NCBI GenBank assembly: GCA_021371995.1
Contig: JAJFVA010000007.1
Location: 1-40,420, forward strand
Length of the DNA: 40,420 bases
Reading direction: 5' to 3'
Source of the DNA: Methanoregulaceae archaeon
Lineage (GTDB): Archaea; Halobacteriota; Methanomicrobia; Methanomicrobiales; Methanospirillaceae
Positions 1 through 40,420 of the stretch are shown here, one piece after another; the stretch's first letter is position 1, and the number at the start of each line of letters is the position of its first letter. The notes under the pieces are model-generated. The model saw only the letters and a list, made by a program, of their open reading frames with translations, was not told the DNA's origin and did no database searches. Position numbers and translations under genes: made by a program.

Positions 1-722
1 TCATGACCCATCTCGGCTGAAATCGATGTTACCGCGCTCTTTACCCCCTCGAGATCCTGGGGGGAGATGTTGACATCAACGCCTATCCCGAGCAGGCAGT
101 AGTGGATATCGTCTGCCTCGGCAAAAAGCTCAAGAAGAAGACCGGCGACTTTTTTATCCCCGATATAGATGTCATTCGGCCACTTGATAAGAGCCCCCAG
201 ATCAAACTCCTTCCTTATTGCACGGGCGACAGCAACCGACCCGGCCATCGTCACCATAAAGACGCGATCGATTGGGATGCGGGGCTTAAGCACGATCGTG
301 ATCCAGACACCCCCCATCGGTGAAACCCAGGAGCGGCCGAGCCTGCCTATCCCTCCCGTCTGTTCCTCGGCGATGATGACCATCCCGTGGAGCAGTCCGG
401 CATCCCCCTCACTCGCGAGCTGCTTGCCAACCCAGATCGTGGAGGGTGTATTCTCGAAATACCGTATCTTCTTACCGATGAAGCTGGTCCGGAGTTTTTT
501 ATGGACCTCGTAAGGGAGAAGCCTGTTGCTTTTCTTTGTGAGGCGGTATCCCTCCTTCTGGGATGCAGAGATCTCATAGCCCATGCTGATGAGTTCTTTT
601 ACATGTTTCCAGACTGCTGAACGCGAGATTCCCAGCCTGCTGCTGATATACTCTCCGGATACCGGACCTTCTCCTTCCTCAAGCACCTCAAGGACTTTAA
701 ACGCCGCGTCGTACATCCTCAT
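1..722 (-). CDS. birA: Bifunctional biotin-[acetyl-CoA-carboxylase] ligase / repressor BirA, C-terminus cut by the window edge
   Basis: Transfers biotin, via biotinyl-AMP, to the biotin-carrier lysine of a carboxylase (probably pyruvate carboxylase in a methanogen). Residues 1-65 form a winged helix-turn-helix (SGEYISSRLGISRSAVWKHV), so this is the two-domain, possibly DNA-binding class. The catalytic domain shows the biotin-AMP loop GGIGRLGRSW, the KWPND motif and KVAGLLLE. About 240 codons are visible of a usual ~320, so the C-terminal domain lies outside the window. The start ATG overlaps the stop of the DUF2111 gene (TAATG), which implies translational coupling in the rtcB-DUF2111-birA operon. 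Confidence 0.93.
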   Translation of the reverse strand, partial: MRMYDAAFKVLEVLEEGEGPVSGEYISSRLGISRSAVWKHVKELISMGYEISASQKEGYRLTKKSNRLLPYEVHKKLRTSFIGKKIRYFENTPSTIWVGKQLASEGDAGLLHGMVIIAEEQTGGIGRLGRSWVSPMGGVWITIVLKPRIPIDRVFMVTMAGSVAVARAIRKEFDLGALIKWPNDIYIGDKKVAGLLLELFAEADDIHYCLLGIGVDVNISPQDLEGVKSAVTSISAEMGH

Positions 723-1162
723 TACCTTTTTGCCATGATCTGTTCACCAGGGAGAGGACACGGATCCTTACCGCACACCTGCTCAAGAATCAGGGACTGG
801 TGCTCCATCAGTGTCGCCAGGTCAAATATTCCGGTAATATCCACGACCCCGATCGCAACGATCACCTCCCCTTTCCCATCGCGGATCGGACTTACCACGA
901 CAGGGACTCCTTTGTATGAACCTGACTTGGGGGTCACTTTCATGACCTGGTTCTCTCGCAGTACCTGTTCAAGCACCGGCCCGCTGTATTCTCTGTCCAC
1001 GATACTTCCCGATTCGATACGGATCCCAGGATGCTCCTTCGATCGTGCCGTGATGGGAAGGCGGTTGAGCATCTCATGCAAGGCCATTCCCACAGGTAGC
1101 AGGTCATCGGCAGTCGACGCGGATGAAATGATGTAGCGGTTCATCGGTATTCTCTCATACAA
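722..1162 (-). CDS. DUF2111 family protein
   Basis: A 146-residue soluble protein that I recognise as the methanogen-restricted DUF2111 family; its function is unknown. It shows an internal PVVVSPIRDGKGEVIVAIGV segment, which looks like a PAS/GAF-type beta-sheet core (inference), and a C-terminal helix ending in KR. An alternative start is the second Met at 1,144 (MNRYIISS). It sits between the GATase-like gene (13 bp gap) and birA (1 bp overlap), so it is co-transcribed with RNA-ligation and biotinylation genes. Family assignment is from memory of the pattern. Confidence 0.72.
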   Translation of the reverse strand: MYERIPMNRYIISSASTADDLLPVGMALHEMLNRLPITARSKEHPGIRIESGSIVDREYSGPVLEQVLRENQVMKVTPKSGSYKGVPVVVSPIRDGKGEVIVAIGVVDITGIFDLATLMEHQSLILEQVCGKDPCPLPGEQIMAKR

Positions 1163-1175
1163 TCCAAGCTTCCAG

Positions 1176-1751
1176 TCAAAATAATGTTTCCTCCGGAGCT
1201 GAACAGAAATTTTTCAGAAAAGTCCTTGAAGGGTATTCATGGACCGTGGTCACAACAATTTCCCCATCCCCTACGCGCTGAATAACAAGGACTGGTTTCC
1301 CGCACGATGACGCAACTACGGAGGCCTCCTGATCGGTAAAATACCCGTCACATTCAATATTACTGGTATCATGGCCTTCCAGAAGGGCAGAACAGGGATG
1401 GGACGGATCAAACTCAAGATTCCGGTTCCCATAGTCATGGTGATATCTGACCCTGATTGGCAGCCAATCGTATGCATCCTCCCGTTCCGATGCTGCACCA
1501 AACACGAGCAGGTGGCCCCCTTCAGAGACAAAACGCCGGATGCGGGAGGAGGAGGCTTTTAGTGCGGGGAGCAGACAGGAATATGCCGGATTGGCAAACC
1601 CGGTGGGGATTATCAGGGCGGCAAACCTCCCCCTGTAGAACGGGGCTGCGATCATATGGGGCGTGATGTGCTCGCAAGGGATCCCGCAATCCTCAACATA
1701 GCGGGAGAAGAGCATCTTTGAGTCCCAGATGAGGCCTGACTTGCAGATCAC
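1176..1751 (-). CDS. GATase1-like / BPL_N-like protein of unknown function
   Basis: A 191-residue protein with the Rossmann-like pattern of class I glutamine-amidotransferase-like proteins: a strand then LIIPTGFANPAY, a helix, and VSEGGHLLVFGAASE. This resembles the BPL_N domain found next to biotin ligases. No catalytic Cys in a nucleophile-elbow context is visible, so it may be a non-enzymatic or binding member. The start ATG overlaps the RtcB stop (ATGA), so it is translationally coupled to rtcB. The ending, HEYPSRTFLKNF, is typical of this group. Annotation as an amidase would be over-reach. Confidence 0.6.
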   Translation of the reverse strand: MICKSGLIWDSKMLFSRYVEDCGIPCEHITPHMIAAPFYRGRFAALIIPTGFANPAYSCLLPALKASSSRIRRFVSEGGHLLVFGAASEREDAYDWLPIRVRYHHDYGNRNLEFDPSHPCSALLEGHDTSNIECDGYFTDQEASVVASSCGKPVLVIQRVGDGEIVVTTVHEYPSRTFLKNFCSAPEETLF

Positions 1752-3181
1752 CCTTTGATCACTCCCAGCGGGACGACCCTTGCGACAAGCCGGGATATCC
1801 CGGCAGAATCAACCACCCTGACCACCTCGGCGCTCGGCTTGTAGACCTCAGGGGCTTCATCCGCTATTGCACCGTCATGCGGAGCCCTGACAATAATCCC
1901 ATCAGCAGCGAGTGCATCTTTCACTTTACGGCCGGAAAGCACCTTCTTGGCTTTTATGCGGCTCATGACCCTGCCTGATCCATGGCATGTACTTCCGAAT
2001 GTCCGCTCCATGGCACCACGGGTCCCATGCAGGAGAAACGATGATGTCCCCATACTCCCGGGAATGATCACCGGTTGACCCCAGGGTGCATACTCGCCCG
2101 GCAGGTCAGGAGCCCCGGGGCCGAATGCACGGGTAGCACCTTTCCTGTGCACGCACAGCTGCATCCGCCTGCCGTCAACATTATGTTCTTCCAGCTTGGC
2201 CACGTTATGGGCAACATCGTAGACAAGTGGCATCTCTTCATACAGTATGTGAAACATCTCCGAGAATACCTGCCGGACCATATGCATGATCACCTGCCGG
2301 TTCGCCCATGCATAGTTTGATGATGCTGCCATCGCACCGAAATATGCTTCTCCTTCCGGGGAGGTAAGGGGGGCACAGGCAAGTTGCCGGTCCGGGAGAG
2401 ATATTCCATATTTTTTTGTTGCCCCCTCAAGAACTTTCAGGTGTTCAGTGCAGACCTGATGTCCAAGTCCCCTTGAACCGCAGTGGATCATCACGCAGAT
2501 CTGGCCTGGAGTGAGGCCAAACGCTTTTGCAACATCTTCCTGATAAATCTCCCGGACTGCCTGAATCTCCAGAAAATGATTTCCTGCGCCAAGAGTCCCG
2601 CTTTGTGGCATTCCACGCTGGCGGGCTTTGGCAGAAACTGCGGCCGGATCCGCACCGGCCATCGCTCCCTGCTCCTCACAATGGACCAGGTCACTCTCGA
2701 TGCCAAAACCCTGGCGGACAGCCCACCGGGCTCCTCCCGTGAGCATCCCGTCAAGCTCCTTTTGAGTAAGCCGAAGACTGCTCTTTGCCCCCACCCCGGT
2801 TGGTACCGCATTGAAGAGACGTTCGATAAGTTCCCGTTTTTTGGTGAGATCCTTTTCAGAGAGTGGGGTAGTGAGAATCCGGACACCGCAGTTGATATCA
2901 AATCCTACCCCCCCGGGGGATATCACGCCATCCTCGATAGAAAATGCTGCCACCCCCCCGATGGGAAACCCGTATCCCCAGTGAATATCAGGCATTGCAA
3001 GGGAGTTTTTCACGATCCCTGGCATCGTGGCAACGTTTGCCAGCTGTTGCACAGCACCTTCCTCCAGTGTTTCAGCGAGCTCGTCGGATAGGAAAAATCT
3101 CCCCGGTACACGCATGCCCGGCACATACCCGACCGGAACCTCCCATTCAAACGGAGCGAGACGCTTTACTCCCTGAAGCAT
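1748..3181 (-). CDS. rtcB: tRNA-splicing ligase RtcB (3'-phosphate/5'-hydroxyl RNA ligase)
   Basis: Joins tRNA halves after intron removal, using GTP and Mn2+ through a covalent histidine-GMP intermediate. The 477-residue length matches archaeal RtcB without an intein. Visible motifs: GVGFDINCGVRIL near residue 95 (metal-binding Cys), GAGNHFLEIQ, MIHCGSRGLGHQ, VHRKGATRAFGPG (the guanylylated His region), PGSMGTSSFLL and STCHGSGR. Archease lies 6 bp upstream on the same strand, the usual pairing, because archease promotes turnover of RtcB. Confidence 0.97.
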   Translation of the reverse strand: MLQGVKRLAPFEWEVPVGYVPGMRVPGRFFLSDELAETLEEGAVQQLANVATMPGIVKNSLAMPDIHWGYGFPIGGVAAFSIEDGVISPGGVGFDINCGVRILTTPLSEKDLTKKRELIERLFNAVPTGVGAKSSLRLTQKELDGMLTGGARWAVRQGFGIESDLVHCEEQGAMAGADPAAVSAKARQRGMPQSGTLGAGNHFLEIQAVREIYQEDVAKAFGLTPGQICVMIHCGSRGLGHQVCTEHLKVLEGATKKYGISLPDRQLACAPLTSPEGEAYFGAMAASSNYAWANRQVIMHMVRQVFSEMFHILYEEMPLVYDVAHNVAKLEEHNVDGRRMQLCVHRKGATRAFGPGAPDLPGEYAPWGQPVIIPGSMGTSSFLLHGTRGAMERTFGSTCHGSGRVMSRIKAKKVLSGRKVKDALAADGIIVRAPHDGAIADEAPEVYKPSAEVVRVVDSAGISRLVARVVPLGVIKG

Positions 3182-3187
3182 GACTCT

Positions 3188-3595
3188 TCACACATCAAAG
3201 ATGACCTCAAGTATATAAGAATCGTGTTCACGGACAATTGTAAGGTCAGAGTAAGAGATTCCCTTCACCTCCCGGCCGCTGGTGTGTTTCTCCCTGGAGA
3301 AAGGTTCTCCGAGAAGATCAGCCGAGAGATGATTCCCCGTAATCCGAACCTCCGCACCAGAGATAACTAACTCCTCCACATCGGAAATATAGAGCAGTTC
3401 TGATAGGAAACCATGGAGAAGGGAAACGGGATCATCAGCATCCATTTCGATGTGCCGGCAAATATTCCCGGGGTCGATGGTCCCGTACAGTACTGTCATG
3501 AGGGCCCGGGCAGCATCTGAAAAAAGTCCTTCAAGGGTTGATGCCTTCACCCGCATCCGGATATCAGCGGTATGTTCCAGTTCTTCAAAGCTCAT
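3188..3595 (-). CDS. Archease, RtcB activator
   Basis: Small acidic protein that stimulates guanylylation and multiple turnover of RtcB. The family opening MSFEELEHTADIRMRV is clear and fixes the start at 3,595. A reading frame extends upstream to 3,625, but the extra MRLMRSPPAR overlaps the previous gene and is not family-like. Acidic metal-binding positions are visible in HTADI and DADDPVSLLHGFLSELLY. The 135 residues fit the family. It lies immediately upstream of rtcB and overlaps the 99-aa gene by 11 bp. Confidence 0.95.
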   Translation of the reverse strand: MSFEELEHTADIRMRVKASTLEGLFSDAARALMTVLYGTIDPGNICRHIEMDADDPVSLLHGFLSELLYISDVEELVISGAEVRITGNHLSADLLGEPFSREKHTSGREVKGISYSDLTIVREHDSYILEVIFDV

Positions 3596-3884
3596 GCGGG
3601 CAGGGGGGCTCCTCATCAATCTCATCCATGAAGTAAGGTATCATGCCCATATGGATGGTCGATAGATATCGTGCCTGATGGATCGAGACAAAGATGGTGT
3701 AATCCCCGGAAGGGATCTGAATATCCGTTGGTTTCGGGGGTTTAATGCTTATTGGTAAGAGGATCGGACCTCCGCATGAAGTGGAAATGCGAAAATCGCA
3801 CTGGCGCTTCATGATAAACGCTGACACCTCATCAGTGACTCGTATATCTCCGATCGAAAAATGGTTACTTTCCCGGGCGTGCAT
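3585..3884 (-). CDS. Conserved-looking hypothetical protein upstream of archease
   Basis: A 99-residue ORF I do not recognise. It begins MHARESNHFSIGD, has a beta-rich middle with SCGGPILLPISIKPPKPTD, and ends in an acidic, proline- and cysteine-containing tail (DEIDEEPPCPHEL). Its last codons overlap the archease start, and the preceding GTGAG provides a plausible ribosome-binding site, which argues that it is translated and coupled to archease-rtcB. No membrane segment or signal peptide. Function unknown; a role linked to RNA ligation is only a context guess. Confidence 0.6.
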   Translation of the reverse strand: MHARESNHFSIGDIRVTDEVSAFIMKRQCDFRISTSCGGPILLPISIKPPKPTDIQIPSGDYTIFVSIHQARYLSTIHMGMIPYFMDEIDEEPPCPHEL

Positions 3885-3934
3885 GCTATGCTCACATCAT
3901 GAGCAGGCAATCCTAAAAAAAGTAATCCTGTGTT

Positions 3935-4243
3935 TCAGCTGACAATCCTCGCAACCATTCCTGCGTACTGCTCCTTTAAAGAGTAGACGCTGCAGGATCC
4001 CTCACGGTTTTTAGTCACATGGAGAATGCCGATCTTAGATGCGATGATTCCCACCATCGCTGCAACTGAGTGATAGCTGATGGAGAATTTCCTTGCGAGG
4101 ATCTCAAAAATCTCTGCAATGGTCAGACACTTCAAGCGAATGAAAAGCTGCAGGAGTGCACGCCGGACACCGGTCCTGTCACGGGAAAGATAGTTCTTAA
4201 GTCGTGTCTCAATGACCGTTTTGATCTCGTGAGGAGATCTCAT
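3935..4243 (-). CDS. DUF2551 family winged-helix protein
   Basis: A 102-residue protein that I recognise as DUF2551, found in methanogens. It shows RDRTGVRRALLQLFIR, then a helix-turn-helix-like FEILARKFSISYHSVAAMVG, then a wing-like YSLKEQYA end, so a DNA-binding role is likely (inference). A TATA-like box at 4,263-4,274 lies about 26 bp upstream of the ATG, which predicts an almost leaderless transcript. It is divergent from secF-secD, and a regulatory link to secretion is possible but unproven. Confidence 0.75.
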   Translation of the reverse strand: MRSPHEIKTVIETRLKNYLSRDRTGVRRALLQLFIRLKCLTIAEIFEILARKFSISYHSVAAMVGIIASKIGILHVTKNREGSCSVYSLKEQYAGMVARIVS

Positions 4244-4386
4244 AGTGAGCTAATACCACCAAGTTTATATAATATTTTTGCTTTTTTCCCGCACCGATCC
4301 GGGTTCAGCTAAATGCTTTGACTGAAGAGGAGTTCCCATACCCACTATCTAAAGCCTTTTAATTGTGCGTTACGAACCTTATTGAT
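4244..4386. promoter_or_regulatory. Divergent promoter region between DUF2551 and secF
   Basis: Two TATA-like boxes face outward. One at 4,263-4,274 (read on the minus strand) is about 26 bp from the DUF2551 ATG. The other at 4,356-4,363 (plus strand) is about 26 bp from the secF ATG at 4,387. Both spacings match archaeal TATA-to-start distances and imply leaderless mRNAs, consistent with the missing ribosome-binding sites. Confidence 0.6.
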
Positions 4387-5241
4387 ATGGGATTTATCAA
4401 TTACGATGTGAACCGTTATACCCCGCGGCAGATGGTGGTAATCCCCCTGGTTCTCCTGATACTATCCCTTGCGGTGCTCGGCTACAATATGGCAACCACA
4501 GGCATGCCGGTAACACCGGGAATGGATTTTTCCGGGGGGACTGCGGTCACAGTATTCACTTCGGATAGCCCTGACAGCCTCAGGGCTACGTTTTCGGGAT
4601 ACCCGCTGATCAGTATTGGCGAAGGTGTCAACAATGGGAAATACCTCAAATTCGGGCCAATGGATGATGATTCTCTCCAGTCCCTTGCTACCCTGATCGA
4701 TGAGCGCTACCCTGATGCAAAGATAGACCAAATCGGTGCTTCATTCGGGGAGACCCTCCAGCATCAGGCGGCAGTTGCCCTTGTGTTATCGTTTATCGGA
4801 ATGGCAATCGTCGTATTCGTTGCATTCCGGACCTTCGTGCCTTCAGGCGCAGTCGTGCTCTCAGCATTTGCCGACATTGTCATGACTGCCGCGGTGATGA
4901 CTGTTGTCGGGATTGAACTCTCCCTTCCGACTACTGCAGCCCTTCTCATGCTGATTGGTTACTCGGTGGACAGCGATATTCTCCTCACGATGCGGGTACT
5001 CAAGCGTCAGGGAAAGCTTGACGAGAAACTTGCCGGCGCTTTTCGTACCGGCATCATCATGACAACCACCACCCTTGCCGCCGTGGCCGCAATGTGGGCT
5101 GTTACCTACTTTGGAAATGTTCCGGTTATTCCTGAAATATCCGCCGTCTTGTTCATTGGCCTCCTGATTGACATGATGAACACCTGGCTGACCAATGCTG
5201 GTATCATCAAGTGGTACATGCTCGGGAGGGGAACGAAATGA
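4387..5241 (+). CDS. secF: Protein-export membrane protein SecF (archaeal)
   Basis: Accessory subunit of the Sec translocon that supports late translocation. 284 residues. It shows an N-terminal membrane segment (MVVIPLVLLILSLAVLGY), the SecDF signature DFSGGTAV in the extracytoplasmic domain, and about five C-terminal membrane segments including ADIVMTAAVM and YSVDSDILLTMRVL. The frame opens at a TTG at 4,363, but MGFINYDVNRYTPRQ at 4,387 matches archaeal SecF starts. It overlaps secD by 4 bp (ATGA). No SecA is expected in archaea. Confidence 0.95.
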   Translation: MGFINYDVNRYTPRQMVVIPLVLLILSLAVLGYNMATTGMPVTPGMDFSGGTAVTVFTSDSPDSLRATFSGYPLISIGEGVNNGKYLKFGPMDDDSLQSLATLIDERYPDAKIDQIGASFGETLQHQAAVALVLSFIGMAIVVFVAFRTFVPSGAVVLSAFADIVMTAAVMTVVGIELSLPTTAALLMLIGYSVDSDILLTMRVLKRQGKLDEKLAGAFRTGIIMTTTTLAAVAAMWAVTYFGNVPVIPEISAVLFIGLLIDMMNTWLTNAGIIKWYMLGRGTK

Positions 5242-6695
5242 ACAAGAAGGAACTTATCGCCCTGCTGAAAAACTGGCAGGTGGCGCTTCTTGTCATCCTA
5301 GTGATCGCGTCCTTATTCCTGATCTATCCCCATGTTGAAGATGAGAAACTCACCACAAACCTCCAGTACGGGCTTGATCTCTCTGACGGGACATGGCTTC
5401 AGATGGAATTCCAGGCAGAGGTCGTGGGCTTTGAGACCGAAAGGCCTGTTGGGGAGTTTTTAGCAGACCTCCAGAAGAAGCTCGACGCAGAGATCTACCT
5501 TGTTGAAGAAGATAAAATGGAGATCCGGACGTTCTATACCCGCGAGCAGCTCGAAACCGCTTTCGAAGAATCGGGTGGAAGACTGACCAGTTACGAGCAG
5601 GGGGTCTCCAAAGAGACGGCAGAGCAGGTCAAGAAAATTCTCGAAGACAAGCTCAATGCACTCGGCACAAAGGATGCAAAAGTCAACCCGCTTACCGGAC
5701 TATCAGGAGTCTCACACTATGTCAGGGTCGAACTTGCAGGAGTGAGCCTGAGCCAGGCCAAGGACATTGTCGGAAAGCAGGGCAGGTTTGAGATACGGAT
5801 CCATACAACGGGAAATGCGACCGAGCATATCCTGTACGGCGATGCTATCAATACTGTTGGTGTGCCAAGTCAGAATCCTCCCGGAAGCAATTCGTGGGGG
5901 GTCTCATTCACACTCACAGAAGAAGGAGCAATCCAGCTCCGGGATGGTGCGATTCAGTACGGGGCAACGACCAATCCCGATCAACACTACCTCGAGATGC
6001 TACTGGACGGTAGAGTAGTGTATTCTGCCCCCCTTTCACCGGATCTTGCAGCAAAGCTCCAGGTTGACCCGATCCGGGAGCTTTACGCTTCCACTGGAAC
6101 CGGCCAAGTAGCCTTGAACGATGCCAAGAACCTCGAAATACATCTCAGGGCAGGAGCTCTGCCAGTAGAAGTGAAAGTGGCCGGATCAGGGTATGTACCG
6201 GCAGCACTTTCAGATTATTTCAAGACTATGGCGGTGGTCGCGTTCATCATTGCAGTCATCGCGGTGGGTATTGTGGTGTTCCTTCGCTATCGGGAACCAG
6301 CAATCGTGCTCCCCATGATCGGCATCAATCTGTCTGAGATCGTGATCCTGCTCGGAATCGCAGCAGTCATCCAGCAGCAGCTGGATCTGGCCGCAATTGC
6401 GGGTCTGATTGCAGTGCTCGGTACGGGCATCGACCAGCTGGTAATTATCACTGACGAGATTCTCCATGAAGGAAGGGTCCCGTCCCCGAATATCTACCAA
6501 AAGCGCCTTACAAGGGCGGTCGGCATCATCATGGTTTCAGCTGCAACGGTTATCATTGCAATGCTCCCGCTCGCCCTGATGGATCTCTCAACACTCCGCG
6601 GGTTTGCAATTATCACCATACTTGGGGTCCTTATCGGAGTACTGATCACGAGGCCGGCATATGGCAAGATAATCATGGCGATCCTTTCCAAATAA
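5238..6695 (+). CDS. secD: Protein-export membrane protein SecD (archaeal)
   Basis: Partner of SecF. 485 residues from MNKKELIALLKNW; an earlier in-frame ATG at 5,211 is internal to secF, while the 5,238 ATG follows GGGAGGGG and overlaps the secF stop. It has an N-terminal membrane segment, the LQYGLDLSDGTWLQME motif, a large external domain, and a C-terminal bundle with VLGTGIDQLVIITDEIL carrying the conserved acidic residue. The order secF-secD is the usual archaeal one. Confidence 0.95.
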   Translation: MNKKELIALLKNWQVALLVILVIASLFLIYPHVEDEKLTTNLQYGLDLSDGTWLQMEFQAEVVGFETERPVGEFLADLQKKLDAEIYLVEEDKMEIRTFYTREQLETAFEESGGRLTSYEQGVSKETAEQVKKILEDKLNALGTKDAKVNPLTGLSGVSHYVRVELAGVSLSQAKDIVGKQGRFEIRIHTTGNATEHILYGDAINTVGVPSQNPPGSNSWGVSFTLTEEGAIQLRDGAIQYGATTNPDQHYLEMLLDGRVVYSAPLSPDLAAKLQVDPIRELYASTGTGQVALNDAKNLEIHLRAGALPVEVKVAGSGYVPAALSDYFKTMAVVAFIIAVIAVGIVVFLRYREPAIVLPMIGINLSEIVILLGIAAVIQQQLDLAAIAGLIAVLGTGIDQLVIITDEILHEGRVPSPNIYQKRLTRAVGIIMVSAATVIIAMLPLALMDLSTLRGFAIITILGVLIGVLITRPAYGKIIMAILSK

Positions 6696-6749
6696 CCTAA
6701 TAACAATCTTTATCTTCTTTTTCCACCGACCACTCTGGAGGTAATGCAG

Positions 6750-7022
6750 ATGGGAAAACCGGTAGTGCTGGACTTTTTTGCAGATTGGTGCGGGCCATGC
6801 AGGAGACAGGGGCCTTATCTCGAAGAGCTCAAGAAGAATATGGGTGAAAAAATCGAGATCCGGAAGATCGATGTGGATCAGAATATGGATCTCGCCAACA
6901 AGTACGGAATCAGGGTTGTGCCCACCCTCATCATCGAAAAGGATGGGAAAGTGGTGAGGACGCTGGAAGGGGTTACCAGCGCTGACTCACTCGAATCTAT
7001 GCTCCTGCCGCTGGTGGAATAG
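6750..7022 (+). CDS. Thioredoxin / glutaredoxin-like protein
   Basis: Small disulfide oxidoreductase with the classical active site WCGPC (Cys14 and Cys17), the IDVDQNMDLANKYGI strand-helix, and the cis-Pro region VVPTLIIEKDGK. 90 residues. An ATG exists at 6,744, but it lies only 2 nt after GGAGGT, whereas the ATG at 6,750 has an 8-nt spacing, so MGKPVVLDFF is preferred. fno follows without any gap, suggesting a shared redox role (F420H2 to NADPH to thiol systems; inference). Confidence 0.93.
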   Translation: MGKPVVLDFFADWCGPCRRQGPYLEELKKNMGEKIEIRKIDVDQNMDLANKYGIRVVPTLIIEKDGKVVRTLEGVTSADSLESMLLPLVE

Positions 7023-7673
7023 GTGAAGATTGGCATTGTTGGCGGCACAGGAGATATTGGTGAGGGCATCGCGATGCGCCTGTCTCCCAACCACGATGTG
7101 GTTATCGGTTCCCGCGATGAAGATAAAGCGGTGGAGTCGAGTGATGCCTGTTATGCAACCGTCACAAAACTGGGCCTGCCCTGCTTTGTGAGCGGCTACT
7201 CTAACCAGGAAGCAGTTGATCGCTCAGATATCGTCATCCTGGCTATCCCGTTCAGGCACGTTGAACCAACTCTTGCCTCTCTCCATGGCTTTGAAAAAAA
7301 GATCGTGATATCCCCTGTAAACCCGATGGAAAAAAGAGATTTCTTTGTCTATACTCCCCCCAAAGAAGGATCGGCTGCGCTGCTTGTCAGAAAACTGCTC
7401 CCTGGGGAAACAAGGCTCTGTTCGGCATTCAATACGGTGGCGGCAAACAAGTGGAAGGCACTTACTGAACCGCTCGACCTGGCAGTACCGGTCTGTGGCG
7501 ATGACCCCGTGTCAAAAGCCACGGTACTTGATATTGTCAGTAGTATTCCCGGGGTGAAAGCATATGATGCCGGGCCGCTTGCAGTCTCCTGCATGGTAGA
7601 GTGCCTCACGCCGCTGCTCCTGAACATAGCACGGTTTAACAAAATGAAGGATGTCGGGATCCAGTTCAGGTAA
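7023..7673 (+). CDS. fno: F420H2:NADP oxidoreductase (Fno / NpdG)
   Basis: Transfers hydride between reduced coenzyme F420 and NADP+, supplying NADPH in methanogens. 216 residues. The N-terminal Rossmann loop GIVGGTGDIGEGIAMRL is followed by GSRDEDKA (NADP phosphate contact region), VILAIPFRH, VSPVNPM and FNTVAANKW, all familiar in Fno. The start is a GTG directly after the thioredoxin TAG, so the two are translationally linked. Confidence 0.93.
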   Translation: MKIGIVGGTGDIGEGIAMRLSPNHDVVIGSRDEDKAVESSDACYATVTKLGLPCFVSGYSNQEAVDRSDIVILAIPFRHVEPTLASLHGFEKKIVISPVNPMEKRDFFVYTPPKEGSAALLVRKLLPGETRLCSAFNTVAANKWKALTEPLDLAVPVCGDDPVSKATVLDIVSSIPGVKAYDAGPLAVSCMVECLTPLLLNIARFNKMKDVGIQFR

Positions 7674-7690
7674 ACTCCAACCACTTTTTT

Positions 7691-8232
7691 ATGATGGCTG
7701 CAGGGGAGATCGGGCAGGAATTCAGCCGGATTGGCAGTCGAATTTTTACCGAGTCATTAGTCGGCGCGAATTTCGGAAACATGAGCCTTCGCTCGGGTGA
7801 CGGATTTTATATCACCCGTAACGGGTCAGATCTGGATATTCCGGAGGAACCTGTATATGTACCGCCTGAGGGGCCGGTCCCGGATCAGGTTCAAGCGAGT
7901 ACCGGGTTCACTGGCAGATTTACAAAATGACCGCCTACCATGCCGTTGTCCATACCCGCCCGCCCCATGCCATCGCTCTCTCTTTATCGAATGACAGTAT
8001 TATTCCGGTTGATACTGAAGGGATCATGTTCTGCCCCATCCTGCCTGTTGTGGAGGGAAAGCCTGGCAGTGAGGAACTGGCGGTGAATATTACTCGGGGC
8101 CTTCTCTTTTCCGGTGTCGCGATAGCCCGGGGTCACGGCACTTTTGCCGGGGGTAATAACCTTGATGAGGCATATATTCGCACCTCCCTTGCAGAGCACA
8201 GTTGCCGTATCCTGAACATCATCGGAAAATAA
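7691..8232 (+). pseudogene. Class II (fuculose-phosphate-type) aldolase, frameshifted
   Basis: Two frames together make one class II aldolase/adducin-type protein of ~180 residues. The first (7,691 to 7,930) gives the N-terminus with VGANFGNMSLR and FYITRNGSDLD. The second reads SSEYRVHWQIYKMTAYHAV from about 7,891 and ends at 8,232 with ARGHGTFAGG. The break is at 7,889-7,890; one extra base there would restore QASSEYRVH. The metal-ligand motif is HTRPPH, whereas the family usually has His-x-His, so a zinc ligand is also lost. A decaying gene is more likely than a sequencing error alone. It follows fno by 17 bp. Confidence 0.82.
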
Positions 8233-8368
8233 CATTCAGGACGGTCTTTTTTAAGGTCATCCATACCAGGAATTCCAGGTAATCATATTTGTTGATACCC
8301 CTCTCCGGCAGAGTGGGTTTAATACCGGAACAGGTACAGAAAGATGTACAGGAAAATCGAGGTTGCAC

Positions 8369-8707
8369 ATGGGTTCTCTCGAGGATAAGGTTGCCCGCCT
8401 CAGTCAGGAACAAAGAAGCGAGGCTGAGACGTTCATCGACTTTCTGCTCCAGAAGAGCGGGTCTGCCCAGCCTGGTCTGACCCGGGATCCTTTCCTGGCT
8501 TCTGAACCTGCATCCCAGGCTGCACCACCTATCATCATGGCTGATGAACTTCATTCCCGCCCGGTTGTTACCCATTCAAATGACCATCTCCCATCAATGG
8601 GAGATCTACAGGGGAGGGACACATCTCATACCACTGATGAGCGGTCATACCCGGGTAATCGATTAAAACGGAAAGACCCCGGGCTCCTGCTCGATTGGAT
8701 TGATTGA
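8369..8707 (+). CDS. Hypothetical protein with helical N-terminus
   Basis: 112 residues from MGSLEDKV. The ATG at 8,369 is preceded by GAGG at proper spacing; a TTG at 8,363 is also in frame. The first 30 residues (VARLSQEQRSEAETFIDFLL) resemble the helical module of DUF2281-like small proteins. The middle is low-complexity (proline, serine, histidine) and probably disordered, and the C-terminus ends in LLLDWID, a possible short binding peptide. A strong terminator follows. Function unknown. Confidence 0.55.
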   Translation: MGSLEDKVARLSQEQRSEAETFIDFLLQKSGSAQPGLTRDPFLASEPASQAAPPIIMADELHSRPVVTHSNDHLPSMGDLQGRDTSHTTDERSYPGNRLKRKDPGLLLDWID

Positions 8708-8735
8708 TAATACAAAGGTCTGCCTTCGCATCCGG

Positions 8736-8759
8736 GGCGACCTCTGGTCGCCTCTTTTT
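8736..8759 (+). terminator. Hairpin terminator
   Basis: Perfect 7-bp stem GGCGACC/GGTCGCC with a TCT loop, followed by a T-rich run. It ends the 8,369 gene and separates it from the minus-strand tRNA cluster. Confidence 0.7.
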
Positions 8760-8892
8760 CACCGGGTTTTAACTGGATTCTGATAAATAATATTAAGGGT
8801 AATCAACGATTCGAAATCAAACATTCCACTTTTATATCCTGCCTCCGCCCTGCAGTCACTTCGTATTCAACGGATGTTGTTAAAAAATCCGA

Positions 8893-8964
8893 TGGACTCG
8901 ACGGGATTCGAACCCGTGGCCTTCACGTTGCAAACGTGACGATCTACCCCTGATCTACGAGCCC
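8893..8964 (-). tRNA. tRNA-Ala (TGC)
   Basis: 72-nt cloverleaf on the minus strand. Acceptor GGGCTCG/CGAGTCC, D arm GATC-AGGGGTA-GATC, anticodon stem TCACG/CGTGA with loop TTTGCAA (anticodon TGC), T arm ACGGG-TTCGAAT-CCCGT and discriminator A. The CCA end is not encoded. Confidence 0.97.
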
Positions 8965-9071
8965 CAGCGGCTTTATTAGTTCAGTGCGGATTCCATATAG
9001 GTATTGCGAATCTACACCATCCAATACCCAACACAATAAAAATGCAATATTTGAAAGATTGTCTGATGAAT

Positions 9072-9173
9072 AAACCTTGCGGGATTCGAACCCGCGGGCC
9101 TTGATATTCCGAATCAGAATCCCTGTCTTTGTATCCAGAGCGACTTCCGGTCAACTCTTCTACACAGGGTTCT
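9072..9173 (-). ncRNA. tRNA-like element or tRNA pseudogene with an intact T arm
   Basis: Lies between two tRNA-Ala genes. The 3' part on the minus strand has a perfect T arm (GCGGG-TTCGAAT-CCCGC, plus-strand 9,079-9,095), the same as the neighbouring tRNA-Ala(CGC). An AAGGTTT 3' acceptor can pair with GAACCCT at the other end, with one mismatch. The remaining 5' part is not a normal D/anticodon pair. It forms an outer stem CCCTGT/ACAGGG enclosing a hairpin with AGAG/CTCT and GAC/GTC pairs, then a small ATTC/GAAT hairpin whose 7-nt loop lacks U33. It could be a degenerate tRNA, a tRNA interrupted by insertion, or a distinct structured RNA. Confidence 0.5.
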
Positions 9174-9186
9174 ATTACAATAAACA

Positions 9187-9258
9187 TGGACTTGGCGGGA
9201 TTCGAACCCGCGGCCTTTACGTTGCGAACGTAACGATCTACCCCTGATCTACAAGCCC
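9187..9258 (-). tRNA. tRNA-Ala (CGC)
   Basis: 72-nt cloverleaf: acceptor GGGCTTG/CAAGTCC, D arm GATC/GATC, anticodon stem TTACG/CGTAA with loop TTCGCAA (anticodon CGC), T arm GCGGG/CCCGC and discriminator A. It is clearly a paralogue of the tRNA-Ala(TGC) at 8,893. CCA is not encoded. Confidence 0.97.
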
Positions 9259-9362
9259 TGAATGCGGTGTAATAGTTTACGATCATGTGGTTATAGTTGT
9301 TCCTTATTAAACGCTTGAAAGAGGATTCCCTCTGCCGGCATGATATAAAATTCGAAAAATGA

Positions 9363-10373
9363 TCAGAGAATAATCTCTATATCGAGCTTCTCTGCCAGTT
9401 CTTTGTATCTGTTCCTGATCGTGACTTCAGTCACACCGGCGACTTCGGCGACCTCACGCTGGGTCCTCCGTTCACCTCCGAGAATTGAGGAGATATAGAT
9501 TGCAGCGGCTGCAACACCCGTGGGCCCCCGCCCGCTTGTGAGCTCCCGCTCTCCCGCCTGGCGGAGGATCTCCACTGCCCTGCTCTGAACCTCTCCTTTC
9601 AGATTAAGGCCTGAGCAGAACCGTGGGACATAGTCGATTGGCGATGTCGGAAGGAGTTTGAGACCAAGTTCCCGGGAAATAAAACGGTATGTCCTCCCTA
9701 TTTCCTTTCGTGAAACACGCGACACCTCGGCAATCTCATCTAGTGTCCGGGGTACATTGCACTGCCGGCATGCTGCATAGAGTGCCGCTGCAGCCACACC
9801 TTCAATACTTCTTCCACGAATCAGGTTCTTGTCCACTGCATCACGGTAGACGACCGCGGCAGTCTCGCGTACATTACGGGGCAGCCCGAGCGCTGATGCC
9901 ATACGGTCAAGTTCGGAAAGCGCAAACGCCAGGTTCCTTTCGGTAGCGTTGCTGACACGGATCCGCCGCTGCCACTTACGCAGGCGGTAGAGTTGGGCGC
10001 GGTTTTTGCTGGAGATGGCCCTGCCATATGAGTCACGGTTTCTCCAGTCAATCATGGTGGAGAGGCCCTTATCATGGATGGTAAAGGTCATCGGTGCCCC
10101 GACTCTCGAGCGCTTCATTCTCTGGTCATGGTCAAATGCACGCCATTCCGGCCCACGGTCAATGAAATCCTCATCAATCACAAGACCGCAGTTCTGGCAG
10201 ACAAGCTCAGCACGTTCATAATCATGAACCAGCTGTCGCCCACCACACTCAGGGCAGACCGTCTCGGTATGATCTTCAGCCTTCTTCTCATGTTCTTTGA
10301 CGCGCTCTTTGAGCCGGTTTTTAAGGGCTTCCCTCTCATTCTGAAGAATTTTTAATTTCTCTACTTCCTGCAT
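9363..10373 (-). CDS. tfb: Transcription initiation factor IIB (TFB)
   Basis: Recruits RNA polymerase to TBP-bound promoters. 336 residues: a Lys/Glu-rich N-terminal helix, a zinc ribbon with Cys40, Cys43, Cys59 and Cys62 (CPECGG and CQNCG), a B-finger region around [13 protein letters not shown], then two cyclin-like repeats, each with a helix-turn-helix ([29 protein letters not shown]). The ribosome-binding site GGAGG overlaps the gar1 stop region 11 bp upstream. Gar1-TFB adjacency is common in archaea. Confidence 0.98.
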
Positions 10374-10384
10374 GGTGATGCCTC

Positions 10385-10612
10385 CTATCTGGATATGAAC
10401 AGCTTTTCCCCGACAGCCATCCTGCAGTCATCCCTGCAGTGTACGGCTGCATAAGGAGCGGCCACACTCCCGAATACCTCCACCACTTTTCCCACTGGTT
10501 TTAATCTCCTGTTGACGACATCTGCGTACAACCTGGGCAGCTGTGCCGGATCGCATCGCATAACAAGGATGCGCGTCCCTACCGTATGCAGTGCAGTCCC
10601 AATCGCTTTCAA
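10385..10612 (-). CDS. gar1: H/ACA RNP component Gar1-like protein
   Basis: Small beta-barrel protein of the H/ACA pseudouridylation complex, which assists substrate loading and release. 75 residues with the Gar1 core: a start strand, then [19 protein letters not shown] and APYAAV. The start is a TTG (10,612) supported by GGAG at ~7-nt spacing; no ATG lies nearby in frame before Met18. A TATA-like stretch at about 10,665-10,676 serves it. It is followed 11 bp later by TFB, as in many euryarchaea. Confidence 0.88.
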
Positions 10613-10654
10613 GATAAAACTCCGTGCGCCTGCCCCGGATAAAAGGCAGTCGAA

Positions 10655-10715
10655 ATGGTTAGTAATCTATATATATCCACACTTATAGTATAATAAATTA
10701 TTGTAAAGGTATAAA
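10655..10715 (-). promoter_or_regulatory. AT-rich promoter of gar1-tfb
   Basis: Very AT-rich segment between the PHP gene and gar1. On the minus strand it carries ATATATATAG (10,665-10,676) about 50-60 bp before the TTG start, placing transcription start ~30 nt upstream of it. Confidence 0.5.
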
Positions 10716-10723
10716 TATCAATT

Positions 10724-11377
10724 TTAATGTAAAACAAGGGAATCGATATTTAAAGCCATGACGCGGGCACACTCCTGCTTTTTAAGACCTGCCCCCCTTG
10801 CAACATCAAATTTCGCGCGCTTATCAAGAAGATCGTGAGGACCATGCGCGTCTGAGTTCACGACCATGATACAGCCCGACTCCCGGGCAATGGAGGCCAC
10901 ATGGCCGTTTGTCCGATTGTGCCCGCCCCTGGAAGTAATCTCAAGAGCAACCCCGTGGTCACATGCCTCATGGGCATCCTCAAGTGTAATGAATCCCGGA
11001 TGGGCAAGCACATCCACATCCCTGCATGTGCAAGCTGCATGGTTGGTACCTGCCGCAACCGGTTCAACCGGAGACTCCCCATGTAAAACAACAATATCAG
11101 CCCCGAAATTCTTTGCCTCCCTTGCACTGGCCGGAATGAGTGATGGAGGAATATGGGTGAGTTCGACTCCGCAGAGCAGCCGCACCCCATAGAGTTCTGC
11201 AGATGGTTTCAGGCGGATGACTGATTCGACGAGATGTTCCAGGTTCGTACTGTCGGCATGGTCGGTGATTGCTATGGTTGTATAACCAAGGACTGCCATC
11301 CGCCGTACCAATTCGATGGGGATCATCTCCCCGTCAGTGAGTGTGGTGTGGGTATGCAGATCGTATAACCCGCTCAT
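10724..11377 (-). CDS. PHP-domain phosphoesterase (histidinol-phosphatase-like)
   Basis: 217-residue metal-dependent phosphoesterase of the PHP superfamily. Metal ligands appear in order: DLHTHTTLTDGE (residues 6-17), AITDHAD, CGVELTHI, VLHGES, LAHPGF and VNSDAHGPHDL. Archaeal proteins of this kind are often called histidinol-phosphatase-like, but the substrate is unknown and no his genes are near. The start overlaps the SRP19 stop (ATGA), so the two are co-translated. Confidence 0.85.
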   Translation of the reverse strand: MSGLYDLHTHTTLTDGEMIPIELVRRMAVLGYTTIAITDHADSTNLEHLVESVIRLKPSAELYGVRLLCGVELTHIPPSLIPASAREAKNFGADIVVLHGESPVEPVAAGTNHAACTCRDVDVLAHPGFITLEDAHEACDHGVALEITSRGGHNRTNGHVASIARESGCIMVVNSDAHGPHDLLDKRAKFDVARGAGLKKQECARVMALNIDSLVLH

Positions 11378-11658
11378 CTCTTCACCTCAAGAAAACCTGC
11401 TACTTTTTTCAGCAGCTGCTCCTTGCCATGCTCCCATGCAACCACAATACGACCCTCCCGTTTCCACCAGAACGCAGGATGGCTCTTCTGTTCTGTCCGG
11501 TAGCGGACCCCGCACCGTTTTACCGCACGCTCGATATCGGCAAGGGAGGGTTCCTTCACCGCACGCGAGCGTGGGACCCGCCGACCCTGGTCTCTCATGA
11601 GACTGGCGTTGAAATAGCAGGGATAGAGAATCCGTTCCCCTTTCATCTCATCTTTCAT
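11374..11658 (-). CDS. srp19: Signal recognition particle 19 kDa protein
   Basis: Binds helices 6 and 8 of SRP RNA so that SRP54 can assemble. 94 residues with the family opening ERILYPCYFNASLMRDQGRRVPRSRAV, and a C-terminus with EQLLKKVAGFL. The second Met at 11,646 (MKGERILYP) matches homologues better than the first at 11,658. A TATA-like box at 11,684-11,692 sits ~25-30 bp upstream and may be shared with the divergent hypB. Confidence 0.93.
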   Translation of the reverse strand: MKDEMKGERILYPCYFNASLMRDQGRRVPRSRAVKEPSLADIERAVKRCGVRYRTEQKSHPAFWWKREGRIVVAWEHGKEQLLKKVAGFLEVKR

Positions 11659-11680
11659 TACAGTAAGGTGTGCTGATGGA

Positions 11681-11695
11681 ACCTATAAACACTGT
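11681..11695. promoter_or_regulatory. TATA-like box shared by srp19 and hypB
   Basis: ACCTATAAACAC reads as a TATA-like box on both strands. It lies ~26 bp from the hypB ATG on the plus strand and ~28 bp from the srp19 ATG on the minus strand, consistent with leaderless or near-leaderless divergent transcripts. Confidence 0.4.
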
Positions 11696-11713
11696 AGCAG
11701 CCATATTTTATCC

Positions 11714-12361
11714 ATGCACCATGTCGACGTCAGACTTGAAAAGGACATATTCGACGTCAATAACCGGATTGCAGAAGAAAATGCAGCCCGTTTCAGGGCG
11801 CACGGAATTCGTGCCATCGATCTGCTCGGGGCAATAGGATCAGGAAAGACTGCCCTGATCGAGCGGATCGTACCGGTTCTTTCTGCACGGGGACTGAGAA
11901 GCGGGGCAATCGCGGGTGACGTGTTTGGAGACGATGATTACAAGCGGATAAAAGCGCTCGGTATCCCGGTCGAGAATGCCAACACGGGTAAAGAGTGCCA
12001 CCTTGATGCACATCTGGTCGAACACGCATCAGAACACCTCCCCCTTGACCAGATCGATCTCCTGTTTATTGAGAACGTAGGGAATATGGTCTGTCCCACT
12101 GATTTTCTCCTTGGAGCTGAAATCAGGGTAGTTATTGTCAGTACAACTGAAGGGGATGATGTGGTGAACAAGCACCCCATGATGTTCAGGGGATGCAATA
12201 TCGGGATCATTAACAAAGTGGACCTTGCACCCCTCGTCGGAGCCGACCTTGAACGAATGGAAGCGGATATGCACCGTTATAACCCGGGTATGAAGGTATT
12301 CCGGACCAATCTTAAAACGGGTGAAGGGCTGGCAGGGGTAGTCACAGCCCTCCTCGGTTGA
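11714..12361 (+). CDS. hypB: Hydrogenase/urease nickel incorporation GTPase HypB
   Basis: SIMIBI GTPase that delivers nickel during [NiFe]-hydrogenase maturation. 215 residues: N-terminal helix, P-loop GAIGSGKTALI, the metal-site cysteine/histidine region TGKECHLDAHLVEHA, FIENVGNMVCP (switch II), and NKVDLAPL for guanine recognition. It lacks the N-terminal His-rich tail of many bacterial HypBs, which is typical for archaea. No hypA is adjacent. It would serve the Eha hydrogenase encoded further along. Confidence 0.95.
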   Translation: MHHVDVRLEKDIFDVNNRIAEENAARFRAHGIRAIDLLGAIGSGKTALIERIVPVLSARGLRSGAIAGDVFGDDDYKRIKALGIPVENANTGKECHLDAHLVEHASEHLPLDQIDLLFIENVGNMVCPTDFLLGAEIRVVIVSTTEGDDVVNKHPMMFRGCNIGIINKVDLAPLVGADLERMEADMHRYNPGMKVFRTNLKTGEGLAGVVTALLG

Positions 12362-12410
12362 ATGAAGCAGAGTAATTAAATAACATGCAGGCTTATATGT
12401 ACAGCACTTG

Positions 12411-12466
12411 TCCGGGTGATATCCCGGAAGTTGATGATGCATAATTGTAAAAGAGGGATGAGATAA
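12411..12466 (+). promoter_or_regulatory. Leader of rps8e: hairpin plus short upstream ORF
   Basis: A TATA-like GCTTATATGT lies at about 12,391-12,400. Downstream is a 6-bp hairpin TCCGGG-TGATAT-CCCGGA (12,411-12,428), then a 10-codon ORF MMHNCKRGMR (12,434-12,466) whose TAA overlaps the rps8e ATG (TAATG). This may control S8e translation by coupling; no experiment supports it yet. Confidence 0.4.
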
Positions 12467-12843
12467 TGCAGTGGCAGGGTAGATCAGTTCGCAGGGTGAC
12501 GGGTGGAAGATACCGACCTTCACGCGGAAAAAAGAGAGATGAGATAGGATCAGCACCGACAGACACCCATATCGGGGAAGACAGGAGAAAAATTGTCCGG
12601 ACGTTTGGTGGGACCCCCAAGGTCCGTGCTATGCGGGCAAAGTTTGCCAATGTTGCAAACAGGTCCAGTGGCGAGATAAAGAAAGTCCTCATCGAAACCG
12701 TTGAGGAGAACGGGGCAAACCCCAATTATGTCCGGCGTAATCTCCTCACCAAGGGCGCTGTAATAAGGACCGAGATGGGACGTGCCCGCATCATCAGCAG
12801 GCCTGGCCAGGACGGCGTCATCAACGCAGTCCTTATCGAATAA
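12466..12843 (+). CDS. rps8e: 30S ribosomal protein S8e
   Basis: 125 residues, the usual archaeal length. The family opening WQGRSVRRVTGGRYRPSRGK is followed by KVRAMRAKFANV, GANPNYVRRNLLTKGAVI and a C-terminal RISRPGQDGVINAVLIE. It is rich in Lys and Arg in the N-terminal half. It is preceded by its own promoter and leader, and followed by a short intergenic stretch with a hairpin and a tiny ORF. Confidence 0.97.
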   Translation: MQWQGRSVRRVTGGRYRPSRGKKRDEIGSAPTDTHIGEDRRKIVRTFGGTPKVRAMRAKFANVANRSSGEIKKVLIETVEENGANPNYVRRNLLTKGAVIRTEMGRARIISRPGQDGVINAVLIE

Positions 12844-12883
12844 AATCTCTTTTCTGAAAACCTGGTTATCCGGGGCAGCCCCG

Positions 12884-13003
12884 GCATTTATTATCTTTCT
12901 TCAAGGAGAACCTAGTCAAAAGTCGTACCCATAACATTCGGTGTAGGAGGAGGACGGCATGGATACGACTTTTGTCGAAACTATCTTTGTCATTTGTCGA
13001 TAA
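12884..13003 (+). other. Possible micro-transcription unit: hairpin, strong SD and 14-codon ORF
   Basis: A TATA-like ATTTATTATC at ~12,886-12,896 is followed ~25 bp later by one arm of an inverted repeat. The 11-bp arms (12,917-12,927 and 12,964-12,974, perfect in the core) flank a loop holding AGGAGGAGG, a very strong ribosome-binding site. An ATG at 12,959 opens a 14-codon ORF, MDTTFVETIFVICR, ending at 13,003. Its 5' codons form the second arm, so folding would occlude the start. It could be a regulatory RNA, a micropeptide or chance. Confidence 0.35.
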
Positions 13004-13056
13004 TAACTCTGCCGTTGCCGGCACCAATATCATCCTCCCTTGAGGTATTGACCTGA

Positions 13057-13383
13057 TCAGACCTCTTTGAATTTATCCTTGGCACGTGCAGCGGCATTCT
13101 TCATATCGGCAATCGCAAGATCGGCACCTGCTTTCATCTCCTCAAAGGCTCCGCTTCCGGCTATCCTGATCTTCTCAATCTTCTTCCCCATATCCTGCTC
13201 ACTCCCGTGAAGATCCTGCAGCTTCCGGTCATATTCATCTGAGATCTCCCGTAATTTCCGGTCATATTCAGCACGCAGCTCTTCCATAACCTTGTCTGTC
13301 CTGGCCTGGAGTTTTTCGATCTCCCCTGCAATCTGGTCGATATGGGCCTTGGTTTTTTCAGCGTAATCCTGCGTCTTTGTCAT
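13057..13383 (-). CDS. Coiled-coil protein of unknown function
   Basis: 108 residues, almost entirely charged amphipathic helix. Residues ~10-70 show heptad-like KTKAHIDQIAGEIEKLQART and two repeats of the type EYDRKLREISDEYDRKL. The C-terminal part, GADLAIADMKNAAARAKDKF, recalls the amphipathic stretches of phasin- or apolipoprotein-like proteins. No Cys, no membrane segment. I recognise the style from methanogen genomes but no named family. Convergent with rps8e. Confidence 0.65.
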   Translation of the reverse strand: MTKTQDYAEKTKAHIDQIAGEIEKLQARTDKVMEELRAEYDRKLREISDEYDRKLQDLHGSEQDMGKKIEKIRIAGSGAFEEMKAGADLAIADMKNAAARAKDKFKEV

Positions 13384-13506
13384 ACTCCAGAATTAACGTG
13401 CAGATAATTAGAGTTTTTGTGACGTGATTTTGATCCCGTACTTGAAGGACCGATTGATTGATACGAACCGGAATAGTATGATTATTCCTGTGGAAATCTT
13501 GAGCTC

Positions 13507-14010
13507 ATGGAAAACGGGTCATGGAAGGTCTATACACGGAGGCCTGGCTTGAGTCTTCCCGTGACTATTGCTGCTCCGTTCAGGCATACCCGAAAAGAGC
13601 AATTGAAAAAGAATGAAATTGTATATTACCTCGCATTTGAACGGGGATGGATGAATATCGAACAGGCCAACCTCCTTCTTATACGGGCGAAAGAAGAGGG
13701 GCTGATTGCATACGAAGGGGATATGATCCGGCTACTCTTTGATGTCCAGTCTGTTGAGATCCCCCTCGGCTTCAAACCTTCCGCATCCGTATTCAGGAAA
13801 TCTGATCCCCAAGAAGAGCTGCTACAGAGGATTGCCGTGGAGAAATGTGTCCCGCTCACCCTGATTGTGGCAGAAATGAATGCAATAATCACTCAGGAAT
13901 TCGATGGTAATATCAGGCCGGAAGGAGCGGTTATTATCCTGGCAAAACGCCACGGAGTGGAGTGCTCGGACATGCTCCCCGCTTTACGGGAAAATGTTCT
14001 GAAAAAATGA
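13507..14010 (+). CDS. DUF2240 family protein
   Basis: 167-residue protein that I recognise as archaeal DUF2240. Visible are the opening VTIAAPFRHTRKEQLKKNEI, the helical YYLAFERGWMNIEQANLLL, the EGLIAYEGDMIRLLFD segment, which reads like a small winged-helix module, and a C-terminal helix ending in LRENVLKK. The first ~18 residues are not family-like and no ribosome-binding site precedes the ATG, so a GTG at about 13,561 (VTIAAPFRH) could be the real start. Function unknown. Confidence 0.72.
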   Translation: MENGSWKVYTRRPGLSLPVTIAAPFRHTRKEQLKKNEIVYYLAFERGWMNIEQANLLLIRAKEEGLIAYEGDMIRLLFDVQSVEIPLGFKPSASVFRKSDPQEELLQRIAVEKCVPLTLIVAEMNAIITQEFDGNIRPEGAVIILAKRHGVECSDMLPALRENVLKK

Positions 14011-14014
14011 TTGA

Positions 14015-14419
14015 TTATGCTTTCTTCTCTTCAGGAGCTGGCTTTGCAAAGTAGTCTTCTATTGGTTTGTCGCCATACCCGGTGATCTTTGCATTGATCT
14101 GGACAAAGTCAGCAGTTATCTCATTGCCGCGGATAGATTTTCTCCTCCGCTGGCCTTCCATTACCGGCTTAAATCCGATTCCTCCAGAAAGGAGGAGCTT
14201 GCGTCTGCCTGAAACCGGCAGGTTTCGCTTCGATGGCGTACCATTCCGGTCAGATCCGCCTGTTATCTCCATCCGGTACCCGGGGAGGCCGAAAGGCCCT
14301 GCATCGATATCGTCCCCGATTCGTTTGCCGATGAGTGCACCTGCAACTCCTCCGCTCACACTGACATTATAGGCGCGTCCAGTCTTCTGGTCAGACAACA
14401 CAACCTTGAATTCCACCAT
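14015..14419 (-). CDS. rps6e: 30S ribosomal protein S6e
   Basis: 134 residues from MVEFKVVLSDQKTGRAY, the family start, preceded by GAGGAG at ~10-nt spacing. The open frame extends upstream to 14,494 but that part is not conserved. It has GALIGKRIGDDIDAGPFGLPGYRM, KRNLPVSGRRKLLLSGGIGF and RRRKSIRGNEI motifs. It is downstream of the aIF5B gene on the same strand (~150 bp gap), a common archaeal pairing. Confidence 0.97.
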   Translation of the reverse strand: MVEFKVVLSDQKTGRAYNVSVSGGVAGALIGKRIGDDIDAGPFGLPGYRMEITGGSDRNGTPSKRNLPVSGRRKLLLSGGIGFKPVMEGQRRRKSIRGNEITADFVQINAKITGYGDKPIEDYFAKPAPEEKKA

Positions 14420-14568
14420 TTGGCCAAGACTCCTCAAAGTATTATCCCGGAACCTTGGAGATCTCGCAGGATAATGTAACCTTCCATCCGTCAAAGTGCT
14501 GGGAAAGCCACTCCTGCGGGGATTCCCCGGGAAGTACCCATAATTTTGGGTGGCCGATCTATTAAATA

Positions 14569-16347
14569 CTATTTACCCCAGAACGGATCAGACCGACGCT
14601 TCATATTAGTGAATTCGCCAAGGATCTCCCGGGTACTGACAGGAAGATGGGATAGCATCTCACGTTCAAGCACTTTCACATGTCGTTCAGGAATATCAAC
14701 ATAAAGATCATCTTCGACAGCGAACTGCCTCCCGGCGGTTACCCCCTCAATTGAGATAGCAACTTCTGCGCCGGCCTGTGCCTCCCGGAGATTCTCCTGA
14801 TTGAGCTGAATGGACTTGAGATGCCCTACTTTCCTTCCGTCCAAGTGGATCAGATTCACATCGCTTCGGAGGGTTCCCCCAAGTACCCGTATCCCTACCA
14901 CGGCAGGGTTGCTCTGCCTGAAGATGCAATGAGGAAGAATTCGTATCTTTGCCGGAGTGATGATCTGCTCGAACTTCTGCTGTTCTGCTCTCCTCTTCTG
15001 CTCATCCTTCCAGGCGACATACTCTTCGACAATCTTGTAGATGACCTTGCCCTCGAAGACCTTCACATGAGAAAATCCGGAGTCCTTGATCATATCAGAA
15101 GCATCGGGGAGGATTGGAGTGTTGAAAGCAAGGAGGACGCGGTAGTAAGGAGTCTTGATCGTCTCCACTTCGATCAGGTCATGACGGCTCACCGGCCCTA
15201 CTTCAGCTCTCATCACTCCTATCTCCCGGGTCTCAAGCTCATTGCAGATCGCCTCCAGTGCCCCGATGGTATCGGCCTTTATTACCAGCCCTTCGGGAGA
15301 GATCTTGACCTTGATCTCCTCCATCTCTTTTCTGATTCGATCCCTTACCGGGCCGGGATCTCCCCTTATAACCTGGAGGGGTGACCCTGCGATCGTTCCA
15401 TCAAGACCCGGGGCGCTTACCTTGATCCCGGTTGCTGCAACAACGGTCTTTACTCTTTCAAACCGGTCCTCTACGAGAATCTCTTTCATCGGGCGTGGTT
15501 TTAACAGTGAGCGTATTTTCGTTTGCGCCACGCCATCCTGCCTAGCAAATGCGATCTCGTCACCAACAGAAAGGCTACCGTCAAAAAGGATGACGTCAAG
15601 GGTCGTCCCAAGCCCGCGCTCTTCTTTCACTTCAAGAACCGTCCCCATTCCTGGTCCTTCGACTGAAAGTGCAAGTTCTTGTTCCATATATCGTTGTGCA
15701 AGCCCTATCATCACCATAAGGAGTTCGGCTATTCCCTCACCGGTGTGTGCGCTGACCGGTACAATCGCCAGATTTCGCTGGAAATCAGATACCCTGTCAA
15801 ACCGCTCACAGGAAAAACCAAGGTCTGAGAGCCGGGCAACCATCTCGTAGAGTTTGGTCTCGATGATCTCCTTTACGCGGTCATTCTGGCGTGCGAAAGA
15901 TACGAGGAAAGGTTGATTCGCATTCGCCCTCCACCCGTGTATCCTGTCGATCTTTGTTGCTGCGACAACAAAGGGTGTCCTGCAGGATCGGAGGATCTGT
16001 AGGGCTTCCAGTGTCTGAGGCTGGAATCCCTGGCTGATATCCACCACAAGGATAGCCATGTCGGCCAAAGCCCCGCCGCGTGCCCTGAGCGTGGTGAAAG
16101 CATGGTGTCCTGGTGTATCGATGAAGAGTAATCCGGGAACGTTCAGTGCCATCTTCTCCATCGATCCGCTCATTTTCCGGATTGCATCAATGGGGACGAT
16201 AGTAGCACCGATATGTTGTGTGATTGCCCCGTCTTCAGTACTGACCACGGATGAGCCCCGGATCCTATCCAGAAGGGAGGTCTTGCCATGGTCCACATGG
16301 CCAAGGACGGCAACGATAGGTGTCCGGATATCTGATTTCTTGGTCAT
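14569..16347 (-). CDS. infB: Translation initiation factor aIF5B (IF-2-like GTPase)
   Basis: Promotes ribosomal subunit joining. 592 residues, the normal archaeal size without inteins. G1 GHVDHGKTSLLDRIR, G2 region ITQHIGATIVP, G3 DTPGHHAF, G4 ATKIDRIHGW, then the beta-barrel domain II, domain III around KADTIGALEAICNEL, and domain IV with PAVVGIRVLGGTLRSDV. GGTGAT precedes the ATG by 6 nt. The stop is TAG. Confidence 0.97.
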   Translation of the reverse strand: MTKKSDIRTPIVAVLGHVDHGKTSLLDRIRGSSVVSTEDGAITQHIGATIVPIDAIRKMSGSMEKMALNVPGLLFIDTPGHHAFTTLRARGGALADMAILVVDISQGFQPQTLEALQILRSCRTPFVVAATKIDRIHGWRANANQPFLVSFARQNDRVKEIIETKLYEMVARLSDLGFSCERFDRVSDFQRNLAIVPVSAHTGEGIAELLMVMIGLAQRYMEQELALSVEGPGMGTVLEVKEERGLGTTLDVILFDGSLSVGDEIAFARQDGVAQTKIRSLLKPRPMKEILVEDRFERVKTVVAATGIKVSAPGLDGTIAGSPLQVIRGDPGPVRDRIRKEMEEIKVKISPEGLVIKADTIGALEAICNELETREIGVMRAEVGPVSRHDLIEVETIKTPYYRVLLAFNTPILPDASDMIKDSGFSHVKVFEGKVIYKIVEEYVAWKDEQKRRAEQQKFEQIITPAKIRILPHCIFRQSNPAVVGIRVLGGTLRSDVNLIHLDGRKVGHLKSIQLNQENLREAQAGAEVAISIEGVTAGRQFAVEDDLYVDIPERHVKVLEREMLSHLPVSTREILGEFTNMKRRSDPFWGK

Positions 16348-16540
16348 TTGAGGATCACCCTCTCTGATTTTTTGTAATCTGGAATGCCGGGATCGGTGTG
16401 GTATGATGTCGTTATTCGGACCCGGTTGGGATAATCTTATCTGCGGAGGACAGATGCATCCGTTTTCGCATTATAATAGCACACAGGATCACATAATTCC
16501 CTCCCCAGCATCCAACAGAAATCCTTCCGTCAGTATGGTG

Positions 16541-16553
16541 ATATATTTATAGC
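16541..16553 (+). promoter_or_regulatory. TATA box of tRNA-His
   Basis: GATATATTTATAG about 35-40 bp upstream of the tRNA-His 5' end, a normal distance for an archaeal tRNA promoter. Confidence 0.55.
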
Positions 16554-16582
16554 GAAAAAACCAATGTATCCGGGTATATTCT

Positions 16583-16655
16583 GCCAGGGTGGGGTAGTTG
16601 GTCATCCTAGGGGACTGTGGATCCCCCGACCCGGGTTCGAGTCTCGGCCCTGGCC
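16583..16655 (+). tRNA. tRNA-His (GTG)
   Basis: 73-nt cloverleaf: acceptor GCCAGGG/CCCTGGC, anticodon stem GGGGA/TCCCC with loop CTGTGGA (anticodon GTG), T arm with GGTTCGAGTC, and discriminator C. The nucleotide just before the acceptor is T, so the identity-determining G(-1) opposite C73 does not appear to be encoded and would have to be added afterwards by a Thg1-type enzyme. A T-rich stretch follows as terminator. Confidence 0.96.
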
Positions 16656-16707
16656 TCCCTTTTTCTTATGGTGTCCTATCCACGAGGCCCAGAATTTCAC
16701 TTATACC

Positions 16708-16878
16708 TTACAAGCTTGTCATCGGTGAATCACACCGGGGACATCTCATAGCATAACAAGGTACCGGAAAAGATCGTGAACGCTCATACCCGCAATTCGG
16801 GCACCTGCAGGTATCTTTGGGAGTTCCGCATACCTCATGCCCTTTTCCTGCAGGTTCACTTCTTTTTCTCCCTGTCAT
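16708..16878 (-). CDS. Small zinc-ribbon protein
   Basis: 56-residue ORF. Residues carry Cys17, Cys24, Cys26, Cys29, Cys42, Cys47 and Cys50, with the core CRCPNCGYE and PCYAMRCPRCDSPMTSL. This matches a widespread small-protein pattern (CPxCG...PCxxxxCPxCGxxM) seen in methanogens and other anaerobes, probably a Zn or Fe-S rubredoxin-like knuckle. It opens with MTGRKRSEPAGKG. GTGGGGT lies just upstream. Function unknown. Confidence 0.7.
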   Translation of the reverse strand: MTGRKRSEPAGKGHEVCGTPKDTCRCPNCGYERSRSFPVPCYAMRCPRCDSPMTSL

Positions 16879-16884
16879 TTATAC

Positions 16885-17193
16885 CCCACATAGAGAGCTG
16901 ACATTCTTTTATCATCAAACATTCGAAAATTCCGGGAGGAGAACGATATTCCGGAACCGGCGGTTTTTCAAAAAAATCATTGATAATCAGATATGATACA
17001 ATCATCTGGGGTTCAGGCCGGGGAGTCAACCGACCAGTTTTTGGTATCTGAAATCGTCAAGATTCCCCCTCCATAGCCTTCCGGCAGAATTGGATCATCG
17101 GACTTCCCAGGCACAATCTCTCATATCTCCACCGAACCTGCTTATTGATACTTTTAAATACCCCGGAAATGACCCTTAACCTATAACGGACTG
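16885..17193. other. Intergenic region with the promoter of the PEGA protein gene
   Basis: About 310 bp in which I see no gene. Near its right end is a TATA-like CTTTTAAATA at 17,149-17,158, about 36-45 bp before the ATG of the PEGA-domain gene, giving a short leader. Confidence 0.5.
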
Positions 17194-18072
17194 ATGGTAA
17201 TGAAACTTTACATACCCGCTGTGATTGTGGTAATAGCTGCAATCCTTGTCCCGGCCGTTGCTGCCGCTGATGACGCTGCACCAATAGGTGGTGACATGGG
17301 AACTTACCGGATTCATGGTAATGTGGAATCTGCAAGGGTCTACTTTGACGGAGAATTCAAAGGAAATATTACAAACGGTATTCTCGATGTCCCCGTCTAT
17401 GTCACGGGGACTCCATATCGCTCGTTTTCCGTCGAAAAAGAGGGATACTTCACCGATTCCGGCCCGATAAATTCTGTTCCTTCAAAAGGATCGGTTGTTA
17501 ATATCTACGCAACCCTCTCTGCCATACCCCCGATCGAATACGGAACGCTCCATGTCCTGGTAACTCCAACCCTCTCTTCCGTTTCTCTTGACGGCAAATT
17601 TGTCGATGTAGTCCCTGTAACCGGGGTCCTCATCATCCGCGATGTGGTTCCCGGAAACCATGTGGTTCAGGTTTCCAAACAGGGGTATGCAGCGGCCACG
17701 AACGATGTCTATGTTTCAAAGAACGAGATAAAAAAGGTGCCCATAACCCTGTCAGCAGCAGATAACGGACCCCTGTCCATAACGTCCACACCACCGGGTG
17801 CAGAGGTGATCCTTGACGGTCAAACCATTGGGGTAACCCCGCTTACCCTGCCCGATGTAAGTGGAGGGCAGCACAGCATCGTGCTGAAAATGGAAGGATA
17901 TAACGATTACACGGAAAACATCTCTATCACCGGGGATGGGGCAACAGTAACCGCCATCCTTGTCCCGGCAACAGTCACTGGGGGAAGCAGTATCGGCCTT
18001 TCTCCATCCACGCTCATTGTTGCTCTTCTCGGAGCTGTTCTTCTGCTGGGCCTGAAACGGTATCCCCAATAA
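17194..18072 (+). CDS. PEGA-domain surface protein
   Basis: 292 residues. An N-terminal signal peptide (LYIPAVIVVIAAILVPAVAAA) and a C-terminal membrane anchor (STLIVALLGAVLLLGLKRYPQ) flank an extracellular region with three PEGA-like repeats: RVYFDGEFKGNITNG (~residues 47-61), SVSLDGKFVDVVPVTG (~129-144) and PPGAEVILDGQTIGVTPLTL (~204-223). The last is the canonical one, followed by HSIVLKMEGYNDYTENISI. PEGA domains occur on archaeal surface proteins and are thought to bind cell-envelope components. The start could be Met1 or Met3. Confidence 0.88.
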   Translation: MVMKLYIPAVIVVIAAILVPAVAAADDAAPIGGDMGTYRIHGNVESARVYFDGEFKGNITNGILDVPVYVTGTPYRSFSVEKEGYFTDSGPINSVPSKGSVVNIYATLSAIPPIEYGTLHVLVTPTLSSVSLDGKFVDVVPVTGVLIIRDVVPGNHVVQVSKQGYAAATNDVYVSKNEIKKVPITLSAADNGPLSITSTPPGAEVILDGQTIGVTPLTLPDVSGGQHSIVLKMEGYNDYTENISITGDGATVTAILVPATVTGGSSIGLSPSTLIVALLGAVLLLGLKRYPQ

Positions 18073-18144
18073 TTTTTTTCCCCAATAACACCTGATACCT
18101 GAAGGTGGACAAATTAACATTCCAGGGAGTATGGAGGCAGAAAG

Positions 18145-18579
18145 ATGGTGCTCATTTATGACGTCCGGACCAGGACCACAAATGAAGTCGAAAAAATCAG
18201 AAGGAGCGACAAAGAGTGGCGAAGCTTCCTCACCGATGAGTCGTTCCGGGTTGCGCGAAAAGCCGGGACAGAACCAGCTTTTTCCGGTAAATATCATGAT
18301 TTTCATGGCAGGGGCATCTACCAGTGCGTCTGCTGCGGCACCGATCTCTTCAGTTCTGATACAAAGTTTGAATCGGGGACCGGATGGCCGAGTTTTTATA
18401 CACCGGTCAATGACCATAACCTGCTCACCCGGGTCGATCAGAGTTACGGGATGATACGAACTGAAGTGCTCTGTGCCCGTTGCGACGCCCACCTTGGTCA
18501 CGTATTCGACGATGGACCGCCCCCGACGCATAAGCGTTTCTGCATGAACTCGGCATCCCTTCAGTTCCTGCCTGGATGA
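18145..18579 (+). CDS. msrB: Peptide-methionine (R)-S-oxide reductase MsrB
   Basis: Repairs R-methionine sulfoxide in proteins. 144 residues: zinc-binding pairs Cys61/Cys64 (CVCC) and Cys110/Cys113 (CARC), GTGWPSFY substrate loop, HLGHVFDDGPPPTHKRFCMNS with the catalytic Cys133. GGAGG lies 7 nt before the ATG. No MsrA is adjacent. It has its own transcription unit after the PEGA gene. Confidence 0.96.
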   Translation: MVLIYDVRTRTTNEVEKIRRSDKEWRSFLTDESFRVARKAGTEPAFSGKYHDFHGRGIYQCVCCGTDLFSSDTKFESGTGWPSFYTPVNDHNLLTRVDQSYGMIRTEVLCARCDAHLGHVFDDGPPPTHKRFCMNSASLQFLPG

Positions 18580-18761
18580 AATAGCAGAAAAAATTCCTCC
18601 ACGGTCACTTTTTAACGGCTTTTACTTACAATGGAACAGCGTCTGGATATTCATCGTGCCCCAGGGCTATGAGAAATTAATCTCTGAAATAGTCAAGGTT
18701 AAATGATTCCGGTGGCTTTGAAAGAATTATTTTGAGGATGGACTTCCTATGCTAGATATCG

Positions 18762-19031
18762 ATGCGGCCCTGCCTTACTGAAGCACTAACCAACATTCGA
18801 GGCGGGCTTACGGGGGTCCTTATTTACCTCGTGATTACCGTTCTTGTGTACTTTGCTGCATTCATGGCTGCGTTGGGCAATGATACGCCTGCGGCCCGGT
18901 TCGTTCTTGCGGTTGCAGAGACATATGCCGTGGTAGCTTACCCCTTCTGGGCTGTTCCGATATCATACATCCTCGGAGGCTGTTTTTTATATACCGAGAA
19001 CCCCAGTGACGAAAATATCAGGAGTGAGTGA
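18762..19031 (+). CDS. Small membrane protein
   Basis: 89 residues with two membrane segments (GVLIYLVITVLVYFAAFMAA and TYAVVAYPFWAVPISYILGG) and a short acidic tail. The ATG at 18,762 has no nearby ribosome-binding site; the GAGGATGG at ~18,733 instead serves an overlapping 10-codon frame from 18,749 (MLDIDAALPY), so translation may be coupled or the start misjudged. Its TGA is directly followed by the next gene's GTG, so it belongs to the DUF362-permease operon. Unknown function. Confidence 0.62.
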   Translation: MRPCLTEALTNIRGGLTGVLIYLVITVLVYFAAFMAALGNDTPAARFVLAVAETYAVVAYPFWAVPISYILGGCFLYTENPSDENIRSE

Positions 19032-20243
19032 GTGGCCATGGGAGACCCACGAATCGTCTCCGCCATCAGGTGTGCCACATATGATAAGGAAGAAGTAATC
19101 AATGCAGTCCGGAAAGCTGCGGAGTCACTCGGCGGAATCGAATCATACATAAGCCGGGGCAGCAGGGTGCTTGTCAAGCCAAATCTCCTGCAGGGACTAT
19201 CTCCTGATCGGTGTGTTACTACCCATCCCGCTGTGGTGGGAGCGGTCTGCACGCTACTTGGGGAACTCGGGTGCAAAGTAGTGATCGCTGACAGTCCGGG
19301 CGGTGGAATCCGTTACACCCAGGCAAACCTTCGATCCCTTTACCATGCAGCCGGGTATGATATCATCGCGGAAGATACCGGGGCAGAACTGAACTATGAC
19401 ACCAGTTTCTACGATCACTTCTTCCCTGAAGGACGGTATGCAAAGCGGTTTCCGGTTATCAGTCCTGTAAAGGATTGCGACCATATCCTGGTTGTTTCAA
19501 AGGCAAAGACGCATCTGTGGACCCTTTTTTCCGGTGGTGCAAAAAACCTTTTCGGGGTGATACCCGGCCTTGAAAAGCCGATTCATCATGCACGGTTCCG
19601 GGATCCTCTCCATTTTGGAGGGATGATTCTCGATCTCAACGAGGCACTCATGCCCTCCCTCCAAATCATGGATGGCATTATTGCGATGGAAGGAGACGGC
19701 CCTTCATCGGGCACCCCACGACCTCTCGGTTTGATACTGGCAAGCCCTGACTGGACCGCAATTGATAGTATTGCCTGCAGGATGATCGGGATTCCCCCGC
19801 TTGACGTGCCTACCATAAAAGCTGCGATAGATCGGGGGGATATCAGGAGTTATCAGACTGATATTCTCCTTACTGGCGATGCATCCGATTTCCAGGTCAC
19901 CCGGGGATTCAGGCTGCCTTCCACCTATCGTGGGGAAGGGAAAGGGGTTCAGAAGAATCTTCTCCTCAGTACACTCCACAATCTGGGCAGGCTCTATACG
20001 TATTACCCTGTTCTCAACCGATCCCGCTGCGAACAGTGCGGACGTTGCGCCATGATCTGTCCGGTAAAGGCTATCTCATTCCATTCAAAAATCCCGGAGA
20101 TAAACCGGAAAACCTGTATCAGGTGTTATTGCTGCCATGAGATCTGTCCCGCCGGTGCGATTCAGTTAAAACCCGGACTTGCCCGCTGGATTATTCCAAA
20201 GGTGACAGGCCTAATTATGAACGGGAACGATGGGGAAGAATAA
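19032..20243 (+). CDS. DUF362 domain protein with two [4Fe-4S] motifs
   Basis: 403 residues. Residues ~1-320 are the DUF362 domain (RVLVKPNLLQG, CVTTHPAVVGAV, VVIADSPGGG, SKAKTHLWTLFSGGAKNLFG, DGIIAMEGDGP). The C-terminus has a 2x[4Fe-4S] ferredoxin: CEQCGRCAMICPV and CIRCYCCHEICPAG. A soluble, redox-active protein of unknown substrate. The start is either GTG 19,032, flush with the previous stop, or ATG 19,038, which has better spacing to GGAGTGA. It overlaps the permease gene. Confidence 0.9.
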   Translation: MAMGDPRIVSAIRCATYDKEEVINAVRKAAESLGGIESYISRGSRVLVKPNLLQGLSPDRCVTTHPAVVGAVCTLLGELGCKVVIADSPGGGIRYTQANLRSLYHAAGYDIIAEDTGAELNYDTSFYDHFFPEGRYAKRFPVISPVKDCDHILVVSKAKTHLWTLFSGGAKNLFGVIPGLEKPIHHARFRDPLHFGGMILDLNEALMPSLQIMDGIIAMEGDGPSSGTPRPLGLILASPDWTAIDSIACRMIGIPPLDVPTIKAAIDRGDIRSYQTDILLTGDASDFQVTRGFRLPSTYRGEGKGVQKNLLLSTLHNLGRLYTYYPVLNRSRCEQCGRCAMICPVKAISFHSKIPEINRKTCIRCYCCHEICPAGAIQLKPGLARWIIPKVTGLIMNGNDGEE

Positions 20244-21423
20244 TCCCGCGTGTGCGGAGAGGATGATGCAAGGAGAGCGATACCGGAAATCCCTTGGCCT
20301 TACCGAACTTGTCAGTCTCGGTATTGGCGGGACTATCGGTTCGGGGATTTTCGTAGTACCCGGCATTGCTGCTGGTATTCTTGGCCCTTCTTCGCTCCTA
20401 GCATGGATTATTGTTGCCGTATCAGCATCATGCGTCCTTCTTTCTCTCGCATGGCTTGTGCAGAGAGCCGGGTTCCGGGAGTCCTTCTATACCCTTTTTT
20501 CACGGGTCTTTGGTGAGCACGTCTCGGCAGCCCTTGTCATTCTTTACCTTGTGTCGGGTATTTTGGGGATATGTACGATTGCCGCCGGGATCGGACAGTA
20601 TCTTTCATTTTTTGGAATAGGGGGCATCCTATTTCTTGAACTTCTCATCATCGGGGTGTTCTGTGCAATTAATCTGATTGGTATCACCCTTTCAGGAATT
20701 ACCGAGAACATTCTTACCGCCCTTAAAGTAATCCCGCTCGTTGTAATTGCTGTCCTTCTCCTTCCGGCAATCGAGCTTGAAAACCTTGTTCCTCTCGTAC
20801 CGCTCACTGCCACAGGTCTCGTTTCAACGGTTCTCATCGTGTACTGGCCATTCACGGGATTTGAGATAAGCGCTATCCCTGTTGAGGAGATGAAAGACCC
20901 CCGGACTGTTCCAATGGCACTGGCAATTGTCATGCTGATCGTTTCGGGAATATACCTCCTCCTCAATGTTGCCCTAATCGGGAGTGTTGGGAGCACAGTC
21001 CTCGCTGCGTCCCCCGCACCGATTGCCACGGCAGTGGGTTTTGTTTTTTCCCGCTCAGGATCAATCGTTGCTGTGATTGGTATCATCGCAATGCTTTCGG
21101 CCCTGAATGCCTACCTTGTCGGGGGGTCACGTGTCCTCCATGGCACTGCAGTAACGCGACATCATTCCTGGCTCGAAGGTCTGAATCCGCGCGGGACACC
21201 GACAGTTCCGCTCCTTCTTATTTCCCTTCTCTCTTCAGGGGCGCTCCTCTTTTCAAACAGCTTTGAAAGGCTTGCAGTGCTCTCTGTGCTTGCGACTCTT
21301 GTTCCTTATCTGTTTTTCTGCATCGCTGCTTTTATTGTGATCCCGGAAATTCCGAAGCGGATGATTGCTTTTGCAGGTATAGCCAGCAGCGGCGGGCTGC
21401 TCCTCCTCTCATTCCTTTTCTGA
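20230..21423 (+). CDS. APC-family amino acid permease
   Basis: 397 residues with about 12 membrane segments. The APC signature GIGGTIGSGIFVVPGIAA is in TM1, YWPFTGFEISAIPVEEMKDP in the TM6 region, and SALNAYLVGGSRVLHG near TM8. Substrate not predictable. The start at 20,230 overlaps the DUF362 gene; later ATGs at 20,263/20,266 are possible because GGAGAGG immediately precedes them and the TM1 region begins later. The overlap suggests a shared role with the upstream iron-sulfur protein. Confidence 0.9.
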   Translation: MGKNNPACAERMMQGERYRKSLGLTELVSLGIGGTIGSGIFVVPGIAAGILGPSSLLAWIIVAVSASCVLLSLAWLVQRAGFRESFYTLFSRVFGEHVSAALVILYLVSGILGICTIAAGIGQYLSFFGIGGILFLELLIIGVFCAINLIGITLSGITENILTALKVIPLVVIAVLLLPAIELENLVPLVPLTATGLVSTVLIVYWPFTGFEISAIPVEEMKDPRTVPMALAIVMLIVSGIYLLLNVALIGSVGSTVLAASPAPIATAVGFVFSRSGSIVAVIGIIAMLSALNAYLVGGSRVLHGTAVTRHHSWLEGLNPRGTPTVPLLLISLLSSGALLFSNSFERLAVLSVLATLVPYLFFCIAAFIVIPEIPKRMIAFAGIASSGGLLLLSFLF

Positions 21424-21553
21424 CAGGGAACCTAGATCCCTGAACGGATGAGAGGTATAAGGGGATATCCAGGAACAGTATGAATCCCGAACCCGTACTA
21501 TCCACCTATTTTTTATATTACTCCTTTCCTCCCTGTAAGAGGAAGGAGGAATT

Positions 21554-21634
21554 ATGAGAGAGAATATTCTGATGGCCGCTGCAATCATCGTTTTTTCGTG
21601 TGTCCCGGTTATCCAGCTCATTGGCGGCTTCTAG
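21554..21634 (+). CDS. 26-residue single-pass membrane microprotein
   Basis: ORF MRENILMAAAIIVFSCVPVI followed by QLIGGF. It is preceded by AAGGAGGAATT, one of the strongest ribosome-binding sites in the window, and by a TATA-like TTTTTTATATTA at 21,508-21,519. The product is one hydrophobic helix with a charged N-terminus. A T-rich run (CGCTTTTTTT) follows the TAG as a terminator. It is too small for standard gene callers. Function unknown. Confidence 0.65.
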   Translation: MRENILMAAAIIVFSCVPVIQLIGGF

Positions 21635-21696
21635 ATAACCCGCTTTTTTTCACGTTAGTTATTTCCCGTCACTTTTTAAAATGAGTATCATCAGCT

Positions 21697-22032
21697 ATGA
21701 CCTGCACCAGAGAGCAGTTGCTGGAGCGATGGAGAGAGAATCCCCGGATACGGGGGATATTTTCCCGGGCATGGCGTTCATGGAACGCTGCAATCAAACA
21801 AAACCGCTGGGTACGGTAGGACCAGAAAAAGGAGAGGGAAACAATAACCGAAAAGGTATGTCCTTTTGACAAAAAACCCTGTATAAAAGAGCGGTGCGCT
21901 GTCTACAGGGAAGAGTCCGGCGTATGTGCATTTCTTCTTACCGGAAGGATGGGGGCAGGGCATTCATCCCCGCAAAAAAGCAATACGGAGGACCGGGCCT
22001 CAGGCAAGTACAAGGCTCATCTTTTTGAATAA
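21697..22032 (+). pseudogene. Small Cys-rich methanogen protein interrupted by an in-frame TAG
   Basis: One continuous frame of 111 codons with a single TAG at 21,817-21,819. Before it are 40 codons of basic, Trp-rich helix (MTCTREQLLERWRENPRIRG, then IFSRAWRSWNAAIKQNRWVR). After it comes DQKKERETITEKVCPFDKKP, then CIKERCAVYREESGVCAFLL, a Cys4 motif typical of small metal-binding proteins in methanogens. The TAG could be a Trp-to-stop mutation. Alternatively the downstream part is translated alone: an ATA at 21,844 lies ~7 nt after AAGGAGAGGG, but ATA starts are unusual. Confidence 0.55.
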
Positions 22033-22041
22033 ATTTTCCTT

Positions 22042-22161
22042 ATGGAAATTACAAAAAGGTCCGGTGCTGATAGTGACCATGAAGGTGGCTGCTGTGGACC
22101 CCAAATTGCGATCTCCTCTCGTGACCAGACATGGCATAACCTTATTACAGAGGCTGACTGA
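22042..22161 (+). CDS. Possible 39-residue ORF
   Basis: ORF starting MEITKRSGADSDHEGGCCGP and ending NLITEAD, in the gap between two small Cys proteins. The GGCCGP motif and coding-like composition make it worth noting, but there is no clear ribosome-binding site and no family recognised. Confidence 0.25.
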   Translation: MEITKRSGADSDHEGGCCGPQIAISSRDQTWHNLITEAD

Positions 22162-22184
22162 TCCATCCTATTGAGGTGAGGGCA

Positions 22185-22340
22185 ATGTGTACCGTTGGTG
22201 GACCTGTCGATATGGAGCTACCGCCCGAACGGGTGACAGGAAAGAATTACAAATGCAATGAATGCGGAGAGAGATTCAAGGGGGTAGGAAAACATCCGAT
22301 GTGTCCTTCCTGCCAGTCCGAGGATGTTGTCGAAGTCTAA
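22185..22340 (+). CDS. Small zinc-ribbon protein
   Basis: 51 residues. Starts MCTVGGPVDMELPPERVTGK, then a single zinc ribbon with Cys24, Cys27, Cys40 and Cys43 (CNECGERFKG, MCPSCQSEDVVEV). GAGGTGAGG precedes the ATG at good spacing. I recognise the style as a conserved methanogen microprotein; function unknown. It is convergent with fwdC. Confidence 0.75.
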   Translation: MCTVGGPVDMELPPERVTGKNYKCNECGERFKGVGKHPMCPSCQSEDVVEV

Positions 22341-22404
22341 TCAGTCATATAGTGTTTTTTTAAAATATCATTTTCATCTGACGTAATCTGATATCAACTC
22401 GTGA

Positions 22405-23172
22405 TCATTTCTTTCTTATCAGGAGAGTGCCCTTCCCCCGGTTAGCAACATCGCCCCTGAACACCATCATCTGGAAGCGTTGGCCTTCATATTCTCTCTC
22501 TTCAATGCCATTGCTTCTGAACGTAGGGAGCATTGCATCAGCATTTCCAAAGATCATGCAGGTTCCTCCCGTCATATTTCCACACGGCCGGTGGCAGTTC
22601 CCTCCGATGATCAGGGTTCCGCCCCGCATCTCGACCCCGGTGAGATCTCCGCAATCACCATGGATCCGGACCTCTCCCCCACAAAGGTACTCTGCTGTAA
22701 AATCACCGGAATTGCCCATCACCTCAACAGTACCGCCCCGCATGCCCCGTTTTTCACCACGATATCCCGCTGCACAGTAATGGCCTGCATTCCCCTCGCA
22801 GCGGATCATTCCCCCTCTCATCTCGCGGCCGAGCCATGCATCAGCATTCCCCCTAATGATAATTTCGCCCGCACTCATGAAATTCCCGCAGTGCATACCA
22901 ATATCTCCTTCAACCACAATGCGGCCTGCATTCATATACTCCCCCACCCGTTTGAGTGTTCCGGTCTCACCGGCAAGAACGATCTCAACCTGGTCAGGTG
23001 AGACCGCGGGTCCTTCAGTGGTGATGTAAAAGATCTCCTCAAGCTTCCGTTCCTTGTTCCCTTCATAGACCCGGATATCATTTTTCCGGAGGAAATTCTG
23101 GGGAATTACCGCCTCTGCCTCTATGGGAATGTGAGGGTTTTTCCGTGGTTTTGTCTGGAGAATAACCCTCAT
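22405..23172 (-). CDS. fwdC: Formylmethanofuran dehydrogenase subunit C
   Basis: Structural subunit of the enzyme that reduces CO2 to formylmethanofuran. 255 residues. A beta-helix is visible as repeated G-x-x-G elements (GDIGMHCGNFMSAGEIIIRG, MRGGMIRCEGNAG, MRGGTVEVMGNSG, MRGGTLIIGGNCH), homologous to the glutamate synthase C-terminal domain. Last gene of the eha-fwd operon; overlaps fwdA by ATGA. Confidence 0.97.
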   Translation of the reverse strand: MRVILQTKPRKNPHIPIEAEAVIPQNFLRKNDIRVYEGNKERKLEEIFYITTEGPAVSPDQVEIVLAGETGTLKRVGEYMNAGRIVVEGDIGMHCGNFMSAGEIIIRGNADAWLGREMRGGMIRCEGNAGHYCAAGYRGEKRGMRGGTVEVMGNSGDFTAEYLCGGEVRIHGDCGDLTGVEMRGGTLIIGGNCHRPCGNMTGGTCMIFGNADAMLPTFRSNGIEEREYEGQRFQMMVFRGDVANRGKGTLLIRKK

Positions 23173-24869
23173 AATGCTGCCTCTGTAGTGATACGGACCC
23201 CGCGGGGGAGATACAGGTCCTGAACAGGGTAGTTACTCATTCTTACGGTGTAGTACTGCTCAAACTTTTTAACAAATTCAGGATCGGCCGAAAGATTATA
23301 TTCAGGGGGAACGTTTGCTTTTGTCCAGATCGTGCTGTTTGCACCCTCCACTATAATATCACCGTCTCTTGCAACCACCCGGCCCCTCTTGATGGTATAC
23401 CGGGTCTTTCCAAATCCCGCCATCACCTGCTGGTAATCAGTCGAAGGATCAAGTAAGCCGGGTTTCAACGGGTAAATCGCGACATCAGCTTCGGCACCCG
23501 GAGCGAGATGCCCTTTCCCGATACCGCTAATGCCAAGCGCTTTTGCCTGTGCGGCCCTGGTCATAACCGCAATCTCATACCAGTCAAGTTCCCGGTCGAT
23601 TGCAGGGAGCGGGGCATAATGCCCGGTTCTCGGATCCAGGAGAGCCATTTCCCTTTCTCTGAACCGCCTGCTCATGAGAAGTGCAATAATTTCCGGATAC
23701 TTTACAAACGGTGCGCCATTGGGGTTATCAGTTGAGAGCATGCATTGCCATGGGTCTTTCACAAGCAGGGCGAGTTCAAGCCCGATAGCCCACATGACAC
23801 AGTTCACAAGGCTCTTCCGCGAATAATAGACAGGGATGATACCCGATCCTGTCTCGAGCTCCACATCATGATTGCTCCACTTGTTATGGTGGAGCATGTA
23901 CAGCTTAAACTCCATCGGGCCGTCGGCAGTCATGGTCGTGGTCCGGCCAAACATGATCTGTCCCATGTCAATGGCCAGCTGGGATTTGTTGTTCACTGCC
24001 CGGGCAATATCCTCGGATTTTGAACTGATATCCCTCCACGTTGACCCGCCGTAGGAATGGAACTGGAGATGTGTCAGATAGAGGCTTTGTCGCTTTGCAT
24101 TGAGGTCGGGGACAAGATCGATTGTATCGAGCGTGGTCTGGTAATTGCCCGGCACCCCGAGACAGTTGCAATGGAGGTGAACCGAATGAGGTAGGTTGAG
24201 GATCTCATTTGCCCTGATCATCGTTTCGATCATCTCACCGGGAGTCACTCCGAAATGGGGGACCTGGTCCCGGATACTATGGACATCCTCCCCAAAACCC
24301 CATGCCTCTGTCCCCCCTGGGTTGGTCAGCTTGATGGCAAATCCCTTCACCGCAGAGAGGGTCCATGCAACGACCGCGGCCGCACGGTTCACGTCCCTAT
24401 CCCGCACCGCTTCCATAATCGACCAGTTTCCGTCAAAGAGTGTGTTTGCGAGCATGTCCTGGTGAGGGGTGGCGGTAAACTCTTCATGGGTATGACGGGC
24501 TTCGAGTGGCGCCATCGCCCCTTCCAGCACGGTGGTGTATCCCATGGTGCTGTAACGGTAGGAGTTGCCGAAGGTGGTTGGCACGCTGTAGCCGGAGGTG
24601 ACATGCATCACCCCTTTTCGTGCGGTCCTGCCCGCCCGCATATCCTCGGGGCTCATGTACCGGCCGAAATTGACCTTGGTTCCGCAGACGTGCGAATGGG
24701 AGTCGATGCCGCCAGGGAGAGTGAGGCAGTGATCTGCATCGATAACTTCGGCATTTCTCCCGACTTCTTCAACAATTTTCCCGTCGCGGATTGCTATATC
24801 CATGATATCCCCTTTTATTCCTGAAAGGGGGTCAATAACATACGCGTTTCTGACCAGTAACTCGCTCAT
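23169..24869 (-). CDS. fwdA: Formylmethanofuran dehydrogenase subunit A
   Basis: Amidohydrolase-like subunit that condenses formate, made at the Mo/W site, with methanofuran at a dinuclear metal centre. 566 residues. Metal ligands recognisable: DSHSH (His58, His60), the carboxylated-lysine region GFAIKLTNPGG (Lys180), LHLHCNCLG, and STDNPNGAPF with the catalytic Asp. It overlaps fwdB and fwdC by 4 bp each. Confidence 0.97.
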   Translation of the reverse strand: MSELLVRNAYVIDPLSGIKGDIMDIAIRDGKIVEEVGRNAEVIDADHCLTLPGGIDSHSHVCGTKVNFGRYMSPEDMRAGRTARKGVMHVTSGYSVPTTFGNSYRYSTMGYTTVLEGAMAPLEARHTHEEFTATPHQDMLANTLFDGNWSIMEAVRDRDVNRAAAVVAWTLSAVKGFAIKLTNPGGTEAWGFGEDVHSIRDQVPHFGVTPGEMIETMIRANEILNLPHSVHLHCNCLGVPGNYQTTLDTIDLVPDLNAKRQSLYLTHLQFHSYGGSTWRDISSKSEDIARAVNNKSQLAIDMGQIMFGRTTTMTADGPMEFKLYMLHHNKWSNHDVELETGSGIIPVYYSRKSLVNCVMWAIGLELALLVKDPWQCMLSTDNPNGAPFVKYPEIIALLMSRRFREREMALLDPRTGHYAPLPAIDRELDWYEIAVMTRAAQAKALGISGIGKGHLAPGAEADVAIYPLKPGLLDPSTDYQQVMAGFGKTRYTIKRGRVVARDGDIIVEGANSTIWTKANVPPEYNLSADPEFVKKFEQYYTVRMSNYPVQDLYLPRGVRITTEAAL

Positions 24870-26155
24870 AGCCCTTTTGCCTCCTTCACGAGTGCGTATA
24901 AACGCTCCAGTATTTCGGTATCGCTTGGATAGTTACCTTTGAACAGCATTCGGGTCCTGATCGGCACCCCGTCCATCCGGTATGCGGTACCCTCTGCGTC
25001 AATACCCGTGACGGCGACAGGGATCTGGATGCGGGAGAGATGAGTAGTCGCATTGGTGTGCGGGTCTATCTGGATTGTCGGGATTTGGGCAAGGTGTTCG
25101 GCACACGCCTTTGGAAAGTGTGCCCCGGGATCACTTGCCACTACGAGGCAGGCATCGCATTCCTTCCGGCGGAGCACATCAACACTCGTCGTCTCCCCGG
25201 GATTATAAAAGGCAATGCCCCGGGCAAAATCAACAGCATAGGGATACCCGGAAATCCAGGTGAAAACTTCGTTTGATCCATACACATTCCAGTGTCCCCG
25301 CATAGGGGAGATCGTATATTTTGTGTGACGGTTCAGCTCTTCGGTCAGCTCAATCGCATTCCTGATGTTTTTATACTTTCCGGGGGACATGGTGAGGCCG
25401 AGTCCAAAGAAGATTGCCCCGAATTTTGCAGAGAGGAGGAGGGCTGCTACACGGAAGAGCTGTTCTCTTGATACCCCGGATACCGATAAGGGAATTATTC
25501 CCCGCTTTCCCATCACGATCGCCCTTAATGCAGAGAGAACTGCATAATCACCGCCCGGCTGGATCTTGACAAATTCATCGGCGATATTCGCTGACTCAGT
25601 CTTCCGGACATCGACAACGATGACCTTCCGGTCCCGGAATGCTTCCTTTAAAAAGAACCCGTCCGCAAAGGTGGTGTACCGGCTCATATGCCTCGGGTGG
25701 GCATCAATAGGATTCGTACCCCAGTACACGATCACATCAGCCCTGTTCTTGACCTGCCCGAGCGTACACCCGGGATGACCCACCTCCTGGATAGCCATGA
25801 TAGAGGGGCCATGGCAGACCGTTGAGGTATTGTCGACCAGTGCACCGAGGAGTTCGGCCAGATGAATTCCGATGCTCTGGGCTTCGCCGTGTGTCCCGCT
25901 CCAGCCATAGAGGAGGGGCCGGTCGGCATCGCAGAGGATCTCTGCTGTTTCCCGGATAGCCTCGTTGTAGGATGTCTCTTCCCACCTTTTTCCAGCCCTG
26001 CGGATTGGGGACTTCAGGCGATGGTCCCCCATAAACTTCTCGCTTGCGAGAGTACAGCCATTCTCGACACTGACAACCCGTGTTCCCTCTACTTCCACTA
26101 CAAGATCATCACAGAGACAACCGCAGAAGGGGCATACCACGTCCTCAATCTTCAT
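24866..26155 (-). CDS. fwdB: Formylmethanofuran dehydrogenase subunit B (Mo/W active-site subunit)
   Basis: Reduces CO2 to formate at a tungsto- or molybdopterin centre. 429 residues. A [4Fe-4S] motif is at Cys8, Cys11, Cys15 with Cys34 (CPFCGCLCDD); the metal ligand is a cysteine, Cys114, in STVCHGPS, not selenocysteine. YWGTNPIDAHPRHMSRY is characteristic. W versus Mo use cannot be told from sequence. A second paralogue begins at 39,920. Confidence 0.97.
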   Translation of the reverse strand: MKIEDVVCPFCGCLCDDLVVEVEGTRVVSVENGCTLASEKFMGDHRLKSPIRRAGKRWEETSYNEAIRETAEILCDADRPLLYGWSGTHGEAQSIGIHLAELLGALVDNTSTVCHGPSIMAIQEVGHPGCTLGQVKNRADVIVYWGTNPIDAHPRHMSRYTTFADGFFLKEAFRDRKVIVVDVRKTESANIADEFVKIQPGGDYAVLSALRAIVMGKRGIIPLSVSGVSREQLFRVAALLLSAKFGAIFFGLGLTMSPGKYKNIRNAIELTEELNRHTKYTISPMRGHWNVYGSNEVFTWISGYPYAVDFARGIAFYNPGETTSVDVLRRKECDACLVVASDPGAHFPKACAEHLAQIPTIQIDPHTNATTHLSRIQIPVAVTGIDAEGTAYRMDGVPIRTRMLFKGNYPSDTEILERLYALVKEAKGL

Positions 26156-26534
26156 ACTGTATCCCTCCGCATTGCTCCATGAGTGCCGCCACCGTTACCA
26201 GCGGTTCAGTGGTAGGGGTGATTTGCACGATCATTCCCTTGAAATCAGGCATCCCTGTGCAGTGGGTTTCAGGGCTGACGAGGTGATTTGCATATGGCCC
26301 CAGGCAGACAAAAACCTCGCCCTGTGAGATCCAAAGTGCAGGGTAGACTTTCATAACAACGACCCCATAATCACTTTCCACCCTCACATGGGATTCCTCT
26401 TCTATCTCCAAATCCATCATGTCCACCGGGTGCATATGCAGGGATGTGGCCTCCTGCCGGTATGCAGTTGAGTTCTTCCGCTCTACATACGAGCCCTGCT
26501 TGATGGTCCGGCCGGTATTGAGAAGAAATTTCAT
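26145..26534 (-). CDS. fwdD: Formylmethanofuran dehydrogenase subunit D (molybdopterin dinucleotide-binding)
   Basis: 129 residues, a stand-alone molybdopterin-dinucleotide binding domain that completes the FwdB active-site fold. Opens MKFLLNTGRTIKQGSYVERK and includes ALWISQGEVFVCLGPYANHL and ETHCTGMPDFKG. Overlaps fwdB by 11 bp and the ferredoxin gene by 4 bp. Confidence 0.95.
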   Translation of the reverse strand: MKFLLNTGRTIKQGSYVERKNSTAYRQEATSLHMHPVDMMDLEIEEESHVRVESDYGVVVMKVYPALWISQGEVFVCLGPYANHLVSPETHCTGMPDFKGMIVQITPTTEPLVTVAALMEQCGGIQYED

Positions 26535-27142
26535 ACCTCTTCCTCCTGCCCGTGAACCGCTTCAAGAAGCCGGGAAACACGAATCGCTTCGTTCGGGCAA
26601 TGGTTTTCACAGGTCTTGCAGCCAGTGCACTTCTCAACGTGCAGAACATGACACTTTCCCTCACTCACCTTCAGCAGGAGCTCATCAGTAGAAGCGCGGC
26701 CCCCATGGGACATCTGGGCATCGATCAACTTGTTTACGGGACAGGCAACGGCACAGTTCCCGCATCCCATGCAGAGATCGGTATTCACATCAATGCGGAA
26801 TGAGAAGGAGAGCCGTGTGTTGTCATAGAACATTGATTCAAGGATCCGGCCGCTTGTAAGCACCCCGTTCGGGCAGGCTTCAACACAGAGGCCGCAACGG
26901 ATACAGTGCCCCATGTGGATTCGTGGCTGCCACCCTCCGGGTGTCCGGATGACATCGATAGCCCCTGGAGCGGGGCAGGCCATCATGCAGAACAGGGCAT
27001 GGGTGCAGGTTTTACCGGTTAGCTCCGGAAATCCCCGGAAGTAGGGGGGAGTGAGCAGCGGCGCTGTTTTTACGAAAAAGAATTTTCGCAGCCATTCCAG
27101 CCTGGTTACCTCCTGAATGTAGGGGATAATCGGAAAAGCCAT
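26531..27142 (-). CDS. Four-motif [4Fe-4S] ferredoxin subunit linking Eha to Fwd
   Basis: 203 residues from MAFPIIPYIQEV (the start after GGTGAT; the longer frame to 27,178 is inside the hydrogenase gene). Motifs 2-4 are canonical: Cys80/83/86/90, Cys124/127/130/134 and Cys172/175/178/182. Motif 1 has Cys46, Cys52 and Cys56-Pro but Ala at position 49, where the second Cys should be, so one cluster may be [3Fe-4S] or use another ligand. It lies exactly between the hydrogenase large subunit and fwdD. It is probably the electron path between them (inference). Confidence 0.9.
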   Translation of the reverse strand: MAFPIIPYIQEVTRLEWLRKFFFVKTAPLLTPPYFRGFPELTGKTCTHALFCMMACPAPGAIDVIRTPGGWQPRIHMGHCIRCGLCVEACPNGVLTSGRILESMFYDNTRLSFSFRIDVNTDLCMGCGNCAVACPVNKLIDAQMSHGGRASTDELLLKVSEGKCHVLHVEKCTGCKTCENHCPNEAIRVSRLLEAVHGQEEEV

Positions 27143-27143
27143 A

Positions 27144-28232
27144 TCACCGCTCCGTGCAGGCAATGCACGGGTCTGCACTCACAAAAGTCGATGGCACATC
27201 CGCAAGTGAGGAGACCCCTTTCAACATATAGTGACAGCACGCCTCGATGTTCATGATGGAGGGGGTCTGAATCGAGATATCAACAACCCTCCCTGCCGCG
27301 TCGGTCTTTATAAAATAGGAGAGCTCCCCGCGGGGAGCCTCCCCTGAATATGCGATCTCGCCTGCACCAGGGATACCCCCGCCACGGATTGGACCTTCCG
27401 GGAGCGTGTCAAGGCATTTCCGGATGATACTGATGCTCTCAAGTACTTCCTGGAACCGGACCATAATCCTCGCATAATTATCCCCTTCAGTGCGTGAGAC
27501 AGGAGAAAAACCGAGTTTCTTATAGGTGGGATGGTGTATACGCCGATCAGTTTCAGGCATCCCGCTTGCCCGTGCGGTCGGACCGACCGCATGTGCCTCA
27601 AGGGCGGCTCCCCTAGAAAGCACCCCTATCTCCCTGCTCCTGAGTGCGATGAGCGGGCCGCCCTCAAACATGTGCATATAGCGTGTGACCTCCTCCTCAA
27701 TAACCGCAAGGTTTGCCCTAAGATGGAGAACATCTTCGGAGCGGAGATCGAACCTGACTCCGCCGGGAACGATATAAGCGCAAGTGACCCGGGCTCCGGT
27801 TATCCTCTCGAGCTCGTCCATGACATGCTCCCGCACATCCAGCAGGTACATTGCGAGCGTTTCATGCTCGATAGTATAACAATACGAGAAGTTTGCCAGG
27901 ATATGGCTCTGCATCCGATCAAGCTCATTAACAATGACACGGAGCAGGGCAGCGCGTTCTGGCACGGCGATTGTGCTCATCTGTTCAAGGGCCTCGATAA
28001 AAACCATATTGTGAATTACTGAACAGATCCCGCAGACCCGTTCAGCAAGAAACATCACTTCCTGCCATGGCCTTCCCCGCATGATCCGTTCAATTCCCTT
28101 TTTCATATAACCGAGTTCCACTTCCGCAGAAATGACAAACTCGCCTTTTGTTTCGCACTTGACCCGTGCCGGCTCCTTGAAGCAGGGGTGTATCGGCCCG
28201 ATAGGAACCGAGACGTCAACCGTTCGCTTCAT
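27144..28232 (-). CDS. ehaO: Energy-converting [NiFe]-hydrogenase large subunit (EhaO-type)
   Basis: Carries the Ni-Fe site that oxidises or produces H2. 362 residues. The N-terminal Ni ligand motif is RVCGIC (Cys67, Cys70); the C-terminal motif is DPCIACTER (Cys356, Cys359), so all four Ni ligands are present. The protein ends right after this motif: no cleavable C-terminal extension, a feature known for some Ech/CooH-type enzymes, so no maturation protease step is expected. Related to complex I NuoD. Overlaps the small subunit by ATGA. Confidence 0.93.
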   Translation of the reverse strand: MKRTVDVSVPIGPIHPCFKEPARVKCETKGEFVISAEVELGYMKKGIERIMRGRPWQEVMFLAERVCGICSVIHNMVFIEALEQMSTIAVPERAALLRVIVNELDRMQSHILANFSYCYTIEHETLAMYLLDVREHVMDELERITGARVTCAYIVPGGVRFDLRSEDVLHLRANLAVIEEEVTRYMHMFEGGPLIALRSREIGVLSRGAALEAHAVGPTARASGMPETDRRIHHPTYKKLGFSPVSRTEGDNYARIMVRFQEVLESISIIRKCLDTLPEGPIRGGGIPGAGEIAYSGEAPRGELSYFIKTDAAGRVVDISIQTPSIMNIEACCHYMLKGVSSLADVPSTFVSADPCIACTER

Positions 28233-28684
28233 CGTTTTGCAACCTCGTAATCTTTGAACACCAGGGGAGCGACCGAGAGGACCGCGGCAAGAATCTCCGT
28301 CGGCCTTGGGGGACAGCCCGGTACTTCAGCTGCGATCGGGATATGTTTTGAAACAGGTGGGTCGACGAGAGTATGCGGCCGGTTGAACAGGCAGCCGGAG
28401 ATTGGGCAGTTCCCAACCGCAATTGCCACCTTGGGGTCAGGGATCTTTTCCCAGAGCGTGTGGAGTTTCTCCTCCCAACCGGGAGTATATGCACCAATCA
28501 CGAGCAGGATATCAGCCTCCCTGGGATTATTATGCACATAAATGCCGTACTGTTCGATATCATACCGGGGGGAGAGACATGCAAGCACCTCAATATCACA
28601 GCCATTGCAGGACCCGACATCCACGTAGGCCACATGGATGGACTTTGAACGGACCAGGTTTTTCACTGATTGGAGGATACTCAT
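28229..28684 (-). CDS. ehaN: Energy-converting hydrogenase small subunit (EhaN-type)
   Basis: NuoB-like subunit holding the proximal [4Fe-4S] cluster. 151 residues with YVDVGSCNGCDIEVLAC (Cys26, Cys29), VGNCPISGC and the terminal EVPGCPPRPTEIL. No signal peptide, so it is cytoplasmic on the membrane arm. Overlaps the large subunit and the DUF1959 gene by 4 bp each. Confidence 0.93.
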   Translation of the reverse strand: MSILQSVKNLVRSKSIHVAYVDVGSCNGCDIEVLACLSPRYDIEQYGIYVHNNPREADILLVIGAYTPGWEEKLHTLWEKIPDPKVAIAVGNCPISGCLFNRPHTLVDPPVSKHIPIAAEVPGCPPRPTEILAAVLSVAPLVFKDYEVAKR

Positions 28685-29070
28685 TGAAGTATCACGCCCC
28701 GAATCATTTTCCGCCCTGCGACAACGGCTTCATGTTCAGATGTCCCTTCCCGGATCAGGGTCTGCACCTGCTCTGTTATCTTACCCATCTCGCTGCTGCT
28801 TATAAGCGGAATGGCGCGGGTATAGAGGCCTGCACCCAGATCTTTCTCAACGGGATTTTCAGTCTTCCTTGAGTTTTTTCCCTGGTCATACCGGGCAGGC
28901 AGGTTCTCAAGGAGCATCATATCGAACCGGTCCATCATCAGCTTTCGGAGCCTGATCTGGGGAATATCCAGTTCTGCCGCTATCTCCCTGATCATCCTGT
29001 CATGCCTGGTACTGGTGAGTATTGCATACTTCATTGCCGAGAGGTCCTTTTCATACATAAACGCGGTCAT
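28681..29070 (-). CDS. ehaM: EhaM-like DUF1959 protein
   Basis: 129 residues from MTAFMYEKDLSAMKYAILTS. The open frame runs to 29,145, but the ATG at 29,070 overlaps the stop of the previous gene (ATGA) and matches the family start. All-helical protein recognised as DUF1959, the EhaM subunit in Eha clusters. Motifs: HDRMIREIAAELDIPQIRLR and MLLENLPARYDQ. Function unknown; its presence marks this as an Eha rather than Ech hydrogenase. Confidence 0.85.
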   Translation of the reverse strand: MTAFMYEKDLSAMKYAILTSTRHDRMIREIAAELDIPQIRLRKLMMDRFDMMLLENLPARYDQGKNSRKTENPVEKDLGAGLYTRAIPLISSSEMGKITEQVQTLIREGTSEHEAVVAGRKMIRGVILQ

Positions 29071-29309
29071 AGGACACCCGAAAATTTCAGGATTCCATAA
29101 ATCACGAAGAGGAAGATAGCAGACCAGAGCATGATGATCTCCCACTTATGAACGCCCTCATGACTGCCATACCAGTAGATGCCTGCTGCGATCATGATGA
29201 CACTGCCTGCAGCGAGCGCTCCTGTTGCAACTGATGGTCTCTGGATAACCTGAATTGCGAGTATTATCAGGTAAGTGATACCCGCTCCAAGAAGAATCTC
29301 CCTGATCAT
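29067..29309 (-). CDS. ehaL: Eha small membrane subunit (EhaL-like)
   Basis: 80 residues with three membrane segments (ILLGAGITYLIILAIQVI, TGALAAGSVIMIAAGIYWYG, IIMLWSAIFLFVIYGILKF). Position between the NuoH-like and DUF1959 genes corresponds to EhaL. Overlaps both neighbours by 4 bp. Confidence 0.75.
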   Translation of the reverse strand: MIREILLGAGITYLIILAIQVIQRPSVATGALAAGSVIMIAAGIYWYGSHEGVHKWEIIMLWSAIFLFVIYGILKFSGVL

Positions 29310-30148
29310 GCAATCACCCCGAGAACTGCTGCATACCCGAGCATGACCCCTGTTATCAGCATCTGCACGGTCACGCTGTCAAACGGAGAGAGCATAGGGG
29401 AAAATGCACATGCAAAGGAGAGAGATACGGTGAGGAGAATCATACCCGCTAACATCCACCAGATCGGAATTCCTCCGATGAATACCGTAATAAACATGAA
29501 CATCAGGACATATGTCTTCAGTCCGTTACATATCTCAAGGCCTGCCCTCCATACTCCGAAATGTTCGGTCTTGTACCCGCTGACGAGCTCTTTGCTTTCG
29601 ACGATGGAAAAGGGTCCGAAGGGCATTTTTGAGAGAATAACGATATACATCGCGATAGCGGCGAGCGGAACGATAAACAGGAGGGGGCCGTGGATCGCCT
29701 GGTATTGGACAATTGATGAGATTTCGAGTGACTGGGTGTACAATGCCACAACTGCAACACTGACAAAGAGCGGTATCTCTGATGCGGCTGATATCACCGA
29801 TCTCACTCCACCGAATTTTCCATAGGGTGACCCTGATGAGAGTCCAAACCCATGCTCAACAATTTTGTGGAGCATATATATCCCAAAGATGATCAGGATA
29901 CTCCCCCCCGCAAGCAACACAAAAAGGGCTGCGCTCCAGATTCCGATCGCAACGAGTACCACGCCGACAAACAGGATATTGCTCGCAGTAGCAGGGATCC
30001 AGGTGCTCTTGAATGAGAATTTCAGCATGTGAAGGATCTCCTGCCACACAGGGGGTCCGGGACGACGCTGGATCCTTGCGATCACCTTCCGGTGAATTCC
30101 AAGCAGGAGGAGGCCGAATACAACCGCAAAGAGAAGATAACCTATCAT
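29306..30148 (-). CDS. ehaJ: Eha membrane subunit J (complex I NuoH homologue)
   Basis: 280 residues, about eight membrane segments. The NuoH-type loop is seen as KVIARIQRRPGPPVWQEIL, and FGPFSIVESKELVSGYKTEH is the conserved acidic loop near the quinone-site equivalent. It couples the electron-transfer arm to the ion-translocating part. Confidence 0.92.
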   Translation of the reverse strand: MIGYLLFAVVFGLLLLGIHRKVIARIQRRPGPPVWQEILHMLKFSFKSTWIPATASNILFVGVVLVAIGIWSAALFVLLAGGSILIIFGIYMLHKIVEHGFGLSSGSPYGKFGGVRSVISAASEIPLFVSVAVVALYTQSLEISSIVQYQAIHGPLLFIVPLAAIAMYIVILSKMPFGPFSIVESKELVSGYKTEHFGVWRAGLEICNGLKTYVLMFMFITVFIGGIPIWWMLAGMILLTVSLSFACAFSPMLSPFDSVTVQMLITGVMLGYAAVLGVIA

Positions 30149-30149
30149 A

Positions 30150-30362
30150 TCAGTATCCTATGAAGGGAATATCCTCCCCGTGTTCACGCGCCATCCACCA
30201 GAGGAACAAACATATCACACAGATCGGAAAACATACCACGATAATCGCCTCATATCCCACGAGCGGGAGGGTCCCATTCTGCCAGAGCACGAACCCGATC
30301 ACCAGGAGTGCTCCTGTGATAAGCGCCAACGCCCGAAGCATGTCCTTTTTTTTCGTCATCAT
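30150..30362 (-). CDS. ehaI: Eha small membrane subunit (EhaI-like)
   Basis: 70 residues with two membrane segments (LALITGALLVIGFVLWQNG and AIIVVCFPICVICLFLWWMA) and the tail EHGEDIPFIGY. Start at 30,362 or the second Met at 30,359. Identity by position between EhaH- and EhaJ-like genes. Confidence 0.72.
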   Translation of the reverse strand: MMTKKKDMLRALALITGALLVIGFVLWQNGTLPLVGYEAIIVVCFPICVICLFLWWMAREHGEDIPFIGY

Positions 30363-31021
30363 ATCACCAGCACGACTTCAATCACCCGCAGGAAAATCAG
30401 GAGTGATGAAAGGGAGCACATGATCACATACGGTGCACCCGGAGCCCTGAACATCTCCGCCTTGGCTGCATAGAAAGGAGCCATTCCTTCGCCCATCACT
30501 CCAAGCACGAGGAGTGCTTTCACCACAAGAGGTACAGCAGGGGTTGCACTGCTCCAGAGTTCTACCATCGATAGTGTCCCGGTTGTTGCTGCGATAAGGG
30601 CTGCGGCTCCGAAAAGGGGGACGGTTGCGGAAAGAGCAACGATCCCGTACTGGTATGCAGCATTCTGGACGTGACGGTTTTTCACCGCTGCCACAATTCC
30701 CACATTGCATATCCCGACAAGTGAAATAAAAAGGGTGAAATTGAAGATGTCTCCCGTCAGCATCGCACCCATGGACGCAAATCCGCAGGCAATTGCCATG
30801 AACCTGCGGAACCTCAGCTCCTGAAGGGATGTTTCCTTGGCGTAATATGCATCCCCTCCAAAGGCGATATCCACCTGCCGCTCCGGTTTTGCCATCACTG
30901 CAAACATGGTAAATACGAGCGCCAGGAGAAACAGCGAGACAGTATAGGGGCTGAAATATACCAGTTCGTCGCCAAACTCAAGGATATAATAAGGTATACC
31001 CCCAAGGCTACTCATTTCCAT
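30359..31021 (-). CDS. ehaH: Eha membrane subunit H (truncated antiporter-like)
   Basis: About 220 residues, six membrane segments. It keeps the core of the NuoN/MrpD antiporter fold: GDIFNFTLFISLVGICNVGI and the lysine helix VVKALLVLGVMGEGMAPFYA. The residue lysine in this helix is the one used for proton or Na+ movement in the family. The frame also offers a GTG at 31,024; the ATG at 31,021 or 31,015 is more likely. Confidence 0.88.
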   Translation of the reverse strand: MEMSSLGGIPYYILEFGDELVYFSPYTVSLFLLALVFTMFAVMAKPERQVDIAFGGDAYYAKETSLQELRFRRFMAIACGFASMGAMLTGDIFNFTLFISLVGICNVGIVAAVKNRHVQNAAYQYGIVALSATVPLFGAAALIAATTGTLSMVELWSSATPAVPLVVKALLVLGVMGEGMAPFYAAKAEMFRAPGAPYVIMCSLSSLLIFLRVIEVVLVI

Positions 31022-31610
31022 CACCCCAGATTGTTGCTGATAGGGAGAGTTTAACCATAACTTTCAAGAGGATGCCGATTGCCGCCAAAAAGAGGGCAAA
31101 CATCCAGTATTCCGGTATGAACATGAAGACAAAGAATGCGAAGATCCATGTTGCCCACGATATCCCGCTTGCCATCTCCAGAAGTTCGAAGTGTTCCCGG
31201 TGACCTCTCGCCATAAAGTAAAAGACCACCCCGAGTCCGGCCACGCCACCGCCAGTAAAACCTGATAGCACAACCCCATAACAGATAAGCAGAACAGAGA
31301 TGATAAGTGGTGCGTCCGCTTGTATCACCTCGATATTCAGCCCTTGGACCACCTTATCCCTAAATCCTTCCTTTATAACATAGATCTGTGAAAGGGCAAG
31401 AAGCTCGGCGATCCCGACCACCAGCCCAGGGAGTATCAGGGCCTCTGCAAGATCGGTACCAAGCAGGGCGATGATCCCGAGAGATGAAACCTCCACGAGG
31501 TCAAGAAGGAGGAGGCGGTGGAGATCATCCTTCTCAACAACAAGGGCAAAAAAGGCGATAACCGCGGCGATAAAAACCAGCAGCACCCCGATCGAGAATT
31601 CCTGCCACAT
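31008..31610 (-). CDS. ehaG: Eha membrane subunit G
   Basis: 200 residues, about six membrane segments (VLLVFIAAVIAFFALVV; IALLGTDLAEALILPGLVVG; SVLLICYGVVLSGFTGGG; WIFAFFVFMFIPEYWMFALF). Conserved EVSSLGIIALLGTD suggests an EhaG-type, DUF2104-2109-group subunit. TAG stop overlaps the ehaH start. Confidence 0.85.
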   Translation of the reverse strand: MWQEFSIGVLLVFIAAVIAFFALVVEKDDLHRLLLLDLVEVSSLGIIALLGTDLAEALILPGLVVGIAELLALSQIYVIKEGFRDKVVQGLNIEVIQADAPLIISVLLICYGVVLSGFTGGGVAGLGVVFYFMARGHREHFELLEMASGISWATWIFAFFVFMFIPEYWMFALFLAAIGILLKVMVKLSLSATIWGDGNE

Positions 31611-31613
31611 TGT

Positions 31614-32057
31614 TCATCCCTTCCTATACAGATACGAGGCGATCGCAAAAGCTATGAACAGAATGGTCGTTTCCACCACCGTGTCAAGGCCCCTGGTATT
31701 GTAAAGGATTTCATCGAGAATTCCGCCGGGATGAGCGACAATGGTCGTGCCGAGATACAGCGTCGTATTAGCCAGATACCATGAGAACGGGGTGAGATAT
31801 GATGTGACGTACCCTGCCGTGGGAGAGTTCTCCGGGTACTGGTCATTTATGGTTACCTGGGTGAAGGGAGGCCCCCCCCTCTCATACGGATTGAGAGGGC
31901 TTGCAGGGTCTATCGTCTTTGGATAGAGCTGCTCCTCGTAATAAGGGAGGGGGAGGGAAAAGATTGCAACCACAAACAGGACGGACACTGCTCCCGCAAA
32001 GAGCGGCATAATCATCTCATAATTCGAGATAATCCGGGAGATTCTCTGGATGATCAT
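31614..32057 (-). CDS. ehaF: Eha membrane subunit F
   Basis: 147 residues: an N-terminal membrane segment, an external loop rich in Pro and Tyr (LPYYEEQLYPKTIDPASPLN), and a C-terminal MnhB-like segment (GLDTVVETTILFIAFAIASY). Typical of EhaF. Overlaps ehaE by 4 bp and ends 3 bp before the ehaG start. Confidence 0.85.
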   Translation of the reverse strand: MIIQRISRIISNYEMIMPLFAGAVSVLFVVAIFSLPLPYYEEQLYPKTIDPASPLNPYERGGPPFTQVTINDQYPENSPTAGYVTSYLTPFSWYLANTTLYLGTTIVAHPGGILDEILYNTRGLDTVVETTILFIAFAIASYLYRKG

Positions 32058-32290
32058 GTCCCCTCCCGTTTCTGGATTACCCTGACATAGATGAAGGTCG
32101 ACAGGGCTGACACCCCCCCGAAGGTAAGGAGGGCAAGGGCCTCGTTGTAGGAGAGCATCACGAGCAGGAGACCCCAGGCTGGTATCTCGAGGTTGATCAG
32201 CTGAACAAGGTAGGTTTTCGGCCGGGGAAATGCAGAGGCTACAGTCCCGATGAGTATCAGTACCAATCCAAGAACAAATTCAGGGCTCAT
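32054..32290 (-). CDS. ehaE: Eha membrane subunit E
   Basis: 78 residues, two or three membrane segments, with FPRPKTYLVQLINLEIPAWG, an EhaE-like feature resembling MnhC/NuoK-type subunits. Overlaps ehaD by 11 bp and ehaF by 4 bp. Confidence 0.82.
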   Translation of the reverse strand: MSPEFVLGLVLILIGTVASAFPRPKTYLVQLINLEIPAWGLLLVMLSYNEALALLTFGGVSALSTFIYVRVIQKREGT

Positions 32291-32516
32291 CCGCCCTCCT
32301 CCGGATCGCCATCAATATGAATATCGTCGAAAGGGGGGCAATCAATGCGGTCGCCGTTAGAACATCCAGAAGACCTCTGTCAGCAAGGAACGGCATTATC
32401 CCGGCCACAATGATCCCGAGCGAGATCAGCTTGTCAAAAAGGTCCCGGGAGATGATTGTGGCTATCCCCCCAAGAATAACCATTGCCCCGAATACGATCA
32501 TGAGAAATTCATTCAT
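32280..32516 (-). CDS. ehaD: Eha membrane subunit D
   Basis: 78 residues from MNEFLMIVFGAMVILGG. The longer frame to 32,594 lies in ehaC and is not conserved. Three membrane segments; ISRDLFDKLISLGIIVAGIM and LTATALIAPLSTIFILMAIR are EhaD-type. The start overlaps the ehaC stop by 8 bp. Confidence 0.85.
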   Translation of the reverse strand: MNEFLMIVFGAMVILGGIATIISRDLFDKLISLGIIVAGIMPFLADRGLLDVLTATALIAPLSTIFILMAIRRRADEP

Positions 32517-32763
32517 TCTTGGGGCCTCCGGCATACTTGCTCGCAATGGCATTTGACTCGAGGGTAGATCCGACAAAATATGCAGCCGCGGCAACGATAG
32601 CGAGTGGATGGGGAATTAGGAGGATAATTGAGCCTGATATTGCAAACGAGACAACATTAAGGAACGGCAACTTTCTCATCGTGTCCTTTTCGAGCACGAC
32701 CCGGACTGCCGCATAGAGAGCAATGATCCCGCAGAGGGCAAGGGCGATATCAGGCCAGTTCAT
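32509..32763 (-). CDS. ehaC: Eha membrane subunit C
   Basis: 84 residues from MNWPDIALALCGIIALYAAV; the upstream frame (to 32,922) is an artefact inside ehaB. Three membrane segments, with MRKLPFLNVVSFAISGSIIL and FVGSTLESNAIASK. Identified as EhaC by position and pattern. Overlaps ehaB and ehaD. Confidence 0.82.
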   Translation of the reverse strand: MNWPDIALALCGIIALYAAVRVVLEKDTMRKLPFLNVVSFAISGSIILLIPHPLAIVAAAAYFVGSTLESNAIASKYAGGPKNE

Positions 32764-33248
32764 CCCTGCCTCCACCTCCAGAGTGTGGAGAGGAGGCGGC
32801 TTGAATGGACATGCGAGATGCCCTGTATCGTGAGAATCGCGATAACCATCCCTACGATGAATTCGGCAGCTGAGAATCCGATGAGAGTAAACCCATATAC
32901 GATGAAAGTTGCCGTAATACATCCCGTAGTCCCGGCATACCCTGGATCATAACAGATCCGGTTTCCGACATAAACAAGGAGTGCTGCAAAGAGCCCGCCC
33001 GGAATCCCTGCAGCATAGACTCCGCAGGAGGCGAGCAGGGTTCCTGCCGATGCATCAGGGGATGAGACAATGTTCCCCATCATGTATCCCCCGTGGAGAG
33101 CCCCCCCTCCTTCCTCAATGTGCCGGCCGATTTCCGTGGCCCCGCTGACACCTCCCCGTTCGGGGAGTTTGAAGAAAACGTCGATTGTGACGAAATTTAC
33201 CCAGCTCACCATCGCGGCGATCAGAATATGCAGAGGGTCTGCCGGCAT
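32760..33248 (-). CDS. ehaB: Eha membrane subunit B, first gene of the eha-fwd operon
   Basis: 162 residues, four or five membrane segments, with VFFKLPERGGVSGATEIGRH and GAALHGGYMMGNIV-type loops (here GGALHGGYMMGNIV). GGAG lies 8 nt upstream of the ATG. The EhaA homologue expected upstream is not present in the 120 bp before the next gene. The promoter should lie in 33,250-33,370. Confidence 0.85.
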   Translation of the reverse strand: MPADPLHILIAAMVSWVNFVTIDVFFKLPERGGVSGATEIGRHIEEGGGALHGGYMMGNIVSSPDASAGTLLASCGVYAAGIPGGLFAALLVYVGNRICYDPGYAGTTGCITATFIVYGFTLIGFSAAEFIVGMVIAILTIQGISHVHSSRLLSTLWRWRQG

Positions 33249-33370
33249 CTTCTAATCTCCAGTGTAGACAGGTACCGGCGTTTTCTCAATAAAGGTTTGC
33301 ATTTTACAAAAGAAGGGCTTTTTAACGGCATTAATGTGGTGAACATAACAAAGAGGAGATCTTACCTTCC
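33249..33370 (-). promoter_or_regulatory. Promoter region of the eha-fwd operon
   Basis: The only sizeable gap before ehaB. On the minus strand it holds AT-rich TATA-like stretches (around 33,283-33,290 and 33,319-33,326) and ends in GGAGATTAGAAG before the ehaB ATG. All 18 downstream genes overlap or nearly abut, so this is probably the main promoter. Confidence 0.5.
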
Positions 33371-34831
33371 TCACCTTGCTTCAAACCCGCGGACTATTCC
33401 CATGACAAGGATGAGCACCGGGACAATTTCAAGCCGGCCAATCCACATCACGAGAATAAAAAGCCATTTTACCGTCATTGGGCTTGCCGCAGTAATGTAA
33501 CCCAGACCAAGCCCGACATTGCTTGCTGCTGACACCAGCTCAAAGACAACCTGGTGCACACCAAAATCTGTGGGAGCAAGGTGCAGTGCGAGGATAGTTG
33601 CTACAAAAATGGTAAGAACATACAGGATGATGATCAGCATATTCTTTGAAAGCTCCACTTCGGAGATACGTGTCGGGATATTCCGTCCTTCGTGCTTGAA
33701 GGGAACAATCACATTCCTGCGGACAAAGAGCCGTTTGAACCACCAGACCAGTCCCTCGTATCCGAGTATTACCCTGTTGGTTTTTATTCCCCCCGACGTG
33801 CTCCCTGCTGCACCCCCTATCATCATGAGCAGCGTTATGACAATAAGGGGCAGAGCGATCCACTGGAGCGTCGAATTCTGGAGTCCGGTACAGGTATACC
33901 CCGAGATTGTACAGAATGTTCCGACCCTGATCGCATCCGAAATCGGGAGGCTGTTGAAGAGGAACAGGTTGAATGAGACAATAAGAGATCCAATAAGGGC
34001 GAGAGCAAGGATCAGACGCACCACCGAATCCTTGAAAAACATCCTGAATTTACCCCGGTAGATGAGGAAATACAGTTTGAAAGGGAGTGCCCCGGCAAGC
34101 ATGACTGGGATCAGCAACCCTTCAAGCACCGGGTTATTGTAATAGAACATTCCCGCATCGTGAGGGGCAAATCCCCCCGTTGCAAGCGAAACCATCACCA
34201 GGTTCATCGCATCCCAGAGTGGAATTCCGGAAAAAAGGACCATCCCTGTAAAAACAACGGTGAGGAACAGGTAGATAGCCCACATCCTTCTGCCGGTAGA
34301 GACGACACTTGGCATCAGCTCTTCTGAACGACCTTCCGATCGATAAAGCTGAATCTGGGTAAGACCGGAACGGGAAAGCATTGCAATACCAAAAGCAATC
34401 ACTCCGATACCTCCTACCCACTGCATAAAAGACCGCCAGAATATCAGGGTCATTGGCATGGTATCAAGAGACGTCATCATGGTATAACCTGTCCCGGTCC
34501 AGCCTGACATGGCTTCGAAGATGCTGTCGGTCCATGACAAATCCAGGGCAAGCACGAAAGGAACTGCACCAACAAAGGCAATGGCAAGCCATGTGAGGGC
34601 GACTGCTACCAGTGCTACAGAAAGTGAGGGAGTATATGCTTTTTTTGGTACTCTGGAGATGACTAACCCGGATGTTATAAAGATGAATGGGACCGCTCCC
34701 ATCGGGATAATCATATCCCATTCCTGGTAAATGATGAGAACGATGAAGGGGACAAGGGTAATCAGCGCAAGGAACTCAAAGATAAGCCCCATATCATGTG
34801 CGATAATCGCCAGGTGCCCGAGGCGCTTCAT
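33371..34831 (-). CDS. trkH: Potassium uptake channel subunit TrkH
   Basis: 486 residues from MKRLGHLAIIAHDMGLIFEF. The start at 34,831 is favoured over 34,858 because a TATA-like box at ~34,855-34,870 leaves only ~7 nt of leader. Four filter loops are visible: SGWTGTGYTMM, VSLATGGFAPHD, TISGYTCTGLQ and ASNVGLGLGY, plus the signature GGAAGSTSGGIKTNRV. About ten membrane segments. The regulatory partner TrkA is not in the window. Confidence 0.95.
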   Translation of the reverse strand: MKRLGHLAIIAHDMGLIFEFLALITLVPFIVLIIYQEWDMIIPMGAVPFIFITSGLVISRVPKKAYTPSLSVALVAVALTWLAIAFVGAVPFVLALDLSWTDSIFEAMSGWTGTGYTMMTSLDTMPMTLIFWRSFMQWVGGIGVIAFGIAMLSRSGLTQIQLYRSEGRSEELMPSVVSTGRRMWAIYLFLTVVFTGMVLFSGIPLWDAMNLVMVSLATGGFAPHDAGMFYYNNPVLEGLLIPVMLAGALPFKLYFLIYRGKFRMFFKDSVVRLILALALIGSLIVSFNLFLFNSLPISDAIRVGTFCTISGYTCTGLQNSTLQWIALPLIVITLLMMIGGAAGSTSGGIKTNRVILGYEGLVWWFKRLFVRRNVIVPFKHEGRNIPTRISEVELSKNMLIIILYVLTIFVATILALHLAPTDFGVHQVVFELVSAASNVGLGLGYITAASPMTVKWLFILVMWIGRLEIVPVLILVMGIVRGFEAR

Positions 34832-35698
34832 TGAAAGAAAGAGTGTGCATCCATTCAATATCTTTATTCTTACAGGAAATGCTGAACGGATATGGTATTA
34901 TCTCATTGTACTCCATCAAGAGGAGTTGGAAAAAAGCCCGATTCCTGTAAAGGCGGACTCTTTAACGAATACTATTGTGCGAATCCTCTTTGAAGGGATA
35001 CTAAAGTGAAGGGGTTTAGGAGGTTTTGCCATTGAATGATTTGATGCCGTTGCAGATCCGGCACCGCGTACAACCCTTCACCCTTACGCTTCTCTAAAAA
35101 GCAGAAAAGGGTACCATATATGATCGAATAAAGGCCCGTTACCGGGTATGCTCTGGTCATGCCAGACGTCCTCATTGCTCAGTGTGCCAAGCAGATTCGC
35201 TCGTAGGAGGGAATAATCACCCTTGAATAACCGCCGGCTGCAAGGTGGCGAAGAGCCGCGATGTTTTTCAAGCCCCTTTTGGGGTGTGATCCTTCTGCCT
35301 GTCATTTTTTATCCGGTATTCAGGGACGTTTGAACATGCCATACCTTGCTGGTGCTGTAGACAAGGTATTAAACCCGGTACTGCACAGCTCCCAGGCCCT
35401 CATATATGGCATATCCCTATTAAATCTCCTTGTTTATAATATTTGCGCAAAATAATAATTCTGCGATAACAATGTCCGCAACGCTCGGGATAACGATAAA
35501 TTCGTTGATCCGGGCTGAAAATGATGAGAACAGCCCACGCAAAAACATGGGTAGAACGAGAAATATGCGCAAAACCGTGTGGTGGTGTTGAAAGAGCAGA
35601 TAAACACATTAATACTCGCTTAAACCACCTGTCATTCACCCCCCCCCGTTCATCATAGCTAATAAGAGATCAGAAAGAAAAGTACTTTGTCTGCCAGC
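34832..35698. other. Gene-poor region
   Basis: 867 bp with no convincing gene. The left part holds the trkH promoter. A 73-codon minus frame (35,084-35,305) opens MTGRRITPQKGLEKHRGSSP and has no ribosome-binding site; a 39-codon plus frame (35,472-35,591) follows a TATA-like TTTATAATATTT. A small CCCCTTTTGGGG hairpin lies near 35,271-35,284 and a run of nine C at about 35,639-35,647. It could hold an untranslated RNA or gene remnants. Confidence 0.4.
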
Positions 35699-35783
35699 GC
35701 GAGGGTTGCCGAGCCAGGTCAAAGGCGACGGATTTAGGGTCCGTTCTCGCAGGAGTCCGCCGGTTCGAATCCGGCCCCTCGCA
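35699..35783 (+). tRNA. tRNA-Leu (TAG)
   Basis: 85-nt class II tRNA: acceptor GCGAGGG/CCCTCGC, D arm with GCCGAGCCAGGTCAAAGGC, anticodon stem ACGGA/TCCGT with loop TTTAGGG (anticodon TAG), long variable arm TCTCGCAGGAGT, T arm CCGG-TTCGAAT-CCGG and discriminator A. CCA is not encoded. Confidence 0.97.
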
Positions 35784-35932
35784 TAACAGCCCGATAAGCT
35801 AAAAATTCAAGGATTTTTTCGCTAAATTCAAAGAATAGTTCGAATATGTGCAGGTTGTCCAATGCAGTACTTGTTATACCCTCACAGCATGTATCATTAC
35901 ACAGTTTTCACATAACTGTTTGAGTAAACATC

Positions 35933-35944
35933 ATGTATAAATCA
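35933..35944 (+). promoter_or_regulatory. TATA box of the CxxC-x17-CxxC microprotein
   Basis: TGTATAAATCAA lies ~40 bp before the ATG at 35,981, giving a leader of ~17 nt. Confidence 0.5.
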
Positions 35945-35980
35945 AATTATGGAAGCCCGAGAAACACCGGGCCCCGCGAA

Positions 35981-36100
35981 ATGACAAAAGTAGTGTGTTC
36001 AGATTGTGGAAAGGATTGCGAAGTTCCGTTTAAGCCCACTGAGGGAAGACCGGTTTATTGCCAGGACTGCCTGCCAAAACACAGACAGCCACGGTATTAA
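35981..36100 (+). CDS. CxxC-x17-CxxC zinc microprotein
   Basis: 39 residues. Cys6/Cys9 and Cys27/Cys30 are separated by exactly 17 residues (CSDCGKDCEVPFKPTEGRP, VYCQDC), which matches the family named CxxC-x17-CxxC in methanogens and some bacteria. Probably a structural zinc knuckle; function unknown. Its ATGA overlaps the stop of an 11-codon frame from 35,949, which is probably not transcribed given the TATA position. Preceded by tRNA-Leu. Confidence 0.85.
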   Translation: MTKVVCSDCGKDCEVPFKPTEGRPVYCQDCLPKHRQPRY

Positions 36101-36201
36101 TTTTTTTAAAGTTTTTCAATTAATTATCACACACTTTTCAGGGTTCTCCCTTCAGTCAGGGAACCCGTACTCTACCGATATATCTGCATCGCGTCAAGAT
36201 A

Positions 36202-37392
36202 TCAGGTATTATCTTTTACCAGGTGCCTCCCGGAAAAATCCGATAAATGCATCTGTCTCTGCCTGAAAGAATCGGCGAGGAGGGTACTTTCCCGGATAAA
36301 ACGGGATACAGGAAGCTCGAATTTTTGTGAGACATGGTTCAGGGCAGAAGTGAGATCTTCAAAAACAGAGGGGGGTTGCAGCATGGCATGACGTACGTTT
36401 TCCCTCACATTGAAGACCCCCATGGGGATATACCCTTTATATGCCTCTCGAAGAATTATCACACCCGCCTGTTTTCCCATCCTGCTGAGTGCTTCGAGAA
36501 CAGCCATTTTACTGGAATAATAACAGCCGCCAACACAGGAATACTCCTTTTTTCCCCTGTTCACTTCATAATCTGAGAAGATAAGCTCCTCATCGCAGGT
36601 AACGTGAAGGAACGCTTCCATCCATTCGAATTTCCACGGAACAGGCATAAGAATAACGGCATAATTATTATAGAGGCTTGAAAACGCATGCACCCGGAAG
36701 GAATCAACCATTCCACATCGACGTACTTTTGAGAGGAAGCTGTTCGCAAGTGTAATATCGCAGGCGGTGATTGCCCATCTGGTCGGCACGAGCCTCCTAT
36801 GTTTTTTCCTGCCCATAGTCCCCGCGGACAATACCTTTTGCACAACAGAGAAAGGGAATCCTTCTGCATTGAGATGAATGATGGCATCCGTTGCCGTGAG
36901 ATCTGTATCGTAATAGACCTTCTCAAGGCTGGTCTCCCAACGGGCAGACCCGGTTTCGAAACGGTCAAGATAGCCACTCGGACCAAAAGGGGTATGCTCC
37001 TCACCTGTAAAGCCTCCCTGCGGAGGATCGGAAAAAACCGCTTCACTCTCAAGCGATGTCGATGAAAGGGCAATATCCCTGAGCTGCTCCGCGAACCGGC
37101 CGGAAAGATCCCTTACATCCAGGAGACGCTTTCCCCTTACAAGGCTCATCCTGTACCTGATAATCTCATTTTGCGAGAGTTCTCCAGGAATCCAGGATTC
37201 CGGGGTATCCATGATCCTTGTATCACCGTGAGACGGGCATATCATCGGACCTGCAAACACCTTGGGGTAATTCCAACTCCCGACAAAAACCGAAGGAGGA
37301 GAGGTTCCCTCAAGGGTCTTTCCTATCCTGACGGATGGCATGGGTTGCACCGTGGTAAGTTTTTTCAGATACGCTCCTTTCCCACCATGCAT
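36202..37392 (-). CDS. nreA: NreA-type archaeal DNA-repair protein
   Basis: 396 residues. The Nre signature SPPSVFVGSWNYPKVFAGPM is near residues 31-50. A C-terminal PCNA-interaction-like motif QMHLSDFS occupies residues 380-387 with only one aromatic residue. Nre proteins act with PCNA in archaeal DNA damage responses. The N-terminal zinc finger of many members is missing. A short alternative frame just upstream and across the ATG encodes CDRCMVGK, so a start-proximal frameshift is possible. Single gene with its own promoter. Confidence 0.85.
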   Translation of the reverse strand: MHGGKGAYLKKLTTVQPMPSVRIGKTLEGTSPPSVFVGSWNYPKVFAGPMICPSHGDTRIMDTPESWIPGELSQNEIIRYRMSLVRGKRLLDVRDLSGRFAEQLRDIALSSTSLESEAVFSDPPQGGFTGEEHTPFGPSGYLDRFETGSARWETSLEKVYYDTDLTATDAIIHLNAEGFPFSVVQKVLSAGTMGRKKHRRLVPTRWAITACDITLANSFLSKVRRCGMVDSFRVHAFSSLYNNYAVILMPVPWKFEWMEAFLHVTCDEELIFSDYEVNRGKKEYSCVGGCYYSSKMAVLEALSRMGKQAGVIILREAYKGYIPMGVFNVRENVRHAMLQPPSVFEDLTSALNHVSQKFELPVSRFIRESTLLADSFRQRQMHLSDFSGRHLVKDNT

Positions 37393-37491
37393 CTGTCACA
37401 AGGAGAGAGATATTCTTCCTAAAAGGTAGCGTGTGCAGGGAGAAAGTGAGTAAAGACCAAAAAAGGTCTGATTTTCTGCAGGGAAATAGAG

Positions 37492-37944
37492 TTAAATTCC
37501 CCGTGCTTCCCTTTTAAGTTCCACAATTCCACTGGTTTTCCAGATCCATGCACATAGTATTCCAAAAAGAGGGTATCCGATCAGTCCATTAAGGAAGCTG
37601 GAGAGATAGAACCCGGGCGGGTAATACATTGAAGCGTAAATCACAAACTGGTTCGGGATCGTGACAAGAATGATGAGAAGCATTCCAAAGAGCAATCCTC
37701 TTCTTCCAACACCCCCTTTCAGTGCCGGGTCGAGGAAATTAAAGAGGATTGACGCGGCGAATGCAATGACGAACGGATAAAGGAAAAAGAGAATTGATAC
37801 AGGATCATCTGCCGGTCTCATCCCGGGGATGTCAAAGATATTGTAGGGAAGGAAGACATTTGCCACGGTACCGGAAAGGATCATGGTTACGAGGAGGAGA
37901 AAACCCCCTGCGATAGCTGCCGTAAGGATTTTTTTTGCCTGCAT
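37492..37944 (-). CDS. Hypothetical membrane protein
   Basis: 150 residues, four membrane segments (AAIAGGFLLLVTMILSGTVA; SILFFLYPFVIAFAASILFN; LLFGMLLIILVTIPNQFVIY; GLIGYPLFGILCAWIWKT). FNFLDPALKGGVGRRGL and a charged C-terminus face the cytoplasm. AGGTGAG precedes the ATG. I do not recognise a named family. Isolated gene. Confidence 0.7.
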   Translation of the reverse strand: MQAKKILTAAIAGGFLLLVTMILSGTVANVFLPYNIFDIPGMRPADDPVSILFFLYPFVIAFAASILFNFLDPALKGGVGRRGLLFGMLLIILVTIPNQFVIYASMYYPPGFYLSSFLNGLIGYPLFGILCAWIWKTSGIVELKREARGI

Positions 37945-38029
37945 ACACTCACCTGGGAATATAGTCCCGTTTCACTATCCCTTGCAATTGTTATACAAAT
38001 AAGTTACTTGATTACTTTCTTGATCTTAC

Positions 38030-38179
38030 TCACATGTCCTTGCCAAGGGACTGAAAGCCATGAGCACTACGGGTATGTTCAGCGATCTTCTTCTCCAGGT
38101 CCGCTTCGTTCAGAGCGGTTGCAGTGAAACTATAGTCCCTACCGATATCCTAACATCCTGAATGATCGTATGCCTTCAA
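38030..38179 (-). pseudogene. DUF1059 small protein, inactivated
   Basis: A 50-codon minus frame beginning at a TTG gives LKAYDHSGC, then a TAG at codon 10, then DIGRDYSFTATALNEADLEK and KIAEHTRSAHGFQSLGKDM. This clearly matches DUF1059 (usual CKDIGMDCSF...KIAEHAKSAHG). The Lys after the first Cys is a TAG (AAG to TAG), and the second conserved Cys is Tyr. Two damaging changes indicate a pseudogene. It is too short and broken for ordinary annotation. Confidence 0.72.
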
Positions 38180-38416
38180 AGCAACTGTTCAATACTTATC
38201 ATAAATCTTCCTCACAATGACTTTGCTAAGGGAAGCTACAGAAGATATTGCACTACTGATTAACAGGGAACCTCGGTCAAATGATTATCAAAAGGGGAGA
38301 TCCTCCTATCATGGGTTCGACCCGGCGTTCATTTATTTAACAGGCTGGAACGGCCTGGTCCCTGACGTTTCAAAGCCTAGAAAAACCATATGTGTTCATG
38401 AGATACCCATACTTTC

Positions 38417-38914
38417 ATGGATCTCTATCTCCTCAGGCATGGAAAATCTGAAAAGACGGTTCCCGCGGGAGGCAGTGATAATGAACGTGCACTAACCGGG
38501 CGCGGCAAATCCGATATGCGGGAAGTAGCAGCATGGATTCGCTCTCAGGGGTGCGTAATTGACTGCATTGTTACAAGCCCGCTCACCCGGGCAAGGGAAA
38601 CTGCCGCAATCATCGCTGAAGTATATCCTGCTGCAAGAGGCCCGGAACTATGGGAAGAGCTTTCACCAGGTGCTGAACTTGATCGGCTCCTGTCCCGGAT
38701 CCGGGAGCAGCACACAAGTACATCCCTGCTTCTTATCGGGCATGAGCCTTCGATGAGTGCCTGTATTGGCCGGATCATCTCAGGGTCCCGAAATGTCCAC
38801 ATTGTGCTGAAGAAAGGTGGCCTGGCGAAAATTGTGAATTTTATCCCGTCAGAAAATTCTTCCGGGGACCTGACATGGCTGCTCACCCCGCGCCATATGC
38901 GAAAAAGTGTCTGA
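38417..38914 (+). CDS. sixA: SixA-type phosphohistidine phosphatase
   Basis: Histidine phosphatase superfamily, 165 residues. LYLLRHGKSEKT carries the catalytic RHG (Arg7, His8), followed by SPLTRARETAAII and IGHEPSMSACIG with the second His. The short SixA-type length argues against a phosphoglycerate mutase. No ribosome-binding site; likely short leader from a TATA-like box near 38,333-38,340. Convergent with the MsvR-like gene. Confidence 0.9.
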   Translation: MDLYLLRHGKSEKTVPAGGSDNERALTGRGKSDMREVAAWIRSQGCVIDCIVTSPLTRARETAAIIAEVYPAARGPELWEELSPGAELDRLLSRIREQHTSTSLLLIGHEPSMSACIGRIISGSRNVHIVLKKGGLAKIVNFIPSENSSGDLTWLLTPRHMRKSV

Positions 38915-38929
38915 AAAACAGGTCCCAAC

Positions 38930-39742
38930 TTAGCGGGCATCGAGAGGCATACGGCCAGGCAGCTCTATTAGTTCGAATCTGCAGAGATTATTCCCCATTG
39001 CATAACAGTGGGTCTCGATCGCTTTCAATCGCTGTTCGTAATGAAGGGAGAATAGGGCGGACAGGAGCCCGGATTCAAAAGCACATGCAGGTTTTCCTTG
39101 TATAGGGAGGTCGATGCATTCAAAACAGTCCCGGATATTCAATGTCAGGGGAGTTACCCTTTCCAGCTCCACTTTCCCCAATCCATTTTTCTCCCACAGT
39201 TTCCCTATCCGGTTCACCATACTCTCGATATCATGACCCTCCACACAGGGATACAGGCTTTTTCCTGCTTTCAATCCGGCGAGGTTGAGTACAGGATCGA
39301 TGGTGATCCCCTGGTCCATAAGATTAAGGCGTATTGTGGAGAGAATGAAACGATAGAGTGTTGCAGGATTCCCATCACAGGGGATATCTTTTCTGACATA
39401 CCGGTCAAGGTCAAACCAGCCCCGTTCCCCGGAATCAGCGCTCCCAAGGAAGAACGAATGCAGATAAAAAATTTTTTTACGACCGTCCACGGGATCAGAT
39501 CTGGCCCCAACAATACCTGCTTCTGCAAGATCCTTAAGGTGGACAGAGACCGTTGACTTTGCACGACCGGAATTTTCCACAAGTTCATCAAATGCCATCT
39601 CATTCCCGGAAAGCATCTCAAGGATCTTCACCTTCACCGGACTTCCTACCGCACTTATACCATTCGAGGTTGAATAGAGGCCGACATACGGAAACCTCTC
39701 CGGGATTAGGAAGTCAGGATCTGCCATTACAGGTTCTTCCAT
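38930..39742 (-). CDS. MsvR-type regulator (ArsR helix-turn-helix plus V4R domain)
   Basis: 270 residues. Residues ~35-100 are an ArsR-type winged helix (VKILEMLSGNEMAFDELVEN, SGRAKSTVSVHLKDLAEAGI). The C-terminal V4R domain has DCFECIDLP (Cys206, Cys209), Cys220, and CYAMGNNLC (Cys246, Cys254), a set of cysteines as used for redox sensing by MsvR. It is divergent from the second fwdB/fmdB, with paired TTCGTA motifs between. Start could be 39,742 or the Met at 39,727; a TATA-like box at 39,761-39,772 favours a near-leaderless transcript. Confidence 0.88.
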   Translation of the reverse strand: MEEPVMADPDFLIPERFPYVGLYSTSNGISAVGSPVKVKILEMLSGNEMAFDELVENSGRAKSTVSVHLKDLAEAGIVGARSDPVDGRKKIFYLHSFFLGSADSGERGWFDLDRYVRKDIPCDGNPATLYRFILSTIRLNLMDQGITIDPVLNLAGLKAGKSLYPCVEGHDIESMVNRIGKLWEKNGLGKVELERVTPLTLNIRDCFECIDLPIQGKPACAFESGLLSALFSLHYEQRLKAIETHCYAMGNNLCRFELIELPGRMPLDAR

Positions 39743-39760
39743 AATTCCTGTACATCAAAA

Positions 39761-39819
39761 AGTATATATTAGTTTAGTTCGTATAACATTGAACGTTCGT
39801 ATACCTTAAAACATTTAAA
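39761..39819. promoter_or_regulatory. Divergent promoters with two MsvR-like half boxes
   Basis: GTTCGTATA occurs twice as direct repeats (39,777-39,785 and 39,795-39,803; start-to-start 18 bp), with GAACGTTC, a perfect palindrome, at 39,791-39,798. The published MsvR box, as I remember it, is TTCGTA-N4-TACGAA; here the left half is perfect twice and the right half degenerate. TATA-like boxes flank them: 39,761-39,772 for the regulator and 39,805-39,819 for fmdB. Confidence 0.6.
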
Positions 39820-39919
39820 CAGGGGATGGCACCTTCACTCCCCCTCACGATTGTGCTCCGGTCTGCACATGATGATTTCCCTCCGGTGCCTTCCCTTGCA
39901 AACATGAGGTGTAAATCTG

Positions 39920-40420
39920 ATGACGAAAACAGTAACCGATGTGATCTGTCCCTTCTGCGGGACCCTGTGCGATGATCTTGAGGTTGAGGTCTCTGATGAT
40001 GGCAAGACGATCGTTGACGTATACAACGCCTGTGCGATCGGAGCAGAGAAGTTCATGCACGCCCAGGCCAAGGACCGGGTAAAACGGCCGAGGATGCAGC
40101 AACCGGACGGCAGCTACAAGGAAGTCACATATGACGAGGCTGTTGAGTACACCGCCCAGATGTTTGCGAAAGCGAAGAAACCGCTGATGTATGGCTGGAG
40201 TTCGACGAGTTGCGAAGCACAGAGTGTCGGGCACGAGATTGCCGAGAAGGCGGGCGCGATCGTAGATAATACTGCGACCGTCTGCCACGGCACGACATTA
40301 ATTGCCGTGCAGGACGTTGGGATCCCGAGTTGCACGCTTGGCGAAGTGAAGAACCGTGCGGACCGTATCCTGTTCTGGGGGTGCAACCCGACGCACGCCC
40401 ACCCGCGGCACCAGTCGAGA
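39920..40420 (+). CDS. fwdB: Formylmethanofuran dehydrogenase subunit B, second copy (cut by right edge)
   Basis: First 167 residues. [4Fe-4S] ligands Cys10, Cys13, Cys17 and Cys38 (CPFCGTLCDD, NACAIGAEKF), and the Mo/W ligand Cys122 in TATVCHGTT. Differs clearly from the copy at 24,866 (same motifs, different sequence), so it may be the other metal isoenzyme (FmdB versus FwdB). GAGGTG lies ~9 nt before the ATG. Divergent from the MsvR-type regulator, which probably controls it. Confidence 0.95.
   Translation, partial: MTKTVTDVICPFCGTLCDDLEVEVSDDGKTIVDVYNACAIGAEKFMHAQAKDRVKRPRMQQPDGSYKEVTYDEAVEYTAQMFAKAKKPLMYGWSSTSCEAQSVGHEIAEKAGAIVDNTATVCHGTTLIAVQDVGIPSCTLGEVKNRADRILFWGCNPTHAHPRHQSR

Follow-up and report, generated by a model that had tools for sequence, protein, structure and literature searches.

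The divergent msvR and fwdB' genes

The window, that is, the whole 40,420-nucleotide stretch analysed here, is a complete contig (C30) of a 1.85-Mb genome in 43 contigs; its last 501 bp are the beginning of fwdB'. This genome, like most of its relatives, is a draft assembly, probably a MAG. The following features concern us here:

38930..39742, − strand: msvR, encoding 270 aa with an N-terminal ArsR-type winged helix and a C-terminal V4R domain
39742, − strand: ATG start codon of msvR; alternatively the ATG at 39727, five codons downstream
39763..39771, − strand: TATA-like msvR box, located some 24 bp upstream of the ATG at 39742
39777..39794, no strand: MsvR site II, GTTCGTATAACATTGAAC, a msvR-proximal GTTC-N10-GAAC dyad that includes the first GTTCGTATA; predicted from conservation over 55 loci and a dyad test
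39795..39812, no strand: MsvR site I, GTTCGTATACCTTAAAAC, a fwdB-proximal dyad with a degenerate outer half that includes the second GTTCGTATA; predicted
39804..39820, + strand: predicted TATA-like region serving fwdB', CCTTAAAACATTTAAAC, which shares bases with the outer half of site I
39920..40420, + strand: fwdB', a duplicate gene for formylmethanofuran dehydrogenase subunit B, of which the 5' 167 codons are present before the contig end

The sequence-only reading had described the gene to the left of the repeats as a V4R regulator with MsvR architecture, and the profile searches bear this out. The product scores 271.1 bits against NF053755 (an NCBIfam equivalog with a cut-off of 220) over positions 1-235 of 236, and Pfam matches place PF01022 (HTH_5) at 34-78 and PF02830 (V4R) at 201-258. 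By its sequence the protein is a member of the MsvR family, the only one above the NF053755 cut-off in the window genome. The five C-terminal cysteines attributed to it are there, neither more nor fewer (C206, C209, C220, C246 and C254), and all five are invariant in 81 of 81 orthologues. We also noticed a second, distant MsvR type (35-38% identical to the window MsvR) in G221, G223 and G229 (L046, L049 and L054), which is not accompanied by the two-site operator, and a window-genome protein with two consecutive V4R-like stretches (G000:C31:55035-55778). An archaeal Nre (DNA repair) gene lies near msvR in the window (36205-37392, − strand), and a Nre-like gene is also close to msvR in G157, G222 and G231.

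Two copies of GTTCGTATA are found on the + strand at 39777-39785 and 39795-39803, 18 bp apart and between the TATA-like boxes of both genes, with no other copy in the window. In the shuffled window 0.12 copies are expected, and at least two copies occurred in just 1 of 100 shuffles. The presence of two repeats between divergent promoters, as first noticed from the letters, is thus confirmed. Both copies are real, but they are not free direct repeats: each is the intact left half of one of two abutting 18-bp dyads. Both dyads follow the GTTC-N10-GAAC pattern and combine one perfect TTCGTA half with one degenerate half, the right half of site I being the most degenerate. The strict full inverted repeat TTCGTAN4TACGAA is absent from the window. 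At loci where the divergent gene encodes FprA, the site I dyad is intact (GTTCG-N8-CGAAC), for example GTTCGTATGCTATCGAAC upstream of fprA in G193. The TTCGTA half-site had been compared with the known MsvR box, and its geometry here agrees with the published motif TTCGTAN4TACGAA / TTCGN7-9CGAA (PMC3729527).

The two dyads lie against the promoter elements on both sides. Site II adjoins the TATA-like box of msvR, which is kept as AGTATATAT or CTATAAATA at an equal distance from the operator in 19 loci. The fwdB' side carries TTAAAA and TTTAAA stretches, and site I abuts or overlaps the TATA-like TTAAAA; ATAAAAC or TTAAAAC stands in the matching place at most relatives partnered with fwdB or with the winged-helix gene described below (wHTH). 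A search for a leader RNA element gave no Rfam family match within 38000-40420.

Conservation of the operator and its divergent partners

We surveyed the window and 80 further msvR loci in Methanomicrobia genomes, 81 loci in all. The upstream DNA was aligned in msvR orientation on the best match to TACGAA-N12-TACGAA and scored over the 12 half-site bases. At least 10 of the 12 bases are present at 55 of the 81 loci, and at least 9 at 61 of 81, compared with 6.7 loci expected from shuffles. The repeats are therefore conserved upstream of orthologues, and their absence there, which the sequence-only reading had named as one outcome that would speak against it, is contradicted. The consensus of the 55 loci, GTTCgtannnaTACGAACaTTCTATTGTATaCGAAC, reads as two abutting 18-bp GTTC-N10-GAAC dyads, with the same half-site spacing as in the published TTCGTAN4TACGAA (PMC3729527). 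The dyad score is 0.60 at the chosen register and at most 0.45 when the register is slid by up to 4 bp. Because the symmetry is highest at exactly this register, the two-dyad model replaces that of a free direct-repeat operator. Two-dyad arrays are also found at other msvR genes in the phylum (L259-L262).

The hexamer TTCGTA by itself is not enriched in the window (14 seen against 10.6 expected), as might be the case if the repeats had arisen by chance or belonged to another regulator. Such an explanation is nevertheless extremely improbable in view of the conservation of the repeats, their unique location and their agreement with the published MsvR motif geometry, and the conservation across msvR loci contradicts a chance repeat.

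A genome-wide motif search within the genus found the exact operator at most once per genome and always at msvR. No wider regulon using the same operator emerged in the genus: the exact two-half-site pattern has no second copy, its matches with one mismatch are at the level of the reversed-pattern control, and TTCGTAN4TACGAA with one mismatch is overall less frequent than its control. With its defined register of site I and site II, the two-dyad model can be used in searches for MsvR targets in other genomes.

We then clustered the genes divergent to msvR at the 81 loci into partner classes: FprA (36), fwdB (7, counting the window and the G222 fragment), wHTH (11), MsrB-like (5) and the remainder (22). 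The operator, at 10 or more of 12 bases, is present at 35 of 36 FprA loci, 7 of 7 fwdB loci and 11 of 11 wHTH loci, compared with 0 of 5 MsrB loci and 2 of 22 of the rest; that is, at 53 of the 54 loci with divergent FprA, fwdB or wHTH and at 2 of the 27 others. Elsewhere, the window (18145-18576, + strand) also encodes a MsrB-like (SelR) protein; in another family (L095-L099), a gene of this kind is the one divergent to msvR.

These counts bear on whether the operator controls msvR alone, with fwdB' having landed at a spare divergent promoter and its expression being incidental. A purely autoregulatory site is conceivable, since the M. acetivorans protein (MaMsvR) bound its own promoter and none of the tested oxidative-stress promoters (PMC3729527), and fwdB' has a patchy distribution, with decayed copies in some relatives. 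However, the presence of the two-site operator goes hand in hand with that of a divergent partner, an argument for its acting on the partner as well as on msvR, and neither the contact of site I with the fwdB-side TATA-like box nor the purifying selection on the fwdB' coding sequence (see below) would be expected of an incidental neighbour. We regard autoregulation only as unlikely.

The MsvR protein tree groups the fwdB and wHTH loci in one clade, in which fwdB occupies three sub-branches. Among relatives, msvR most often stands divergent to the gene for FprA, an F420H2 oxidase and O2-reducing flavodiiron protein. In other Methanomicrobiales (for example G193 and G197), such msvR-fprA pairs enclose the same two-dyad operator as the window, but their target, FprA, was missing when genomes of the window's clade were searched. 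More precisely, the MsvR-linked FprA type (74-88% identical) is lacking in every genome searched from the genus and two related genera, where the FprA paralogues that are left are 33-37% identical, except for one of 52% in G223. MsvR-linked FprAs carry the dyad upstream, whereas these remaining paralogues have no MsvR dyad upstream, which speaks against FprA still being controlled in trans by MsvR in these genomes. In the window, an oxidative-stress target of the fpaA/fprA type is likewise not seen: no FprA adjoins msvR, and the FprA paralogues of this genome lack the dyad. Control of such a target is a trait of one characterised member, the M. thermautotrophicus MsvR, and does not define the family, to which MaMsvR is counted although it bound no such promoter among those tested. 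Since the operator faces FprA in most relatives, the redox switch seems to have been redirected, with FprA lost and fwdB' and wHTH gained in this clade. This swap offers a natural comparison set.

The MsvR-side fwdB copy and the winged-helix gene

The window fwdB' product reaches 241 bits against TIGR03129, for which 327.8 are required, but the match is partial (positions 1-158 of 421), the gene being cut by the contig end; CPFC and TVCHG are present. Full-length MsvR-side FwdB proteins in G157, G223, G229 and G231 score 615-621 bits against the family model. The description of the divergent gene as a second formylmethanofuran dehydrogenase needs amending: the genome has three fwdB starts. These are a divergent type at 24869-26155, the copy in the hdr-fwdDBAC-mcr operon on contig C37, and the window copy, which is a near-duplicate of the operon copy (97% nucleotide identity). 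The divergent type belongs to a divergent fwd set (22408-32057, − strand) whose FwdB shares 48-50% of its amino acids with the main one and which lies beside genes for a NuoI/NuoD/NuoH-like membrane complex. Two motifs known from [NiFe] hydrogenases, CGIC and a C-terminal DPCxxC, are present in the NuoD-like protein of this run, and by this resemblance the run likely encodes a Fwd-coupled energy-converting hydrogenase.

The downstream part of the fwdB' unit can be approached from the contig ends. C30 (msvR side) and C37 (hdr...fwdD side) share exactly 141 bases at their ends and stop at one fwdB base. Likewise, C25 (fwdA end-fwdC-mcr) and C16 (fwdA end-wHTH) begin at one fwdA base and have their first 141 bases, and no more, in common. 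A contig joining these ends is missing from the bin, in which the search found only the other fwdA. Four such ends are expected when a de Bruijn assembler run at k=141 collapses a two-copy repeat. Given the shared ends, the arrangement in the window genome is most likely msvR and, divergently, fwdB'-fwdA'-wHTH, where fwdA' is inferred from the contig ends and wHTH is the small winged-helix gene following it (G000:C16:255-479). Four contig ends of the same kind, sharing 141 bp, occur in G223, and the wHTH gene likewise follows the end of a fwdA in G229, G226, G221 and G228.

Other relatives have shorter versions of the unit. In the near-closed genome G157 (2 contigs), msvR is divergent to a stand-alone fwdB' followed by wHTH, 0.79 Mb from the main operon hdrCBA-mvhD-fwdDBAC-mcrBDC...; the two fwdB genes are 98.9% identical over 1321 bp, which is about the gene itself. 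G225 also has fwdB'-wHTH without fwdA'. In G222 only a 45-codon fwdB fragment is left, and in G220 (L094) the wHTH reading frame begins with a short, decayed N-terminal fwdB piece, a trace of a lost fwdB'. In G224, G227 and G230, wHTH alone is the partner. The state of these last three genomes and the G222 fragment indicate that fwdB' is dispensable. In G231, msvR is divergent to fwdBAC-mcr on one contig (L188, G231:C87:16000-28445), which reflects either a real relocation of the main operon beside msvR or a misjoin at the fwdB repeat.

The window copy differs from the operon copy at 15 of 501 bp, 13 of them at third positions, with three amino-acid changes, and the G157 pair has a dN of 0 and a dS of 0.04. 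In G223 and G229 the MsvR-side copies make up a distinct lineage: they share 95% of their amino acids between them and about 81% with the operon copy, and their dN/dS is about 0.02. The active-site TVCHG (AVCHG in G193) is retained in every copy compared. Judged by dN/dS and the intact active site, the MsvR-side copies are under purifying selection, and where the gene occurs it is preserved as an enzyme, though it has been lost in some relatives. The near-identity of copies could reflect recent or transient duplication.

Two further explanations should be considered here. An extra fwdBA could raise the amount of Fwd or keep a repair template, being expressed constitutively with no meaningful redox control. 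The copies do cluster within each genome (97% nucleotide identity for the window pair, 99% for that of G157), and an identical stretch that collapses in assembly is as expected from gene conversion or recent duplication. However, the extra copy recurs beside one and the same MsvR operator and not elsewhere, and the MsvR-side copy of G223 and G229 is a separate lineage, about 81% identical in amino acids to the operon copy and 95% between species; we consider a dosage or gene-conversion role distinctly unlikely. Alternatively, wHTH could be the regulated target and fwdB' an insertion riding along, later lost. This would fit the loci where wHTH is the partner without fwdB' (G224, G227 and G230, and further genera of the clade) and the position of wHTH downstream of fwdB'(A') wherever fwdB' is present. 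A full-length fwdB' with a dN/dS of about 0.02 is nevertheless more than a passenger, so that this explanation is rather improbable, and even so the unit would be controlled by MsvR. The HTH of the G227 wHTH homologue has a weak likeness (25 bits) to that of MsvR, on the strength of which the wHTH protein may be a co-regulator.

A candidate redox switch on a methanogenesis enzyme

Known MsvR systems provide the elements of a mechanism. MsvR is a dimer, MaMsvR binds DNA only when reduced, via its V4R cysteines, and bound MsvR blocks TBP/TFB; redox-dependent DNA binding has been published for two relatives, and divergent FpaA control for relatives as well (PMC3729527). Boxes 2 and 3 of Methanothermobacter thermautotrophicus PmsvR/fpaA form the inverted repeat TTCGTAN4TACGAA and box 1 is a direct repeat of box 3 (PMC3729527). 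The M. thermautotrophicus MsvR resembles the window protein in its HTH and V4R domains, its divergent partner and several boxes between the promoters (layout per PMC3729527), as well as in the CX2CX3 motif (with P for H in the window protein) and three conserved V4R cysteines. In contrast, its partner there is an operon of fpaA (F420H2 oxidase) and other oxidative-stress genes, whereas that of the window is a duplicated fwdB(A) with a winged-helix gene. The M. acetivorans MsvR shares only about 29% of its residues with the window protein, but its three V4R cysteines, C206, C232 and C240, which are functional, match C220, C246 and C254 of the window protein with like spacing (26 and 8 in the window). 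In G536, a 5.75-Mb genome that is probably M. acetivorans, a dyad of the same geometry, TTCGTAGTCACGCGAAC, immediately precedes a TATA box. Unlike the window, this genome has a single dyad and no divergent target is known.

We consider it fairly likely that the locus consists of two divergent promoters flanking a two-site MsvR operator, and that it is derepressed on oxidation and then yields extra FwdB/FwdA. Within this proposal, MsvR very probably binds the predicted operator here, and it probably also controls fwdB'. In reduced cells, one MsvR dimer would sit on each dyad, and the two dimers would cover the promoter elements of msvR and fwdB', blocking TBP/TFB at both promoters so that msvR and fwdB'(A')-wHTH are repressed. 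Oxidation of the V4R cysteines would release MsvR from both dyads and allow extra catalytic FwdB, with FwdA, to be made; we infer that these could well replace oxidation-damaged Fwd subunits. The winged-helix protein may tune the oxidation response.

FwdB is the metal- and FeS-containing catalytic subunit of Fwd, the first enzyme of CO2-reducing methanogenesis. To our knowledge, few targets of MsvR have been identified so far (FpaA and its operon, and msvR itself), and little is understood of how strict anaerobes resume methanogenesis after contact with oxygen. In PMC, a single paper, on a whole-cell M. acetivorans model, names both MsvR and formylmethanofuran dehydrogenase. More tentatively, the MsvR of this clade might have moved from defence (FprA, O2 removal) to core metabolism, oxidation releasing a dedicated spare set of catalytic subunits of this first enzyme, which gene conversion or repeated duplication keeps, in some genomes, near-identical to the main copy. 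An operator that faces a duplicated Fwd module leads to the hypothesis that a replacement first enzyme would be made when redox control is lost.
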